Shown here: one piece after another, positions 1 through 64,000 of the stretch
How positions within the stretch are numbered: the first letter of the stretch is position 1
Layout of the letters: each line of letters opens with the position of its first letter
Assembly (NCBI RefSeq): GCF_014083985.1
Contig: NZ_CP046907.1
Span: 4,130,501 to 4,194,500, forward strand
Direction of reading: 5' to 3'
DNA: 64,000 bases
Source: Streptomyces sp. SCUT-3
Lineage (GTDB): Bacteria; Actinomycetota; Actinomycetes; Streptomycetales; Streptomycetaceae
The notes under the pieces: model-generated
Told to the model about the DNA's origin: nothing
Seen by the model: only the letters and a program-made list of their open reading frames with translations
The model's database searches: none
Translations under genes and position numbers: made by a program

Positions 1-3000
1 ACGCGCAGGTAGCGGGTGCCGGGGGCGTCCATGCGGATCTGCTCGGTGCCGCCCCGGCCGTCGCGGACCACCGCCGCGGTCGACCAGGTGCGGCCGTCCG
101 CGGAGGTCATGATCCGGTAGCCGGAGGCGTACGCGTCCTGCCAGCGCAGCACGACCTTGCCGATCCGCTCCTCGCGCCCGAGGTCCACCTGTACCCAGGA
201 GCCGTCCTCGGCCGGGGAGGACCAGCGGGTGGACGGGTCGCCGTCGGAGACGGCGGAGGCGGGGAAGTCGTCGGTCTCGTCGGCGGAGGAGGTCGCGGCG
301 GCGCCCAGGGCCAGGTCCTGCCCGGTGGTCCTCGGGTACGCCCGCACCGTCACCTGCTGCCGCACGGTGCGCCCGTCGACGGTGAAGCCCACCGGCACCG
401 TGTACTCGCCGGAGGGGGTGTCCTTCGGCACCGAGATCTCCACCGCGGCGGTCAGCCGGCCGCCCCGCTGCAGCACCACGCGGCCCGGGGTCTTCGCCTC
501 GATGCCCTTCGGGGCCTTCGCCGACATCCTGCCGCGGGCGGCGTCCGCGCGGGTCGCCTCCAGTTCGGCCTCCACCCGCACCGGCCTTCCGCCGATCTCG
601 GCGTCGACCGTGGTGCGGTCCAGCTTCATCCGGGCGGCGGGGGCGTCGGCGAACCACGGCACCATCTCGTGCACGGCCGGGGGCTCGGCGCCCTGCGCCC
701 ACACCAGCCGCATCGCGTCCGCGCGCACGCCGCCCGCGGCCAGCTCCGTCCAGCCCTGCCCCAGCCCGCCGAGGCGGCGCCAGGAGCCGTCCTCGGTGCG
801 CACCTGCACGGACGCCGAGGAGTGCGGGCCGGGGCCGGACAGCACGGTCACCTTGTCCAGCGGCCGCACCGCGCCGAACTCGACGCTCAGGGCGCCGGCG
901 GCCCGCGTGGCGGCCCGGTAGGCGGTCTCGGGGTCGCCGTCGGTGGCGGCCGCGGGGGAGGAGCCGGCCGCCGCGGGCGGCGCGGCGACCCGCCCGGACG
1001 AGCGGGCCGACTCCGCCGCCGTCACCGCGAAGGAGCGCACGGCCACCGCGTTCGGCTGGGTGCTCAGGGCCCGCACCCGCAGGTGGCGGGCCTGCGCGCC
1101 CTCGGGCAGGGAGAACGCCACGGTCCTGCGGCCGTGGAAGGTGCCCGCCCGCTTCCAGTCCGAGCCGGTCGCGGAGTACTCCAGCACCCCGTGGCGCAGG
1201 TAGTCGTCGTCGGCCGCGGAACCGTCGCCGGAGCCCATCTCCACGCGCACCCGGCCGACCCGCTGCACCGACCCCAGGTCGACGCCGAAGGAGTCCCCCT
1301 CCTCGGGCGGGCTGTCGGTCCAGTAGAACGTCGAACCGCGCCCGTCCAGCATCAGCGCGGGGGAGGAGGCGCGGGCCGACCCCATGGTGCTGGTGGCCGT
1401 GCGGCCGTCCGGCCGCACGCCGGTCCAGCCGTCGGCCTCCCGGGCCGCCCGGTCCAGGAACGGGTCGAGCACCCCGTCGCCGACCGTCGCGGAGGACGCG
1501 GAGATCGCCGCGGCGGTCTTCTGCAGCACCAGCTGCGCCTGCCAGCCCCCGGCGCCGTCGCCCCTGCGCTGGGCCGCCAGCATGTCCACGGCGGCCTCCC
1601 CGGCCCTGCCGTACCGCGACAGCTGCGCCAGCCAGGGACGGGCCTCGCTCTCCAGGGCGCCCCCCGCCACCCGGCCCAGCCGGTCCGGGGCGGACCGCAT
1701 CGTGGTGAAGGCGGCCCTGAGCCTGCCGGCCGCCCGCTCGAACCGCCTGTCGTCGGAACCGCCGCGCGCCGCCCAGAACTCCTTGATCAGGGGGCGCAGG
1801 TAGGACGACTCGGCGGTGCCCAGGGCCGAGGACGCCTGGTGGGAGGCGAGCACCTCCAGCGCCTCGCGGCCGGCGCCGCTGCCCGCGGCCAGGTCCGCGA
1901 CGGCCGCCTCCCACGAGGCGTCGGGCCGGTAGGCGCGCGGGTTCCAGGCGTAGTCGGCCACCGTGAACAGCGCGATCCGGGAGGCGGCCGGCTGCTGCAT
2001 GGCGTTGGCGAGCAGGCCGGCGGAGGCGGCCGCGACCGCCGGGTCGCGGCCGGTGTAGGGGCCGAGGAAGAGCCGGTCCTCCGCGTAGTCGTTGACCGGG
2101 TAGTTGTCCATGGTCAGCAGCGGGTGCCCGAACGCCTCGCGGGCCTTCGACAGCTGGGTGCCGGTGATCCTCTCCGGGACCACGCCGACGCCGGTCCAGG
2201 CCACCTGCACCCGCCCGTCCAGGTTCTCGGCCAGCGCGGTCCGGTACTTGGTCGCACCGGCCTGGTAGTACTCGGTCGGCATCAGCGACAGCGGCGGGGC
2301 CGAGGGGTGCTTCGCGCGCAGGTGGGCCGAGAGCGCGTTCGCCACCTGGGCCTGCGCCCGGGCGGCGGCCTGCGGGCCGCTGCCGTAGGCGTGCGAGTCG
2401 TCCCCGCAGTGCCACTCGGTGTAGCTGACGTCCTGGAACTGCAGCTGGAACGCGCGCACACCCGCGTCCCACAGCTGGTCCACCTTGCGCCTGAGCGCCT
2501 CGGAGTCCTCGGGGGAGGAGAAGCACAGCGACTGGCCGGGGGAGACCGCCCAGGCCAGCGTCACGTGGTTGGCCCCCGCCCTCCGGGCCAGCTCGCGCAT
2601 CCTCTCCAGCTCCTCAGCCGGGTAGGGGTCGCGCCAGCGGGCCTGGCGGTAGGGGTCGTCACCGGGCGCGTACAGGTAGAGGTTCTGCTTGGTGCGGCCC
2701 ATGAAGTCCAACTGCTCCAGGCGCTCCCGGTGGGTCCACGGCTCCCCGTAGAAGCCCTCGACCAGGCCGCGCACCGGCGCCGACGGCCAGTCGCGCACCA
2801 CCACCTTCGGGAAGCCGCGCCCGCCGCCGGTGACGCCGGTCAGCTGACGCAGCGTCTGCACGGCGTGGAACAGGCCGTCCCCGCCGACGCCATGCATCGC
2901 CACCACGTCCCGGCCGGCCGTCCGACCGGCCGCCAGCAGGTAGCCGCCTGACGGCAGGTCGCCCCGCTCCGGGGCGTCCAGCGCGGCCAGGACGGCGTCG

Positions 3001-3449
3001 GCCCGCGCCCCGCCCGCGTACACCAGCAGGCCGTCGTCGGGGACGGCGCCGTTCGGGCCGACCGTGGAGACCTCCGCCGCACCGGCCGACCGCAGGACCT
3101 CCCGCAGCGCCTCCAGGGAGTGCCGGTCGGCCTCGCGGGCGGCGACCACGGTGACCCGGGGGGTCACGGTGACCTCGCCGCCGCGGCGCTGCGCCGACTG
3201 CGGACGCGGCCACACCCGCGCCGTCGACGGGGAGTCGCCCTCCTCCACGCCCCCGGCCCCCTCCCCGGGGCCCGGTGGGTCCGAGGCCTCCCGGGCGCCC
3301 GTGGAGACCGGATCGGGGACGGCCGAGGCGGACCGGGCGCCGACGGGGGCCGCCGCAGCCCCGGAGGGGGCGCCGAACACGCTGCCGATGACAGCGGCCA
3401 CCAGGGCCGCCGCGCCCGCCGCCCTGGGCCTGCTCCGCCGCGACTGCAC
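1..3449 (-). CDS. Secreted GH84 beta-N-acetylglucosaminidase (hyaluronidase family), 3' end beyond window
   Basis: Exported glycosidase of the GH84 (NagJ/O-GlcNAcase-like) family, expected to cleave terminal beta-GlcNAc from glycans. The N-terminus is a signal peptide (basic RRSRPR stretch, then an alanine-rich hydrophobic core). A GH20b/GH84 N-domain follows, then the catalytic domain with VEGFYGEPW, YAPGDDPY, WTGVGVV, NYPVNDY and TVADYAWN, all close to Clostridium NagJ. The C-terminal third carries F5/8 (discoidin)-type carbohydrate-binding segments, with an NPCBM-associated NEW3-like segment between them; the last one is cut by the window edge, leaving about 1149 codons. The position of the two catalytic aspartates (WDDI in NagJ) reads FQDVS here, so the first Asp is Gln. 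The GGAGG at 3458-3462 is only 2 nt from the ATG at 3455 but 8 nt from the GTG at 3449, so GTG is preferred. Confidence 0.88.
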   Translation of the reverse strand, partial: MQSRRSRPRAAGAAALVAAVIGSVFGAPSGAAAAPVGARSASAVPDPVSTGAREASDPPGPGEGAGGVEEGDSPSTARVWPRPQSAQRRGGEVTVTPRVTVVAAREADRHSLEALREVLRSAGAAEVSTVGPNGAVPDDGLLVYAGGARADAVLAALDAPERGDLPSGGYLLAAGRTAGRDVVAMHGVGGDGLFHAVQTLRQLTGVTGGGRGFPKVVVRDWPSAPVRGLVEGFYGEPWTHRERLEQLDFMGRTKQNLYLYAPGDDPYRQARWRDPYPAEELERMRELARRAGANHVTLAWAVSPGQSLCFSSPEDSEALRRKVDQLWDAGVRAFQLQFQDVSYTEWHCGDDSHAYGSGPQAAARAQAQVANALSAHLRAKHPSAPPLSLMPTEYYQAGATKYRTALAENLDGRVQVAWTGVGVVPERITGTQLSKAREAFGHPLLTMDNYPVNDYAEDRLFLGPYTGRDPAVAAASAGLLANAMQQPAASRIALFTVADYAWNPRAYRPDASWEAAVADLAAGSGAGREALEVLASHQASSALGTAESSYLRPLIKEFWAARGGSDDRRFERAAGRLRAAFTTMRSAPDRLGRVAGGALESEARPWLAQLSRYGRAGEAAVDMLAAQRRGDGAGGWQAQLVLQKTAAAISASSATVGDGVLDPFLDRAAREADGWTGVRPDGRTATSTMGSARASSPALMLDGRGSTFYWTDSPPEEGDSFGVDLGSVQRVGRVRVEMGSGDGSAADDDYLRHGVLEYSATGSDWKRAGTFHGRRTVAFSLPEGAQARHLRVRALSTQPNAVAVRSFAVTAAESARSSGRVAAPPAAAGSSPAAATDGDPETAYRAATRAAGALSVEFGAVRPLDKVTVLSGPGPHSSASVQVRTEDGSWRRLGGLGQGWTELAAGGVRADAMRLVWAQGAEPPAVHEMVPWFADAPAARMKLDRTTVDAEIGGRPVRVEAELEATRADAARGRMSAKAPKGIEAKTPGRVVLQRGGRLTAAVEISVPKDTPSGEYTVPVGFTVDGRTVRQQVTVRAYPRTTGQDLALGAAATSSADETDDFPASAVSDGDPSTRWSSPAEDGSWVQVDLGREERIGKVVLRWQDAYASGYRIMTSADGRTWSTAAVVRDGRGGTEQIRMDAPGTRYLR

Positions 3450-3651
3450 GTACATCTCCTCCGACTGGCTCAAGTACCGCACGCGCGTAGGTCCGAAAGC
3501 CCATCACCTGCCCGGCGGGGTGTCAACGACGGTGGATGATATGGCCGTTTTGCCCACCGGGACGGATGCGGCGCACCGGCCGAAAACACCCCGGGAGCCG
3601 CCGCGGCCGCCGTACCGCGCCCATGACCCCCGCGGGATCCTGGACGGGGCC

Positions 3652-3657
3652 TACAGT
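3652..3657 (+). promoter_or_regulatory. -10 box (TACAGT) of a leaderless amidase transcript
   Basis: TACAGT fits the actinobacterial TANNNT -10 hexamer and ends 7 nt before the GTG at 3665. No Shine-Dalgarno sequence precedes that GTG. The spacing predicts transcription starting at the start codon itself. Confidence 0.5.
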
Positions 3658-3664
3658 GGGCGGC

Positions 3665-5110
3665 GTGGGCGACGAACTTCACCGGATGACGATGCTCCAG
3701 CAGGCCGCCGCGATCCGCTCGGGCGACCTCTCCCCGGTCGAGCTGGCCGAGCACTACCTGCGCCGCATCGAGAGGTACGACGACGACCTCGGCGCGTACG
3801 TGACCGTCACCGCCGACCGGGCGATGGACGACGCCCGCCGCGCGCAGGAACTCCTGGCCGGCGCGGCGCGGCACGGCGCCCGGGGCGCCGACCGCGGGCT
3901 GCCGCCGCTGCTCGGGGTGCCGGTGCCGATCAAGGACCTCACCCCTGTGCCCGGAGTGCGCTTCACCGCCGGCTCCGCCGTCCTGGCCCGCAACGTCGCG
4001 CGCCCGGACACCGAGACCCGCGTCGGGCAGCTGCTGCGCGAGGCCGGCACCGTGCTGCTGGGCAAGACCAACACCCCCGAGTTCGGCCTCCCCGCCTACA
4101 CGGAGAGCGCGGTCGCCCCGCCGGCCCGCACCCCGTACGACACCACCCGCGGAGCGGGCGGCTCCAGCGGCGGCGCGGCGGCGGCCGTCGCCGCCGGCCT
4201 GGCCCCGGCCGCGCACGGCAGCGACGGCGGCGGCTCGATCCGCATCCCGGCCTCCTGCTGCGGCGTCGTCGGCCTCAAGCCGAGCCGCGGGCGGGTCAGC
4301 CCCGGCCCCTACGGCGACGTCAGCGGCCTGGCGGTCAACGGGCCCATCGCCCGCACCGTCCGCGACGCCGCCGCGCTGCTGGACGTCATGGCCGCGCCCA
4401 CCCCCGGCGACCCGTTCCCCCTGCCGCCGCCCGAGACCTCCTTCCTGTCCTGGTGCGACAGCGAGCCGCGCGGCCTGCGCATCGCCCGCTGGGCCGACCC
4501 CGACCCGCCCGGCGTCACCGTCGACCCGCAGGTCCTGGCCGCCTACGAGAAGACCTCGGAACTGCTGGAACGGCTGGGCCACACCGTGGTCGACGTCCCC
4601 CAGCCGCTGGGCCCGCACGACCGCGACGCCTTCACCCCGGTCTGGGCGGCACTGGCCGCCCTCGTCCCGGTCCCCGACGGGCTCGAGGGCGAGCTGCAGC
4701 CCCTCAGCCGCTGGCTGCGCGAGCAGGGCCGGGCCGTCACCGGCGTCGGGTACGCCCGGGCCCTGGACGCCATGCAGCGGGCGGGCCGCAGGCTGGGCGC
4801 CGCCGTCGCCGGGTACGACGCCGTGCTCACCCCCACCCTCGCGCAGCTCCCGCAGCCCGTCGGAGCACTGCGCGACGACGCGGACCCGGCGGCCGACTTC
4901 GCCGCGCAGATCGCCTTCACCCCCTTCACCGCGCCGTGGAACATCGCCGGCCACCCGGCGGTCTCGCTCCCGCTGCACCGGTCCGCGGAGGGCCTGCCGA
5001 TCGGCATGATGCTGGCCGCGCAGCCCGGCGGCGAGGGGGTGCTCCTCCAGTTGGCCGCCCAGCTGGAGACCGCCCTGCCGTGGAGCGACCACCGGCCGCC
5101 GCAAACGTGA
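3665..5110 (+). CDS. Amidase (amidase-signature family)
   Basis: Ser-cisSer-Lys hydrolase of 481 aa that would hydrolyse a carboxylic amide in the cytoplasm; the substrate cannot be read from the sequence. The signature is intact: Lys90 in VPVPIKD, the GGSSGG loop at residues 165-170 (cis-Ser) and Ser191 in DGGGSIRIP (nucleophile). Length is normal for the family. The GTG at 3665 is chosen because a TACAGT -10 box ends 7 nt upstream and the protein begins just before the first conserved helix; an in-frame GTG at 3656 would overlap that box. It has the resemblance of Asp-tRNA/Glu-tRNA amidotransferase GatA, but no gatB or gatC lies nearby, so a stand-alone amidase is more likely. Confidence 0.92.
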
Positions 5111-5165
5111 GTCGCGTCACGGGACGGGTCCGATCGTGGCTGCCCCCGCACCTGCGTGGGTAGGA

Positions 5166-5504
5166 ATGGTGCGTTCACACGACGTCGAGCCCTACGGAGA
5201 CCCCGAAGTGGCCGTTCCCGCCGACCTACTGGTGTCCGCTCTGTCCAACACGCCGGAAATCCCGGAGAGTCGCCGGCCGTGCGACTACGGTGACGAAGTG
5301 GACTCCTCGCACGGCTCCCCCGAGCCGCCCCTGACCTCGGAGCCCGCGTTCGCCGAGGACACCCCGCTCACCAGCGAGGCGCCGCTGGCGGACGAGGTCC
5401 CCCTGACCAGTGAGCCGCCCGCCGTCGGCCGGATGCACGCCGACGAGTCCTGGAGCGAGGAACTCACCGAGCCGATGGAGCACACGGAGCCGACGGAGGT
5501 CTGA
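5166..5504 (+). CDS. Small acidic repeat protein coupled to malQ, function unknown
   Basis: Not recognised as a known family. The 112-residue product is strongly acidic and probably disordered. Its C-terminal half carries three copies of a roughly 12-residue unit beginning PLTSE (PLTSEPAFAEDT, PLTSEAPLADEV, PLTSEPPAVG). No signal peptide, membrane segment or cysteine cluster is present; one Cys occurs mid-protein. The stop codon overlaps the malQ start as TGATG at 5502-5506, so the two genes are translationally coupled and the protein may modulate or accompany the glucanotransferase. The ATG at 5166 is chosen; upstream in-frame starts are possible. Codon use is typical of the host. Confidence 0.7.
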   Translation: MVRSHDVEPYGDPEVAVPADLLVSALSNTPEIPESRRPCDYGDEVDSSHGSPEPPLTSEPAFAEDTPLTSEAPLADEVPLTSEPPAVGRMHADESWSEELTEPMEHTEPTEV

Positions 5505-7651
5505 TGACCCGACCCGACGGGGGAACGCACGGGGGGACGCACGGAGGACGGGGCGCGGCGGCGGGCGGGGGCTGCGGTCCCGCCCTGGCCGAACTGGCCG
5601 CCCGCCACGGCGTGGACACCCGGTTCCGGCCCTTCCCGGACCGGCCGGCGGGCGTCCCCCCGGAGACGGTGGTCGCGGTCCTCGGCGCCCTGGGCGTCGA
5701 CGCGACCACACCCGGCGCGGTCCGGGCCGCCCTCGCCCGCCACGACGAGCAGGCCGCCGAACGCCTGCTGCCGCCCTGCGCCGTCGCACGGACCGGCACG
5801 GGCGCCCGCGGCCGCCCGCCGGTGCCCCCGGGCACCGCCCTGCACGTCACCCTCGAGGACGGCACCTCCCGCGAGTGGGACGGCACCGACGGGCTGCCGC
5901 CCGGCCGCCACCGCCTGACCGCCCGCGCCCCCGACGGCCGCACCGACACCGCCCCCCTGATCGTCGCCCCGCCCCGGCTGCCCGGGCCCCCGCGGCGCGG
6001 ACACGGCCTGATGGTGCAGCTGTACTCGCTGCTGTCGCAGCGCTCCTGGGGCATGGGCGACCTCGGCGACCTGGCCGACCTGGCCTCCTGGGCCGGCCGC
6101 CGCCTGGGCTCGGACTTCCTCCAGATCAACCCGCTGCACGCGGCCGTGCCCGCCGCCGGCGGGGCCCCCACCGACCCCTCCCCCTACCGGCCCTCCTCCC
6201 GCCGCTTCGCCGACCCGGTCCACCTGCGCGTCGAGGACGTCCCCGAGTTCGCCCTGCTGCGCGGCACCGACCGCGAGCGCGCCGGGGCGCTGCTGGAGCG
6301 GGCCGACAACCTGCGCGAGTCCGTGCTGCGCAAGGGCGCGCTCATCGACCGCGACGCGGTGTGGGCGCTGAAGCGGGAAGCCCTCCACCTGCTGCGCCGC
6401 GTCCCCCTCGGCCCCGGCCGCACCGCCGAGTACCTCGACTTCCTCGCCGAGCAGGGCCGGTCCCTGGACGACCACGCCACCTGGTGCGCACTCGCCGAGG
6501 CCCACGGCCCCGACTGGCGCACCTGGCCGGCCGGCCTGCGCGACCCCCGCTCCGGGCAGACCGCCCGCGCCCGTCAGGAACGCCGCGAGGAGGTCGACTT
6601 CCACCGCTGGCTGGCCTGGCTCGTCCACGGCCAGCTGGTCGCGGCACAGCGCACCGCCCGGCAGGCCGGCATGGCCGTCGGCATCGTCCACGACCTGGCG
6701 GTGGGCGTGCACCCGCACGGCTCCGACGCATGGGCGCTCCAGGACGAACTGGCCGCCGGCATGTCGGTGGGCGCCCCGCCGGACGCCTTCAGCCCCCACG
6801 GCCAGGACTGGGGACTGCCGCCCTGGCGGCCCGACGCCCTGGCCGCCCGCGCCTACGCCCCCTACGGCGAGCTGCTGCACAACCTGCTGCGGTACGCCGG
6901 CGGCCTGCGCGTCGACCACGTGATGGGGCTGTTCCGCCTGTGGTGGGTGCCCGAGGGCAGGCCGCCGACCGAGGGCGCCTACGTCCGCTACGACGCCGAC
7001 GCCATGCTGGGCGTCCTCGCCCTGGAGGCCCACCGGGCCGGGGCCGTCGTGGTGGGGGAGGACCTCGGCACGGTCGAGCCCGGAGTGCGCGAGGAACTGG
7101 CCGGCCGGGGGATCCTGGGCACCTCCGTGCTCTGGTTCGAACGCGACCACGACGGCGACGGCGCGCCCCTGCCCCCCAGGGCGTGGCGCGACGACTGCCT
7201 GGCCACCGCGACCACCCACGACCTGCCCAGCACCGCGGCCCGCCTGACCGGCGAGCACGTCGGCCTGCGGCACCGCCTCGGCCTGCTGGCCCGGCCCCTG
7301 GCGGAGGAGCAGGAGGAGGCCGCCGCCGAGGTCGCCGAGTGGATCACCGTCCTGGAACGGCTGGGGCTGCTGCCCGAGGGGCGGGCCGGGGACGAGGAGG
7401 AGGTGGTGCGGGCCGTGCACCGGTTCCTCCTGCGCACCCCGGCGCGGATGGTCGGCGTCTGGCTGCCGGACGCGGTCGGCGACCGCCGCCCGCAGAACCT
7501 CCCCGGCACCTGGGACCAGTACCCCAACTGGCGGCTGCCGGTCGCCGACGCGCAGGGCCGCCCGGTCACCCTGGAACAGCTCGCCGCCTCCCCCCGGCTG
7601 CAGGCCCTGGCCGACGAACTGCGCCGATTGCCCACCGGCACGCCCCACTGA
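5504..7651 (+). CDS. malQ: 4-alpha-glucanotransferase (amylomaltase)
   Basis: GH77 enzyme of 715 aa that transfers maltooligosaccharide units between alpha-1,4-glucans in cytoplasmic glycogen and maltodextrin metabolism. Family motifs are present in order: SWGMGDLGDL, DFLQINPLHA, the nucleophile region RVDHVMGLFRLWW, the acid/base region VGEDLGTVEPGVRE and the transition-state region TTHDLPSTAA. Length agrees with the long actinobacterial MalQ form, which has an extra N-terminal domain. The ATG overlaps the upstream stop codon by one base (TGATG), so expression depends on that gene. Confidence 0.96.
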   Translation: MTRPDGGTHGGTHGGRGAAAGGGCGPALAELAARHGVDTRFRPFPDRPAGVPPETVVAVLGALGVDATTPGAVRAALARHDEQAAERLLPPCAVARTGTGARGRPPVPPGTALHVTLEDGTSREWDGTDGLPPGRHRLTARAPDGRTDTAPLIVAPPRLPGPPRRGHGLMVQLYSLLSQRSWGMGDLGDLADLASWAGRRLGSDFLQINPLHAAVPAAGGAPTDPSPYRPSSRRFADPVHLRVEDVPEFALLRGTDRERAGALLERADNLRESVLRKGALIDRDAVWALKREALHLLRRVPLGPGRTAEYLDFLAEQGRSLDDHATWCALAEAHGPDWRTWPAGLRDPRSGQTARARQERREEVDFHRWLAWLVHGQLVAAQRTARQAGMAVGIVHDLAVGVHPHGSDAWALQDELAAGMSVGAPPDAFSPHGQDWGLPPWRPDALAARAYAPYGELLHNLLRYAGGLRVDHVMGLFRLWWVPEGRPPTEGAYVRYDADAMLGVLALEAHRAGAVVVGEDLGTVEPGVREELAGRGILGTSVLWFERDHDGDGAPLPPRAWRDDCLATATTHDLPSTAARLTGEHVGLRHRLGLLARPLAEEQEEAAAEVAEWITVLERLGLLPEGRAGDEEEVVRAVHRFLLRTPARMVGVWLPDAVGDRRPQNLPGTWDQYPNWRLPVADAQGRPVTLEQLAASPRLQALADELRRLPTGTPH

Positions 7652-7668
7652 CCGGCGGGGCCGGCTGA

Positions 7669-7705
7669 CCGGCGGGGCCGGACCCGATCCGTCCGGCCCC
7701 GCCGG
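7669..7705 (+). terminator. Rho-independent-type hairpin after malQ
   Basis: Perfect 15-bp inverted repeat (7669-7683 with 7691-7705, 7-nt loop), GC-rich and without a clear T-run, as is common in Streptomyces. It starts 18 nt after the malQ stop. Confidence 0.7.
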
Positions 7706-7796
7706 CCGTCACCCGCCCCGCCCTCCCGCGGGGGCGCCGGGGCAGCATCCCTCCCGACACGGGTACCCCGGTCGCGCGCGCCGCGGAGGCGTTCGC

Positions 7797-7802
7797 TACG
7801 TT
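7797..7802 (+). promoter_or_regulatory. -10 box (TACGTT) of a leaderless transcript
   Basis: TACGTT ends 6 nt before the GTG at 7809, which lacks a Shine-Dalgarno sequence. The arrangement predicts a leaderless mRNA for the small membrane protein. Confidence 0.5.
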
Positions 7803-7808
7803 AAAGGC

Positions 7809-8048
7809 GTGGTCAACAAGAACGCCCTGCGAGCAGGCACCGTCTCCGCTGCCGCGACGCTGATGCTGCTGATGTCGTCCCCCGCGTTCGCGCTCATGCG
7901 CGACGACGGCGACGACCCGGGTCCGGGCCTGAGCGCCGTCGAGACGCTCGGCCTCTACGTCGTGGCGCCGATCGTGGCCTTCCTGGTCATCACCGGCCTC
8001 GTGATGGTCACCAGCAAGTCCGACAAGGCCGTGAAGACCGGCAAGTAG
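7809..8048 (+). CDS. Small conserved membrane protein
   Basis: A 79-residue protein with an N-terminal signal-like hydrophobic segment ending in SSPAFA, a short acidic loop (RDDGDDPG), a second membrane span (about residues 45-68: YVVAPIVAFLVITGLVMV) and a short basic tail (KSDKAVKTGK). This layout resembles small Streptomyces membrane proteins of unknown function. The GTG start is supported by a -10 box 6 nt upstream. No enzymatic motif is visible. It stands alone between the malQ terminator and the accessory patch. Confidence 0.75.
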   Translation: MVNKNALRAGTVSAAATLMLLMSSPAFALMRDDGDDPGPGLSAVETLGLYVVAPIVAFLVITGLVMVTSKSDKAVKTGK

Positions 8049-8189
8049 GGCCCCGGCCCCACCGGCCGGCGTCCTCCGCCGGCCGACGGAGGCTGCGTCC
8101 TGCCCGGAAGCGCCCCCGGTGCCCCGAAGCGCCGAGGGGCGCTCTGTCATGCCCGTCCCCGGGTATCAGCCAGCCCCGCGCCCGGTGCC

Positions 8190-8600
8190 CTGCCCGCCCG
8201 GCGTCAGTCCAGCCGGAGCTCCCGGTGCGCGGTCCCGCAGGCAGTAGGAGCCGGAGGACTCCGCCTCCACCGCGACCGGCATCTCCTTCGTGCCGCCGAC
8301 CGTGCGCACCAAGTCGTCCCCGCCCGTGTTCTGCGGCCCGTTCAGTTCCGGTACGTGACGGCGAACCCGTACGCCCAACCGTCCGGCTTCCGGTGCAGTT
8401 CGCCGACGGTCACCTCGAATCCGTCCTCGTACCGCGCAGTGCCGCCGGGGCCCGACGGGTCGTATGCGCTTCCGTGGCCTTCTCCGACCTGCCGTCCGTG
8501 TCCAGCTCCTTCTCGAACTCGGACAGATCCCGCATGCCCGGCCCCACCGGTCCGGCGAAGACGGTTGGCGCTGCCGTGCAACCGATGCGGGCGTACGTGG
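8190..8600 (-). pseudogene. Decayed lipoprotein-like gene split across three frames
   Basis: Three adjacent minus-strand segments each look coding but lie in different frames. The first (about 8600-8465) begins GCTAAPTVFAGPVGPGM and continues DLSEFEKELDTDGR, like a short lipoprotein linker. The second (about 8470-8345) reads YEDGFEVTVGELHRKPDGW and YGFAVTYRN. The third (about 8346-8230) reads ELNGPQNTGGDDLVRTVGG and VEAESSGSYCL. Joined through two single-base shifts they would give one small secreted protein. No hydrophobic signal core survives before the first Cys. It is inferred to be a gene with two frameshifts and a lost 5' end; sequencing errors are the alternative. Confidence 0.5.
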
Positions 8601-8727
8601 GTGGTTGTAGGGCTGCTTGGGACGGGGCGTCGGGGTTGTGAGGCGTGTCCTTCTCAGGGCTGGTCGGTTGGTCGTGGGGGAGGCCGTGCGAGGAAGTGCG
8701 GTCCGGGAACGACGGAGGTGCAGGCCG

Positions 8728-9564
8728 GTGGCTGGTGCGGGGCGACCTGATCAACCGGAGGGGGACGGCTCGGGGGCCTTCCTGAGGTGTTTCGGCAGGC
8801 AGGTGAAGCTCTTCCGGGAGCGGGCAGGGTGGACGCAGGCGCAGTTGGGTGCGCGGATGGGCTACGGGGAGGACATGGTCGCGGCGGTGGAACAGGCCCG
8901 CCGCATCCCGAAGCCGGAGTTCGTAGACCGTGCGGACGAGGCCCTTGCCGCCGAAGGTGTGTTGTCCGCGATGAAGGAGGAGGTGGCGCGGGCCCGCTAT
9001 CCGGCGTTCTTCCGGGACTACGCACGGCTTGAGACGGAGGCGGTGGAGGTGCACGCATACGCCGGCCAAGCTGTGCCTGGTCTTCTGCAGACGGAGGAGT
9101 ACGCACGAGCGGTCTTCCAGATGTGGCGTCCTCAGCTGGACGAGGAGACGGTCGAGCAGCGGGTGGCTGCTCGTATGGCTCGCCAGGAACTCTTCTCCCG
9201 AAGAGCGGCACCGTCCCTGAGCTTCGTGATCGAAGAGGTTGTTCTGAAGCGTCCCTTCGGCGGGAAGCATGTCCTGCAGGGCCAACTGGAACAGCTACTG
9301 CTGGCCGGCCGACGTCGCAACGTGGAGATTCAGGTCATGCCCACGGACCGGGAGGACAACGCTGGGGTGGACGGACCGTTCACCCTGGTGACTCCCGGCG
9401 ACGGGGAGCAGCTTGCATACCTCGAAGGGCAAGGACGTAGCACTCTGGTCACGAGGCGAGCGGAAGTCCGCGGGATTGCGCTCCGATATGGAATCATCCG
9501 GGCACAGGCTCTCACCCCTCGGGAGTCTCTCGTCCTCATCGAGAAGTTGCTGGGAGAGCGATGA
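8728..9564 (+). CDS. XRE-family helix-turn-helix regulator with DUF5753 C-terminal domain
   Basis: A 278-aa regulator of the type found in dozens of copies in Streptomyces. The N-terminal HTH (about residues 20-75) includes GAFLRCFGRQVKLFRERAG and TQAQLGARMGYGEDMVAAVE. The C-terminal two-thirds (PGLLQTEEYARAV, QELFSRRAAPSLSFVIEE, VEIQVMPTDREDNAGVDG) is the DUF5753 ligand/partner domain. The GTG at 8728 is chosen over longer reading because GGAGG at 8714-8718 sits 9 nt upstream and VAGAGRPDQPEGDGSGAFL matches the usual family N-terminus. It overlaps the DUF397 gene by 4 nt, the standard pairing. Confidence 0.93.
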   Translation: MAGAGRPDQPEGDGSGAFLRCFGRQVKLFRERAGWTQAQLGARMGYGEDMVAAVEQARRIPKPEFVDRADEALAAEGVLSAMKEEVARARYPAFFRDYARLETEAVEVHAYAGQAVPGLLQTEEYARAVFQMWRPQLDEETVEQRVAARMARQELFSRRAAPSLSFVIEEVVLKRPFGGKHVLQGQLEQLLLAGRRRNVEIQVMPTDREDNAGVDGPFTLVTPGDGEQLAYLEGQGRSTLVTRRAEVRGIALRYGIIRAQALTPRESLVLIEKLLGER

Positions 9565-9767
9565 ACATCGAGGAGCCCGTAGCCCGTGGGGCGGAGCCGG
9601 CCTGGTTCAAGAGCAGCTACAGCGGTGGCGCGGGTGGTGAGTGCGTCGAGGTGGCTGCCGGTCGCGGTGTCGTCCGTGTCCGGGACTCGAAGGACACGGC
9701 GGGGCCGGTGCTCGCCTTCTCTCCCGAAGAGTGGGCAGCATTCGTGGAGTTCGCCGCACGGGGCTGA
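9561..9767 (+). CDS. DUF397 domain protein
   Basis: A 68-residue protein with the DUF397 signature: WFKSSYSGGAGGECVEVA, VVRVRDSKDTAGPVL and SPEEWAAFVEF. The ATG overlaps the stop of the XRE regulator as ATGA (9561-9564). Such pairs behave as a regulator with a small partner that modulates it and are sometimes compared to toxin-antitoxin modules; which role applies here cannot be read from the sequence. Confidence 0.93.
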   Translation: MNIEEPVARGAEPAWFKSSYSGGAGGECVEVAAGRGVVRVRDSKDTAGPVLAFSPEEWAAFVEFAARG

Positions 9768-9953
9768 ACAACCACCGAGCGACGGGTCGGTACCGGTGGT
9801 CGGCCGGTACTGGAGGAGGGCTTCGTAGCGAAGTGATGTGCTCTGCCGCGCGTCGCCCCCGCCCGTCTTGGTGCCTTTGGGGCACAAGCCGGTCAAACCG
9901 CGAACCAGGTCAACGGCCACGCCCGTTAGCATGCCCGCTCCAGGGAGCCCCTG

Positions 9954-10250
9954 ATGTCTGCCACGGCGACGGCCTGTTTAGCCTTGACGACCCCTACTGC
10001 GGGGATCGGAATACCTCACCGCACCTGAGGCAGCCGTGTTCGCCACGTGGCTGCGCAGCGCAGTCCTGGACCCTGCCGCGCCGGTCGAATACGCCGTCGA
10101 ACAGGCGCTGCAGACAGAAGAGATCGAACAACCCTGGCAGCGCCTGCCGAGCACGCCCGGACAGATCCACGGCGTCCTGACCGGTTTTGTCCAGGCGATC
10201 CTGGACCGAAGAGCTCTGAAGATCCCGGACAGGGGCCCGATGAGGTTGTC
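9954..10250 (+). pseudogene. Fragment of an unidentified gene
   Basis: From about 9988 to 10250 one plus-strand frame is open with strong G/C third-position bias and a natural protein appearance (EYLTAPEAAVFATWLRSAV, EQALQTEEIEQPWQRLP, GVLTGFVQAILDRRALKI). It has no in-frame start with a ribosome site. A good start (ATG 9954, preceded by GGGAG and a TAGCAT -10-like hexamer at 9927-9932) lies in another frame and stops at 10028. The simplest reading is a frameshifted remnant whose 3' end also decays after IPDRGPMRL. The family is not recognised. Confidence 0.4.
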
Positions 10251-10591
10251 CTCGGTGTGCTTCTGTGCGCCCGGGGGGCCTGAGCGGGGAGTCCAGCACC
10301 GCGGTGCAGCCGATGCAGGCCCATCGTCTCGTCCGGGCGGTGTCGGTGAGCTGGAATTCGCCTGCCCACATGCGGGCCGACGCCGGGAAGGCGGTTCCGG
10401 CTCTCCTGGGCGTTGTTGCCTGCACCCACCTGAGTGCTCCGGCCGCCAGCGGACCGCCGCCGGCCGGAGACCTGGAACCAGGCGCTTCCAGGTCGGCACT
10501 CAACGGCAGGAACCGCTCCGCCGGCCATGCAGCACCGGCTAGGGTGAGTGGCCGTTGATACCAGTGGTGCCGATGTTCAACGGGGGTTGAC
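10251..10591. other. Gene-free stretch upstream of the WXG operon
   Basis: About 340 bp with no convincing gene on either strand; short open frames lack starts and consistent codon bias. A minus-strand stretch reads RTRRWACIGCTAVLDSP but cannot be extended into a gene. The promoter of the next operon is likely the TAGGGT hexamer at 10540-10545, with GGGGG at 10582-10586 as the ribosome site. Confidence 0.4.
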
Positions 10592-10927
10592 ATGACGGAC
10601 GGTACGAAGGTCACCGCATCCTCGCTCCGCTCCGCGGCTGCGGTGGGGACCGATCTGAAGCAGAGCGTGCAGACCGGGATCCAGGAGCTGGACGCCGTGC
10701 AGGAATCCGTACCCGGGCACACCCGGGGCTTCGCCTTCGCAACTGCGCTGAGCACCGTGCACACCTCCTGGAAGAACCGCTTGGGGGACGTCCGGGACGA
10801 GTGCGGTGCGGTTGCCCGGGCACTGCGCTCCTCGGCGGACAACTACGAGGAGAACGAGGAACAGACCAAGTCCTCGTTCACACCGTCGTCCACCGGTCGC
10901 CCCGCCGTTGCCTCCCCGTTCGGGTGA
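10592..10927 (+). CDS. WXG100-like small protein (type VII secretion-type)
   Basis: A 111-residue, mostly helical protein with Trp60 at a predicted helix turn (HTSWKNRLGD) and a downstream YxxxE (Tyr85-EEN-Glu89), the spacing seen in the C-terminal export signal of ESX/type VII substrates. The canonical W-x-G is W-K-N here, so it is a divergent member. The tail is a disordered Ser/Thr/Pro stretch. It is followed after 7 nt by a hydrolase whose own N-terminus has a true WGG turn, suggesting that the two form a heterodimeric export pair. No secretion machinery lies in the window. Confidence 0.65.
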   Translation: MTDGTKVTASSLRSAAAVGTDLKQSVQTGIQELDAVQESVPGHTRGFAFATALSTVHTSWKNRLGDVRDECGAVARALRSSADNYEENEEQTKSSFTPSSTGRPAVASPFG

Positions 10928-10934
10928 TGCGGTC

Positions 10935-12671
10935 GTGGTGACCATGCGACAGTTACAGGACCTCAACCTCTCCTCGGTGGACAAGGCGGCCGACGAATGG
11001 GGCCGCATGATGGCCCGTCTGGGAGCCGGCCAGGACCGGGTGGACCGCGAGATGTCGGCGAAGCTGCGCAACGCCTGGGGCGGTACGGCCGCCAAGACGG
11101 CCATGGACCGGCTGGACCGACTGAGCCAGAACTTCCAGTACGGCTACCAGGAGTCCGGTTACGTCCGCACGCTGCTCAACGGCTGCGCCGATGAACTGCG
11201 AGTGCAGCAGAAGAATCTCAAAGCGGCTCTGGAAGAGGCCGAGAGCCACAAGTTCACGGTGGACGACACCGGAAAGGTGACCTACCCTCCGATCCCGGAG
11301 GAAGAGATCCCCATGCAGCTGGGCACGCCGGACGACGGCCCCGCATGGCAGCACCCGACCCAGGTCCGGGCCCAGGACATCGCCGACCGCATCGCGAAGG
11401 CCGTCACCAAGGCCACCGAGATCGACCAGCGGTACGGTACCTCGCTCAAGCAGCTCACCACCGACGACGGTCTGAAGATCAGCGCCGCGACGTGGGCGGA
11501 CGTGGCCAAGGACCGCAAAGCCATCGGCAAGGACACCGAGGCGGCGCTGGACCTCGCCGGCATTCCCTCGGGCAGCACCCCGGCGCAGAACGCCGCCTGG
11601 TGGAAGGGGCTGTCGAAGGAGGACCAGCAGCAGTACCTCGCCCTCCACCCCGAGCGCATCGGCGCCCTCGACGGGCTTCCCTCGGCCGTCCGGGACGACG
11701 CGAACCGCGTGGTGCTCCGCACCAGCCGCGGCGAGCTGGAGATGAAGATCGCCGAGCTGAAGAAGAACGAGCCGAAGCAGGAGTTCTACGACGACTGGTG
11801 GGTGGTCGGCAGCAACACCGAGCACGACAAGTGGCAGAAGGAACTCGACGAGCTCGAGGGAAAGCGTGACGGGGCCGCGGCAGTCCAGAAGCGCCTCGAC
11901 CACGCGGGCACGGACGGTCTGCCGGACGCGTACCTTCTGGGCTTCGACACCGACAAGCTGGGCCACGCCGTAGTGGCCAACGGCAACCCCGACACGGCCG
12001 ACCACACGGCCGTCTTCGTCCCCGGAACCGGGTCCAACCTCGCGGGTGCGGACGGGGACATGAAGCGGATGGCCGACCTGTGGCGGGAGAGCAGCGAGAA
12101 GGCGCCCGGACAACAGGTCTCCACCATCACCTGGATCGGCTACGACGCACCGCAGAGCATCGTCCCGGAAGCGATGGACAGGTCCTACGCCGTCGACGGG
12201 GCTCCGCGCCTGAACGGGTTTCTCGACGGACTGCAGACGGCACAGGGCGGACCGGATGCGAGCCACACCACGGTCATCGGGCACAGCTACGGCAGCACGA
12301 CAGTGGGAGCCGCCTCCATGCACGGCGACTTGCCCGCGGACGACATCATCGCAGTGGGAAGCCCCGGCATGCTGGTCGGCGAGGCTGACCAGCTCGACGT
12401 GGGTGGGGAACACGTATGGTCCCAGAAGGCCCCGTTGCTGAACGACCAGGTGGCCCTGGGCGGAAAGATCGCCGGCCACGGCGGCCTCGGACCGGACCAT
12501 GATCTCTGGGACGTCCCCATCGGCAATGTTCCGTCGGACGAGGCGTTCGGAGCCAACAGGATGGCTACCGATTCCCCTGACCACAGCAGCTACTGGGAGC
12601 CTGAATCCGTGAGTCTGGAGAATCAGGCGTGGGTGGTTACCGGAAGGTACGACGAGGTGACCGATGGCTGA
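10935..12671 (+). CDS. Alpha/beta hydrolase with WXG-type N-terminal domain
   Basis: A 578-aa protein. Residues 1-110 form a helical hairpin with W48-G49-G50 (LRNAWGGTAAKTA), like WXG100 proteins. Residues 110-370 are helical and charged. Residues about 375-570 are a DUF1023-type alpha/beta hydrolase with VFVPGTGSNLAG and the nucleophile elbow GHSYGS (Ser451); likely acid and His residues lie in GPDHDLWD and DSPDHSSYW. It probably acts as an exported esterase or lipase. A TTA codon (Leu7, 10953-10955) makes translation bldA-dependent. The start is uncertain among GTG 10935, GTG 10938 and ATG 10944; all are just downstream of the previous stop, so coupling is likely. It overlaps the lipoprotein gene by 8 nt. 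Confidence 0.85.
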   Translation: MVTMRQLQDLNLSSVDKAADEWGRMMARLGAGQDRVDREMSAKLRNAWGGTAAKTAMDRLDRLSQNFQYGYQESGYVRTLLNGCADELRVQQKNLKAALEEAESHKFTVDDTGKVTYPPIPEEEIPMQLGTPDDGPAWQHPTQVRAQDIADRIAKAVTKATEIDQRYGTSLKQLTTDDGLKISAATWADVAKDRKAIGKDTEAALDLAGIPSGSTPAQNAAWWKGLSKEDQQQYLALHPERIGALDGLPSAVRDDANRVVLRTSRGELEMKIAELKKNEPKQEFYDDWWVVGSNTEHDKWQKELDELEGKRDGAAAVQKRLDHAGTDGLPDAYLLGFDTDKLGHAVVANGNPDTADHTAVFVPGTGSNLAGADGDMKRMADLWRESSEKAPGQQVSTITWIGYDAPQSIVPEAMDRSYAVDGAPRLNGFLDGLQTAQGGPDASHTTVIGHSYGSTTVGAASMHGDLPADDIIAVGSPGMLVGEADQLDVGGEHVWSQKAPLLNDQVALGGKIAGHGGLGPDHDLWDVPIGNVPSDEAFGANRMATDSPDHSSYWEPESVSLENQAWVVTGRYDEVTDG

Positions 12672-13224
12672 CCGGGTGAGGAAGGCGCGTGCTCCAGGGC
12701 GGTTTGGTGGCGCGCTGGTGGGCCTGGTGATTTTGGCGTTGTGCGTGATGGGGTGCGGGAAGATGGACGAACTCGGTTACGAGCCAGAGGTGCGTGATGT
12801 CGATGTGGCCCGGCGAGACATCAAGGAGGTGTCGAGCCGGATCCTGGACGCGGTGGCGGTCAAGGGTGGAAAGGTGTCGCCCGCCGGGGCCGGGGTGTCG
12901 ATCTGCGAGCCGGACCCGGAGCATCTCTACGTGATGCGACACCCGTGGTCGGTGTCCGGGGTGCCGAATGCTGAATTGGAGCGTGGGATGGAGAACCTGC
13001 GCGAGCGGCTCCCGGGACTGGGCTGGAAGATCACCGAGTACGGGAGAAACAACAGCAAGGCCAGGAGCCTGCAGATCCGCGCGGAGCATACTGAGAAGCC
13101 GTACAAAGTGTCGATCACCTGGGCGAGAGGCGAGAGCGGTGGGGAGCCGTTGATCAGTGTCAGCGTGACCTCGTCGGTGTGTTTTCGTGCCCCCGAGGGG
13201 ACGGATCTGAGCGGGGAGTACTGA
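12664..13224 (+). CDS. Lipoprotein cotranslated with the WXG hydrolase
   Basis: A 186-aa predicted lipoprotein. The N-terminus is basic (MADRVRKARAPGR), then a hydrophobic stretch ending in the lipobox V-M-G-C31. The mature part is a small alpha/beta domain with three cysteines including the lipidated one and no recognised family motif. The ATG lies inside the end of the hydrolase gene (8-nt overlap), so the two are made together. By analogy with secreted effector plus membrane-anchored partner pairs it could protect against, or tether, the hydrolase; this is inference from position only. Confidence 0.75.
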   Translation: MADRVRKARAPGRFGGALVGLVILALCVMGCGKMDELGYEPEVRDVDVARRDIKEVSSRILDAVAVKGGKVSPAGAGVSICEPDPEHLYVMRHPWSVSGVPNAELERGMENLRERLPGLGWKITEYGRNNSKARSLQIRAEHTEKPYKVSITWARGESGGEPLISVSVTSSVCFRAPEGTDLSGEY

Positions 13225-13278
13225 TCGGCGGCCCCGGAGTGTCCTGCCACGGGGCTGCTCTGGTCCGACGGGGACGGG

Positions 13279-13314
13279 GACGGGCCCCCGCCGCGGGTGC
13301 GGCGGGGGCCCGTC
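13279..13314. terminator. Bidirectional hairpin between convergent genes
   Basis: Perfect 16-bp inverted repeat (13279-13294 with 13299-13314) with a 4-nt loop. It lies between the lipoprotein gene (+) and pepN copy 1 (-), so it can terminate both. Confidence 0.8.
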
Positions 13315-13341
13315 GGGTGGTGCGGGTGGTGCGGGGGCGGG

Positions 13342-15915
13342 TCAGCGGTCCGCGGCGGCGCGGTCGGCGGCCCGGGCGTTGAGGGCGCGGGCCACGCCGG
13401 CGCGGGACTCGACGACCAGGCGGCGCAGGGCCGGGGCCGGGTCGGCGGAGGCCAGCCAGGCGTCCGTGGCGTCCAGGGTCTCCTGGGAGACCTGGATCGC
13501 CGGGTAGAGGCCGACCACGATCTGCTGCGCCATCTCGTGGCTGCGGGTCTCCCACACGCGCTTGACGGCGTCGAAGTACTTCGCCGTGTAGGGCGCCAGC
13601 AGTTCGCGCTGGTCGGTCTGGACGAAGCCGCTGATGACGGCCTCCTGCACGGCGTTGGGCAGCTTGTCGTCCTCGACGACGGACGCCCACGCCTCCGCCT
13701 TGGCCTGCTCGGTCGGGCGGGCGGCGGTCGCGGTGGCGGCGTGCTGCTCGCCGGCCGAGGTGGCGTCGCGGGCCAGCTCGGCGTCGATCTCGGGCTTGCC
13801 GGCCCGGCCGACGGCGGCCAGGCGCTGCAGGAACGCCCAGCGCAGGTCGGTGTCGACGGCCAGGCCGGGGACGGTCTGCGAGCCGTCGAGCAGGCCGGCG
13901 AGCAGGTCCAGCTGCTCGTCGGTGCGGGCCGCGGCGGCGAACGCCCGGGCCCAGGCCAGCTGGTGGTCGCTGCCGGGCTCGGCGGCCCGCAGGTGCTCCA
14001 GGGCGGCGGCGGTCCAGCGGGCCAGGCCCTCCTCGCGCCACTGCGGGTCGGCGTACAGGTCGAGGGCGAGCTTCACCTGGCGGTGCAGGGACTGCACCAC
14101 GCCGATGTCGCTCTCGCGGCCGATGCCCTTGAGGACCAGTTCCAGGTAGTCGCGGGTGGCCAGTTCGCCGTCGCGGGTCATGTCCCAGGCGGAGGCCCAG
14201 CACAGGGCGCGCGGCAGCGACTCGGTGAAGTCGCCCAGGTGCTCGGTGACGGTGGCCAGCGACTGTTCGTCCAGGCGGACCTTGGCGTAGGACAGGTCGT
14301 CGTCGTTGAGCAGGATCACGGCGGGGCGGGGCTTCCCGGCCAGCCGGGGGACGTCGGTGGAGGCGCCGTCGACGTCCAGCTCGATCCGGTCGGTGCGCAC
14401 CAGCTTCCCGGAGCCGTCCAGGTCGTAGGTGCCGATCGCGATGCGGTGCGGGCGCAGCACGGGTTCGCCCTTGGCGCCCTCGGGCAGGGCCGGGGCCTCC
14501 TGGAGGACGGCGAAGGAGGCGATGGTGCCGTCGTCGGCGAGCTCGATGCGCGGGCGCAGGACGTTGATGCCGGCGGTCTCCAGCCACGCCTTCGACCAGG
14601 CCTTCAGGTCCCGGCCGCTGGTCTCCTCCAGGGCGCCGAGCAGGTCGGACAGGCGGGTGTTGGACCAGGCGTGGCGCTTGAAGTAGGCCTGCACGCCGCG
14701 GAAGAACTCCTCCTCGCCGACGTAGGCCACCAGCTGCTTGAGGACGGAGGCGCCCTTGGCGTAGGTGATGCCGTCGAAGTTGACCAGGACGTCGTCCAGG
14801 TCCTTGATCTCGGCCATGATCGGGTGGGTGGACGGCAGCTGGTCCTGCCGGTACGCCCAGGTCTTCATGGAGTTGGCGAAGGTGGTCCAGGCGTGCGGCC
14901 AGCGGCTGCCGGGGGCGGCGGCCTGGCAGGCGATGGAGGTGAAGGTGGCGAACGACTCGTTCAGCCACAGGTCGTTCCACCACTCCATGGTGACCAGGTC
15001 GCCGAACCACATGTGGGCCAGCTCGTGGAGGATGGTCTCGGCGCGCGTCTCGTAGGCGGCGTCGGTCACCTTGGAGCGGAAGACGTACTGGTCGCGGATG
15101 GTGACGGCGCCCGCGTTCTCCATCGCGCCGGCGTTGAACTCCGGCACGAACAGCTGGTCGTACTTGGCGAACGGGTACGGGTGGTCGAACTTCTCCTCGA
15201 ACCAGTCGAAGCCCTGCCGGGTGACCTCGAAGACCGCGTCGGCGTCCAGGTGCTCGGCCAGCGACGGGCGGCAGTAGATGCCCAGCGGCACGCTGCGGCC
15301 CTCGCCCTCCCAGGTGCTGTGCACCGAGTGGTACGGGCCGGCGATCAGCGCGGTGATGTAGGTGGAGATCCGCGGCGTCGGCTCGAAGCGCCACACCCCG
15401 TCCTCGGTCTGCGGGGTGGGGGAGTTGGAGATCACCGTCCAGCCCTCGGGGGCCTTGACGGTGAAGGCGAAGGTGGCCTTGAGGTCGGGCTGCTCGAACG
15501 AGGCGAACACCCGGCGGGCGTCCGGCACCTCGAACTGGGTGTACAGGTAGGCCTGCTGGTCGACCGGGTCGACGAAGCGGTGCAGGCCCTCCCCGGTGTT
15601 GGTGTAGGCGCAGGTGGCGACGACCTTCAGCTCGTTGTGCGCGGCCAGGTCCGGCAGGGCGATCCGGCTGTCGGCGAAGACCTCCGCCGGGTCCAGTGCG
15701 GTGCCGTTGAGCACCACCTCCTGCACCGAGGGGGCCACCAGGTCGATGAAGGACGACGTGCCCGGCTCGGAGCAGTCGAAGCGCACCACGGTCGTGGAGG
15801 GGAAGGTGCCCCCCTCCTGGGCGCCGCTGATGTCCAGGTCGATCTCGTAGGAGTCGACGGTGAGCAGGCGGGCCCGCTGCTGCGCCTCTTCACGGGTGAG
15901 GTTCGTGCCAGGCAC
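13342..15915 (-). CDS. pepN: Aminopeptidase N (M1 family), copy 1
   Basis: Zinc metallopeptidase of 857 aa that removes N-terminal residues from peptides in the cytoplasm. It has the M1 exopeptidase motif GAMEN, the zinc site H297-ELA-H301 followed 18 residues later by E320 (in WLNESFA), and the downstream Tyr/Arg-containing region and ERAP-like C-terminal helical domain. The GTG at 15915 is chosen because AGGAG sits about 9 nt upstream and VPGTNLTREEA is the conserved start of the family. It stands alone between two terminators. A second copy occurs at 40170-42770 in the same orientation. Confidence 0.95.
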   Translation of the reverse strand: MPGTNLTREEAQQRARLLTVDSYEIDLDISGAQEGGTFPSTTVVRFDCSEPGTSSFIDLVAPSVQEVVLNGTALDPAEVFADSRIALPDLAAHNELKVVATCAYTNTGEGLHRFVDPVDQQAYLYTQFEVPDARRVFASFEQPDLKATFAFTVKAPEGWTVISNSPTPQTEDGVWRFEPTPRISTYITALIAGPYHSVHSTWEGEGRSVPLGIYCRPSLAEHLDADAVFEVTRQGFDWFEEKFDHPYPFAKYDQLFVPEFNAGAMENAGAVTIRDQYVFRSKVTDAAYETRAETILHELAHMWFGDLVTMEWWNDLWLNESFATFTSIACQAAAPGSRWPHAWTTFANSMKTWAYRQDQLPSTHPIMAEIKDLDDVLVNFDGITYAKGASVLKQLVAYVGEEEFFRGVQAYFKRHAWSNTRLSDLLGALEETSGRDLKAWSKAWLETAGINVLRPRIELADDGTIASFAVLQEAPALPEGAKGEPVLRPHRIAIGTYDLDGSGKLVRTDRIELDVDGASTDVPRLAGKPRPAVILLNDDDLSYAKVRLDEQSLATVTEHLGDFTESLPRALCWASAWDMTRDGELATRDYLELVLKGIGRESDIGVVQSLHRQVKLALDLYADPQWREEGLARWTAAALEHLRAAEPGSDHQLAWARAFAAAARTDEQLDLLAGLLDGSQTVPGLAVDTDLRWAFLQRLAAVGRAGKPEIDAELARDATSAGEQHAATATAARPTEQAKAEAWASVVEDDKLPNAVQEAVISGFVQTDQRELLAPYTAKYFDAVKRVWETRSHEMAQQIVVGLYPAIQVSQETLDATDAWLASADPAPALRRLVVESRAGVARALNARAADRAAADR

Positions 15916-15993
15916 GGTAGGCAACTCCTTATGCGTAATGCGTAGGACTGTCCGCCATCCTGCCACCGGGGGTGGCCGTGCGGCAGGACGGCG

Positions 15994-16032
15994 ACGGGGC
16001 GGACACCCTTGGGTAGGGGGTGTCCGCCCCGT
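15994..16032 (-). terminator. Hairpin after the subtilase gene
   Basis: Perfect 15-bp inverted repeat (15994-16008 with 16018-16032), 45 nt past the subtilase stop on the minus strand. Confidence 0.75.
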
Positions 16033-16076
16033 ATCAATCAGCTGCTGGGGGGCAGCTGAAGCGGGTCAGCCGGTGT

Positions 16077-19000
16077 TCAGCCGGTGGTTCCCGTGATCAC
16101 CACGGAGCCGGAGCCCACGAGGGTGCCGCGGGAGTTCAGCAGCTTGACCTCGCCGAAGAACCGGCGTCCCTCGGGCGCGGCGGCGGCCGGGACGACCTCC
16201 GCGGTGACCGTGGCGGTCGCGCCGTTGGCCAGGGTGATCTGCTTGCCCTCGTCGACCTTCACGGAGCCCAGGCCGGCCGAGTAGTACACGTCGCGGTAGT
16301 CGTACTCGGTGGTGCCGGCCGGGACGGAGTAGCCGTCGACGGTGACGGTGTAGGTGCCCGCCGCCGGGTTGGCGATGCTCACCGACTCCTCGGAGTCGCC
16401 GTCCGCGGAGGAGGCGACGACCTTGCCGTTCAGCGAGACCGACAGGTCCAGGTCGGCGCCGGTGTCGGCGGTGGAGCCGATGGCCACGTCCAGGCGGGAG
16501 ACGCCCTCGCCCACGACGATCTCGGTGGTCTTCTCCTCGCCGTTGGCGATGGTGGGACGACCGGTGAACGCCGAGCCCAGGGAGCCGCCGGCCAGCTTGC
16601 CGTCGACTGCGGCGAAGCCGTTGGTGACGGTCCACTCCACCGGGGTGGCCTTGCCGACCTCGGCGTCGGGCACGGTCTTCACGGCCGGGTCGAAGGTGGC
16701 GCCGAGCGCGGTCGCGGTGACCGTGTACGGGTTCTCCAGCAGGCCGGAGGTGCGGCGCGACTCGACCTCGATCTCCCACACGCCCGGCATCGGGTCGGTG
16801 TAGGAGCGCAGGTCGGGGCGGCACTTGTTGTTCGGGTTGGTGTAGTTCGGGTAGCAGTTGATCGTCGACGTCGGGTCGACCGGCACCCCGTACGGGTTGA
16901 GCGCGATGAAGCGGGTCTGGCTCTTGGGGAGCAGGCCGTTCATCTGGATCTCGAGGGACTTGGCGCCCTCGGGGACCGTCACGAAGTACGAGTCGGTGCC
17001 GTTGCGCTCGGTGACGCCCTTCTCGGTGGTGGAGAAGGACGGCGCGGCGAGGTCCTTGGCGACGACCGCGGTGGCCATGACCTGCTTGTCGACGCCGCGG
17101 GTGGCGGGGTCGTCGACGTTGATCAGGGCGCTGTGCACGCCGTAGTCGGCCTTGGCGGTGACCTTGATCTTCACCGGCTGGTTCAGCGGCAGGGCGACGC
17201 TGCTGGCGCCGAGCTTGAAGGCGCCGTCGCCGTTGGCCAGGCTCAGGTAGTGCGTGACCGCCTTGTCCGGGCCGGAGGTGCGGGTCACGGTGACCGTGTA
17301 GGTCTTGGCCTTGTTGGCCTTCAGGCCGCCGCGGTCGTACAGGCCGGCGCCGGTGTGCGGGGTGGCCAGGAACTGGGACAGCGCGGTGTTCACCGGGGCG
17401 GAGACGCTGTAGGTGCGGTCGGAGACCGAGCCCTTCTTCAGCAGCTTCCAGGCCTTGACGATGTTCATCAGGCCGGCGCCCTGCTCGTGCGCCTGGTAGT
17501 TGTCGATCTCCTCGGCGGTGCTCACCAGGGCGGTGCGCAGGGTGGCCGGGGTGAGCGCCACCTTCTCGGCCTTGGCGGCGGAGATCAGCAGCGCGGCGGC
17601 GCCGGCGGCCTGCGGGGAGGCCATCGAGGTGCCCTGCAGCATGCCGTAGCCGGCGGGCAGGGAGTACCCGGCCTCGGCGACCGGCTGGCCCGGCTGCCAG
17701 GTCGGCACGGTGTTGATCGAGGCGCCCGGGGCGGCGAGCACCGGGGTGGCGCCGCCGTCCTCGCGCGGACCGCGCGAGGAGAACGGGAACATCGAGTACT
17801 CCTCGGAGACGGCGGAGCCGTAGTTGGCCGCCCAGGTCTCCTTGGAGACCGACGCGCCGACGCTGATGACCTTGTCGGCCAGCGAGGGGTCGCCGATGGT
17901 GTTGGTGCCCGGGCCGCTGTTGCCGGCCGAGATGACCAGCTGCACGCCGTACTTGTCGATCAGGCGGGTGTACAGCTGGGCGCGGGCGTTGTTGCCGTCG
18001 TTGAGCGCCGGCAGGCCGCCGATCGACATGTTGACGATGTCGACGCCGCGGTTGGCGACGAGGTCGATCATGCCCTCGGTCAGCGCGGTGGAGGTGCAGC
18101 CGCCGGACCAGGTGCAGGCGCGGGAGGAGACCAGCTTGGCGCCGGGGGCGGCGCCGTTCATCCCGCCGCCGAACAGGCCGTTGGCGGCGGTGATGCCGGC
18201 CACGTGCGAGCCGTGCGAGCCCTCGACGACGCCGATGTTGACGAAGTCGACCTTCTTGCCGACCCAGTCCCCGCCGTAGGGGTCCATCGGCACGTTCTTG
18301 CGGACCTCGACGACGAACGGGATCGACTCGGCGATGTCCGTCGACGGGTCGTCGGTGCCGAAGTGGCCGATCTGGAAGCCGTCCTTGTACGGCTTCATGG
18401 CCGGTTCCTCGGCCAGGTCGCCGTCGTCGTCCAGGTCGACGCGCACCGTGCCGGCCGCGGCGTCGTACAGCAGCGCCCAGCTGTCGGTGGTGTCGCCGTC
18501 GCGGTTGAGGTCGCCCTCCATCTCGCCGCCGAGGGTGGCGCTCTCCCGGAACAGGCTGACCGAGTAGTCGCCCTCGGGGGCGGTGTACTCGCGCTTGTTG
18601 AAGGTGAAGGTGCCGCCCTTGACGGAGTTGACCATCGGGCGCCAGGTGCCGTCGCCGTCGACGATCGGGTCGGTGGCGGTCACCCAGTCGACGATCTTGC
18701 GCTCGCCGGTGGTGGTCTTCTGCAGCGCCGGGTGGCCCAGGTCGACACCGGAGTCCAGGATGCCGATGGTCACGCCGCGGCCGTCGGCCTTCGGGTGGTC
18801 CTCGACGAAGTCCACCGCGCCGGTCTCGAAGGACGGCTGGTAGGGGTTCTCCGCCGGGGTGTCCTTGCCCGGCGCGGCGTACTCGCCGGCGCTCGCGGAG
18901 GTCTTGGCGTCCTTGGCCCGGTCGGCGGCCGGGTCCGGGTCCGGGAGCTCGATCTCCTCGTTGAGGTCGATCGCGGACACCGACTTGTTCTTGACCGCTG

Positions 19001-19370
19001 CGGCGATCGCCTTGTCGGCCTTGCCGGTGGCGACGGTCACGCGGACGTAGCCGAGGTCGTTGTCGACCTTGCCGACGCTGGCGCCGGAGAGGGCGTCCAG
19101 CTCACCGGCGACGGACTTCGCGGCGCCCTTGTCGGTGGCGACCATGAAGGTGACGTGCTTGTCGCCGTTCTCCTTGGCCTCGGCCAGGAGGTCGGCGTCG
19201 TGCTGGCCGAGCTTGTCCTCGGCGGCGGCCTTGACCGGGCCGTCCTGCGGTGCCTCCTGGGCCGGCGCGGCGAACGCGACCGCGATCCCGGAGGTGGTCA
19301 GCGCGGCGACCATGCCGGCTGCGAGCGCGACGCGGGCGGTGCGTCTGCGCGAGGGTATGGACTCTGTCAT
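16077..19370 (-). CDS. Secreted subtilisin-like serine protease (S8)
   Basis: Large exported protease of 1097 aa. The signal peptide ends near AFAAPAQEA, and an inhibitor-like propeptide covers about residues 45-140. The catalytic domain has Asp206 (GILDSGVD), His386 (SHGSHVAG), oxyanion Asn484 (SAGNSGPG) and Ser582 (GTSMASPQ), with an insert of about 170 residues between the Asp and His strands. The C-terminal 400 residues are beta-rich repeats including a prepeptidase-like segment, probably for substrate or cell-wall binding. The ATG at 19370 is chosen because longer in-frame starts precede a poorly coding stretch and AGGATG lies just upstream. A strong TATAAC -10 box lies about 140 nt upstream. 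It probably degrades extracellular protein. Confidence 0.95.
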   Translation of the reverse strand: MTESIPSRRRTARVALAAGMVAALTTSGIAVAFAAPAQEAPQDGPVKAAAEDKLGQHDADLLAEAKENGDKHVTFMVATDKGAAKSVAGELDALSGASVGKVDNDLGYVRVTVATGKADKAIAAAVKNKSVSAIDLNEEIELPDPDPAADRAKDAKTSASAGEYAAPGKDTPAENPYQPSFETGAVDFVEDHPKADGRGVTIGILDSGVDLGHPALQKTTTGERKIVDWVTATDPIVDGDGTWRPMVNSVKGGTFTFNKREYTAPEGDYSVSLFRESATLGGEMEGDLNRDGDTTDSWALLYDAAAGTVRVDLDDDGDLAEEPAMKPYKDGFQIGHFGTDDPSTDIAESIPFVVEVRKNVPMDPYGGDWVGKKVDFVNIGVVEGSHGSHVAGITAANGLFGGGMNGAAPGAKLVSSRACTWSGGCTSTALTEGMIDLVANRGVDIVNMSIGGLPALNDGNNARAQLYTRLIDKYGVQLVISAGNSGPGTNTIGDPSLADKVISVGASVSKETWAANYGSAVSEEYSMFPFSSRGPREDGGATPVLAAPGASINTVPTWQPGQPVAEAGYSLPAGYGMLQGTSMASPQAAGAAALLISAAKAEKVALTPATLRTALVSTAEEIDNYQAHEQGAGLMNIVKAWKLLKKGSVSDRTYSVSAPVNTALSQFLATPHTGAGLYDRGGLKANKAKTYTVTVTRTSGPDKAVTHYLSLANGDGAFKLGASSVALPLNQPVKIKVTAKADYGVHSALINVDDPATRGVDKQVMATAVVAKDLAAPSFSTTEKGVTERNGTDSYFVTVPEGAKSLEIQMNGLLPKSQTRFIALNPYGVPVDPTSTINCYPNYTNPNNKCRPDLRSYTDPMPGVWEIEVESRRTSGLLENPYTVTATALGATFDPAVKTVPDAEVGKATPVEWTVTNGFAAVDGKLAGGSLGSAFTGRPTIANGEEKTTEIVVGEGVSRLDVAIGSTADTGADLDLSVSLNGKVVASSADGDSEESVSIANPAAGTYTVTVDGYSVPAGTTEYDYRDVYYSAGLGSVKVDEGKQITLANGATATVTAEVVPAAAAPEGRRFFGEVKLLNSRGTLVGSGSVVITGTTG

Positions 19371-19509
19371 GGGCATCCTGTTCAAGCTGCGCCCGGAAAC
19401 GGCGCGTGGACCCGGATGACGCATCAGATTTGTGGATGTGAGGGGGGTTTGGGGAGGGATACGGGTGGCGTAATGCGGCCATGGCACGAACACGCCACCT
19501 TGCAAAGGG

Positions 19510-19515
19510 GTTATA
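19510..19515 (-). promoter_or_regulatory. Likely -10 box (TATAAC) for the subtilase gene
   Basis: On the minus strand this reads TATAAC, an unusually A/T-rich hexamer for this genome, about 140 nt before the subtilase start. No good -35 hexamer at 17-18 nt is obvious. Confidence 0.35.
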
Positions 19516-19576
19516 CCGACCCGTTCGGGGCATCAGGAGCGTCCGGCGGGCGGGTCCGTGTCTCGTATTCCGGGAC

Positions 19577-19621
19577 GCCGCGGGCGGCCGGCCGCGCGGG
19601 TGCGGGCCGGCCGCCCGCGGC
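19577..19621 (-). terminator. Hairpin after the carbonic anhydrase operon
   Basis: Perfect 17-bp inverted repeat (19577-19593 with 19605-19621) located 18 nt beyond the carbonic anhydrase stop on the minus strand. Confidence 0.75.
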
Positions 19622-19638
19622 ATGCGGACACGCCGGGG

Positions 19639-20157
19639 TCAGCGCGCCGGGGTCCGGGGACGCACTTCCTCCAGCAGGCCCGTCTCGAGGTGCAGCAGGA
19701 AGCCCCGCACCGACTCCTTGCGGGGGAGGAAAGGGCTGGAGAGGACGCGGTCGAGGGAGAGGCGGAGGTTCTCCGCGGCGTCGGTGAAGCTCTCCGGGGC
19801 CCAGGCGGGCCTGCTGCCGGCGTCCCGCTCGACGCCCTCGAGGAACTCCTCGTCGGTGAAGGTGGCCATGCCGCAGTCGGTGTGGTGGATCAGGACGACC
19901 TCCCGGGTGCCCAGAAGCCGCTGGCTGACGGCGAGGGAGCGCACGACGTCGTCGGTGACGATGCCGCCGGCGTTGCGGAAGACGTGCGAGTCGCCCTCGG
20001 ACAGGCCGAGGAGGCCGTAGACGTTCACCCGCGCGTCCATGCAGGTGACCACGGCGGTGCGCCGGGCCGGCGGCATGGGCAGCAGACCCTGGTGGGAGGC
20101 CGCGTAGAGGGCGTTGCGGGCCAGGTAGTCGTCGGTGGCGGTGGGCTGTTCGTGCAC
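19639..20157 (-). CDS. Beta-class carbonic anhydrase
   Basis: Zinc enzyme of 172 aa interconverting CO2 and bicarbonate. The ligands are visible: Cys39 and the Asp41/Arg43 dyad in TCMDARVN, and His92 and Cys95 in HHTDCGM, with GG-containing RNAGGIVTDD between. This is the short plant/bacterial-type form. It is the last gene of a three-gene minus-strand operon (HPP protein, flavin-fold oxidoreductase, carbonic anhydrase), starting 7 nt after its neighbour. Pairing with an HPP-family membrane protein hints at anion (bicarbonate or nitrite) handling. Confidence 0.93.
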   Translation of the reverse strand: MHEQPTATDDYLARNALYAASHQGLLPMPPARRTAVVTCMDARVNVYGLLGLSEGDSHVFRNAGGIVTDDVVRSLAVSQRLLGTREVVLIHHTDCGMATFTDEEFLEGVERDAGSRPAWAPESFTDAAENLRLSLDRVLSSPFLPRKESVRGFLLHLETGLLEEVRPRTPAR

Positions 20158-20164
20158 GGGGTGT

Positions 20165-20836
20165 TCACCGTTCCTGGGGAAGGGGGTGCGAGGGGGGTGC
20201 CGGGGACAGGAGGGGGTCGGCCTCCAGCCGCGCGCGCAGGGCGGCGTTCTCCTGCTCCAGCTGCTCCAGCCGCAGGCGCAGCGGGGCGACGGCCTCGTTG
20301 ACCTCTTCGACGCTGTAGCGGGGGAGGATGTGCTGGCGGCAGTTCCAGTCGAAGGCCTCGACAGCGATGACGATCACGCGCTCCGTCGGCACGCGGACCT
20401 CCTGCGGGTGCAGGCGCGCCACGAGGTCGCCCGCCTCGGAGGCGTCCACGGCCCGGGCCCGTCCGTAGATCTTCAGCCGCGCCTGCATCGGGTAGTCCAT
20501 GAGGAGCAGCGAGACGCGGTCGTCGTGGTCGAGGTTGCCGGTGGTGATGTACTGCCGGTTGCCGCGGTAGTCGGCGAAGGCCAGCGTGCCGGGGTCCAGG
20601 GCCTGCAGGAACCCCCGCGGCCCCCCGCGGTGCTGGACGTAGGGCCAGCCGGTCTCGCCGGTACTGGCCAGGTAGAAGCTGTCGCGCCCGGCGACGAATT
20701 CGAGTTCGCCGGGTCCGAGCCGGTCCGGCTCCGGGGGGCCCTGCTCCATGCGCGCGTAGCTGCTGCGGCTGCGGTGCGTCTCCTGGTGACGGCGGACGGC
20801 ATCGGTGAAGGCGACCTGGGCGTAGCGGTGAGTCAT
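20165..20836 (-). CDS. PNPOx-fold flavin-dependent oxidoreductase
   Basis: A 223-aa protein of the pyridoxamine-phosphate-oxidase-like split-barrel family (FMN or F420 users). Typical blocks: FYLASTGETGWPYVQHRGG, LAFADYRGNRQYITTGNL and VSLLLMDYPMQARLKIYGRA. The C-terminus carries a coiled coil (LRLRLEQLEQENAALRARLE). The substrate is not predictable. It lies between an HPP membrane protein (49 nt upstream) and carbonic anhydrase (7 nt downstream). A related fold recurs at 34443-35378 in another operon facing a CGNR regulator. Confidence 0.88.
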   Translation of the reverse strand: MTHRYAQVAFTDAVRRHQETHRSRSSYARMEQGPPEPDRLGPGELEFVAGRDSFYLASTGETGWPYVQHRGGPRGFLQALDPGTLAFADYRGNRQYITTGNLDHDDRVSLLLMDYPMQARLKIYGRARAVDASEAGDLVARLHPQEVRVPTERVIVIAVEAFDWNCRQHILPRYSVEEVNEAVAPLRLRLEQLEQENAALRARLEADPLLSPAPPSHPLPQER

Positions 20837-20885
20837 CGTGGTCCTCGCCGGAGGAGCGGCATGTGCGGTCGGCCGGGGTGCGGGT

Positions 20886-21467
20886 TCACCACCAGTAGGT
20901 GGGGTAGCGGGTGGCGCCGCGGACGCGCCCGACGGCGACCCCGACGGCGCACAGGAGCGCCGAGGCGGCGGCCAGCAGCCCCAGGAAGAGCAGCGGGTCG
21001 GGGGACTGGGCCACGACGATCACGGCGGTGGCCGCCGCGGGGGAGTGGGGCGTGCGGGCGAGCATCATCACGCCGAGGGCGAGACCGCCTGCCACGCCGG
21101 CGCCCCAGACGGAGCTCCCGGAGACGGCCAGGACGGCGAATCCGGTCAGGGCCGACAGCAGTTGGCCGCCGACGACGCTGCGGGGCTGGGCCAACGGCAG
21201 CGCGGGGGCGCCGAAGATCAGCGCGGAACTCGCCGCGAGCGGGGGGATCAGCCAGACCAGACCGGACCACTCGCCCAGGGCCACCAGCAGGACGAGCCCG
21301 ACGACGGAGCCCGCAGTGGCCAGGGCCACGGTGAGGGCGCGGGGGCGGGCGGGGGCCCGGCTGCTCAGCCGGCCGGAGGCGGGGCTCTCCCCGCCTCCGG
21401 CCGGGCCCGCGCCCGTGGCCGCCGGTGCCGCCGGCACGGCGGTGATGGTGCTCGGTGCTGCTGTCAC
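20886..21467 (-). CDS. HPP family integral membrane protein
   Basis: A 193-aa membrane protein. The N-terminal 50 residues are Ala/Pro/Gly-rich. About four membrane segments follow (ALTVALATAGSVVGLVLLV, LVWLIPPLAASSALIFG, GFAVLAVSG..., AVIVVAQSPDPLLFLGLL), with the HPP signature region FGAPALPLAQPRSVVGGQ and ARTPHSPA. Members of this family in plants and cyanobacteria transport nitrite; bacterial roles are mostly unknown. The GTG at 21467 is chosen because GGAGG lies 6 nt upstream. It is the first gene of the operon and faces the CGNR regulator across a short AT-rich region. Confidence 0.88.
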   Translation of the reverse strand: MTAAPSTITAVPAAPAATGAGPAGGGESPASGRLSSRAPARPRALTVALATAGSVVGLVLLVALGEWSGLVWLIPPLAASSALIFGAPALPLAQPRSVVGGQLLSALTGFAVLAVSGSSVWGAGVAGGLALGVMMLARTPHSPAAATAVIVVAQSPDPLLFLGLLAAASALLCAVGVAVGRVRGATRYPTYWW

Positions 21468-21489
21468 GGAAACCTCCGGGGTGCCGTCA

Positions 21490-22185
21490 GTGTTAACGGG
21501 TGAACCGCTTACTAATCCATTAGATGGGGAGTATGGCATTATCGATCGGAGGGCAACAAGCCGGTTCGAGGGAAAGGCGGCGGCCACGGAGAGGACCAGA
21601 GCGCCCGAACCTCCCCTGACCGGGGAGCCGTTGGCGCTGGACCTGGTGAACACCACGTTCGTCCGCGGCGGACTGCGCGGCGGCGTGGTCGACGCGCTGG
21701 CCGGCCCGCAGGACCTGGACCGGTGGCTGGAGGCGCACCGGGACGTCCTTCCGGACGGGCTCGCCCGGCGGGCGGTGGCGGTGACCGCGACCGAGCGCCA
21801 CGTGCGCGAGTTCCACCGGCTGCGCGATGCGCTGCGGGAACTGAGCCGGGCCTGCGTGACCGGGGAGCCCTACACCCGGGAGGCGGCCGGCGTGATCAAC
21901 GACGCGGTGCCGCTGGCGCTGTACTGGCACGAGCTCGGCCCGGCCTCGGAGGCCGGGCCGGTGGTGCGCTGGGCCGAACCGGACGGGCACCTCGCCGCTC
22001 TGGGCGCGGTCGCCGCCTCCGGGGTGGACCTGCTGACCGGCGAGCGGCGTCTCGACGTGCGGGCCTGCGCGGCCCCCGGCTGCATCCTGTACTTCGTCAA
22101 GAGCCATCCGCGCCGGGAGTGGTGCACGCCGGGCTGCGGCAACCGGGTGCGGGTGGCACGCCACCAGGGGCGCCTGCGGCCGTGA
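21490..22185 (+). CDS. CGNR zinc-finger (ABATE-domain) transcriptional regulator 1
   Basis: Putative stress-response regulator. The ABATE domain starts at PPLTGEPLALDLVNTTF and the C-terminus carries the CGNR zinc finger with four Cys (RACAAPGCILYF ... WCTPGCGNRVRVARH). It faces the HPP-flavoprotein-carbonic anhydrase operon. The start is unclear: the nearest canonical in-frame starts are GTG 21490 and 21481, but the sequence there is AT-rich, contains two TTA triplets and includes the CTAAT-CC-ATTAG palindrome, so it looks like promoter. A GGGGAG at 21526-21531 sits 6 nt before an in-frame ATT at 21538, which may be the real start. The gene itself is certain. Confidence 0.85.
   Translation: MLTGEPLTNPLDGEYGIIDRRATSRFEGKAAATERTRAPEPPLTGEPLALDLVNTTFVRGGLRGGVVDALAGPQDLDRWLEAHRDVLPDGLARRAVAVTATERHVREFHRLRDALRELSRACVTGEPYTREAAGVINDAVPLALYWHELGPASEAGPVVRWAEPDGHLAALGAVAASGVDLLTGERRLDVRACAAPGCILYFVKSHPRREWCTPGCGNRVRVARHQGRLRP
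21512..21523. promoter_or_regulatory. Candidate operator, CTAAT-CC-ATTAG
   Basis: Perfect 5-bp arms around CC in the AT-rich gap between the HPP operon and CGNR regulator 1. A related element (AACCATTAG) is found at the promoter of CGNR regulator 2 and (CTAACCATTGA on the minus strand) in the CGNR regulator 3 gap. Confidence 0.45.
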
Positions 22186-22188
22186 GAA

Positions 22189-22239
22189 CGCGAGGTCTCC
22201 CCGTGCCCGCCGGAAGGGCGGGCACGGGGAGACCTCGCG
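22189..22239. terminator. Very long perfect terminator hairpin
   Basis: A 23-bp perfect inverted repeat (22189-22211 with 22217-22239) and a 5-nt loop. It starts 3 nt after the stop of CGNR regulator 1 and serves the convergent haloperoxidase-like gene as well. Confidence 0.85.
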
Positions 22240-22278
22240 TGCCGGCGGGGCCGTGCGGTGCGCCCGCCGGCCCCTCGG

Positions 22279-23637
22279 TCAGCGCAGGGTGTTGGCGAAG
22301 ACGTAGTCGGCGACCTGGTAGCCCTGGGTCAGCGCCACGTCGTTGTCCATGCGGAAGTGGACGCCGGCGTACATGCGGCTGTCGGCCTTCTCCTGGGCGG
22401 CGGCGCTCAGGCTGGCGAAGCTGCGGGTGACGCCGACGGCCTGCGGGTCGTCGGTGGTGCCGGTGAAGCTGATGTCGTCACGGCCGTAGTAGTTCTGCAG
22501 CAGGCCCGCCCACGCGCCGGCGATGCCCGAGTGGCCCGAGGCGTAGGTGGGGAAGGACGGCGAGAAGTGGACGCCGGCCGGGGTGGAGGACAGCGGCTTC
22601 CAGTCCGGGTCGGCCACCGTCTTGTCGGTGTAGTCGGTGTCACCGAGCTTGATGGCGGTCTCCGGACGCCACAGGTTGGTGTGGTACTTCGACTCCCAGA
22701 CCGCGATGGCGGCGTCCGCCAGGGTGATGGACATCAGGGCCATCAGCTTGGAGTTCTCGTAAGAGCCGGCGGTGGGACGCAGCTTCTTCTGGATGATCAT
22801 CGTGTGCTCGTACTGCTGGCCGACCGGCTTGTAGGTGCCGTCGACGTCGTTGGCCCAGAAGCGCGCGATCTGGGTCTGGTCGGCGGTACGGGTCGTGGAG
22901 GTCGCGCCGCCGATGGCCTTGATCTCGTTGACCTGCGCGGCGTACTCGTCGCTGGCCAGCAGGTCCTGCATGGAGGAGAAGCCCAGGGGCACACCCGGGC
23001 GGAACTGCGAACCGCTCTGCAGGGACCAGGGCTTGACCTTGCCCCAGTTGGCACCGCCGGCGCTCGCGCCGGGGGTGGTCGGCCGCCAGTAGCCGGGCGC
23101 GTCGGTGCCGACGTAGGGCGTGGTGTCCGCCGAGCCGTCGTTGGTGCGGGCCGCGATGATGGCGTTGGCGACCTTGGTGCCCAGGTACTTGCCGAAGGAC
23201 CGGTCCGTGGTGTTGCCGCCGTCGGGCAGGGCCAGCGCCGTGGCGAGCTCGTCGTCGAAGTTCACCCCGGGGAAGGCGTTCGTGAGGGTGCGGTGGGCGG
23301 CGTAGTCGAGGCCGCTGTTCAGGGAGCCGTAGGCCTTGTACGCCTCGGGCGCCTTGGTCAGGTAGGGCTTGCCGGTGCCGTAGATGGAGTTGGCCACGTC
23401 GTACATGGCGGTGTTGAGCATCGCGCCGCCCCGGGTGAGCGGACCGGGGGTGCCGCCGAACTCGCGGTAGGCGTCGAGGAGCACGTCGTTCCAGTAGTAG
23501 ACGCGGTCGACCCTCTGCTGGGGCGGGCGGCTCTCCTCGGCGGCGGCGCCCGCGGGTGCGACCGTGGCCAGCGCCCCGACGGCCAGGCCGACCGCCAGGG
23601 TCTTGACCGCGGTACGGCGCGCAATGCTTCTGGACAT
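22279..23637 (-). CDS. Exported vanadium-dependent haloperoxidase / PAP2-family enzyme
   Basis: A 452-aa protein with a twin-arginine-like leader (IARRTAVKTLAVGLAVG). It has the three phosphate/vanadate-binding motifs of the PAP2-haloperoxidase superfamily: K-x6-RP in SKYHTNLWRPETA, the SGH motif in PTYASGHSG, and SR-x5-H-x3-D in SRMYAGVHFRMD, where the last His would bind vanadium. Length and motif spacing fit bacterial vanadium haloperoxidases rather than lipid phosphatases, which are shorter and membrane-embedded. It may halogenate organics or make hypohalite outside the cell. It lies downstream of CGNR regulator 2 in the same direction (gap 262 nt). Confidence 0.88.
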   Translation of the reverse strand: MSRSIARRTAVKTLAVGLAVGALATVAPAGAAAEESRPPQQRVDRVYYWNDVLLDAYREFGGTPGPLTRGGAMLNTAMYDVANSIYGTGKPYLTKAPEAYKAYGSLNSGLDYAAHRTLTNAFPGVNFDDELATALALPDGGNTTDRSFGKYLGTKVANAIIAARTNDGSADTTPYVGTDAPGYWRPTTPGASAGGANWGKVKPWSLQSGSQFRPGVPLGFSSMQDLLASDEYAAQVNEIKAIGGATSTTRTADQTQIARFWANDVDGTYKPVGQQYEHTMIIQKKLRPTAGSYENSKLMALMSITLADAAIAVWESKYHTNLWRPETAIKLGDTDYTDKTVADPDWKPLSSTPAGVHFSPSFPTYASGHSGIAGAWAGLLQNYYGRDDISFTGTTDDPQAVGVTRSFASLSAAAQEKADSRMYAGVHFRMDNDVALTQGYQVADYVFANTLR

Positions 23638-23899
23638 GCGGAAGTCCTCTCAATGGGTGGGACGACGGGCCTTCTCCCTGTGCGGCCACCCGCGGCGTTC
23701 CGCGGTGCCGGCCCTTCAGGAGGCCCGGTTGAGGACGCTAACGGTGCTCCGGGCGCCGTCCGGGCCGAGTGATCGATGCCAGTGATCGGCCGCCCTGATG
23801 GCCGGAACCGGAACCTCCGCACCCCCCGGACGAACATGATCCGTCTGTGAATTTTTTCTTCGCTCTCGCGGGACCCCGGGTGACCCGAGGGCCATTTCC

Positions 23900-24505
23900 T
23901 CACGTTCGGTCACCGGGGTGGCGCTCCCGATGGCGTGCCACCCGCGCCCGGTTGCCGCAGCCGTCCGAGCACCACACCCGGCGGGGGTGGTTGCGGGAGA
24001 AGAACAGCACGCACCCGGGGCCGCGGCAGATCCGCAGCAGGGCGCTGTGGTCCCCGGTCAGCAGGGCGACCAGGCTCCGGGCGATCTGGGCCCGGGCGTC
24101 GGTGGCGGTGTCCGTGGTGCGCAGGTGGGCGGCGCGGGGGGCGCTCTCGCCCTCCCAGGCCAGGACCGGCCAGGACCTGGAGAGGGCGCAGGCGCGGTTG
24201 ACCTGTGCAACGTCCCACGGGTCGGGCGCCGTACGGCCGATCCGCGCCGTGAGCAGCCGCCGGGTCGAGTCGCGCAGCATGCGGGTGTGCAGCAGCTGCT
24301 GTTCGCTGGCTCGGATCGGCACGTCCTCGGGGAAGGGGTGGGGGAACAGCCCCCGGCAGCGGCGCAGCCAAGCCTCCAGCGCGGCCGGCGAGGAGAGGCC
24401 CTCGACGAGGACGCCCCGGGAGGCGGAGAGGGTGTTGGCGAACTCGACGGGAAGCGGTTCGACGGGGGCGTGGTGATCACTTTGGGTGATCAAATGTTCC
24501 GTCAC
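23900..24505 (-). CDS. CGNR zinc-finger (ABATE-domain) transcriptional regulator 2
   Basis: A 201-aa paralogue of the CGNR regulators. The ABATE part starts EPLPVEFANTLSASRGVL and the C-terminus has the zinc finger RICRGPGCVLFF ... VWCSDGCGNRARVARH. AGGAG abuts the ATG at 24511 directly but is 6 nt from the in-frame GTG at 24505, so GTG is the better start. It precedes the haloperoxidase-like gene in the same direction. Confidence 0.9.
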   Translation of the reverse strand: MTEHLITQSDHHAPVEPLPVEFANTLSASRGVLVEGLSSPAALEAWLRRCRGLFPHPFPEDVPIRASEQQLLHTRMLRDSTRRLLTARIGRTAPDPWDVAQVNRACALSRSWPVLAWEGESAPRAAHLRTTDTATDARAQIARSLVALLTGDHSALLRICRGPGCVLFFSRNHPRRVWCSDGCGNRARVARHRERHPGDRT

Positions 24506-24514
24506 TGACATCTC

Positions 24515-24524
24515 CTAATGGTTG
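24515..24524 (-). promoter_or_regulatory. CGNR-type element AACCATTAG at CGNR regulator 2
   Basis: On the minus strand CAACCATTAG overlaps the ribosome-binding region of CGNR regulator 2. It matches the palindrome upstream of regulator 1 and the element upstream of regulator 3. Part of the match is the ribosome site itself, so the evidence is weaker here. Confidence 0.3.
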
Positions 24525-24774
24525 TTGAGCGCTGCTATCGTGTCGTCCGCTACGCAGGCATGGGGTGGTCTTGACCATGTTGCGAAGCGGGGATGGGCCG
24601 GGGGGCAACTGCGGAGGGCGGGGGTCGGAGCGCTGATCGGGCGTGTGCGGGCACGTGTGCGGGCACCCGGAGGAGTCGGTGCGCCCGCCGGCCGGGCGCC
24701 CGCGTCCGCCGCGGACGCCCGCCGCGGCCGGGTCGGCCGGGAAGTCTGCTTGAGCCGTCGTGGGGGAGAGTCAT

Positions 24775-25779
24775 ATGGATTTTGCCGTCTATCAACTCAG
24801 AAGCTTTTGGGAAGTGGCCCGCACCGGGAGTCTGACGAAAAGCGCCAAGAACCTCGGGTACTCCCAGTCGAGCATTACCGCACACGTGAGGTCCCTGGAG
24901 TCGAGGGTGGGGGTTCCGCTTTTCTACCGCCTGCCGCACGGTGTTCGCCTCACCGCCGCCGGGGAAACGTTCCAGTCGTATGTGGGTAAGATATTCAACG
25001 TCATGGACGAGATGTCCACGGCGCTCAAGAACAACGGTGAGGCGACCGGCCGGGTGGTGGTCGGGGCGACCGCGCTCCTCATGGAGTACGAGATGGAGGG
25101 GCTGGTCCGCGAGTGCCGCTACCGCTACCCCCATGTCCAGGTCTCGTTAAAGGTGATGACCTCGAAGGATGTGGAGAAGGCCGTCGCCTCGGGGGGAGTG
25201 GACATCGGCCTCACCCTCGCCTGCGGCCAGGGTGAGGCCCCGGCGGGCGTGCTGCGGCAGGCCCTCTTCCCGGTGCCGTTCGTCCCGGTCGGTGCTCCGG
25301 GGATGCAGTCCGGACCGGCCCCCCGGACGGTGGAGCGGGTCCTGGTGGTGGACCCCGACTGCGCCTCGCAGGAGGTCCTGCTGCGGCACCTGGCCTCGGT
25401 GCAGGAGAGCGTGCCGTCCCTGATGGAGACCGGCTCCACCCGCAGCGCGCTCGGCCTGGCCGGGGCCGGCCTGGGGGTGGCCATGGTCCCCGAGGCGGCG
25501 GTCGACGGCGCCGCGGGCCCGGCCGGCCCGGTGGTGCTGGAGGACCTGCCCCGCGCCAGCGTGCACGTCCAGGCGCTGTGGTCGGGTGACGGATGGCTGT
25601 CTCCCGCGGTGTCGGCCTTCCTCGACCTGGCGCGCAGGGCCCGGGGCTCGCACGTCCGGCCGCCCCACGGCGAGCGCGGCGCGGCGGACGCGGCGGACGG
25701 CGCGGCGGACGCGGCGGACGCCGGGGCGGACGAGGGTGGACAGGGGGTCAGCGGGGCGGCGGCCCCGGTCATGGTCTGA
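24775..25779 (+). CDS. LysR-family regulator with TTA codon
   Basis: A 334-aa LysR-type regulator. The winged HTH is at the N-terminus (LRSFWEVARTGSLTKSAKN, SQSSITAHVRSLESRVG, LFYRLPHGVRLTAAGE). The effector domain follows (RVVVGATALLMEYEMEGLV onward). The C-terminal 40 residues are a low-complexity Ala/Asp repeat. Leu125 is encoded by TTA (25147-25149), so full expression should require the bldA tRNA. The ATG at 24775 follows GGGGGAG at 24762-24768. It lies upstream of, and in the same direction as, the cupin/B12-mutase operon, and an ATC-N9-GAT site stands between them, so it is the likely pathway regulator. Confidence 0.93.
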   Translation: MDFAVYQLRSFWEVARTGSLTKSAKNLGYSQSSITAHVRSLESRVGVPLFYRLPHGVRLTAAGETFQSYVGKIFNVMDEMSTALKNNGEATGRVVVGATALLMEYEMEGLVRECRYRYPHVQVSLKVMTSKDVEKAVASGGVDIGLTLACGQGEAPAGVLRQALFPVPFVPVGAPGMQSGPAPRTVERVLVVDPDCASQEVLLRHLASVQESVPSLMETGSTRSALGLAGAGLGVAMVPEAAVDGAAGPAGPVVLEDLPRASVHVQALWSGDGWLSPAVSAFLDLARRARGSHVRPPHGERGAADAADGAADAADAGADEGGQGVSGAAAPVMV

Positions 25780-25901
25780 CCCGGCCCGGTCGGGTTCGGG
25801 CATTTCCGTCGTGGTCCGACCCGTGCTGATACGGTCCGCACCGATCCGGCTGCCGCAGCGGCGCCGGGTGCGGAACCGAGGACGTGCTTTTCGCCGCCGC
25901 A

Positions 25902-25927
25902 GCCGGCCCCGTGTCACCGGGGCCGGC
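25902..25927 (+). terminator. Hairpin after lysR
   Basis: Perfect 10-bp inverted repeat (25902-25911 with 25918-25927), followed by a T-containing stretch. Confidence 0.65.
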
Positions 25928-25942
25928 TCCTGTTGTTCTCCA

Positions 25943-25975
25943 AGAATCCCCTGCCGCTTTGCGGAAGGGGATTCT
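25943..25975 (+). terminator. Second, AT-richer hairpin followed by a T-run
   Basis: Arms 25943-25951 and 25967-25975 (9 bp) enclose an inner CCGC/GCGG stem with a TTT loop; CCATTTT follows. It is a more classical terminator than others in the window. It separates lysR from the operon promoter region. Confidence 0.6.
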
Positions 25976-26015
25976 CCATTTTATCCGGGGCGTTTTGAAG
26001 GAACACCCGGAAAGG

Positions 26016-26036
26016 GGTATCGAAATCTTCGATACC
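26016..26036. promoter_or_regulatory. LysR-type operator (ATC-N9-GAT palindrome)
   Basis: Perfect 9-bp arms GGTATCGAA / TTCGATACC with a 3-nt spacer. The core is ATC-N9-GAT, the classical LysR box (T-N11-A with dyad symmetry). It lies about 240 nt after lysR and 160 nt before the cupin start. The rest of 25980-26190 is AT-rich and without a gene; a TAGCCT hexamer near 26089 may be the -10 box. Confidence 0.6.
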
Positions 26037-26194
26037 GGAAATCGATGAACTGCCGCGGGGGGATTTCTTTTCGGGCTAGCCTGGTATGCGATTGGTTTCT
26101 GCCGGGCCGGCCCGCGGTCTCCCCCGGGCTTTTCGTCCTTTTCCGGCGCTTCTTCGGGGGCGGCCTCCCGCCGATTCCCGTACGAGAGGAAGAA

Positions 26195-26617
26195 ATGTCT
26201 GACGTCGAATTCATACCCAACGTCTTCCGCAGTGGCTTCGAACTCACCGACCTCTCGTGGGTCCCCTGGAGCGAGCCGGGACGGGTCGGCGTCGAGCACC
26301 ATGTCCTGTGGGCGCCGGACGCCGAGCAGAACGAGGACTCCGTCGGGCTGCTGCTGCGCTTCCCGCCCGGCGCCCACGGCGACTTCCACGAGCACCTCGG
26401 CTACGAGCTGATGCTCGTCCTCGACGGCGTCCTCGACCACAGCGACGGCCCCTCGTACGCCAAGGGCGACCTGATCGTCGAGGCCCCGGGCACCCGCCAC
26501 CAGATGTCCAGCGCCACCGGCTGCACCGTGCTGGCCATCCGCACCCGCCCCGCCGCCGCGCGCACCCCCGACCGACCCATCCGGCCCGTCGGCGACGCGG
26601 TCCCCGCGCAGGCCTGA
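26195..26617 (+). CDS. ChrR-like cupin protein
   Basis: A 140-aa single-domain cupin. The metal-binding motif is visible as FPPGAHGDFHEHLGYELMLV (two His and a Glu) and the second motif as GTRHQMSSATGC (His). The domain resembles the cupin part of anti-sigma factor ChrR, but no zinc-binding anti-sigma domain is present, so an enzyme or small-molecule binding role is likely. AGAGGA lies just before the ATG at 26195. It is the first gene after the LysR box; the next gene begins 115 nt downstream. Confidence 0.85.
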   Translation: MSDVEFIPNVFRSGFELTDLSWVPWSEPGRVGVEHHVLWAPDAEQNEDSVGLLLRFPPGAHGDFHEHLGYELMLVLDGVLDHSDGPSYAKGDLIVEAPGTRHQMSSATGCTVLAIRTRPAAARTPDRPIRPVGDAVPAQA

Positions 26618-26732
26618 CCCCCGCGGCCCCGGGGCCCGCTCTTCGCGCCGGAGCCGGAAGTCCCGGGGCCGCGGGCCGGCGCCCGCCCCGCCCCACGTCC
26701 CGTACCGCCACGACACGGAAGACACGCATCCC

Positions 26733-27230
26733 ATGTCCGCTGCACCAGCAGTGATCGCTCCCGAACCACTGCCCAGCACCACCGGCCGCCGCCGGGTGCT
26801 GGTCTCCAGCGTCTCCTCGGACTCCCACACCTGGAACCTGGTCTTCCTCCAGCTGCTGCTCGAGGAACTCGGCCACACCGTCACCAACATCGGTGCCTGC
26901 GTCCCCGACGACCTCCTGATCGCCGAGTGCCGCCGACACCGCCCCGACATGGTGGTCATCAGCAGCGTCAACGGTCACGGGTACCTCGACGGGCGCCGTC
27001 TCATCGCCCGCCTGCGCGCCGAGCCCGACCTGGCCGGGATCCCGGTGGTCATCGGCGGCAAGCTCGGCACCCGCGGCGCCGAAGGCGGAAGCCACGCCTC
27101 CGAACTGGTCGAGGCCGGCTTCGACGCCGTCTTCGAGGACTCCGCCGGCATCGGCGAGTTCCGCCGCTACCTCGCCGCGCCGCAGACCCCGGCCCTGCAC
27201 CACGACACCCCGCCGGTGCCGGTCCCGTGA
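26733..27230 (+). CDS. Cobalamin-binding subunit of a glutamate-mutase-type enzyme
   Basis: A 165-aa B12-binding Rossmann protein, homologous to the S/sigma subunit of glutamate (methylaspartate) mutase. The base-off/His-on signature is D30-S-H32-T-W-N35; His32 would be the lower axial ligand of cobalt, but the usual Gly at the last position is Asn. Other family blocks are VVISSVNGHG and VVIGGKLGTRGAEGG. The first 20 residues are a variable Pro/Ala extension. The stop overlaps the large subunit start as GTGA, as expected for a heterotetrameric enzyme. No cobalamin riboswitch is visible upstream. Confidence 0.9.
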   Translation: MSAAPAVIAPEPLPSTTGRRRVLVSSVSSDSHTWNLVFLQLLLEELGHTVTNIGACVPDDLLIAECRRHRPDMVVISSVNGHGYLDGRRLIARLRAEPDLAGIPVVIGGKLGTRGAEGGSHASELVEAGFDAVFEDSAGIGEFRRYLAAPQTPALHHDTPPVPVP

Positions 27231-28546
27231 GCGCCGCCGGACTCCCGCAGCCCCGGCCCGCCGGCTCGTTCGCCGACGCGGTCGCCCGTGCCCGTGCCGC
27301 GGGGGAGTTGCTCGTCCAGCCCCGCATGGGGTTCCCCACGGTGGAGCAGATGGGCGCCGGCCTCAGGGCCGTCCACGACGCGCGGGCCCGCACCGTGGGC
27401 ACCATCACCCTGGACAGCTACACCAGGGTCGGCGACCACGGCTCCGCCAGGCGTGCCCTGCAGGCGGGCGAGGACCTCAACGGCTTCCCCATCGTCGCCC
27501 ACGGCGGACAGGTCACCCGGCGGATGATCGACGACGCCGGGACCGGCGGCTTCGCCGTCCAGGTGCGCCACGGCTCCCCGCTGCCCCTGGGCATCGTCCA
27601 GGCCCTGGTCGACGCCGGACTGGACGCCACCGAGGGCGGACCGGTCTCCTACTGCCTGCCCTACAGCCGCACCCCGCTGACCGAGGCCGTCGACGCCTGG
27701 GCGCGCAGCTGCGAACTGCTGGCCGAACAGGTCCCCGGGGCACACCTGGAGAGCTTCGGCGGCTGCATGCTCGGGCAGCTGTGCCCGCCGAGCCTGCTGG
27801 TCGCCCTCTCCGTGCTCGAGGGGCTGTTCTTCCGCCGGCACGGGCTGCACAGCATCTCGCTCAGCTACGCCCAGCAGACCAGTTTCCCCCAGGACGTCGC
27901 CGCCCTGGCCGCCCTGCGGCGGCTGTCGGGGGAGTACCTGGAGGGCGCCGACTGGCACGTGGTGCTCTACACCTACATGGGCGTCTTCCCCCGCAGTGTC
28001 CCGGGGGCCCTGGCCCTGCTGCGCGACAGCGCGCGGCTGGCCGCCGTCACCGGCACCGAGCGCCTCATCGTCAAGACACCCGCCGAGGCCCACCGCATCC
28101 CCACGGTCGAGGACAACGTCCGGGCCCTGGAGGAGGCCGCCGCGGCGGCCCGCGACGCGGCCTTCACCGAGGCGGACCTGCCCGACGACGGCGAGGCGGA
28201 CGACCTCTACCGCGAGGCGCGCGACCTGATCGAGGCCACCCTGGAGCTGAACGGCGACGTGGGCCGGGCCCTGACGGCCGCGTTCGCCCGGGGCCACCTC
28301 GACGTCCCCTACTGCCTGCACGCCGACAACGCCCAGCGCACCCGCAGCCACATCGACCGGCGCGGGCGGCTGCAGTGGACGTCCGCCGGCCGCATGCCCG
28401 TCCGGGCCGCGGCCGACCGCGGAACCGGGGCGGTCGGGGCCGAGGAACTGCTCGGCATGCTCTCGCACGTCCAGAACACCTTCGACCGTGCCGCCCTCGA
28501 GCCCTCCGCGCAGTCGAGTCCTGCTCTGCGCGCAGGCCACGCCTGA
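27227..28546 (+). CDS. Catalytic (epsilon-type) subunit of glutamate/methylaspartate mutase
   Basis: A 439-aa TIM-barrel subunit. In known members it rearranges L-glutamate to (2S,3S)-3-methylaspartate with adenosylcobalamin. Substrate-binding positions seen in the clostridial enzyme appear kept: Arg67 in TLDSYTRVG, Arg98/99 after NGFPIVAHGG, Arg114 in VQVRHGSP, and Glu136 with Tyr142/146 in TEGGPVSYCLPY. Length is somewhat shorter than GlmE of clostridia. The GTG overlaps the small subunit stop. In actinobacteria such mutases usually supply methylaspartate-derived building blocks to natural products rather than fermenting glutamate. No MutL-type reactivase gene is present. Confidence 0.9.
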   Translation: MSAAGLPQPRPAGSFADAVARARAAGELLVQPRMGFPTVEQMGAGLRAVHDARARTVGTITLDSYTRVGDHGSARRALQAGEDLNGFPIVAHGGQVTRRMIDDAGTGGFAVQVRHGSPLPLGIVQALVDAGLDATEGGPVSYCLPYSRTPLTEAVDAWARSCELLAEQVPGAHLESFGGCMLGQLCPPSLLVALSVLEGLFFRRHGLHSISLSYAQQTSFPQDVAALAALRRLSGEYLEGADWHVVLYTYMGVFPRSVPGALALLRDSARLAAVTGTERLIVKTPAEAHRIPTVEDNVRALEEAAAAARDAAFTEADLPDDGEADDLYREARDLIEATLELNGDVGRALTAAFARGHLDVPYCLHADNAQRTRSHIDRRGRLQWTSAGRMPVRAAADRGTGAVGAEELLGMLSHVQNTFDRAALEPSAQSSPALRAGHA

Positions 28547-28569
28547 CCCATGAAAAGAAGTGAGGAACA

Positions 28570-30573
28570 GTGAACGGATCCCAGGTTGATCCGCAGCCGC
28601 TCACCGTCGCCGTGATAGGCACCGGCCCCCGCGGACTGTCCGTTCTGGAGCGGCTCGCCGTCCGTCTGCGCGAACTCCCCGTGCCGCGGCGGCTGCGCGT
28701 CTACGCCGTCGATGCGGTCGAGGTCGGTGCGGGCCGCATCTGGCGCACCGACCAGCAGGACTGGTTCACCATGAACACCGTGGTCGGCCAGGTGACGATG
28801 TACTCCGGCGACCCGGACGGCGGCCCCGCCCGACCCGGTGCCGGCCCCAGCCTGGGGCAGTGGATCACCGAGCGCGCACGCACCCACGGCGAGGAGCCCC
28901 TGGGGCCCAACGACTACGCCTCCCGCCTGCGCTACGGGCAGTACCTGCGCTCCTTCCACCGCACGATCGTCGAGAACCTCCCCGAGGGCACCGAGCTGGT
29001 CGAGGTGCGCGACCGGGTCACCGCGCTGCGCCCCCGCCCCGAGGGCGGCTACGAACTCGCCCTCGAGTCCGGGCCGGTGCCGCTGACCGCGGACAAGGTC
29101 GTCCTCACCACCGGCCACCCGCGCAACGAGCCCGACCGCTTCGAGCGCGAGATGCTCGACTTCGCCGCGGACCGCCCCGGGGTCCACTACCTGTGCGGCG
29201 ACTCGGCGGCCGACCTCGACCTGGGGCCCGACACCGTCCCGGCCGGCGCCACCGTGGGCATCCTCGGCATGGGCCTGTCGTTCTACGACGTGATGGTCGC
29301 GCTCACCCTCGGCCGCGGCGGTGCCTTCACCACCCTGCCCGACGGCACGCTGCGCTACGAACCCAGCGGCGCCGAGCCCCGCATCGTGGCGGGTTCGCGC
29401 AGCGGACTGCCGATCCCGGCCCGCGGGAGGAACCAGAAGGAGCCCCACCACAGCCACCGGGCCCTCTTCCTCACCACCCAGGCCGTCGAACTGGCCCGCA
29501 AGCGGCGGGAGGCGGAGACCGGCAGCAGCCGCCTCGACTTCGACGAGGACGTCCTGCCCCTGCTTCTGCAGGAGCTCGACCACGTCTACTGGACCGCGCA
29601 CGTCACCGCCCGCGACGGCAAAGAGGCCGGGGAGGAGTTCGCCCGGCGCCACGCCGACGCGCTGCTCACCGGCTGCGACAGCGACGCCCTGCTGCGGGAG
29701 GCCGGCCTCGACGCGCTGCCCGCCCTGGACCTCCAGCGCCTGGCACGCCCCTTCACCGGCCGGCACTTCCCCGACCCGCAGGCGTTCCGCGCCGAACTGC
29801 TGGACGTCATGCGGCAGGACCTGGCCGAGGCGGACCTGGGCAACAGCGCCGGGCCGCTCAAGGCCGCGCTGGACGTCCTGCGCGACATCCGCAACGTGGT
29901 CCGGGAGGCGGTCGACTACGGAGGGCTGCTCCCCGCCTCGCACCAGGACGCCTTCCTGCGCCGCTTCCTGCCCGTCAACGCGCTGCTGTCGGCCGGTCCT
30001 CCCCGGTACCGGGTCCGCCAGCTGGTGGCCCTCGTCGAGGCCGGGATCGTCGAGGTCGTCGGCCCGGCCGCCGTTTTCGGCACGGACGAGGACGAGGGCG
30101 CCTTCCGCATCGAGTCCCCGCAGGTGGAGGGCTCCGCGCGGACGGCCCGGGTGCTCGTCGACGCGCGCATTCCCACCCCGGACCTGGCCCGGGACACCTC
30201 GCCGCTGATGCGCGGGCTGCTCGCCGACGGCCTGGTCTCGGAGTACGTCGTCGAGGACGAGGTGCACGGCCAGCGGCGCGAGTCCGGCGGACTGGCCGTC
30301 ACCCGCGCCCCGTTCCACGTGCTGGACGCGGCCGGCCGGCCCCGCTCCGACCTGTACGCGCTGGGCATCCCGACCGAGCACACCCGGTGGTTCACCCAGG
30401 TGGGCAGCAGCCGCCCGGGCGTGCGCACCCTGTTCAGCCGGGACGCGGACGCCGTGGCGGCCGACCTGCTCGCCCCGCTCCCGCAGGACCTCCTCCCGCA
30501 GGAGCCCGCCCTCGACGCCGGACCGCTCGTCGGAGCGGCCGCGGGCGCCCTCGCCGCGGGGAGGACGGCATGA
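28570..30573 (+). CDS. FAD/NAD(P)-binding protein (NAD_binding_9 family)
   Basis: A 667-aa two-domain flavoprotein-like protein. A dinucleotide-binding fold begins at residue 13 (VAVIGTGPRGLSVLERL), with a second nucleotide fold around TVGILGMGLSFYDVMVAL. Conserved WFTMNTVVGQVTMYSG and a C-terminal GIPTEHTRWFTQ-like block fit this poorly characterised family, members of which occur in natural-product clusters. It may oxidise a product of the mutase/ligase pathway. The GTG start has GAGG 5 nt upstream; the gap to the mutase gene is 23 nt. The stop overlaps the ligase start (ATGA). Confidence 0.82.
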   Translation: MNGSQVDPQPLTVAVIGTGPRGLSVLERLAVRLRELPVPRRLRVYAVDAVEVGAGRIWRTDQQDWFTMNTVVGQVTMYSGDPDGGPARPGAGPSLGQWITERARTHGEEPLGPNDYASRLRYGQYLRSFHRTIVENLPEGTELVEVRDRVTALRPRPEGGYELALESGPVPLTADKVVLTTGHPRNEPDRFEREMLDFAADRPGVHYLCGDSAADLDLGPDTVPAGATVGILGMGLSFYDVMVALTLGRGGAFTTLPDGTLRYEPSGAEPRIVAGSRSGLPIPARGRNQKEPHHSHRALFLTTQAVELARKRREAETGSSRLDFDEDVLPLLLQELDHVYWTAHVTARDGKEAGEEFARRHADALLTGCDSDALLREAGLDALPALDLQRLARPFTGRHFPDPQAFRAELLDVMRQDLAEADLGNSAGPLKAALDVLRDIRNVVREAVDYGGLLPASHQDAFLRRFLPVNALLSAGPPRYRVRQLVALVEAGIVEVVGPAAVFGTDEDEGAFRIESPQVEGSARTARVLVDARIPTPDLARDTSPLMRGLLADGLVSEYVVEDEVHGQRRESGGLAVTRAPFHVLDAAGRPRSDLYALGIPTEHTRWFTQVGSSRPGVRTLFSRDADAVAADLLAPLPQDLLPQEPALDAGPLVGAAAGALAAGRTA

Positions 30574-32318
30574 CCTTCGGCGAGTCCGGACTCCTGTTCC
30601 GGCAGGCCCGCGACACCCTCCTGCGCCACCGGGAGGACCTGGAGGCCGCGCGCCGGGAGTTCACCTGGCCCCGGCCGAAGACCTTCAACTGGGCCCTGGA
30701 CTGGTTCGACCCGATGGCCCGCGGCAACCACCGCACCGCGCTGCGGGTGGTCGGCGAGGGGGCGGACACCGAGCTGACCTTCTCCCAGGTCTCCCGGCGC
30801 TCCGACCGGGTGGCCAACTGGCTGCGCGGCCACGGGGTGCGCCGCGGCGACCCGGTGCTGGTGGTCCTGGACAACCGGCCCGCCCTGTGGGAGACCGTGC
30901 TCGCCGCGATCAAGCTCGGCGCGGTCGTGGTCCCCACGTACAGCACGGCCACGCCGGCCGAACTCGCCGACCGCCTGACCCGCGCGCGGGTCCGCCACGT
31001 CGTGGCCGAGGCGTCCCTCGCCCCGCGCTTCGAGGGCCTTCCGGGCCGGTGGAGCAGGATCGCCGTGGGCGGTGCGCCGCAGGGGTGGAGCGACTACCGG
31101 GACGCCTCGGCCGCGCCGGCCGACTTCCGCCCCGACGCCGACACCCCGGCCACGGACCCCCTGTTCTGCTACTTCACCTCGGGCACGACGTCGCTGCCGA
31201 AGATGGTGGTCCACACCCACCTGAGCTACCCGGTCGGCCACCTGTCCGGCATGTACTGGAACGGACTGCGTCCCGGGGACGTCCACCTCAACATCTCCGC
31301 CCCCGGGTGGGCGAAGCACGCCTGGAGCTCGTTCTTCGTCCCCTGGAACGCCGAGGCGCAGATCGTCGCCCTGCCGGCCGAGCGCTCCGCCCCGCAGCAC
31401 GTGCTGGAGGTGCTGGCGAGCCGGGGAGTGACCACGTTCTGCGCGCCCCCCAGCGTGTGGCGCGCCCTCACGCGGCACGGCATCGGACCGCGGCCCCCCG
31501 AGCTGCGCGAGGCCACCAGCGCCGGCGAGCCCCTGGACCCGCAGGTCTTCGCCGAGGTCGCGGACGCCTGGGGGATCGAGATCAGGGACGGCTACGGCCA
31601 GACGGAGACGACCGGCCAGATCGGCACCCCGCCCGGGCGCCCGGTGGTGCCGGGGCGCATGGGCTGGGCGCTGCCCGGCTACCGGCCCGTCGTCCTGCAC
31701 CCCGAGACGCTGGCCCCGGTCCCGCCGGGAGAGGCGGGCGAGCTGTGCATCGACCTGTCCGACTCGCCCGCGGGAGTGATGGCCGGGTACGACGGCGACG
31801 AGCGGCGCACCGCGGCGGCCTTCGCGGGAGGCCACTACCACACCGGGGACCTCGTGGTCGCCGAGGAGGACGGCGGCTTCCGCTACCTGGGGCGGGCCGA
31901 CGACATGTTCAAGTCCTTCGACCACCGGATCTCCCCCCTGGAGCTCGAGCGGGTCCTGCTCGCCCACCCCGCGGTGGCCGACGCGGCGGTCGTGCCGCAC
32001 CCGCACCCGGTCGGGCAGTGGGTGGCCAAGGCGTTCGTCGTCCCCGCCGAGTCCCGCTCCGGGGACGGGGACACCGCGGCGGAGGTCTTCGACCACCTCG
32101 ACCGCGAACTGCCCCCGGAGAAGAGGGTGCACCTGATCACCTTCACGGACCGGCTGCCGCGCACCGTCTCCGGGAAGGTCCGCCGGGTCGAACTGCGCGA
32201 GCGCACCGGGACGGCGGACTTCCACCGCGACCGGCCCGCCGCGCCCGTCGAGCCCGTCGGGCCCGCAGCGTCGGCCGAGTCGGCAGTGTCGGCCGCGCCC
32301 GCCGCGGTGGCCCGGTGA
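30570..32318 (+). CDS. AMP-forming acyl-CoA synthetase/ligase (ANL superfamily)
   Basis: A 582-aa adenylate-forming enzyme. Motifs: P-loop FTSGTTSLPKM, A5 block GYGQTETTGQIG, A7 TGDLV, A8 region YLGRADDMFKSFDHRISPLE and the catalytic lysine in RTVSGKVRRVEL. It is closest in style to medium-chain acyl-CoA or benzoate-CoA synthetases rather than the stand-alone NRPS A-domains that activate methylaspartate in known macrolactam pathways. It would activate a carboxylic acid produced by this operon. The C-terminal 35 residues are an Ala/Pro tail. It overlaps both neighbours by 4 nt. Confidence 0.9.
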   Translation: MTFGESGLLFRQARDTLLRHREDLEAARREFTWPRPKTFNWALDWFDPMARGNHRTALRVVGEGADTELTFSQVSRRSDRVANWLRGHGVRRGDPVLVVLDNRPALWETVLAAIKLGAVVVPTYSTATPAELADRLTRARVRHVVAEASLAPRFEGLPGRWSRIAVGGAPQGWSDYRDASAAPADFRPDADTPATDPLFCYFTSGTTSLPKMVVHTHLSYPVGHLSGMYWNGLRPGDVHLNISAPGWAKHAWSSFFVPWNAEAQIVALPAERSAPQHVLEVLASRGVTTFCAPPSVWRALTRHGIGPRPPELREATSAGEPLDPQVFAEVADAWGIEIRDGYGQTETTGQIGTPPGRPVVPGRMGWALPGYRPVVLHPETLAPVPPGEAGELCIDLSDSPAGVMAGYDGDERRTAAAFAGGHYHTGDLVVAEEDGGFRYLGRADDMFKSFDHRISPLELERVLLAHPAVADAAVVPHPHPVGQWVAKAFVVPAESRSGDGDTAAEVFDHLDRELPPEKRVHLITFTDRLPRTVSGKVRRVELRERTGTADFHRDRPAAPVEPVGPAASAESAVSAAPAAVAR

Positions 32319-33043
32319 GCCCGGGTCCGGCCGGCACCGCGGCGTCGGCCGCCCGCGTCGCCGCGGCCCAGGAGCGGTTCCGGGCCACGGTCGAGACCCT
32401 CGGGGAGGCCGGCCTGTCCGAACCCTCGGCTCTGCCCGGCTGGACCCGCGGACACGTCTGCGCCCACCTGGCCCGCAACGCCGACGGACTGCGCAACCTG
32501 CTGTCCTGGGCGGAGACCGGCACGCCGCGGCCGATGTACGCCGGTGCGGACAGCCGGGCGGCCGACATCGAGCGGGACGCGCCCCGCCCCGCGGCCGTCC
32601 ACCTGGCGGACCTGGAGCGCTCGGGGGATGAGTTCCTGGCCCACGCGCGGCGGCTGGAGCCGGTGGCCTGGTCCGCGGAGGTGGTCCTGCGCAACGGCGA
32701 CCGGGTACCGGCGCACCGGTTGCTCGGGCACCGGCTGCGGGAGGTGCTGATCCACCATGTGGACCTGCGGGCCGGGTTCACCCCGGCCGACTGGCCGGCC
32801 GAGGACGCGCGGCTGCTGCTGGAGAGCCTGGCCGGGGACTGGTCCCGCCGCTCGGACTGCCCGCCGCTGGAACTGCACGCGGAGGACACCGGGGACCGGT
32901 TCACCGCCGGGGCCGGGGCCGGGACCTCGGTGCGGGTGACGGGGGCCGCGCACGAGCTGGCCGCGTGGCTGGCGGGCCGGTCCGGTGGGCGGGGACCGCG
33001 CTGCTCCTCCGGCCCGCTCCCCGTGCTCCCGGCCTGGCTGTAG
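32315..33043 (+). CDS. Mycothiol-dependent maleylpyruvate isomerase family protein
   Basis: A 242-aa DinB-fold protein of the mycothiol-dependent maleylpyruvate isomerase family. The metal site is visible: His in PGWTRGHVCAHLARNADGL and the E-x3-H pair in LREVLIHHVDLRAG. Family members catalyse mycothiol-assisted isomerisation or conjugation. The GTG start overlaps the ligase stop, so this is the last gene of the operon. It may detoxify or isomerise an electrophilic intermediate of the pathway. Confidence 0.88.
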   Translation: MSPGPAGTAASAARVAAAQERFRATVETLGEAGLSEPSALPGWTRGHVCAHLARNADGLRNLLSWAETGTPRPMYAGADSRAADIERDAPRPAAVHLADLERSGDEFLAHARRLEPVAWSAEVVLRNGDRVPAHRLLGHRLREVLIHHVDLRAGFTPADWPAEDARLLLESLAGDWSRRSDCPPLELHAEDTGDRFTAGAGAGTSVRVTGAAHELAAWLAGRSGGRGPRCSSGPLPVLPAWL

Positions 33044-33058
33044 CGGCCGGGGGGCCGA

Positions 33059-33095
33059 GCAGCCGGCGCCGGGTCCGAACCCCGGCGCCGGCTGC
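33059..33095. terminator. Hairpin closing the mutase operon
   Basis: Perfect 15-bp inverted repeat (33059-33073 with 33081-33095) between the isomerase-family gene (+) and convergent CGNR regulator 3 (-). Confidence 0.8.
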
Positions 33096-33130
33096 TTCGC
33101 CGTGTCCGGCGCCTTCGGCGTCCCCGGGGC

Positions 33131-33733
33131 TTATGGCGTCCGGCCCTCCGGCGGTGCGGTGCGGCGGGTGCGTGCGTAGTGGCGGGACGCCTTGGCCCGG
33201 TTGCCGCAGCCGGCCATCGAGCACCAGCGCCGGGTGCCGTTCTTGGAGACGTCGTAGAAGTGCAGGATGCAGTCGTCGTTGGCGCACGCCCGGATGCGGT
33301 CGGGGGCGGTGCGCAACAGGTGGAGGTAGTCGTCGGCGGCCAGCCAGGCCGGCCGCCAGGCCGGGTCGTCGGCCTCGGCGTGCTCGACGGGTCCGTCCGG
33401 TCCGAGGCTGCGCCGCACGCGGCCGTGCGCCAGCACGGCGTTGAGCAACTCCCTGGCGCGCGGGTCCCGCGGGTCGGTGACGGCTGCCTCCAGTGCCTCG
33501 CGGGCGTGCAGCGCGGCCGCCAGAGCGGCGGGGGTGGCGGCGTCCGCCAGTCCTCGCCCGGCCAGCCACAGGCCGAGGCCGTCGGTGTCGCGGAGCAGGT
33601 CGTGGCGGGTTCCGCCGTCGATCCACCGGGTGTTGAGAAGGTCCAGGCAGAGGGGCTCGCCCTGGAGGGGGCGCGGGTCGGCGCGCGTCGCACCGGGGGG
33701 CGGGCCGCCGGTGTCTCCCATGACTGCGCTCAT
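33131..33733 (-). CDS. CGNR zinc-finger (ABATE-domain) transcriptional regulator 3
   Basis: A 200-aa CGNR regulator. The ABATE domain starts LQGEPLCLDLLNTRWIDGG and the zinc finger has RACANDDCILHFYD ... RWCSMAGCGNRAKASRHY. The ATG at 33733 has AAGGAG about 5 nt upstream. It is divergent from the VOC-flavoprotein-ferredoxin-reductase operon; the gap holds a dyad that straddles that operon's -10 box. Confidence 0.92.
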   Translation of the reverse strand: MSAVMGDTGGPPPGATRADPRPLQGEPLCLDLLNTRWIDGGTRHDLLRDTDGLGLWLAGRGLADAATPAALAAALHAREALEAAVTDPRDPRARELLNAVLAHGRVRRSLGPDGPVEHAEADDPAWRPAWLAADDYLHLLRTAPDRIRACANDDCILHFYDVSKNGTRRWCSMAGCGNRAKASRHYARTRRTAPPEGRTP

Positions 33734-33792
33734 GCGGGCTCCTTGTGTGTGGCCGTTCCCCCAACCCTAACCCCCTACCACTGATTCGGCGG

Positions 33793-33838
33793 TTGACGCA
33801 TCGATCCTCTAACCCTTAAAGTCTCTTTCAATGGTTAG
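33793..33838 (+). promoter_or_regulatory. Promoter of the VOC operon with embedded CTAACC/GGTTAG dyad
   Basis: TTGACG (33793-33798) and TAAAGT (33817-33822) form a -35/-10 pair with an 18-nt spacer. An inverted repeat CTAACC (33809-33814) / GGTTAG (33833-33838) brackets the -10 box, an ideal position for a repressor. The right half-site is part of AATGGTTAG, shared in form with the other CGNR promoters. Another CCCTAACC lies near 33770. Confidence 0.6.
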
Positions 33839-33878
33839 TCCGGGATGGTCCCGGGCGTCACCACGGAGGTCTTCCACC

Positions 33879-34343
33879 ATGTCCGCAACCGCCGTTCCCG
33901 CCGCCCTGCAGACCGGCCACATCGGTCTGAACGTCACCGACCTGGACCGTTCGCTCGCCTTCTACCGGCGGGTCTTCGGATTCGAGGTGCAGGGCGAGGG
34001 CCGCGAGCCCGGCCGCGCCTTCGCCTTCCTCGGCCGCGAGGGCCGGCTGATGCTGACCCTGTGGGAGCAGAGCAAGGGCGAGTTCGCGGCCGAGCTGCCC
34101 GGCCTGCACCACCTGTCCTTCCAGGTGGACTCCATCGAGGAGGTGCGCGCCGCGGAGGGTGTCCTGCGCGAGCTGGGCGCCACCTTCAAGTACGACGGCG
34201 TCGTCCCCCACGGCGAGGGGGCCGCCTCCGGCGGCATCTTCTTCACCGACCCCGACGGCATCCGCCTGGAGATCTACGCCCCCTCCGGCGCGGACTCCGC
34301 CGCCGCGCCGGTCGCAGCCGCTCCCACCTGCGGCTTCTTCTAA
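33879..34343 (+). CDS. VOC (glyoxalase/dioxygenase) superfamily protein
   Basis: A 154-aa single VOC module pair. Metal-ligand positions are seen in TGHIGLNVTDLDRSL (His), LPGLHHLSFQVDS (His) and DGIRLEIYAP (Glu). The chain ends in an unusual Ala/Pro tail with one Cys (PTCGFF). It may act as a glyoxalase, dioxygenase or binding protein for a toxic electrophile. GGAGG precedes the ATG at 33879. First gene of the operon opposite CGNR regulator 3. Confidence 0.9.
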   Translation: MSATAVPAALQTGHIGLNVTDLDRSLAFYRRVFGFEVQGEGREPGRAFAFLGREGRLMLTLWEQSKGEFAAELPGLHHLSFQVDSIEEVRAAEGVLRELGATFKYDGVVPHGEGAASGGIFFTDPDGIRLEIYAPSGADSAAAPVAAAPTCGFF

Positions 34344-34442
34344 ACGGCCAGGGCGGCCCGACGGCTGCTCCTTCCCCCCGAACCCGGCAACCGCCGGGCC
34401 GCCCCGGCTCCGCCCACCCGTACAGCTCCCAGGAGTCCCACT

Positions 34443-35378
34443 GTGACCGGCCCCTACCACCGCGGAGAACGCGAGGCCCACCGCCGCGCGGGACTGGGCG
34501 AGGAGGCCGAGGTCTCCGGCCGCGCGATCCGCGACACCGTGCCGCCCGTCGCCGCCGCCTTCCTGACCACCCAGCGCCTGCTGGTCGCCGGTGCCGCCGA
34601 CAGCCGCGGCGACGTCTGGGCCACCCTGCTCACCGGACCGGCCGGCTTCCTGCGGGCCCCCGACGAGCGGACGCTGGAGATCGGGGCCCGGACCGCCCCC
34701 GACGACCCCCTGGCGTCCACCCTGGCCGGCCCGGCCCGAGTGGGCATGCTGGCCATCGAGGCCGACACCCGCCGCCGCATGAGGATGAACGGGCACGCCC
34801 GCCCGGACGGCGACGGCCTGCGCGTCGCCCTCGACCAGGTCGTCGCCAACTGCCCCAAGTACATCCAGAAACGCACGCCCCCGGAGGCCGACGCCCCCGG
34901 GCCGCACGGCGGCCCGGCACGGGCGCGGACCGGCGACCGGCTCACCCCGGAGCAGCAGCGCTTCCTCGCCGGCGCCGACACCTTCTTCGTGGCCACCGCT
35001 GACGAGGACGGCCACGCCGACGCCTCCCACCGCGGAGGCAACCCCGGCTTCCTGCAGGTCCTGGCCCCCGACCGGCTGCGCTGGCCCGACTACACCGGCA
35101 ACGCCATGCTCCTGACCCTGGGGAACCTCCTGGTCAACCCCCGGGCCGGACTGGTCGTCCCGGACTACGCCACCGGCAGCACCCTCCACCTCACCGGCAC
35201 CGCGCACACCACCTGGGACCCCGGCGCGGCCGGGATCCCGGGGGCGCAGCGCCTCGTCGACTTCACCGTCACCGGCGTCGTCGAACTCGCAGGCACCCTG
35301 CCCGCGGGCTGGAGCCCGCCCGCCTACTCCCGCTTCAACCCCGCCGTCCCGGGAGGCGCGTCCCTCCCCGCGGTCTGA
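34443..35378 (+). CDS. PNPOx-fold flavoprotein, two split-barrel halves
   Basis: A 311-aa protein with two PNPOx-like halves (about residues 25-140 and 165-290). The second half has FFVATADEDGHADASHRGG, WPDYTGNAMLLTLGNLLVNP and LVVPDYATGSTLHLTGTAH, the signature of FMN-binding members that are often fused or adjacent to ferredoxin reductases. The N-terminal half retains FLTTQRLLVAGAADSRGDVW. The GTG at 34443 has AGGAG about 9 nt upstream. The next gene, a ferredoxin, starts 38 nt downstream, so electrons probably flow between them. Confidence 0.87.
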   Translation: MTGPYHRGEREAHRRAGLGEEAEVSGRAIRDTVPPVAAAFLTTQRLLVAGAADSRGDVWATLLTGPAGFLRAPDERTLEIGARTAPDDPLASTLAGPARVGMLAIEADTRRRMRMNGHARPDGDGLRVALDQVVANCPKYIQKRTPPEADAPGPHGGPARARTGDRLTPEQQRFLAGADTFFVATADEDGHADASHRGGNPGFLQVLAPDRLRWPDYTGNAMLLTLGNLLVNPRAGLVVPDYATGSTLHLTGTAHTTWDPGAAGIPGAQRLVDFTVTGVVELAGTLPAGWSPPAYSRFNPAVPGGASLPAV

Positions 35379-35416
35379 CCCGTCCCCGGCCCGTCATCCC
35401 GAACCAGGAGCCACCC

Positions 35417-35626
35417 GTGCGCATCCACGTCGACATGAACCGCTGCGAGAGCCACGGACAGTGCGTCTTCGCGGCCCCCGACCACTTCTCCTTCGACGAG
35501 GACGACGTCCTGCTCGTGCAGGCCGACGTCCCCGACGACGAGGCGGTCCGCGCGGCGGTCCGCGAGGCCGCCACCGCCTGCCCCGTCCAGGCCATCACCC
35601 TCCAGCAGGACGGGGAAGCGGCGTGA
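35417..35626 (+). CDS. Ferredoxin, [3Fe-4S] type (CxxHxxC)
   Basis: A 69-aa ferredoxin with Cys10-x2-His13-x2-Cys16 and Cys55-Pro, the pattern of single-cluster 3Fe-4S ferredoxins that usually serve P450s. No P450 gene lies in the window, so the partner is probably the flavoprotein upstream or a remote oxygenase. CAGGAG precedes the GTG. The stop overlaps the reductase start (GTGA). Confidence 0.93.
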   Translation: MRIHVDMNRCESHGQCVFAAPDHFSFDEDDVLLVQADVPDDEAVRAAVREAATACPVQAITLQQDGEAA

Positions 35627-36864
35627 GCACGCGGCACATCGTCGTGGTGGGCGCGTCCCTGGGCGGCACCAGAACCGCCCAGGCGCTGCGCGAGCGCGGC
35701 TTCGACGGGCGGCTGACCCTGGTCGGCGACGAACCGCACCTCCCGTACGACCGCCCGCCGCTGTCCAAGCAGCTCCTCGCCGGCACGTGGGAGCACGAGG
35801 AGATCGCCCTCCCCCTGGCCCCCGACCCCTGCCTGGAGCTGCGCACCGGCAACCCCGTGACGGCCGTGCGCCTCGCCGACCGCGCGCTCGAACTCGCCGA
35901 CGGCAGCAGCCTGTCCTGGGACTCCCTCGTCATCGCGACCGGCGCGGGGGCCCGCCCCTGGCCCGGCCCGGTGCCCGCCGGGGTCCTGACCCTGCGCACC
36001 CTCGACGACGCGCGCGCCCTGCGGGACGCGCTGCGGGCCCCGGACGCCCGGCTGCTCGTCGTCGGCGCCGGCTTCCTCGGGGCGGAGGCGGCCGCCACCG
36101 CCGCGGCCGCGGGCGTGCCGGTCACCCTCGTCGAGGCCGAGGCGCGCCCCCTGGCCCGCAACGTGGGGACCGCCGCCGGCGAGTTCCTGGCCCGGCTGCA
36201 CCGGGAGGCCGGCATCGACCTGCGCACCGGCACCACGGTCCGGTCCTTCACCGGCACCACCCGGGTGACGGGGGCCGACCTCGACGACGGCACCCACGTC
36301 CCCGCGACCGTCGTCCTGCTCGCCCTCGGGGCAGTGCCGCGCACCGAGTGGCTGCACGGCAGCGGCCTGCGGCTGGACGGCGCCGTCGTCTGCGACGAGC
36401 ACGGCCGTGCCCGCACCGACGACGGGGCCGTGGCGGAGGGGGTCGTCGCCGTCGGGGACGCCGCCAGGTGGCCGAACCCCCTCACCGGGGACACCCTCCA
36501 CCTGGGGCACTGGAGCAACGCGGTCGAGCAGGCCGCCGTCGCCGCCCGCACCCTGCTGCACCCCGCGGAGGCCGGGGAGCTTCCCGAACCGCCCCTGTCC
36601 GTACCGTCGTTCTGGTCCGACCAGCACGGCGTGCGCATCCGCTCGCTGGGTCTGCCGCACCTCGCCGACGAGGTCAGGGTCGTCGAGTACGACCTGCCCG
36701 GCCGTCGGCTGGAGGTCGCCTACCACCGCGACGGCGAACTGGTCGGCGCCCTCACGGCCAACCGCGTCCGGCGCCTGGCCGACTACCGGCCCCGCCTGGC
36801 CGAGACTCTGCGCCGCCGACGCACCGCCGCGGTCGCGGCCGCCGCGGCCGCCGCGGCGGGCTGA
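35623..36864 (+). CDS. NAD(P)H-dependent ferredoxin reductase
   Basis: A 413-aa flavin reductase of the rubredoxin/putidaredoxin-reductase type. FAD motif VVVGASLGGTRTAQALRERG, NAD(P)H motif LLVVGAGFLGAEAAATAAAAG, the second FAD motif GVVAVGDAARW, and a C-terminal reductase domain with PSFWSDQHGVRIRSLG. The tail is a poly-Ala run. It is coupled to the ferredoxin by a 4-nt overlap and reduces it. Confidence 0.93.
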   Translation: MSTRHIVVVGASLGGTRTAQALRERGFDGRLTLVGDEPHLPYDRPPLSKQLLAGTWEHEEIALPLAPDPCLELRTGNPVTAVRLADRALELADGSSLSWDSLVIATGAGARPWPGPVPAGVLTLRTLDDARALRDALRAPDARLLVVGAGFLGAEAAATAAAAGVPVTLVEAEARPLARNVGTAAGEFLARLHREAGIDLRTGTTVRSFTGTTRVTGADLDDGTHVPATVVLLALGAVPRTEWLHGSGLRLDGAVVCDEHGRARTDDGAVAEGVVAVGDAARWPNPLTGDTLHLGHWSNAVEQAAVAARTLLHPAEAGELPEPPLSVPSFWSDQHGVRIRSLGLPHLADEVRVVEYDLPGRRLEVAYHRDGELVGALTANRVRRLADYRPRLAETLRRRRTAAVAAAAAAAAG

Positions 36865-37027
36865 CGCGAAGGGCGGGAGGCAGGTCCGCCCGGGGCCGCA
36901 GGTCCCCCCGGGGGGACGGGAGAACGGTGTTCCGCGTTCGGTCGGAGTTCGACCCCCCGCCACCGGGGGTGCCGATGCTCCGGGGAGACGGACACACCTT
37001 CGCACCCGTACCCCGGGGGGACCGCGC

Positions 37028-38775
37028 ATGTCCCGGACCACACACGCCACCTCCAGGATCGACCGACGCACCCTGCTGCTGGCCGGGGGGACCGCCGTCG
37101 CGGCGTCCGCGGCCGGCTGGGGGGCCGGCACCGGCCCCCGCAGCGCGACCGCCGCACCACCGGCCGGGGTGCACACCGCCTCCCGGCGGCTGCCGGGAGG
37201 CACGAACCGCCCGGTGGGCACCGGCACCACCCTCGAGGCCGCCTCGGCCTTCCCCGGCGGCACCGGCTACCGGCGCATGCGCCCCGGCCCCGCCTGGCCC
37301 GCCGTGGTGCGCACCGACCTGGCGGACGCCGGTGGCGGCAGGGACGCCCGGCGCACCCCGCTGGGCTGCTTCGTGCAGTTCACCGACCTGCACGTGGTCG
37401 ACGTGCAGAGCCCGCTGCGCTACGAGTACCTGCGCGGGCAGACGGCCAGCGCGTGGCGGCCGCAGGAGGCGCTGTCGGTGGCGGGCGCGGTCGCCCTGGT
37501 GGAACGGGTCAACGCCCTGCGGGGCGGCCCGAACACCGGGCTGCCGGTCTCCTTCGTCATGACCACCGGCGACAACACCGACAACAACTCCTCGATCGAG
37601 CTGGACTGGTTCCTGGCCGTCATGAGCGGGGGCCGGATCACCCCCAACAGCGGGGACCCGAGGTCGTACGAGGGCGTGCAGGACTCCGGGCTGGAGCTGT
37701 ACTGGCATCCCGGCAGCGGACTGCGCGACGCCGACAAGCGGGCCGGCTTCCCCCGCATCGACGGCTTCCTCGACGCCGCCCTGCGCACGGTGCACAGCCC
37801 CGGCCTGTCCGTGCCGTGGTACTCCACGGTCGGCAACCACGACCGGCTGCCCGGCGGCTGCTACGCGGCGGGCGACCCGGTGCTGGCCGGCTTCGTCACC
37901 GGCTCGCGCAAGCTGGAGAGCCTTCCCGGGCCCGAGGGCGCAGCGCTGTGGAAGGCGGTCCGCAAGGGCCGCGACCCGCAGGGGGAGATCTTCAAGGACG
38001 TGCTGCGGCGGTACGCGGGGAGGATGCGCACCGTCACCCCCGACGAGCGGCGCGCCCCGTACACGCCGAAGGAGTACGTCGCCCGCCACCTGCAGGAGCG
38101 CTGGGCGGGAAAGGGGCCGGCCGGGCACGGCTACACCGCCGCGAACCTGGAGACCGGGCGGATGTACTACACCTTCGCCGTGGCCGAGGGCGTGGTCGGC
38201 GTCAGCCTGGACACCACCGACGCGGGCGGCCACTACGAGGGCTCCCTCGGCACCGCCCAACTGCGCTGGCTGGAGCGCACGCTGGAGCGGCACGCCGACG
38301 CCTCGGTGATCGTCTTCAGCCACCACACCAGCACCACCATGCGCAACCTGCACCCCGACCCGACCCGGCCCGCCCCGGCGAGACGCGGCACGGCGGGGAC
38401 GAGGTCGTCGCCCTCCTGCACGAGCACCCCTGCGTCGCGGCGTGGATCAACGGCCACAGCCACCGCAACAGGATCACCCCCCACCGCCACCCCGACGCCG
38501 CGCGCTCCTTCTGGGAGATCAGCACGGCCTCGCACATCGACGACCCCCAGCTGGCCCGGGTCGTCGAGCTGGCCGACAACCACGACGGCACGCTGTCGCT
38601 GTTCGCCACCCTGATCGAGTCCGCGGCCCCGTACCGCACCGACTTCGGCGACCTGTCGCAGACCGGGCTGGCCGCGCTCTACCGCGAACTCGCCCACAAC
38701 GCGCCCGGGGCCCGGCCCGGCAAGGCCGGGGAGCCGGGCGACCGCAACACCGAGCTGCTGCTGAAGAAGCCCTGA
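37028..38775 (+). pseudogene. Tat-exported metallophosphoesterase, frameshifted near 38375
   Basis: PPA1498-type calcineurin-like phosphoesterase. The N-terminus is a Tat leader (RIDRRTLLLAGG). Metal motifs are QFTDLHVVD, MTTGDNTDNN, TVGNHDRLPG and FSHHTS in the first frame, and NGHSHRN in the next. After HPDPTRPAP the reading frame must shift by one base: a single C appears missing from the CCCC run at 38373-38376. In the shifted frame the protein continues GETRHGGDEVVALLHEHPC and ends at 38775. Read strictly, the first frame continues out of register to 38614 without the last metal ligands. A recent inactivation or a homopolymer error are both possible. A GGGGGG ribosome site precedes the ATG. 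Confidence 0.85.
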
Positions 38776-38832
38776 CCGCCCCGGGCCCCGGCCGCCCCGG
38801 CCCCCTCCGCCGGGGCGGTGCGGGGCGGGGCC

Positions 38833-39912
38833 TCAGCGGGGGAGGACCACCAGGCGTGCGGCACCGGGGAGTTCGGAGGACATCAGCAGGGCGGTGCGCA
38901 GGGTCCGCGCCTGCTGCGGCACGGAGTCGCGCAGCTGGTCCGGGGTGACCCGCAGGACCTGCAGTCCCAGCAGCTCCAGGTGCTCGCGCCGTTCCACGCC
39001 GGCCGACCACAGCGCCTCGCCGTCGTCCACCGAGCGGGTGTCCAGCTCCAGCACCACGCCGTGGTCCGGCCAGTAGGCGTCCACCCCGCCCAGCCAGGGG
39101 CCGCCGGGGACCTTCAGGTCGACGTTCCACAGCGGGTCGGGCACCTCGGCGCCGCGCACCATCTCGTACAGCAGGCCCTCCGACGCCGTGCGGTCCTGCG
39201 CCAGCAGGGCGTCGGCGGCGTCCACCACGTGGGGGCGGGAGAGCTGGCCGGCCGCGGCCAGTTCGCGGACCGCCGAGGCCGCGTCGCAGCGGCCGCCGCG
39301 CACCGCCTCAACGAGCAGCGTCCGCACCGAGTGCGGGTCGTGCAGCCGGGCCACCGCGTCGGCCAGGGCGCGCGGCACCGGCGCGCACGGCACCCCGTCG
39401 ACCACGACGGGGTGCGGCAGCGAGCCGCGGACGGCGCCGGTCACGCGTACGAAGCCGGCGTCGGCGGGCCGGTGCGGACCGGCGACCAGCACGTCGACCC
39501 GGGGCGCCGCGGGACGGGCCCGCGTCTGGCGCTGCCGGGCCGCGTCGAGACCGTGCAGCGCCAGGGCGGCCATGCCGGTGACCATCGGGGCGCAGGAGCC
39601 GCCCCCGTACGTCCCGGCCCCCTCCGCGCCGTCCGCCTCCTCCGCGCCGTCCGCCGCCTCCCCCGGCTCTTCCTCCGCCGGTGCGGCGTACAGCAGCGCC
39701 GCGTGCAGCCGGTCCTCGGGGGTCGGGGGCAGGTCGTGCAGCAGGAGGACGCCCGGCAGCAGTTCCTGCCACGGCCCGCCGGGCCGGCAGCGGTCGGCGA
39801 CGACGTCGGCGGGGAGGCCGTGCTCGACGAGCAGACGGGCGGTCACCACCCTGCGGTGGGTGCGCGCCGGGCGGTCCGGCCGGCGGGAACTCAGAGGGGT
39901 CTCGTGGTTCAT
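38833..39912 (-). CDS. Putative AbiEi/Vsr-like endonuclease-fold protein
   Basis: A 359-aa protein of a large actinobacterial family without firm function. The N-terminal 60 residues look like the winged-helix start of AbiEi-type antitoxin proteins (VTARLLVEHGLPADVVAD, LLPGVLLLHDLPPTPEDR). The C-terminal 110 residues have the DUF559/Vsr-like nuclease pattern GGVDAYWPDHGVVLELDTR ... RREHLELLGLQVLRVTPDQL. An acidic Glu/Ala linker lies near residues 75-100. The gene is solitary, with a promoter in the 39913-40010 gap, so a defence or regulatory role is only suggested. Confidence 0.7.
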   Translation of the reverse strand: MNHETPLSSRRPDRPARTHRRVVTARLLVEHGLPADVVADRCRPGGPWQELLPGVLLLHDLPPTPEDRLHAALLYAAPAEEEPGEAADGAEEADGAEGAGTYGGGSCAPMVTGMAALALHGLDAARQRQTRARPAAPRVDVLVAGPHRPADAGFVRVTGAVRGSLPHPVVVDGVPCAPVPRALADAVARLHDPHSVRTLLVEAVRGGRCDAASAVRELAAAGQLSRPHVVDAADALLAQDRTASEGLLYEMVRGAEVPDPLWNVDLKVPGGPWLGGVDAYWPDHGVVLELDTRSVDDGEALWSAGVERREHLELLGLQVLRVTPDQLRDSVPQQARTLRTALLMSSELPGAARLVVLPR

Positions 39913-40169
39913 GCCCTTCCCGATTCCCGCGGGCGGCAGGTCCCCTAACCGCTGTTACAGAGCTGTCGACAAATGCGGACAGTCCAGCGCTAAAGTACGC
40001 ATGTTCGAGTGTCGGCCGTCCTCCCGGGCGGGGTGTGCCCGCGCCCGGGAGGGCTGCGGGCGCTGCGGCCGGGGCCGGGTTGCGGCGCGCTCCCGCCCGC
40101 CGCAGCCCGGCCGCCGCACCTCGGCCTGCGCAACCCGGCCTGCGCAACCCGGCGGCAGGCAGCCGCCGG

Positions 40170-42770
40170 TCAGCCGCCCGCGGCCGTGTCGCAGGCCCGG
40201 GCGCGCAGCGCGCGTGCCATGTCGTCGCGGCCCTCCAGCACCAGGCGGCGCAGCGCGGGCGCCGCGTCCTCGTGCCCGGCCAGCCAGGCGTCGGCACGCT
40301 CCAGCATCCCGGGCGATGCCTGGTGCATCGGGAACAGGCCGCGCACCACCGCCATCGCGATCTCGATCGACCGCTCCGCCCAGATCCGTTCCAGCACCTC
40401 GAAGTACGGCTCGGCGTAGGGGGCCGTCAGCTCCCGCTGACCGCTGCGGGCGAAGCCGGCGATGGTGGCCTCGACCAGGGCGTTGGAGAGGGCGTCGGAC
40501 TCCACGACCGCGGCCCACGCCTCGGCCTTGGCCTGCGCCGAGGGCCGGGCTGCCAGGCAGCGGGTTTGGTGGCGCCTGCCGGAGGCGGTGTCGTCGCGGG
40601 CGAGCTCGGCCGCCAGTGCGGCTTCGTCCGCCGCCCCGCCGGCGGCCAGGGCGTCCTGGAACGCCCACCGCAGCTCCTGGTCCACGTCCAGGCCGTCGAT
40701 CTCCTCAGCGCCGTCCAGCAGGCGCTTCAGCAGGGCCAGTTCGGGCTCGGTGGAGGCCGTGGCGGCGTAGAGGCGGGCCCAGGCCAGCTGGTGGTCGCTG
40801 CCCGGCTCGGCCCGGCGCAGCTCGCGCTCCGCCCCGCGGGCGAGGAGCAGGCGGCCCTGCTCCCGGGAGGCGGGGTCGGTGTAGTGCTCGAGCGCGGTCC
40901 GCGCCTGCTGGTGCAGTGCCTGCAGCACGCCGACCTCGCTCTCCCGGCCGGCGTGGCGCAGCACCAGCCCGATCCACTCGCGGGCGGGCAGCAGGCCGTC
41001 GCGGGTGGCGTTCCACAGCGCCGACCAGGCCAGGGCGCGGGCCATCGGGTCGGCGAAGTCGCCCAGGTGCTCGCGCACGGCGGCGAGGGAGTCCTCGTCG
41101 AACCGCGCCTTGCAGTACGTCAGGTCGTCGTCGTTGACCAGCACCACGTCCGCCCGCTCGGCGCCGGCCAGGGCGGGCACGGCGGTGCGGGCGCCGTCGA
41201 CGTCCACCTCGGCGCGCTCGGCGCGCACCAGGGCGCCGTCCGCGTCGAGCCGGTACAGCGCCACGGCGACCCGGTGCGGGCGCAGGGCCGGGTGCTCCCC
41301 GTCCGCCCCCTGCAGCACCGCGATCTCGGCGATGCGGCCGTCGGGGCCGTGGGTGACCTGCGGGGTCAGGGAGTTGACCCCGGCGGTCTGCAGCCAGGCG
41401 CGCGACCAGGCGGCCATGTCGCGCCCGGAGGTCTCCTCCAGCACGGCGAGCAGGTCCTCCAGGCGGGTGTTGCCGAAGGCGTGCCGCTTGAAGTAGCGCC
41501 GCGCGCCCTCCAGGAACGCGTCCTGCCCCGCGTAGGCGACGAGCTGCTTGAGGACGGAGGCGCCCTTGGCGTAGGTGATGCCGTCGAAGTTGAGCTTGGC
41601 GTCCTCCAGGTCCCGGATGTCGGCGGTGACCGGGTGGGTGGAGGGCAGCTGGTCGGCCCGGTACGCCCACGCCTTGCGGCGGTTGGCGAAGGTGATCCAG
41701 GCGTTCGGGAAGCGGGTCGCCCCGACCTGGGAGAAGGTGCCCATGAAGTCGGCGAAGGACTCCTTGAGCCACAGGTCGTCCCACCACCGCATGGTGACCA
41801 GGTCGCCGAACCACATGTGGGCCATCTCGTGCAGGACGACGTTGGCCCGGCCCTCGTAGGAGGCCTGCGTCACCTTGCCGCGGAAGACGTACTCCTCGGT
41901 GAAGGTCACGCAGCCGGGGTTCTCCATCGCGCCGAGGTTGTACTCGGGCACGAACGCCTGGTCGTACTTGCCGAACGGGTACGGGTAGTCGAAGTGGTCG
42001 TGGAAGAAGTCCAGGCCCTGCTTGGTGACGGTGAAGACGTCGTCGGCGTCGAAGTGCCGGGCCAGGGAGGCGCGGCACAGCGCGCCCAGGGGGACGTCCA
42101 GCACGGTGCCGTCGGGCAGGGTGCGCGCGTAGTGGTCGCGCACGACGTGGTACGGCCCGGCGACCACGGCGGTGATGTAGGTGGAGATCGGCAGGGTGGG
42201 CGCGAACCGCCACACCGCCGCCCCCTCCCCGGCGGGCTCGGGGTCGCCGGTGGCCGCGGAGTTGCTGATCACCGTCCAGTGCGCGGGGGCGGTGACGGTG
42301 AAGGTGAAGGGGGCCTTGAGGTCGGGCTGCTCGAAGTTGGCGAAGACCCGGCGCGAGTCGGCCGGCTCGTACTGGGTGTAGAGGTAGGTCTCGCCGTCCA
42401 CCGGGTCGGTGAAGCGGTGCATGCCCTCCCCGGTGCGGCTGTAGGCGCAGGAGGCGTCGACCACGACCTCGTTCTCGGCCTCCAGTCCGGCCAGCGCGAT
42501 CCGGGAGCCGTCGAAGACCTCGGCCGGGTCCAGGGCGCGGCCGTTGAGGGAGACCGAGCGCACCGCCGGGGCGATCAGGTCCAGATGGGTGGAGGCCCCG
42601 GGGGAGGAGCACCGGAACCGGACGGTGGTGACGGAGCGGAAGACCCCCGCCGAGGCGTCGGCGACCGGCTCGGTGGCCGACCGCAGGTCGAGCGCGACGT
42701 CGTAGCCGTCCACTGTCAGCATTGCGGCCCGCTCCCGGGCCTCCTCGCGGGTGAGGTTCTCGCCGGGCAC
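40170..42770 (-). CDS. pepN: Aminopeptidase N (M1 family), copy 2
   Basis: An 866-aa M1 zinc aminopeptidase, paralogous to the gene at 13342-15915. GAMEN exopeptidase motif, zinc site H314-EMA-H318 and E337 (WLKESFA). The GTG at 42770 has AGGAG 7 nt upstream and starts VPGENLTREEA. It is divergent from the mycothiol-dependent reductase gene, the arrangement of Rv2467 and Rv2466c in M. tuberculosis, so this copy occupies the ancestral location. DNA identity with copy 1 includes a continuous 52-bp match (41542-41593 with 14732-14783). Confidence 0.95.
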   Translation of the reverse strand: MPGENLTREEARERAAMLTVDGYDVALDLRSATEPVADASAGVFRSVTTVRFRCSSPGASTHLDLIAPAVRSVSLNGRALDPAEVFDGSRIALAGLEAENEVVVDASCAYSRTGEGMHRFTDPVDGETYLYTQYEPADSRRVFANFEQPDLKAPFTFTVTAPAHWTVISNSAATGDPEPAGEGAAVWRFAPTLPISTYITAVVAGPYHVVRDHYARTLPDGTVLDVPLGALCRASLARHFDADDVFTVTKQGLDFFHDHFDYPYPFGKYDQAFVPEYNLGAMENPGCVTFTEEYVFRGKVTQASYEGRANVVLHEMAHMWFGDLVTMRWWDDLWLKESFADFMGTFSQVGATRFPNAWITFANRRKAWAYRADQLPSTHPVTADIRDLEDAKLNFDGITYAKGASVLKQLVAYAGQDAFLEGARRYFKRHAFGNTRLEDLLAVLEETSGRDMAAWSRAWLQTAGVNSLTPQVTHGPDGRIAEIAVLQGADGEHPALRPHRVAVALYRLDADGALVRAERAEVDVDGARTAVPALAGAERADVVLVNDDDLTYCKARFDEDSLAAVREHLGDFADPMARALAWSALWNATRDGLLPAREWIGLVLRHAGRESEVGVLQALHQQARTALEHYTDPASREQGRLLLARGAERELRRAEPGSDHQLAWARLYAATASTEPELALLKRLLDGAEEIDGLDVDQELRWAFQDALAAGGAADEAALAAELARDDTASGRRHQTRCLAARPSAQAKAEAWAAVVESDALSNALVEATIAGFARSGQRELTAPYAEPYFEVLERIWAERSIEIAMAVVRGLFPMHQASPGMLERADAWLAGHEDAAPALRRLVLEGRDDMARALRARACDTAAGG

Positions 42771-42948
42771 TTCGCGACTCCTTCGTCGGAACGGGTACGT
42801 ACAAAAACGGCTGCGGCGGGCAGATCGACGGCCGTCGGCATCATCCCACGGAGCATTTGCGGGAATGCGCGGCTCCCCGGCCGCGTTGCCGCTGAACCGG
42901 GAACCGTGCCGGGCCGGCCGGCCCGGACCACCGCGTGAAGGAGCAGCC

Positions 42949-43587
42949 GTGACGGCAGAGGCCGAGAGCAGGACCGCCGACTTCTGGTTCGACCCCCTGT
43001 GCCCGTGGGCCTGGGTGTCGTCCCGCTGGATGCTGGAGGTGGAGAAGGTCCGCCCGGTCACCGTGCGCTGGAACGTGATGAGCCTGGCCGTGCTCAACGA
43101 GAACCGCCTCGACGAACTGCCCGAGGAGTACCGGGAACTGCTGGAGCGTGCGTGGGGCCCGGTGCGGGTGTGCGTCGCGGCCGCCGAGAAGTACGGCCAG
43201 GACGTCCTGGGGCCCCTCTACACGGCGATCGGCACCCGTTTCCACAACGAGGGCCTGCCGCAGGACCGGGACACCCTCGCCGCCGCCCTGCGCGAGGCCG
43301 GTCTGGACGCCTCCCTCGCGGACGCCGCCGACAGCGACGAGCACGACGGGAGGCTGCGGGCCTCGCACCGGGCCGGCATCGACCTGGTGGGCGAGGACGT
43401 GGGCACCCCGGTCATCGCCGTGCCCGGCCCCGACGGCGAGCGCGTGGCGTTCTTCGGCCCGGTCGTCACCCCCGCCCCCAGGGGGGAGGCCGCCGGCCGC
43501 CTGTGGGACGGCACCCTGCTGGTCGCCGCCACCCCCGGCTTCTACGAGCTCAAGCGCACCCGCACCGTCGGCCCGTCCTTCGACTGA
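42949..43587 (+). CDS. Rv2466c-like mycothiol-dependent reductase (DsbA fold), CPWA active site
   Basis: A 212-aa thioredoxin/DsbA-fold protein homologous along its length to M. tuberculosis Rv2466c, a mycothiol-dependent nitroreductase. Matching blocks: DFWFDPLCPWAWVSSRW, NVMSLAVLNENR, HRAGIDLVGEDVGTPVI and FYELKRTRT. Rv2466c has a CPWC site; here it is Cys18-Pro-Trp-Ala21, so the resolving Cys is missing. This implies a monothiol mechanism using mycothiol. GTG 42949 has AAGGAG upstream. It is divergent from pepN copy 2. Confidence 0.92.
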   Translation: MTAEAESRTADFWFDPLCPWAWVSSRWMLEVEKVRPVTVRWNVMSLAVLNENRLDELPEEYRELLERAWGPVRVCVAAAEKYGQDVLGPLYTAIGTRFHNEGLPQDRDTLAAALREAGLDASLADAADSDEHDGRLRASHRAGIDLVGEDVGTPVIAVPGPDGERVAFFGPVVTPAPRGEAAGRLWDGTLLVAATPGFYELKRTRTVGPSFD

Positions 43588-43639
43588 GCGGGCGGACGAG
43601 CGACCGCCCGCCGCGACGGGGGGCGGCCCGGTACGGCGG

Positions 43640-43672
43640 AGGGCCCCGCGCGGTGCGAACGCGCGGGGCCCT
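43640..43672 (+). terminator. Hairpin after the reductase gene
   Basis: Perfect 12-bp inverted repeat (43640-43651 with 43661-43672), about 50 nt after the stop and ahead of the convergent permease. Confidence 0.7.
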
Positions 43673-43852
43673 CCCCTGTGCCCGCGCGGCCGTGAAGGGT
43701 GAGAAGACGATCACGCGCGCGGGCCGTCCGAGGGTATGCCGCGGCACCGGCGGCCGTCCTCATCCTTCCCCGCCGGGAAACCTGCGAACCGTTCGCAACT
43801 GCGTACTGTCTGCGATTTGCTCGCGGGCCCGGGGGCGGGGCGGGAGGGCCGG

Positions 43853-45250
43853 TTACTCGCCGGCCGGCGCCGCAGGGGCGGCCCGCCGCAGCCGCCGCTC
43901 GCGCACCAGGCCGACGGCCAGCACCACGGCCGTCAGCACCGCGCAGCTGGCCACCTGCACCCGGGCGGCGGCGTCGGTGAGCATCAGGACCAGCACCGCC
44001 GCCATCCCGGCCAGAGCCGCCCAGGTCAGCCAGGGGAAGCCCCACATCCGCAGCTTCAGCCGGTCCGGGGCCTCCCGCTCCAGCACGCGCCGCAGCCGCA
44101 GCTGCGAGGCCGCGATCAGGCTCCACACGACCAGCAGCACCGCGCCCACGGCGTTGAGCAGGTAGAGGAAGACGGTGTCCGGCCACAGCAGGTTCAGGCC
44201 CACCGAGACGAAGCCGAAGGCGACCGAGGCGATCACCGCGAACCGGGGGACGCCCGCCCCGGACACGGCCAGCAGCGCCTTCGGGCCCTCGCCCCGCTCG
44301 GCCAGCGAGAACGCCATCCGGGAGGCGCCGTAGAGGTTGGCGTTGAGCGCCGACAGCAGGGCCACGAAGACCACGACGTTCATGATCTGGCCCGCGCCCG
44401 GGACCCCGATCCGGTCCAGCACCGCCACGTACGGGCTGGTGCCCGGCCTGACGGAGTCCCACGGCAGCAGGGCGACGACCACCAGCATCGATCCGACGTA
44501 GAACAGCAGGATGCGCCACACCGCGCTGCGCACCGCGCGGCCCACCGAGCGGGCCGGGTCGTCGGACTCGGCGGCCGCGATGGTCACCACCTCCAGGCCG
44601 CCGAAGGCGAAGACCACGGCGAGGACCCCCGCCAGCACCCCGCCCCAGCCCTGCGGCAGGAAGCCGCCGTCGCCGGTCAGGTGGGACATGCCCACCGGCG
44701 AGGTGTCCGGGAGCACGCCCAGGACCGCGAGCAGGCCCAGGACCAGGAAGAGCACGATCGCGCCCACCTTGATCGCGGCGAACCAGAACTCGAACTCGCC
44801 GAACGACTTCACCGTGGCCAGGTTGACCGCGGTGAAGACCACCATGAACAGCAGCACCCACGCCCACTGCGGCATCCCGGGCAGCCACCCGGACGCGATC
44901 GTCGCCGCGCCGGTGGCCTCCACCGCCAGCACCACCACCAGCAGGATCCAGTACAGCCAGCCGACGGTGAAGCCCGCCCAGCGGCCGAACGCCCGCTCCG
45001 CGTGCACCGAGAACGAGCCCGAGGCCGGGATCGCCGAGGACATCTCCCCGAGCATCCGCATGATCAGCATCGCCAGCGCGCCCGCGATCAGGTAGGACAC
45101 CACGATCCCGGGGCCGGCCAGGGCGATTCCGGCGCCCGACCCGACGAAGAGCCCGGCGCCGATCACCCCGCCCAGCCCGAGCATGGTCAGGTGGCGTTGC
45201 TTCAGGCTCGGCGAGAGCGGTTCGGGCGTTTCCGGGAACTGCTGCTGCAT
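43853..45250 (-). CDS. APC-family amino acid permease 1
   Basis: A 465-aa membrane transporter with 12 predicted spans of the amino-acid transporter (AAT) group (GABA/aromatic/Ala permease-like). N-terminal signature RHLTMLGLGGVIGAGLFVGSG, then AFGRWAGFTVGWLYW, FGEFEFWFAAIKV, and the family block SLAERGEGPKALL. It imports an amino acid with protons; the substrate is not predictable. Start: ATG 45250 (GTG 45259 is possible). A paralogue with the same layout lies at 46277-47722; together they flank bioY. Confidence 0.92.
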   Translation of the reverse strand: MQQQFPETPEPLSPSLKQRHLTMLGLGGVIGAGLFVGSGAGIALAGPGIVVSYLIAGALAMLIMRMLGEMSSAIPASGSFSVHAERAFGRWAGFTVGWLYWILLVVVLAVEATGAATIASGWLPGMPQWAWVLLFMVVFTAVNLATVKSFGEFEFWFAAIKVGAIVLFLVLGLLAVLGVLPDTSPVGMSHLTGDGGFLPQGWGGVLAGVLAVVFAFGGLEVVTIAAAESDDPARSVGRAVRSAVWRILLFYVGSMLVVVALLPWDSVRPGTSPYVAVLDRIGVPGAGQIMNVVVFVALLSALNANLYGASRMAFSLAERGEGPKALLAVSGAGVPRFAVIASVAFGFVSVGLNLLWPDTVFLYLLNAVGAVLLVVWSLIAASQLRLRRVLEREAPDRLKLRMWGFPWLTWAALAGMAAVLVLMLTDAAARVQVASCAVLTAVVLAVGLVRERRLRRAAPAAPAGE

Positions 45251-45451
45251 GGTGCTCACGATCTTGCGGGTGCTTTGGCGGGACTCCACAGTGTCAGCAC
45301 GGAGCCGCCCCCCGGGCAACGGTGCCCCGGCGCGCCCGGCCCAACCGTGATGATCCTCACGTGACCTGGGGGTATGCCGTGACCTACGGTCGCCGCCCGC
45401 CACCTCGCCGTTGCACCGAAGCCTCCAAGCGGACCGGCGAGTGTTTGTCGT

Positions 45452-45471
45452 CACCTCACGGTGATGAGGTG
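45452..45471. promoter_or_regulatory. Dyad upstream of bioY
   Basis: CACCTCA / TGAGGTG, 7-bp arms and a 6-nt centre, followed by an imperfect GTGA-GTTAAC-GTCAC element. Position (60-80 nt before the bioY start) fits an operator for a biotin-responsive repressor, but it does not match a site I know. Confidence 0.3.
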
Positions 45472-45530
45472 GTGAGCGGTGAGTTAACGTCACACCGAAC
45501 CTTCACGTCCCCGACCCCCAGGGAGAGCCG

Positions 45531-46130
45531 ATGAGCACCGCCGTCGCCCCCGCCCGGACCGGCACGGTCCTGGCCGACCTGCTGCCCGCATCCACCGTCT
45601 CGCGGGCCCGCGTACGCGACGCCGCCCTCGTCCTCGGCGGCGCAGCCCTCACCGGAGCGGCCGCCCAGCTCTCCCTCCCGGTGCCCGGCTCCCCGGTCCC
45701 GGTGACCGGCCAGACCTTCGCCGCCCTGCTGGTGGGCACCGCGCTCGGCACCCGCCGCGGCTTCCTGTCCCTGGCGCTGTACGCGGTGGCCGGCGTGGCG
45801 GGCGTGCCGTGGTTCGCCGAGGGCTCCTCCGGCGCGGCCATGCCCAGCTTCGGCTACATCCTCGGCATGCTGCTGGCCGCGGCCGTCGTCGGAGCGGTCG
45901 CCCGGCGCGGCGGCGACCGCAGCGTGCTGCGGACCGCGGGCACGATGGCCCTGGGCAGCGCGGTGATCTACGCGGTCGGCGTGCCCTACCTGGCGTTCGC
46001 CCTGAACGTCTCCCTCGGCGAGGCCGCGGCCCTGGGCCTGGTGCCCTACCTCGTCGGCGACGCCCTCAAGGCCGCGCTGGCCATGGGGGCCCTGCCGACC
46101 GCCTGGAAGCTGGCCGGCCGCCGCGGCTGA
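45531..46130 (+). CDS. bioY: Biotin transporter substrate-binding subunit BioY
   Basis: A 199-aa membrane protein with about six spans, the S component of an ECF-type biotin transporter, which can also work alone. The signature is PVPVTGQTFAALLVGTALG and the C-terminal region LGLVPYLVGDALKAALA. AGGGAG precedes the ATG. No ATPase (BioM) or BioN gene is near. It sits between two amino-acid permeases and ends at a strong terminator. Confidence 0.95.
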   Translation: MSTAVAPARTGTVLADLLPASTVSRARVRDAALVLGGAALTGAAAQLSLPVPGSPVPVTGQTFAALLVGTALGTRRGFLSLALYAVAGVAGVPWFAEGSSGAAMPSFGYILGMLLAAAVVGAVARRGGDRSVLRTAGTMALGSAVIYAVGVPYLAFALNVSLGEAAALGLVPYLVGDALKAALAMGALPTAWKLAGRRG

Positions 46131-46154
46131 GGCCGGGCCCTCCCGCACGTCCCG

Positions 46155-46199
46155 CGACGGGGCCCCGCACCGGCAGTCCGCCGGCGCGGGGCCCCGTCG
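46155..46199. terminator. Bidirectional hairpin, bioY / permease 2
   Basis: Perfect 14-bp inverted repeat (46155-46168 with 46186-46199) extended by an inner CCGGC/GCCGG stem. It serves two convergent genes. Confidence 0.8.
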
Positions 46200-46276
46200 C
46201 CGTTGTGCCGCGGCGGCGCGTCGCCGCGGCGCGTCACCGCGGTGCGCCGCCCCGCCGGCGGCCGGGCCCCGGGGCC

Positions 46277-47722
46277 TCAGGGGCGCGGGGAGCGGGCGCG
46301 GCGGCCGCGCACGAGGCCGACGGCCAGCACCAGCACGCCCACCAGCACCGACATCACCATCTGCTCGCGCCCCTCGGGGTCGACGAACATGTACCCCACG
46401 ACGCACAGGATCAGGGCGATCGTGGCCCAGGTCAGGTACGGGTACAGCCACATCCGCACGGTCAGCCGCTCCGGCGTCTCCCGCTCGATGATCCGCCGCA
46501 TGCGCAGCTGCGAGAAGCAGATGACCAGCCACACGAACAGCGCGACCGCGCCGGAGGAGTTCAGCAGGAACTGGAAGACGGTCTCCGGGGAGGTGTAGTT
46601 GAAGAACACCGCCACGAAGCCGAAGGCCACCGAGGCCCAGATCGCGGCGGCGGGCACGCCCCTGCCGGTGGTGCGGCCGAACGAGGCCGGCGCGTCGCCG
46701 CGCCGCCCCAGCGAGAACGCCATCCGCGAGGCGGTGTACAGGCCGGAGTTCAGGCACGACAGCACGGCGGTCAGCACGATGACGTCCATCACGGTGCCCG
46801 CGTGCGGAATACCGATCTCCTTCAGCGCCGCCACGTACGGGCCGTGCGCGACGATCCCCTCGGCGTCCCAGGGCAGCAGCGAGACCACGACCAGGATCGA
46901 ACCGAGGTAGAAGACGCCGATGCGCCAGATCACGCTGTTGGTCGCCCGGCCGACCGCCTTCTCCGGCTCGGCGGACTCCCCGGCGGCCAGGGTGACGATC
47001 TCGCTGCCCATGAAGGAGAAGACGACCAGCAGCATCCCGGACAGGACCGCGCCGGGCCCGTTGGGCAGGAAGCCGCCGCGGTCGAGCAGGTTCGAGGTGC
47101 CGACCGCCTCGGTGCCCGGCAGCAGGCCGAACACGGCCAGGCCGCCGACGACGATGAACGCGCCGATCGCCACGACCTTGATCCCGGCGAACCAGAACTC
47201 GAACTCGCCGTAGGCGCCGACGGCGGCCAGGTTGGTGGCGGTGAGCACCACCATCACCAGCAGCGCCCACGCCCACTGCGGGACCGCGGGTATCCAGCCG
47301 GTGAGGATCTGCGCCCCGGCCGTCGCCTCGACGGCGAGGACCACGACCCAGAAGAACCAGTAGAGCCAGCCGATGGTGAAGCCCGCCCACCGGCCCAGGG
47401 CCCGGTCGGCGTAGGCGGAGAACGAGCCGCTGGTGGGGTGTGCCGCGGCCATCTCGCCCAGCATCCGCATCACCAGCACGACCAGCAGGCCGGCCAGCGC
47501 GTAGGAGATCAGGATGCCGGGCCCGGTGGCCGCGATGCCGGCCCCGGAACCGACGAAGAGCCCGGCGCCGATCACGCCGCCGATGGCGATCATGGACAGG
47601 TGGCGGTTCTTGAGGCCCGCCTTGAGGCCGGATTCGTCCTCCCGGCCGACCGGCGTCCGACCGGCCCCGGGGTCTCCGGGACGGGTGGTCGCCCCGGTCG
47701 TCTGCGGTGGTTGCACGGTCAT
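46277..47722 (-). CDS. APC-family amino acid permease 2
   Basis: A 481-aa, 12-span amino-acid transporter, paralogous to permease 1 (RHLSMIAIGGVIGAGLFVGSG, ALGRWAGFTIGWLYW, YGEFEFWFAGIKV). It differs by a longer hydrophilic N-terminus rich in Pro/Gly/Thr. ATG 47722 has AAGGAA upstream. It is divergent from rpiB across a 163-bp gap that contains a 10-bp perfect palindrome GGTTCGAACC at 47743-47752. Confidence 0.92.
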   Translation of the reverse strand: MTVQPPQTTGATTRPGDPGAGRTPVGREDESGLKAGLKNRHLSMIAIGGVIGAGLFVGSGAGIAATGPGILISYALAGLLVVLVMRMLGEMAAAHPTSGSFSAYADRALGRWAGFTIGWLYWFFWVVVLAVEATAGAQILTGWIPAVPQWAWALLVMVVLTATNLAAVGAYGEFEFWFAGIKVVAIGAFIVVGGLAVFGLLPGTEAVGTSNLLDRGGFLPNGPGAVLSGMLLVVFSFMGSEIVTLAAGESAEPEKAVGRATNSVIWRIGVFYLGSILVVVSLLPWDAEGIVAHGPYVAALKEIGIPHAGTVMDVIVLTAVLSCLNSGLYTASRMAFSLGRRGDAPASFGRTTGRGVPAAAIWASVAFGFVAVFFNYTSPETVFQFLLNSSGAVALFVWLVICFSQLRMRRIIERETPERLTVRMWLYPYLTWATIALILCVVGYMFVDPEGREQMVMSVLVGVLVLAVGLVRGRRARSPRP

Positions 47723-47885
47723 GCAGGTTCCTTCTGTTCGGTGGTTCGAACCCGGGCATTGAAACCTGTGCCGCACAGAAACGGAATCCCCGGTTCCGGA
47801 CGGGTTCCGTGGCGGAGAGTGACCTCCGCGGCTTGCCGGCACCCGGCCGCGACTACCCCGCCGGAGCCGTGTCACACTCGTGGGC

Positions 47886-48362
47886 ATGCGCGTGTACCTC
47901 GGCTCCGACCATGCCGGTTACGAACTCAAGAACCACCTCGTCGAGTGGCTGAAGGCCAACGGCCACGAGCCCGTCGACTGCGGCCCCCACGTCTACGACG
48001 CCCAGGACGACTACCCGCCGTTCTGCCTGCGGGCCGCCGAGGGCACCGCCGGCGACGCCGGCAGCCTGGGCATCGTCATCGGCGGCTCCGGCAACGGCGA
48101 GGCCATCGCCGCCAACAAGGTGATCGGCGTCCGCGCCGCCCTCGCCTGGAGCGTCGAGACCGCGAAGCTGGGCCGCGAGCACAACAACGCCAACGTGATC
48201 AGCGTCGGCGCCCGGATGCACACCACCGAGGAGGCGGTGAGCTTCGTCGAGGCATTCCTGGCCACCCCGTACTCCGACGAGGCGCGCCACAACCGCCGCA
48301 TCGCGATGCTCTCCGACTACGAGACCACCCGCGAGCTCCCCCCGCTCCCCGAGCAGCAGTAA
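47886..48362 (+). CDS. rpiB: Ribose-5-phosphate isomerase B
   Basis: A 158-aa LacAB/RpiB-family sugar isomerase of the non-oxidative pentose phosphate pathway. Signatures: MRVYLGSDHAGYELK, IVIGGSGNGEAIAANK and REHNNANVISVGARMH. The ATG at 47886 matches the conserved N-terminus; the GTG at 47880 is an alternative. No ribosome site is obvious, so a leaderless or very short leader is likely. The DNA glycosylase gene follows after 10 nt, as in M. tuberculosis. Confidence 0.95.
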   Translation: MRVYLGSDHAGYELKNHLVEWLKANGHEPVDCGPHVYDAQDDYPPFCLRAAEGTAGDAGSLGIVIGGSGNGEAIAANKVIGVRAALAWSVETAKLGREHNNANVISVGARMHTTEEAVSFVEAFLATPYSDEARHNRRIAMLSDYETTRELPPLPEQQ

Positions 48363-48372
48363 CGGCCCCGAC

Positions 48373-49179
48373 GTGCCCGAGGGCCACACCATCCACCGGC
48401 TCGCCCTGGACTGCCGCACCCGGTTCGCCGGGTCGGCGGTCCGGGCGAGCAGCCCGCAGGGGAAGTTCTCCGACGGGGCGGCGCTGCTGGACGGCCAGGT
48501 CCTCACCGGCACCGACGCCCACGGCAAGCACCTCTTCCTCGGCTTCGCCGACGGCGGCTGGGTCCACGTCCACCTGGGCCTGTACGGCACCTTCCGCTTC
48601 GGGGACGCCCCCGCCCCGCCGCCCGTGGGCGCGGTGCGGCTGCGCATCGAGGGCTCCGGCGCCTACGCCGACCTGCGCGGCCCCACCGCATGCGAACTGA
48701 TCACCGAACCCGAGAAGCAGGCGGTGCACGACCGCCTCGGCCCCGACCCCCTGCGCGCCGACGGCGGGGAGCGTGCGTGGCTGCGGATCTCCCGCAGCCG
48801 CACCACCGTCGCCGCTCTGCTGATGGACCAGAAGGTCCTGGCCGGGGTGGGCAACGTCTACCGCGCCGAGGTCCTCTTCCGGCACGGCATCGACCCGCGC
48901 CGCCCCGGCCGCGACCTCGCCCGCGCCGAGTGGGACGCGATCTGGGACGACCTGGCCGTCCTGATGCGCGAGGGCGTGCGCGCCAACCGGATCGACACCG
49001 TGCGGCCCGAGCACACCCCCGAGGCGATGGGGCGCCCGCCCCGCGTCGACGACCACGGCGGCGAGGTCTACGTCTACCGCCGCGCCGGGCAGCCGTGCCT
49101 GGTGTGCGGCGACGAGGTCCGCACCGCGTCCCTCGCCGCCCGCAACCTCTTCTGGTGCCCCACCTGCCAGCACGGCTGA
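48373..49179 (+). CDS. Fpg/Nei-family DNA glycosylase
   Basis: A 268-aa base-excision-repair glycosylase/AP lyase. The catalytic N-terminus is Pro2-Glu3 (after the start codon, PEGHTIHR), the H2TH region is LLMDQKVLAGVGNVYRAEV, and the C-terminal zinc finger has CLVCGDEV ... FWCPTCQ. PEGHT points to the Nei (oxidised pyrimidine) side of the family. GTG start, 10 nt after rpiB, so cotranscribed. Homologue of Rv2464c by position. Confidence 0.93.
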   Translation: MPEGHTIHRLALDCRTRFAGSAVRASSPQGKFSDGAALLDGQVLTGTDAHGKHLFLGFADGGWVHVHLGLYGTFRFGDAPAPPPVGAVRLRIEGSGAYADLRGPTACELITEPEKQAVHDRLGPDPLRADGGERAWLRISRSRTTVAALLMDQKVLAGVGNVYRAEVLFRHGIDPRRPGRDLARAEWDAIWDDLAVLMREGVRANRIDTVRPEHTPEAMGRPPRVDDHGGEVYVYRRAGQPCLVCGDEVRTASLAARNLFWCPTCQHG

Positions 49180-49239
49180 CCGCCCGGCCCCGCCCCGGAC
49201 GGCCGCCCGGAAGACGGCCGCCCGGAAGCGGACGGCCGC

Positions 49240-50493
49240 TCAGAAACCGTGCGGCAGCCAGGGCGCGACGGGGGAGAGGAAGGCCGTCGCGGCCCGCTCC
49301 AGCGCGCCCGCGCGCAGCTCCCGCACCCGCCCCGCACCCGCCAGGGCGGCCAGGCTCACCCCGCCCAGGTAGGCCGATCCCAGCTCCCGGACGGACAGGG
49401 CCAGGTCGGCCGCGTCCCGGGTCGGCGCGCACACCGCGCCCCCGGTGTCCCCGGTCAGCCGCCAACGCCCGGTGTTCCAGGGGCAGAAGGCGTCCTCGAC
49501 CTCGAACACCACGTCCACCGGGGCCGCGTAGGCCCGCGCCGACAGCGCGGCACCGACGTCCACCGGCCGGACGTGCAGCAGGTCGCGAACCGACACGTGG
49601 CAGCGCCGGACGTCGGAGACCAGGTGCAGCACCGGGTCGTCGACCGGGCGGCTGTGCGCCACCACCGAGGAGGTCAGGTCGATCCCGGCCAGGAACCGCC
49701 ACAGCGCCGCGTACGCCCGGGGCGAGCGGGCCTCGACGTCGCGCACCCTCACCGTCCCGCTCGGCCCCGCCGCCTCCCACTCGGGCTTGACCGAGTACAG
49801 CGCGTAGCCGCAGAACCGGCCGTCCTCCTCGGCCACCACGCAGCGCAGCGGCGACCCCCCGTCCCGCCGGGACTCCGGGTCCAGCAGCGGCAGCCGCTCC
49901 CAGCCGGGACTGCGGGCCACCATGCCCGGTCGCAGCGGCACCCGCTCCGCGTACAGCTCCTCGCAGCGGTCCGCGGCCTTCTCCGGCGGGACGAGCCGCA
50001 GCCGCACCGCGTCCGTGCCCTCCGGCGCCGACAGCGAGACCCGGGTGGTGTCGATCGACAGCGACATCCGCTCGACCGCGCAGCCGTAGCCGAAGCGGCC
50101 GTAGATCGTCGGCTCGGAGGCGGTCAGCACCGCCAGCGGCTCGGTGCCGCGGGCGCGTATGTCGTCCAGCTGGCGCCGCATCAGGGAGCGGAGCACCCCG
50201 CGCCTGCGGTGGGTGGGCAGGACTCCCACCATCGTCACGCCCGCGGCCGGCACCGGGGAGCCGCCGGGGACCGTCAGGCGGAAGGAGAACGCCCCCGCCG
50301 TTCCCACCACTTCGTCGCCGTCCCAGGCGGCGAGGGAGCGGCCGGTCTCGGTCAGCGCCCTCCACAGCGCCCGCTCCTCGGGCGCCTCGGCGACTCCTCC
50401 GAAGGCCTCCTCCAACGTGGCGTACCAGGCGTCCCACTGCTCGGGTACGAGGGTCCTCAACTCCACCGGGACGGTGGCACCTTGTGCACTCAT
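49240..50493 (-). CDS. Eis-like GNAT N-acetyltransferase
   Basis: A 417-aa two-GNAT plus SCP2-like C-terminal protein, of the Eis family (multi-acetylation of amines, including aminoglycosides). The acetyl-CoA pyrophosphate loop is VGVLPTHRRRGVLRSLMRR. A Tyr in SEPTIYGRFGYG corresponds to the general acid of Eis and the chain ends in Phe (LPHGF), whose carboxylate acts as base in Eis. ATG 50493 is chosen; GAGGGG lies immediately upstream. It lies convergent to the glycosylase gene. Confidence 0.9.
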   Translation of the reverse strand: MSAQGATVPVELRTLVPEQWDAWYATLEEAFGGVAEAPEERALWRALTETGRSLAAWDGDEVVGTAGAFSFRLTVPGGSPVPAAGVTMVGVLPTHRRRGVLRSLMRRQLDDIRARGTEPLAVLTASEPTIYGRFGYGCAVERMSLSIDTTRVSLSAPEGTDAVRLRLVPPEKAADRCEELYAERVPLRPGMVARSPGWERLPLLDPESRRDGGSPLRCVVAEEDGRFCGYALYSVKPEWEAAGPSGTVRVRDVEARSPRAYAALWRFLAGIDLTSSVVAHSRPVDDPVLHLVSDVRRCHVSVRDLLHVRPVDVGAALSARAYAAPVDVVFEVEDAFCPWNTGRWRLTGDTGGAVCAPTRDAADLALSVRELGSAYLGGVSLAALAGAGRVRELRAGALERAATAFLSPVAPWLPHGF

Positions 50494-50673
50494 GCCCCTC
50501 TGCCTACCAGTGCGCGCACGCGCGGGCGACTGCTTTTCGCCCGCTCCGGACGGCTCCCCGGCCGCCTCCGGCGGGCCGCGGGGGCGCCGTGACCGGTCCC
50601 CGCACCGGGCGGGTCCCCGGAGCACGCCCGGCGGCCCCCGGCCGGAACGCGATTCCCCGGTCCGCCGGTGGGA

Positions 50674-50679
50674 TAAGGT
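50674..50679 (+). promoter_or_regulatory. -10 box (TAAGGT) of a leaderless phosphatase transcript
   Basis: TAAGGT ends 8 nt before the ATG at 50688, which lacks a ribosome site. Confidence 0.45.
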
Positions 50680-50687
50680 CCTCGGGC

Positions 50688-51830
50688 ATGGCACGCGCAG
50701 CGGCAACCGAACCACTGACGGCCCGGTCGCGCAGGGCGCTCCACCGGGTCCGCGTCGGCCTGCGCAAATCCGCGGTCGACTACTTCCGCGGTGACGGGTC
50801 CGACTGGATAGCCCTGACCGTACTCCTGCTGTGCGTACCCCTGATAGCCGCGACCACCGTCCACGTCCCCACCTGGTGCCCGCCCAGCGCGCTGGTGCTG
50901 CCGGTCCTGGCGGGCGGCCTGGTCCTGCGCCCCGCCAGCCTGTTCCTGCTCTACACCTGCTCCGCGACCGCCCTGGTGGTCGAGTCCGCCGTCCTGGGCC
51001 CCTGGGACTCCGGCCCCGGACGCGTCACCCCCGGCTCGATCCTGGTCACCGCAGCCGTCGGCCTGGCCGGCCTGCTCATCGCCCAGTTCCGCTCCCGGGT
51101 CGGCGTCCCCTGGATGCGCGGGCACACCATGCTGTTCGACCTGCGCGAGCGCATCCGCGTCCAGAGTGAACTGCCGCCCCTGCCGGAGGGGTGGCACGCG
51201 GAGATCGCCCTGCGCCCGGCCGGCGGCCAGTCCTTCTCCGGGGACTTCGTCGTCGCCACCCGCAGCGCGGGCGGCCGCTACCTGGAGGCCGTGCTCACCG
51301 ACGTCTCGGGGAAGGGCATGGACGCCGGGTCGCGCGCCCTGCTGCTCTCCGGGGCCTTCGGCGGCCTCCTCGGCTCCCTGCCCCCGCACGACTTCCTCCC
51401 GGCCGCCAACGGCTACCTGCTGCGCCAGGACTGGGCGGAGGGGTTCGCGACCTCCGTGCACCTGGTGCTGGACCTGCACACGGGGGAGTACGAGCTGCTG
51501 TCGGCCGGGCACCTGCCGGCCATGCACCTGGTCTCCGGCGCGGGCCGCTGGGACCTCAAGGAGGCCGAGGGGCCGCTGCTCGGCGTCTACGACGGGGCCA
51601 AGTTCGAGGGCGTCAGGGGGCGGCTGCGCTCCGGGGACGTCCTGATGCTCTACACCGACGGCCTCGTCGAGACCTCCGACCGGGACATCTCCGAGGGCAT
51701 CGACCGGCTGACCGGGGAGGCCGACCGGTTCATCGTGGCCGGCTTCCGCGGCGCCGCCTGGCGGCTGATCGACGCGGCGGCCAAGGACGTCAACGACGAC
51801 CGCGCGCTGCTGCTGATCTGCCGGGACTGA
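50688..51830 (+). CDS. Membrane-bound SpoIIE-type PP2C protein phosphatase
   Basis: A 380-aa protein. Basic N-terminus, then three or four membrane spans (about residues 42-140: DWIALTVLLLCVPLIAATT, LVLPVLAGGLVL, ILVTAAVGLAGLLIA). The C-terminal PP2C domain has metal motifs SFSGDFVVA, LTDVSGKGMDAG, and LYTDGLVETSD, and the last Asp in NDDRALLLI. It probably dephosphorylates an anti-sigma-factor antagonist in a stress or developmental switch. No sensory PAS or GAF domain is present, so the membrane part may sense the signal. Confidence 0.93.
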   Translation: MARAAATEPLTARSRRALHRVRVGLRKSAVDYFRGDGSDWIALTVLLLCVPLIAATTVHVPTWCPPSALVLPVLAGGLVLRPASLFLLYTCSATALVVESAVLGPWDSGPGRVTPGSILVTAAVGLAGLLIAQFRSRVGVPWMRGHTMLFDLRERIRVQSELPPLPEGWHAEIALRPAGGQSFSGDFVVATRSAGGRYLEAVLTDVSGKGMDAGSRALLLSGAFGGLLGSLPPHDFLPAANGYLLRQDWAEGFATSVHLVLDLHTGEYELLSAGHLPAMHLVSGAGRWDLKEAEGPLLGVYDGAKFEGVRGRLRSGDVLMLYTDGLVETSDRDISEGIDRLTGEADRFIVAGFRGAAWRLIDAAAKDVNDDRALLLICRD

Positions 51831-51871
51831 CCGCACGGGCCGCAGGCCCCTCCGTCCCCCGCCGCCTCCTC

Positions 51872-51925
51872 CGCACGCGTCGAGGGCCCCGGACCGCGCT
51901 CGGTCCGGGGCCCTCGACGCGTGCG
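51872..51925. terminator. 24-bp perfect hairpin between convergent genes
   Basis: Arms 51872-51895 and 51902-51925 match without a mismatch, with a 6-nt loop. It separates the phosphatase (+) from the acyltransferase (-). Confidence 0.85.
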
Positions 51926-51936
51926 GGGCGTTCCGC

Positions 51937-53127
51937 CTAGCGGCGCACGACCTCCCGCTCCCGGGGGGCGTCCGCGCCGGAGGCCTTCGCGCCGGGGGCG
52001 TCCGGGCCGGGGGCCGCCTGCCGGGGGCCGCGGGCCGGGAGCCGGAAGGCCCAGGCCATCTTCGGCTCCATGACCGGCCGGAAGATCCGCTGGAAGGGGG
52101 TGGTGCACAGCACCAGGATGATCGCGACGGCGATGAAGGTGACCGCGATCATGCCCAGGGGGGTGCGTACCCAGTCGACGTCGTACCAGCCCCAGAAGCG
52201 CGACCCCTTGGCCAGGAAGCCGTGCAGCAGGTAGCCGTACAGGGTGCTCGCGCCCAGCGCCGTGACCCACAGCCGGCGTCCGGGCGTCCAGGCGAAGAAG
52301 CAGGCGCTCAGCACGATCGAGCAGGCGAACAGCGCCATGGTCATCACCAGGCCGGTCCACCAGGGGGCGCCGAGCTCCTGGGCGCTGTCGCGGTGGTAGA
52401 ACCACGCCGAGCTCATCCGGGGCGCGGCCCAGTAGGCGACGACCAGGGCCACGGCGAACACCGGGACGGCGGCGATGCGCACTGAGCGGCGGCGCACCAG
52501 CTTGAAGTGCTCCGGCCGCAGGGACAGGCCGAACACGAAGAAGGGCAGGAACTGCAGGACCCGCTGGAGGTCCAGGTCGTCGCCGATGTCCGGGGAGATG
52601 GCGGCGAGGGAGGCGATCGCCAGGGCCAGCGGCACCGGCCACCGCACGATCCGCCACAGCGGCGCGGTCAGCCGCCAGACGAACAGGGCCACCAGGAACC
52701 AGGTGAGGTACCAGGGGTCGAGCAGGGTGATCGCGTGGGTCGGGTCGTCGTCGGCGTACCTCTTGAAGAGGCTGTAGGCGACCTCGAAGACCACGTAGGG
52801 GACGACGACGCCGGTCACCAGCCGCACCAGGCGGTCCGGCCGGGCGTCGAAGCTGCGGGAGAAGTAGCCGGAGACGATGATGAACGCCGGCATGTGGAAG
52901 GCGTACACGACCATGTACAGCGCTTCCGCCGTGCGGCTGGACGAGGTCAGTGGCTGCCAGGCGTGGCCGCAGGCGACCAGCACGATGGCCAGCAGCTTGG
53001 TGTTGTCGAAGAACGAGTCCCGGGGCTTCTCCGGCTTGCCGGGCGGCGGCCCGGGGGCTTCGGGTGACCCCCCGACCGCCGGGGCTTTCGCCCTCTCGTA
53101 CGTGTGCGGGGGGAGGGCTCGGGTCAT
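51937..53127 (-). CDS. Acyltransferase family 3 membrane protein
   Basis: A 396-aa integral membrane O-acyltransferase with about ten spans. The N-terminal motif FDNTKLLAIVLVACGHAW contains the family His, followed by FHMPAFIIVSGYFSRSF and further spans (YLTWFLVALFVWRL, LQFLPFFVFGLSLRPEHF). It likely acylates an extracytoplasmic carbohydrate. The cytoplasmic tail is Pro/Ala/Gly-rich. ATG 53127 is chosen over an in-frame ATG at 53142 because GGTGG sits at proper spacing. Confidence 0.9.
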   Translation of the reverse strand: MTRALPPHTYERAKAPAVGGSPEAPGPPPGKPEKPRDSFFDNTKLLAIVLVACGHAWQPLTSSSRTAEALYMVVYAFHMPAFIIVSGYFSRSFDARPDRLVRLVTGVVVPYVVFEVAYSLFKRYADDDPTHAITLLDPWYLTWFLVALFVWRLTAPLWRIVRWPVPLALAIASLAAISPDIGDDLDLQRVLQFLPFFVFGLSLRPEHFKLVRRRSVRIAAVPVFAVALVVAYWAAPRMSSAWFYHRDSAQELGAPWWTGLVMTMALFACSIVLSACFFAWTPGRRLWVTALGASTLYGYLLHGFLAKGSRFWGWYDVDWVRTPLGMIAVTFIAVAIILVLCTTPFQRIFRPVMEPKMAWAFRLPARGPRQAAPGPDAPGAKASGADAPREREVVRR

Positions 53128-53199
53128 GGGGCGTCCACCCACCCGGTGCCTGTCTGGAAGGTATCTGGAGCGTGGATCATCCGCAGCACCATAGCGTTA

Positions 53200-53420
53200 A
53201 ACATGCCCTCCGTAAATTCTTCGTTTGCTTTGGCGCATAACCAGCAATGAGACAAACATGCGCCCCGCGCACGCACTTTTCGGGTGCTCTATGTGCCGAT
53301 ATGAGGCGAAAAATGAGCCGAGGGTGCAATGCGATCGACAAGAGGAATGTCTGCTTCCTTCCTTTTTTCAATCGGCACGCGGGGGTTTGTGAAAGGTTCG
53401 TGAGGGCTATTTCCTCACGG
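53200..53420. other. AT-rich gene-free stretch
   Basis: Between the acyltransferase (-) and a small membrane protein (+) lies 445 bp with no gene. Positions about 53200-53420 are markedly AT-rich for this genome (a TTTTTT run near 53366, several AAA/TTT tracts). A 7-bp hairpin CGTGAGG/CCTCACG occurs at 53399-53419. It may hold the promoters of both genes or a small RNA; nothing specific was recognised. Confidence 0.4.
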
Positions 53421-53572
53421 GATCGTGAATTACCGCCGGTGACGCGCCGGGGACCGGCCTGGCGCGCCGGAGCCCCCGCGGGGCCGGACCGGTGGCACGA
53501 TGTACCCCGGGGGGTCGGACGCATGCGGTCCCCCGGACCGGCGAGGCGTTCCGAGCGAGGAAGTGATCCGTT

Positions 53573-53767
53573 GTGGCCATCTCTCTGTCCGTCGTGCTCC
53601 TTTTGGCGATCATCCTGGTCGTCATGATCAGAAATGGTTCGCTGAAGGGCGGGCCGGCGGCCGTCGCGGTCCTCTTCGGTTTCTTCCTCGCCTCGTCCGG
53701 TATGGCCCCGACCATCCAGAATTTCCTGGACTCGATAGCGGACACCATTCAGCGGATCAGCTTCTGA
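53573..53767 (+). CDS. Small conserved membrane protein
   Basis: A 64-aa protein with two hydrophobic segments (ISLSVVLLLAIILVVMI and GPAAVAVLFGFFLASSGM) and an amphipathic C-terminal helix (TIQNFLDSIADTIQRI). No enzymatic motif. AGGAAG is 8 nt before the GTG. It has the appearance of a conserved Streptomyces protein encoded upstream of tig; role unknown. Confidence 0.75.
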   Translation: MAISLSVVLLLAIILVVMIRNGSLKGGPAAVAVLFGFFLASSGMAPTIQNFLDSIADTIQRISF

Positions 53768-53835
53768 GGCCGGACCGGCGGCGGGGTGCAGGCCGCCCCG
53801 TCCCGGCCGGCGGGCGATCGGCGACAGGGGGAGCG

Positions 53836-54153
53836 GTGGGCACGGAACGTGCGGGCGGACCGTCGGCGGGCCGGCAGGCCGGGGTCGCCGCGGTGCTGCT
53901 CCTGATCGACCTGATGGTGATCGCCTGGCTGCTGTACGGCTACGGGATCACCGGATGGGCCGACGGCTACGACGACGCCGATGCGCCGGAGGCGCCGCGG
54001 GCGGCGCTTCGGGCGACGTGGATCCTGGCCGGCGGCGCGGCGGTCACGGGCGGTGCCCTGCTCGCCTCGAGGTGGCGCGTCCCCGGTGCCGTGCAGTTGC
54101 TGGTCCTGGGCGGCGGGGCGGCGATGTTCGCCCTCCTCGCGGCGCGTCCGTAG
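53836..54153 (+). CDS. Small two- or three-span membrane protein
   Basis: A 105-aa protein with spans VAAVLLLIDLMVIAWLLYGY, ATWILAGGAAVTGGALLA and AVQLLVLGGGAAMFALLA and an acidic loop (DGYDDADAPEAP). The family is not firmly recognised. GTG 53836 has GGGGGAG close upstream. It follows the 64-aa gene by 68 nt and could share its transcript. Confidence 0.65.
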   Translation: MGTERAGGPSAGRQAGVAAVLLLIDLMVIAWLLYGYGITGWADGYDDADAPEAPRAALRATWILAGGAAVTGGALLASRWRVPGAVQLLVLGGGAAMFALLAARP

Positions 54154-54220
54154 CGTGCGCCGGCCCGGGCCAGCCCGGGCCGGCCCGGCTTCGCGCGGCC
54201 GGGCAGGACCTGTGAAAACA

Positions 54221-54262
54221 CCGAGGCCCGGGCGGGGGATCGACTCCCCGGCCGGGCCTCGG
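54221..54262 (-). terminator. Terminator of tRNA-Gly
   Basis: 11-bp perfect arms (54221-54231 with 54252-54262) followed on the minus strand by TGTTTTC, just beyond the tRNA. Confidence 0.75.
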
Positions 54263-54270
54263 TCGTGCAG

Positions 54271-54341
54271 AGCGGGCGACGGGAATCGAACCCGCGTAGC
54301 CAGTTTGGAAGACTGGGGCTCTACCATTGAGCTACGCCCGC
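54271..54341 (-). tRNA. tRNA-Gly (anticodon TCC)
   Basis: 71 nt on the minus strand. Acceptor GCGGGCG/CGCCCGC with T discriminator, D arm GCTCAATGGTAGAGC, anticodon loop CTTCCAA with TCC, T arm with GGTTCGATTCC. The CCA end is not encoded. Confidence 0.95.
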
Positions 54342-54452
54342 GACGGCCAGCATTCTGGCACACACGGCATCCTGCCACACCCGCGGCCCCCGGCGCGAAC
54401 AACCATGCAGACTCAGCGGGGCGGGGGCTGTACCCTTCGTGTCGTCCCACCA

Positions 54453-54529
54453 CGGGGTGTGGCGCAGGTTGGTAGCGCGTCCGCTTTGGGAGCGGAAGGC
54501 CGTCGGTTCAAATCCGGCCACCCCGACCA
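54453..54529 (+). tRNA. tRNA-Pro (anticodon TGG), CCA encoded
   Basis: 77 nt including CCA. Acceptor CGGGGTG/CACCCCG, A discriminator, D arm GCGCAGGTTGGTAGCGC, anticodon loop TTTGGGA with TGG at 54487-54489, T arm with GGTTCAAATCC. A TACCCT -10-like hexamer lies at 54431-54436. Confidence 0.95.
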
Positions 54530-54534
54530 CGGGT

Positions 54535-54580
54535 GACGGGCCCGCCCGCGGACGCCTCGGCGACCGCGGGCGGGCCCGTC
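54535..54580 (+). terminator. Terminator of tRNA-Pro
   Basis: Perfect 17-bp inverted repeat (54535-54551 with 54564-54580). The tig promoter probably starts just beyond, with TACTAT at 54591-54596 as -10 box. Confidence 0.8.
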
Positions 54581-54759
54581 GACCGTACCGGTACTATGCA
54601 GAATGCGCCTGTATACGGGGCGACGAGGGGCAAGCCCCCGACCGCACGTCTCGTCGGCGACCGGTATCCCTCGACGGGGAGGCCGGTTGTTGGCGCGTTC
54701 GGCGGGTCCTACGGGCCCGTGCACCACAGCCCCTGATGTCAGCCCAAGGAGACCCAACC

Positions 54760-56172
54760 GTGAAGAGCGCCGTCGAGACTTTGAACCCCACTCGGGTTCG
54801 ACTCACCGTCGAGGTGCCCTTCGAGGAGCTCAAGCCCAGCCTCGACGCGGCCTACAAGAAGATCAACCAGCAGGTCACGGTGCCGGGCTTCCGCAAGGGC
54901 AAGCTTCCCGCGCGCATCATCGACCAGCGGTTCGGCCGTGGCGCGGTCCTCGAGGAGGCCGTCAACGACGCGCTGCCGAAGTTCTACACGGAGGCGGTCA
55001 ACGAGGGTGAGCTGAGCGTGCTCGGCCAGCCCGAGATCGACATCACCGAGTTCAACGACGGCGAGCAGCTGAAGTTCACCGCCGAGGTGGACGTCCGCCC
55101 GACCCTGGAGATCCCGGACTACTCCGGCATCGAGGTCACCGTCGACGCCGTCGAGGTCAGCGACGAGGACGTCGAGAAGTCCCTGGAGCAGCTGCGCGAC
55201 CGCTTCGCCTCCACCACCGAGGTCGAGCGCGCCGCCGCCGAGGGCGACGTCGTGGTCGTCGACCTCGAGGCCAGCGTCGACGGCGAGGTCCTCGAGGACG
55301 GCGTCGCCAAGGGCGTCTCCTACACCATCGGCTCCGGCCAGCTGCTGGACGGCATCGACGAGGCCGTCACCGGCCTGGAGGCCGGCGGCTCCGCCACCTT
55401 CGAGTCCGAGCTCAAGGGCGGCTCCGCCGCGGGCCGCACCGCGCAGATCAAGGTCGACGTCACCAGCGTCCAGGCCCGTGAGCTGCCGGAGCTGGACGAC
55501 GAGTTCGCCCAGATGGCCAGCGAGTTCGACACCCTCGAGGAGCTGCGCGCGGACAGCCGCAAGCGCCTGGAGCGGATGAAGGAGTACGACCAGGCCACCC
55601 AGGCCCAGGAGAAGGTCCTCGACAAGCTCATCGAGATCGTCGAGGTCCCGATCCCGGAGAAGCTCCTCGAGGACGAGATCAACACCCGCAAGCACAACCT
55701 GGAGCACCACCAGTTCCCGGCCCTGGGCCTGGACTGGGCGAGCTACCTGGAGCGCGAGGGCAAGACCCAGGAGGAGTACGACGCCGAGGTCGCCGAGCAG
55801 GCCACCAAGGGCATCAAGACCCAGTTCATCCTCGACGAGCTGGTCTCCAAGGAGCAGCTGTCGGTGAACCAGGAGGAGCTCACCGAGCACCTCATGCGCC
55901 GTGCCGCCTCCTCCGGCATGAGCCCGGACCAGTTCGCCCAGGCCGTCGTCGAGGGCGGCCAGGTGCCGATGCTCGTCGGCGAGGTCGCCCGCGGCAAGGC
56001 GCTGGCCCACGTGGTCGAGGCCGCCAAGGTCGTCGACACCGAGGGCAACGAGGTCGACCTGAGCGACGACGAGGAGGACGAGACGGGCGAGACCGTCGAG
56101 GCGTCCTCCGAGGAGTCCGGCTCCGAGGCCGAGGCCGCCCCGGCCGAGGACGAGGCCGGCGAGAAGGCCTGA
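54760..56172 (+). CDS. tig: Trigger factor chaperone
   Basis: A 470-aa ribosome-associated chaperone and peptidyl-prolyl isomerase. The ribosome-binding signature is [15 protein letters not shown] (residues about 42-56), then the FKBP-like PPIase domain ([15 protein letters not shown]) and the helical C-domain. The tail is long and acidic (Glu/Asp/Ser-rich from about residue 430). GTG 54760 has AAGGAG 8 nt upstream. It precedes clpP1P2 and clpX as in most actinobacteria, linking folding and proteolysis. Confidence 0.97.
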
Positions 56173-56214
56173 CCCCTCCCGCACCCCGAGGTCCGGCCCT
56201 TCGGGCCGCACCGC

Positions 56215-56261
56215 ACCGGCACGGGCCCGGACGCCCCCGCGGCGTCCGGGCCCGTGCCGGT
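56215..56261 (+). terminator. Terminator of tig
   Basis: Perfect 21-bp inverted repeat (56215-56235 with 56241-56261) and a 5-nt loop, followed by TTTCCC. Confidence 0.85.
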
Positions 56262-56277
56262 TTCCCTCGGTGAGCCT

Positions 56278-56292
56278 GCGCTCACAGCGAAC
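56278..56292 (-). promoter_or_regulatory. ClgR operator upstream of clpP1
   Basis: On the minus strand GTTCGC-TGTGA-GCGC fits the reported ClgR box GTTCGC-N5-GCG. It lies about 40 nt upstream of a TAGGGT -10 box (56331-56336), a suitable place for activation of clpP1P2. Confidence 0.7.
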
Positions 56293-56462
56293 AGTTCCGT
56301 GAGCGGGATGGCACGGCTCCACCTGCGCGTTAGGGTCCTTGGTACGAGGGCAGGGGAGTCCCGACACCGGGCCGGGCGAGCACCAGCGGCCACGCGCACT
56401 CCCCGCACCCTGAGAAGACGCTGAGACGGCGCGCCGCCGTCCGAGAACGAGCAGGTGGATAC

Positions 56463-57077
56463 GTGACGATTCCGATGCCTTCCGCCGCCGGAGAGCCGAC
56501 CATCGGTGGCCTCGGCGACCAGGTCTACAACCGACTGCTCAACGAGCGCATCATCTTCCTGGGCCAGGCGGTCGACGACGACATCGCCAACAGGATCACC
56601 GCACAGCTCCTGCTCCTGGCCGCCGACCCGGACAAGGACATCTACCTCTACATCAACTCGCCCGGCGGCTCGGTGACCGCCGGCATGGCGATCTACGACA
56701 CGATGCAGTACATCAAGAACGACGTCGTGACCATCGCCATGGGCCTGGCTGCCTCGATGGGCCAGTTCCTGCTGACCGCGGGCGCCCCGGGCAAGCGGTT
56801 CGCGCTGCCGAACGCCGAGATCCTGATGCACCAGCCCTCCGCCGGCCTGGCCGGCTCCGCCTCGGACATCAAGATCCAGGCCGAGCAGCTGCTGCGCACG
56901 AAGAAGCGGATGGCCGAGCTGACCGCCCAGCACTCCGGCCGCACGGTCGAGGAGATCAACCGCGACGCCGACCGGGACCGCTGGTTCTCCGCACACGAGG
57001 CCAAGGAGTACGGCCTGCTCGACGAGGTCATGCACTCCGCCTCCGGTGTCCCGGGCGGTGGCGGCACCGGCGCCTGA
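56463..57077 (+). CDS. clpP1: ATP-dependent Clp protease proteolytic subunit ClpP1
   Basis: A 204-aa serine protease subunit. Catalytic Ser in GLAASMGQF, His in LMHQPSAG and Asp in RDADRDRWF. It forms heterotetradecamers with ClpP2 and degrades unfolded or tagged proteins delivered by ClpX or ClpC. GTG 56463 follows AGGTGG. The C-terminus is Gly-rich (PGGGGTGA). Controlled by ClgR, judging by the box upstream. Confidence 0.97.
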
Positions 57078-57174
57078 GCCGCCCGCAGGCCCGGCCCCGC
57101 AGGCCCAGGGCCCGGACCCGCCCGCCCGACCGCACCCGCAGCCACTGCTCATCACCAGGACGGTGAACACACCC

Positions 57175-57834
57175 ATGAACAACTTCCCCGGACGCGCCCT
57201 GTACGAGGGCGCCGGTGCCGCCGAGTCCCGCTACGTCGTCCCGCGCTTCGTGGAGCGCACCTCGCAGGGCGTGCGCGAGTACGACCCGTACGCCAAGCTC
57301 TTCGAGGAGCGGGTGATCTTCCTCGGGGTGCAGATCGACGACGCCTCCGCCAACGACGTCATGGCGCAGCTGCTGTGCCTGGAGTCGATGGACCCCGACC
57401 GCGACATCTCGATCTACATCAACTCCCCGGGCGGCTCGTTCACCGCGCTGACCGCGATCTACGACACGATGCAGTTCGTGAAGCCGGACATCCAGACGGT
57501 GTGCATGGGCCAGGCGGCCTCCGCCGCGGCCGTGCTGCTGGCCGCCGGGACCCCGGGCAAGCGCATGGCGCTGCCGAACGCCCGTATCCTGATCCACCAG
57601 CCGTACACCGAGACCGGTCGCGGCCAGGTCTCCGACCTGGAGATCCAGGCCAAGGAGATCGCCCGGATGCGTGAGCAGCTGGAGCAGATGCTGGCCAAGC
57701 ACTCCAGCAAGGACGTGGCGCGGGTCAGCGAGGACATCGAGCGGGACAAGATCCTCACGGCGGAGGAGGCCCTGGACTACGGTCTGGTGGACCAGATCGT
57801 CTCCACCCGCAAGAGCTCCGTCATGATGGGCTGA
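57175..57834 (+). CDS. clpP2: ATP-dependent Clp protease proteolytic subunit ClpP2
   Basis: A 219-aa ClpP subunit. Catalytic Ser in GQAASAAAV, His in LIHQPYTE, Asp in EDIERDKIL. The N-terminal region has the ClpP2 block [20 protein letters not shown]. Start ATG 57175 is preferred; GTG 57163 is possible. It is cotranscribed with clpP1 (97-nt gap). Confidence 0.97.
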
Positions 57835-57852
57835 CGTCCGCCTCCAGGACGT

Positions 57853-57893
57853 GCCCCCCTGGGCCGGCGGATGCCGAGTCGGCCCAAGGGGGG
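57853..57893 (+). terminator. Hairpin between clpP2 and clpX
   Basis: GC-rich arms (about 57853-57866 and 57879-57893) with one bulge, shortly after the clpP2 stop. It may terminate or attenuate, leaving clpX partly on its own promoter in the 120-nt gap. Confidence 0.55.
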
Positions 57894-58012
57894 CCCACAG
57901 CGGGGGTCCGGCAATGTACCGTCGGACGGGGGACCGGGGTTTTTCCCGGCATCCCGCAGCAAGCACCAGGGCCCGTCGGACCGGCGGGACCAAGGCGAAG
58001 GGGAAGCACCTC

Positions 58013-59293
<1,281 letters not shown>

Positions 59294-59313
59294 CGCCCCT
59301 TGAGCACTCGCGG

Positions 59314-59345
59314 GGGCCCCGCACCGGTCCGCCGGCGCGGGGCCC
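59314..59345. terminator. Hairpin after clpX
   Basis: 9-bp arms (59314-59322 with 59337-59345) extended by an inner CCGG stem, between convergent genes. Confidence 0.7.
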
Positions 59346-59381
59346 TCGCACGTGCCGCGGACGCGGGCGGGGCGTCCCGGG

Positions 59382-60269
59382 TCACTCGACGGGGACGCGG
59401 GTGTCCTCCCGGACGTCCTGGGTGACGATGGAGACCCGCTGCATCGACTTCGGGTCGGGTTCGGCCGGCGCCAGGGTCGGGCCGCTGAAGGTCACCACGC
59501 CCACCGTGCTGGAGTCGCCCCACGCGCACAGCACCGAGTAGAGCCTGTCGGCCCGCACGCCCTGGCAGCGCATCAGTTCCCCGTCGAAGCCGGGGGGCGG
59601 CTCCTCGGTCGGCTCGCCCACCAGCTCGGCGTCCTTGCTCGCCTCCGTCTGCGCGAACACGGCGTCCACGGCGGCCCGGGGATCGGTGACGGTCCCCCAG
59701 GCGCCGCTGAAGGTCAGCGTCTCCTTGTCCGCGCCGCGGTAGCTCGCCACCACGGGGTGGGGGTCGGTGACGCCGGGGAGGGCCTGCCCGTCCTTGACGA
59801 GGGCGCTCGCGTCCACTCCCTTGCCCTGCCGCTGGTAGGCACTGGCGACGGTGTCGGGCGTGGCCAGCCGGTACGGTCCGTCCTCGGCCAGTGCCCACCA
59901 GGCCACGCCCCCGGCCAGCGCCAGCGCGCCGGCGAGGAGGCCCGCGACCGCCCCGGTCCGCTTCTTCCGCGGCCGCTGCGGCTGCTGCGGGGGCGCGCCG
60001 TGCGGTGCGCCCGGGTGCGGGAAGCCCTGCTGCTGCGGGAGGCCCTGCCGGGGGAGGCCCTGCTGCGGGTGGCCGCCCTGCTGCGGAGGACCGGTCCGCG
60101 GGCCGCCGTACGGCCCGGCGGGACCGGGCTGCGGGCCGCCGTACGGCTGCTGCCCGTACGGCCCGGGCTGCTGCCCGTACGGCCCGGGGGGCTGCGGGGG
60201 GCCGTACGGGCCGGGCTGCGGGGGAGTGCCGCCGTAGCCCGGACTCGGCGGCTGCTGGGGATAGTTCAT
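59382..60269 (-). CDS. Proline/glutamine-rich single-span membrane protein
   Basis: A 295-aa protein. The first 110 residues are a disordered Pro/Gly/Gln/Tyr repeat (units like [17 protein letters not shown]), followed by a basic stop (RPRKKRTG), one membrane span ([19 protein letters not shown]) and an extracytoplasmic globular domain of 150 residues with two Cys (LMRCQG and VLCAWGD). No enzyme motif. ATG 60269 is chosen; an in-frame ATG at 60311 is possible. Confidence 0.8.
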
Positions 60270-60377
60270 CGACCTGCGGTCCTCCCGTTGCTGTTGTGTC
60301 CCCGACATCCTCGCCGATCCCCGGCGGCACGGGGACGACAGGGCGAAACCGGTTCGAGGAGGGGGCCGCACCGCCCG

Positions 60378-60383
60378 TACACT
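60378..60383 (+). promoter_or_regulatory. -10 box (TACACT) of a leaderless valS transcript
   Basis: TACACT ends 7 nt before the GTG at 60391; no ribosome site precedes it. Confidence 0.5.
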
Positions 60384-60390
60384 GGCCGTC

Positions 60391-63027
60391 GTGACCGACA
60401 TGAACCAGCGCCCCCGCGACGGGGCCAACAGCGCCTCCGACCACCTGCCGACCCAGTACGTCCCGGCCGAGGTAGAGGGGAAGCTGTACGAGCGCTGGGT
60501 GGAGGCCGGGTACTTCGAGGCGGACGAGAAGAGCGACAAGCCGCCGTACACCGTCGTCATCCCGCCGCCGAACGTCACCGGCAGCCTGCACCTCGGGCAC
60601 GCCTTCGAGCACACGATCATCGACTCGCTCACCCGCCGCAAGCGCATGCAGGGCTACGAGACGCTGTGGCAGCCGGGCATGGACCACGCCGGCATCGCCA
60701 CCCAGAACGTCGTCGAGCGCGAGCTGGCCAAGGAGGGCGTCTCCCGCCACGACCTGGGCCGGGAGAAGTTCGTCGAGCGCGTCTGGCAGTGGAAGGCCGA
60801 GTCCGGCGGCCAGATCTCCGGCCAGATGAAGCGCCTGGGCGACGGCGTGGCCTGGTCCCGCGAGCGCTTCACCATGGACGAGGGCCTGTCCAAGGCCGTG
60901 CAGACCATCTTCAAGCGGCTCTACGACGACGGGCTGATCTACCGCGCCGAGCGCATCATCAACTGGTGCCCGCGCTGCCTGACGGCCATCTCCGACATCG
61001 AGGTGGAGTACCAGGAGGACGACGGCGAGCTGGTCTCGATCCGCTACGGCGAGGGCGAGGACTCCATCGTCGTCGCCACCACCCGCGCCGAGACGATGCT
61101 CGGCGACACCGCGGTCGCCGTCCACCCCGACGACGAGCGCTACGCGCACCTGGTCGGCCGCGAGATCGAGCTGCCGCTGACCGGCCGCCGCATCCCGGTC
61201 GTCGCGGACGCCCACGTCGACCCGGAGTTCGGCACCGGAGCGGTCAAGGTCACCCCGGCCCACGACCCGAACGACTTCGAGATCGGCCGCCGCCACGACC
61301 TGCCGTCGCTGACCGTCCTGGACGAGCACGGCGTGATCACCGTGCACGGCCCCTTCCAGGGCCTGGACCGCTTCGAGGCCCGCTCGACGATCGTCGGCGC
61401 CCTGCGCGCCGAGGGGCGCATCGTCGCGGAGAAGCGCCCCTACACGCACTCGGTCGGCCACTGCTCGCGCTGCAAGACCACCATCGAGCCGCGGCTGTCC
61501 ATGCAGTGGTGGGTCAAGGTCGCCCCGCTGGCGCAGGCCGCCGCCGACGCGGTGCGCGACGGCCGGGTCGACATCCACCCCAAGGAGATGGAGTCCCGCT
61601 ACTTCGGCTGGGTCGACAACCTCCACGACTGGTGCATCTCGCGCCAGCTGTGGTGGGGCCACCGCATCCCGGTCTGGTACGGCCCCGACGGCGAGACGGT
61701 CTGCGTCGGCCCCGGCGAGGAGCCGCCCACCGGCGAGGGCTGGCACCAGGAGACCGACGTCCTGGACACCTGGTTCTCCTCCGGCCTGTGGCCGTTCTCC
61801 ACCCTGGGCTGGCCGGGGAAGACCCCGAGCCTGGAGAAGTTCTACCCGACGTCCGTCCTGGTCACCGGCTACGACATCCTGTTCTTCTGGGTCGTGCGGA
61901 TGATGATGTTCGGCCTGTACGCGATGGACGGCACCCCGCCGTTCCGCACCATCGCCCTGCACGGCATGGTCCGCGACCAGTTCGGCAAGAAGATGTCGAA
62001 GTCCTTCGGCAACGCGGTCAACCCGCTGGACTGGATGGACGCCTACGGGTCCGACGCGGTCCGCTTCACCCTGGCCCGCGGCGCCAACCCCGGCACGGAC
62101 GTGCCGATCGGCGAGGACTGGGTCCAGGGCTCGCGAAACTTCGCCAACAAGATCTGGAACGCCACCCGCTTCGCGCTGATGAACGGCGCCACCGTGGACG
62201 GCCCGCTGCCGCCCGCGGCGGAGCTGAGCACGGCCGACCGCTGGATCCTGTCCCGGCTGAACGCCACCGTCGCCGAGGTGGACGCGTACTACGAGGACTA
62301 CCAGTTCGCCAGGCTCTCGGACGCCCTGTTCCACTTCGCCTGGGACGAGGTCTTCGACTGGTACGTCGAGCTGTCCAAGACCACCCTGGCCAAGGGCGGG
62401 GCGGCGGCCGACGCCTCGCGCCGCGTCCTGGGCGAGGTCCTGGACACCACGCTGCGCCTGCTGCACCCGGTGATGCCGTTCGTCACCGAGGAGCTGTGGA
62501 CCGTGCTGACCGGACGCGAGTCCGTCGTCGTCGCCGAGTGGCCGTCCGCCGACGCCTCGCGCCGCGACGAGGCCGCCGAGAAGGAGATCGCCCTGCTCCA
62601 GCAGGTCATCACCGAGGTGCGCCGGTTCCGCGCCGACCAGGGCCTCAAGCCCGGCCAGAAGGTCCCCGCCAGGCTCGTCCTGGACGGCACCGCCCTGACC
62701 GAGCACGAGGACGCCATCCGCGCCCAGGCCCGCCTGACCGCCCCGGAGGACGGCTTCACCGCCACCGCCTCGCTGCCGGTCGCCGGCGCCACGGTCGAAC
62801 TCGACCTGTCCGGCGCGATCGACGTCGCCGCCGAGCGCAAGCGCCTGGCCAAGGACCTCGCGCTGGCGGAGAAGGAGAAGGCCCAGGCCACCGCCAAGCT
62901 CGGCAACGACGGCTTCCTGGCCAAGGCCCCCGAGCACGTCGTGGAGAAGATCCGCACGCGCCTGGCGGCCGCGGAGGCCGACATCGCCCGCATCACGGCC
63001 CAGCTGGAGTCCCTCCCGCAGGCCTGA
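60391..63027 (+). CDS. valS: Valyl-tRNA synthetase
   Basis: An 878-aa class I synthetase that charges tRNA-Val and edits misactivated Thr. HIGH-type motif [13 protein letters not shown], editing-domain block [25 protein letters not shown]-type motif [10 protein letters not shown], anticodon-binding helical domain, and a C-terminal coiled coil (residues about 815-878). GTG 60391 is supported by the leaderless -10 box. Confidence 0.97.
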
Positions 63028-63034
63028 CGCACCC

Positions 63035-63080
63035 CGCCGGAGGGCGGGCGGCGGCACTTGCCGACGCCCGCCCTCCGGCG
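63035..63080 (+). terminator. Terminator of valS
   Basis: Perfect 15-bp inverted repeat (63035-63049 with 63066-63080), 8 nt after the stop. Confidence 0.8.
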
Positions 63081-63126
63081 CACTCCGCCCCGGGTGGGGC
63101 GCGCCGCGCCGGGCCGCGCGCCTCCG

Positions 63127-63132
63127 TAGACT
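63127..63132 (+). promoter_or_regulatory. -10 box (TAGACT) of a leaderless folC transcript
   Basis: TAGACT ends 7 nt before the GTG at 63140; no ribosome site lies between. Confidence 0.5.
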
Positions 63133-63139
63133 GGGCACC

Positions 63140-64000
63140 GTGAGCGAGCGCCCCAAGAACGACGAACCGTCGGACCGGCCGACGGACCCCTTCGACGAGA
63201 TCATCGCCTCCGAGGCGGACCGGGACCCCGACCTGGCGGTGATCGAGGCGGGCAGCCGCACCCTGCGGGCCCAGGCCGCCCCGGAGGCGGGCGACGACGC
63301 ACCGCGCCGCCCGCAGGACCCCGAGGTCGCCGCCGCCCTGCGCGAGGTCGAGGCCGAGCTCGCCGGCCGCTGGCCGGAGACGAAGCTGGAGCCCTCGCTG
63401 GACCGGATGACCGCGCTGATGGACATCCTGGGGGAGCCGCAGCGCGCCTACCCGGCGATCCACATCACCGGCACCAACGGCAAGACCAGCACCGCCCGGA
63501 TGATCGAGCAGCTGCTGCGCGCCTTCGACCTGCGCACCGGCCGCTACACCAGCCCGCACGTGCAGATGGTCACCGAGCGGATCAGCCTGGACGGCGCCCC
63601 GATCGACCCCGAGCGGTTCGTGGAGACCTACCGGGACATCGAGCCGTACGTCGGGATGGTGGACGCCTCCCAGCCGCACCGGATGTCGTTCTTCGAGGTG
63701 CTCACCGGCATGGCGTACGCGGCCTTCGCCGACGCACCGGTGGACGTGGCGGTCGTCGAGGTCGGCATGGGCGGCGGCTGGGACGCCACCAACGTGATCG
63801 ACGGCCAGGTCGCCGTGGTCACCCCGGTCGCCCTGGACCACACCGACCGGCTCGGGCAGACCCCGGGCGAGATCGCCGTGGAGAAGGCCGGGATCATCAA
63901 GGAGGGCGCGTCCGTCGTGCTGGCCCAGCAGCCGGTCGACGCCGCCCAGGCGCTGCTCAAGCACGCGGTCGAGGTGGACGCCACGGTGGCCCGCGAGGGC
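63140..64000 (+). CDS. folC: Folylpolyglutamate synthase / dihydrofolate synthase, 3' end beyond window
   Basis: Mur-ligase-family enzyme that adds glutamate to folates; 287 codons are present before the edge. The P-loop is [18 protein letters not shown], then [34 protein letters not shown] and [14 protein letters not shown]. An acidic N-terminal extension of about 80 residues precedes the domain. The GTG start is set by the leaderless -10 box. It follows valS as in M. tuberculosis. Confidence 0.95.

Follow-up and report, generated by a model that had tools for sequence, protein, structure and literature searches.

LysR-type regulators have their recognition sites near −65 and their activation sites near −35 and −10 (PMC11602165). 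LysR-type operators such as that of AccR/accS (PMC11602165) share several features with the locus described here, i.e. a T-N11-A dyad near −63/−65, a downstream half-site and an adjacent regulator gene. In contrast to such operators, most of the loci studied here have lysR and its target reading in the same direction, the operator has no copy at the regulator's own promoter, and two separate target promoters lie in the cluster. ATC-N9-GAT has been described as a LysR-type motif (PMC10100970), and the rhizobial LysR-type boxes, as they are cited in that paper, have the identical core. Compared with those boxes, the host and the genes are different in our case, an extra ATC stands at N7, and a −10 element is placed at offset 58–60. 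The fourth gene of the operon encodes a clear homologue of the L-aspartate N-hydroxylase from Streptomyces sp. V2 (PDB 8cp2), a nitrosuccinate-forming enzyme (PMC10404684). Unlike the V2 gene, the one described here follows a glutamate-mutase-like pair, and for this reason the substrate of its product could be methylaspartate.

Elements of this class are familiar; the novelty lies in this particular member, in its regulon, and in the link from a haloperoxidase-like gene to a glutamate-mutase/N-hydroxylase-like operon. We propose, with a probability of about 0.87, that a palindrome upstream of a cupin gene in Streptomyces sp. SCUT-3 serves as the recognition half within a bipartite LysR-type operator, and that a cluster-specific regulator would act through this type of operator at two promoters, one driving the cupin operon and the other the haloperoxidase-like gene (Table 1). 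On this reading, a single palindrome becomes a defined two-promoter regulon with coordinates, and the haloperoxidase-like enzyme is placed with the glutamate-mutase-like and aspartate-N-hydroxylase-like operon.

Table 1. Features of the lysR–cupin locus, in window coordinates.
Feature	Position	Strand	Support
PAP2-family vanadium-haloperoxidase-like gene, second presumed target	22279..23637	−	Pfam PAP2
Predicted −10 element before the haloperoxidase-like gene, TAGCGT at offset 59	23735..23740	−	
Third ATC half-site of the second operator	23775..23777	−	
Second operator dyad ATC-N9-GAT, upstream of the PAP2/haloperoxidase-like gene	23785..23799	−	
ABATE/CGNR zinc-finger gene	23900–24511	−	
LysR-type regulator gene, presumed binder	24775..25779	+	Pfam HTH_1 and LysR_substrate; orthologues adjoin the site
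GC-rich hairpin after lysR	25901–25928	+	Terminator-like in scan
GC-rich hairpin after lysR	~25943–25976	+	Strong stem, then TTTTAT
Conserved dyad ATC-N9-GAT (LysR box, presumed recognition site)	26019..26033	+	ATC, CGAT and A invariant in 12/12 aligned orthologous promoters
Third ATC half-site, presumed part of the activation site	26041..26043	+	Invariant in 12 aligned promoters
Predicted −10 element TAGCCT, cupin operon	26077..26082	+	TAnnnT at offset 58–60 in 11/12 orthologous promoters
Cupin gene (Cupin_7, ChrR-like), first gene of the operon	26195..26617	+	Pfam
B12-binding, methylaspartate (glutamate) mutase S-like gene	26733..27230	+	
Methylaspartate (glutamate) mutase E-like gene	27227..28546	+	
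Gene for an FAD-dependent protein related to L-aspartate N-hydroxylase	28570..30573	+	PDB 8cp2, E 3.6e-110; PMC10404684
AMP-binding ligase gene	30573..32318	+	

The palindrome

The palindrome lies in a window of 64,000 nucleotides, the whole stretch of SCUT-3 DNA that was analysed. The sequence-only reading had described it as perfect, with 9-bp arms and ATC-N9-GAT, and as containing the T-N11-A core of a LysR box. Indeed, GGTATCGAA-ATC-TTCGATACC was found exactly at 26016–26036 (+), with T-N11-A present via ATC-N9-GAT (A of the ATC at 26019). That reading also called it the most symmetric short operator-like site of the window. Perfect 9-bp arms with a loop of up to 10 occur at 31 places in the GC-rich window, so that symmetry as such is not rare, but the palindrome is the only one of them with low-GC arms (one observed, against a mean of 0.05 in 20 shuffles), the others being GC-rich. 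The leader, which had been called AT-rich, has 64% G+C between 26036 and 26194 and is not AT-rich in absolute terms.

With up to three mismatches allowed, the palindrome still had no second copy, neither in the window (100 shuffles gave 0) nor anywhere else in the 6.08 Mb genome. The bare ATC-N9-GAT is common, with six occurrences on the plus strand of the window versus 4.3 expected, and it arises in 9% of shuffles of the lysR–cupin interval. It is therefore conservation, rather than agreement with the consensus, that carries the argument.

Conservation of the operator

Orthologous loci were gathered with the mutase E subunit, the cupin and LysR as queries, and non-redundant loci were taken as positive if a co-directional lysR (≥44% identity) stood just upstream of the cupin gene. 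Footprinting upstream of orthologous cupin genes, which had been proposed as a check, showed that the site is kept and tracks the presence of an adjacent lysR. ATC-N9-GAT-N7-ATC preceded the cupin gene in 12 of the 13 loci with a co-directional lysR (lysR identity 45–100%), and in none of the 16 loci without such a lysR. The comparison (Fisher p ≈ 2.5e-7, ignoring relatedness) is weakened because in about 12 of the 16 negative loci the cupin gene sits inside a longer operon, with no promoter of its own; the sharper controls are therefore L006, L010, L028 and L149.

According to the alignment of the orthologous promoters, the conserved unit is ATC-N9-GAT-N7-ATC and not the 21-bp palindrome. Twelve alignment columns are invariant across the 12 promoters. 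Among them are ATC, CGATA and, 22 bp or roughly two helical turns downstream of the first ATC, the third one. On average, the majority fraction reaches 0.85 within the dyad and 0.92 within the third half-site, compared to 0.48 upstream and 0.55 in the spacer. Since the outer arms drift in the orthologues, the symmetry of the palindrome is partly particular to the SCUT-3 genome. As in LysR-type operators, T-N11-A lies inside an interrupted dyad, the presumed cognate LysR-type gene is adjacent, and there is an extra half-site downstream, for which we would assume a role in activation. As far as the sequences can tell, the operator is conserved at a fixed promoter distance in related Streptomyces-family bacteria.

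Several loci depart from this scheme. The cupin promoter of L007 (LysR 68%) has no site, and a second-type site is kept elsewhere. In L143, where lysR is divergent, a strong site stands at the haloperoxidase-like gene but none at the cupin promoter. The cupin promoter of L145 carries the dyad and the third half-site, but not TAnnnT at the expected offset. Instead of the dyad, a direct repeat ATCGG-N17/18-ATCGG occurs in the cupin promoters of L010, L006 and L143, with the −10 at offset 60–61 from the first repeat (counted by hand). This arrangement looks like a variant of the same operator layout that has lost the inverted GAT.

Promoter geometry and probable mode of regulation

The −10 offsets were counted from the A of the first ATC. 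Between the operator and the −10 element, the sequence of the spacer drifts, whereas its length is fixed. If the −10 element is taken to begin at −12, the centre of the dyad lies about −63 to −66 from the predicted transcription start, and on that predicted start the recognition site lies near −65, the position known for LysR-type operators. The −35 hexamer at the cupin promoter is neither good nor conserved, and a consensus sigma-70 scan called no promoter.

LysR binding, activation rather than repression, and tetramer formation are steps that we infer and do not read from the sequence. A LysR dimer would occupy ATC-N9-GAT, centred near −63/−65, and a second dimer would be guided by the third ATC, two helical turns downstream, toward the weakly defined −35 region. 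Binding of an effector, which is probably a pathway metabolite, would then switch the promoter on. The same LysR protein would act on the promoter of the haloperoxidase-like gene (23637, minus strand) via a weaker copy of the element.

Regulation of both targets is probably by activation, which is favoured because a conserved −35 is lacking and the geometry is that of a −65 site. It seems unlikely that LysR acts here as a repressor or a dual regulator instead. The sign of regulation is not legible in the sequence, and some LysR-type proteins do repress; nevertheless, the layout found here, with a site near −63/−65, a half-site downstream of it and no −35 hexamer that is good or conserved, is that of an activated promoter.

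A divergent regulator gene and autoregulation are common in the LysR-type family, though not obligatory. Here lysR is co-directional and the arrangement of a divergent gene autoregulated through a shared site was not found. None of 13 loci has an operator copy upstream of lysR itself, and thus there is no sign of autoregulation. The two hairpins at 25901..25976 probably end lysR transcription before the operator.

The second promoter and the extent of the proposed regulon

A weight matrix was built from the orthologues alone, with the window excluded. The palindrome scored 35.6, and a minus-strand site at 23770–23803 was among the next best. This second site is kept before the orthologous haloperoxidase-like gene in all nine loci that hold the gene and its upstream region, and TAnnnT stands at offset 59–60 in 15/15 second-promoter sites. 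In L004, only the end of the haloperoxidase-like gene is left, and there is no second site. The full pattern gave 45 matches in 1.37 Mb of retrieved DNA (redundant loci counted), all of them in lysR loci, at the cupin promoter or the second promoter; the reversed sequence of the same 1.37 Mb gave none. Within the SCUT-3 genome, the full architecture occurs at exactly two places, the cupin promoter and 23799–23735 (−).

The full pattern was also run genome-wide on nine lysR-carrying genomes and gave extra matches in four of them (G521, G602, G165 and G614). The one in G521 lies directly before a haloperoxidase-like gene (51% identity), 3.9 kb from the nearer site, and the one in G602 lies on a different contig, again directly before a haloperoxidase-like gene (26% identity). 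Both genes were predicted by the operator pattern alone, which means that the pattern can locate missing pathway genes away from the cluster. The extra matches in G165 and G614, which do not have the ATCGG form, are probably due to chance.

Operators of the second type without an adjacent haloperoxidase-like gene were seen at L016:2543 (−), L017:2322 (−) and L067:2647 (−). At L153:5249 (+), the lysR-side site stands ahead of a gene for a DoxX-like membrane protein, and the haloperoxidase-like gene is found 3.9 kb further along, under its own site.

We also considered a large regulon and rejected it. The sequence profile of the site gives one significant place in the SCUT-3 genome, and the weaker profile hits across 395 family genomes occur in about the number expected by chance at that cut-off. 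A weak hit of the profile upstream of the ABATE gene, at 24522 (−), has no ATC-N9-GAT core and was dropped.

Identity of the binder and the role of the symmetry

A class-wide search for the LysR protein at E ≤ 1e-45 returned only its own genome among 395. The main alternative to LysR as the binder is the ABATE/CGNR zinc-finger regulator, whose operator the element would then be. In almost every locus that bears the site, lysR has an ABATE1 homologue beside it, so that the association of loci does not by itself separate the two proteins as candidates. We nevertheless consider the ABATE/CGNR protein an improbable binder. In L143, 16 kb of sequence contain a strong site and LysR without any ABATE1 homologue (an ABATE2 homologue is present), whereas L028 has an ABATE1 homologue (58%), yet only a variant element with altered spacing. 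Moreover, the element fits the LysR-type motif and the −65 position of that family.

It is highly improbable that the palindrome serves as an RNA hairpin, i.e. the stem of a terminator, an attenuator or a riboregulator. The strand does fold into a 9-bp stem beside two other hairpins, but the three outermost pairs are broken in 7, 9 and 7 of 12 orthologues, and covariation of the pairs is no better than in shuffles. The palindrome is not followed by a T run, and it lies outside the cupin transcript because it is upstream of the conserved −10 element. With neither conserved pairing nor a T run, a hairpin or terminator was rejected. Chance symmetry without function, a thought that the 31 inverted repeats and the frequency of the bare core might invite, is contradicted by the footprint, by the constant spacing across 12 loci and by the second site in the genome, and is hardly credible.

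Presumed target genes and the putative pathway

The vanadate-site motifs of the chloroperoxidase family are K-x6-R, SGH and R-x5-H. The PAP2 protein encoded by the second presumed target matched the vanadium haloperoxidase 4cit (E 5e-32) and a chloroperoxidase (E 4e-13); its KYHTNLWR, SGH and RMYAGVH align to both, and all the vanadate-site motifs are kept. In the lysR-free loci L005, L009, L013 and L015, a distant haloperoxidase-like gene lies immediately before the cupin gene. These cupin-adjacent homologues also support the idea that the haloperoxidase-like enzyme and the cupin operon belong to one pathway.

The order of genes in the operon suggests that the product of 28570–30573 may catalyse N-oxidation of methylaspartate or a similar substrate. 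Among the papers searched, none dealt with a pathway joining glutamate mutase with a cupin/LysR pair or with a haloperoxidase, and a plasmid search with the cupin gave no close orthologue. A tentative proposal, which we regard as possible though short of probable, is that the LysR-type regulator ties the haloperoxidase-like enzyme, even where it is encoded elsewhere, to the glutamate-mutase-like/aspartate-N-hydroxylase-like operon in an undescribed pathway of Streptomycetaceae that would yield N-oxidised (methyl)aspartate-derived metabolites.

Beyond the haloperoxidase-like gene, the minus strand carries genes for β-carbonic anhydrase-like, PNPOx-like and HPP-family membrane proteins (19639–21656). 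An HPP-like gene is also present near the second site in L004, L007, L016 and L067.
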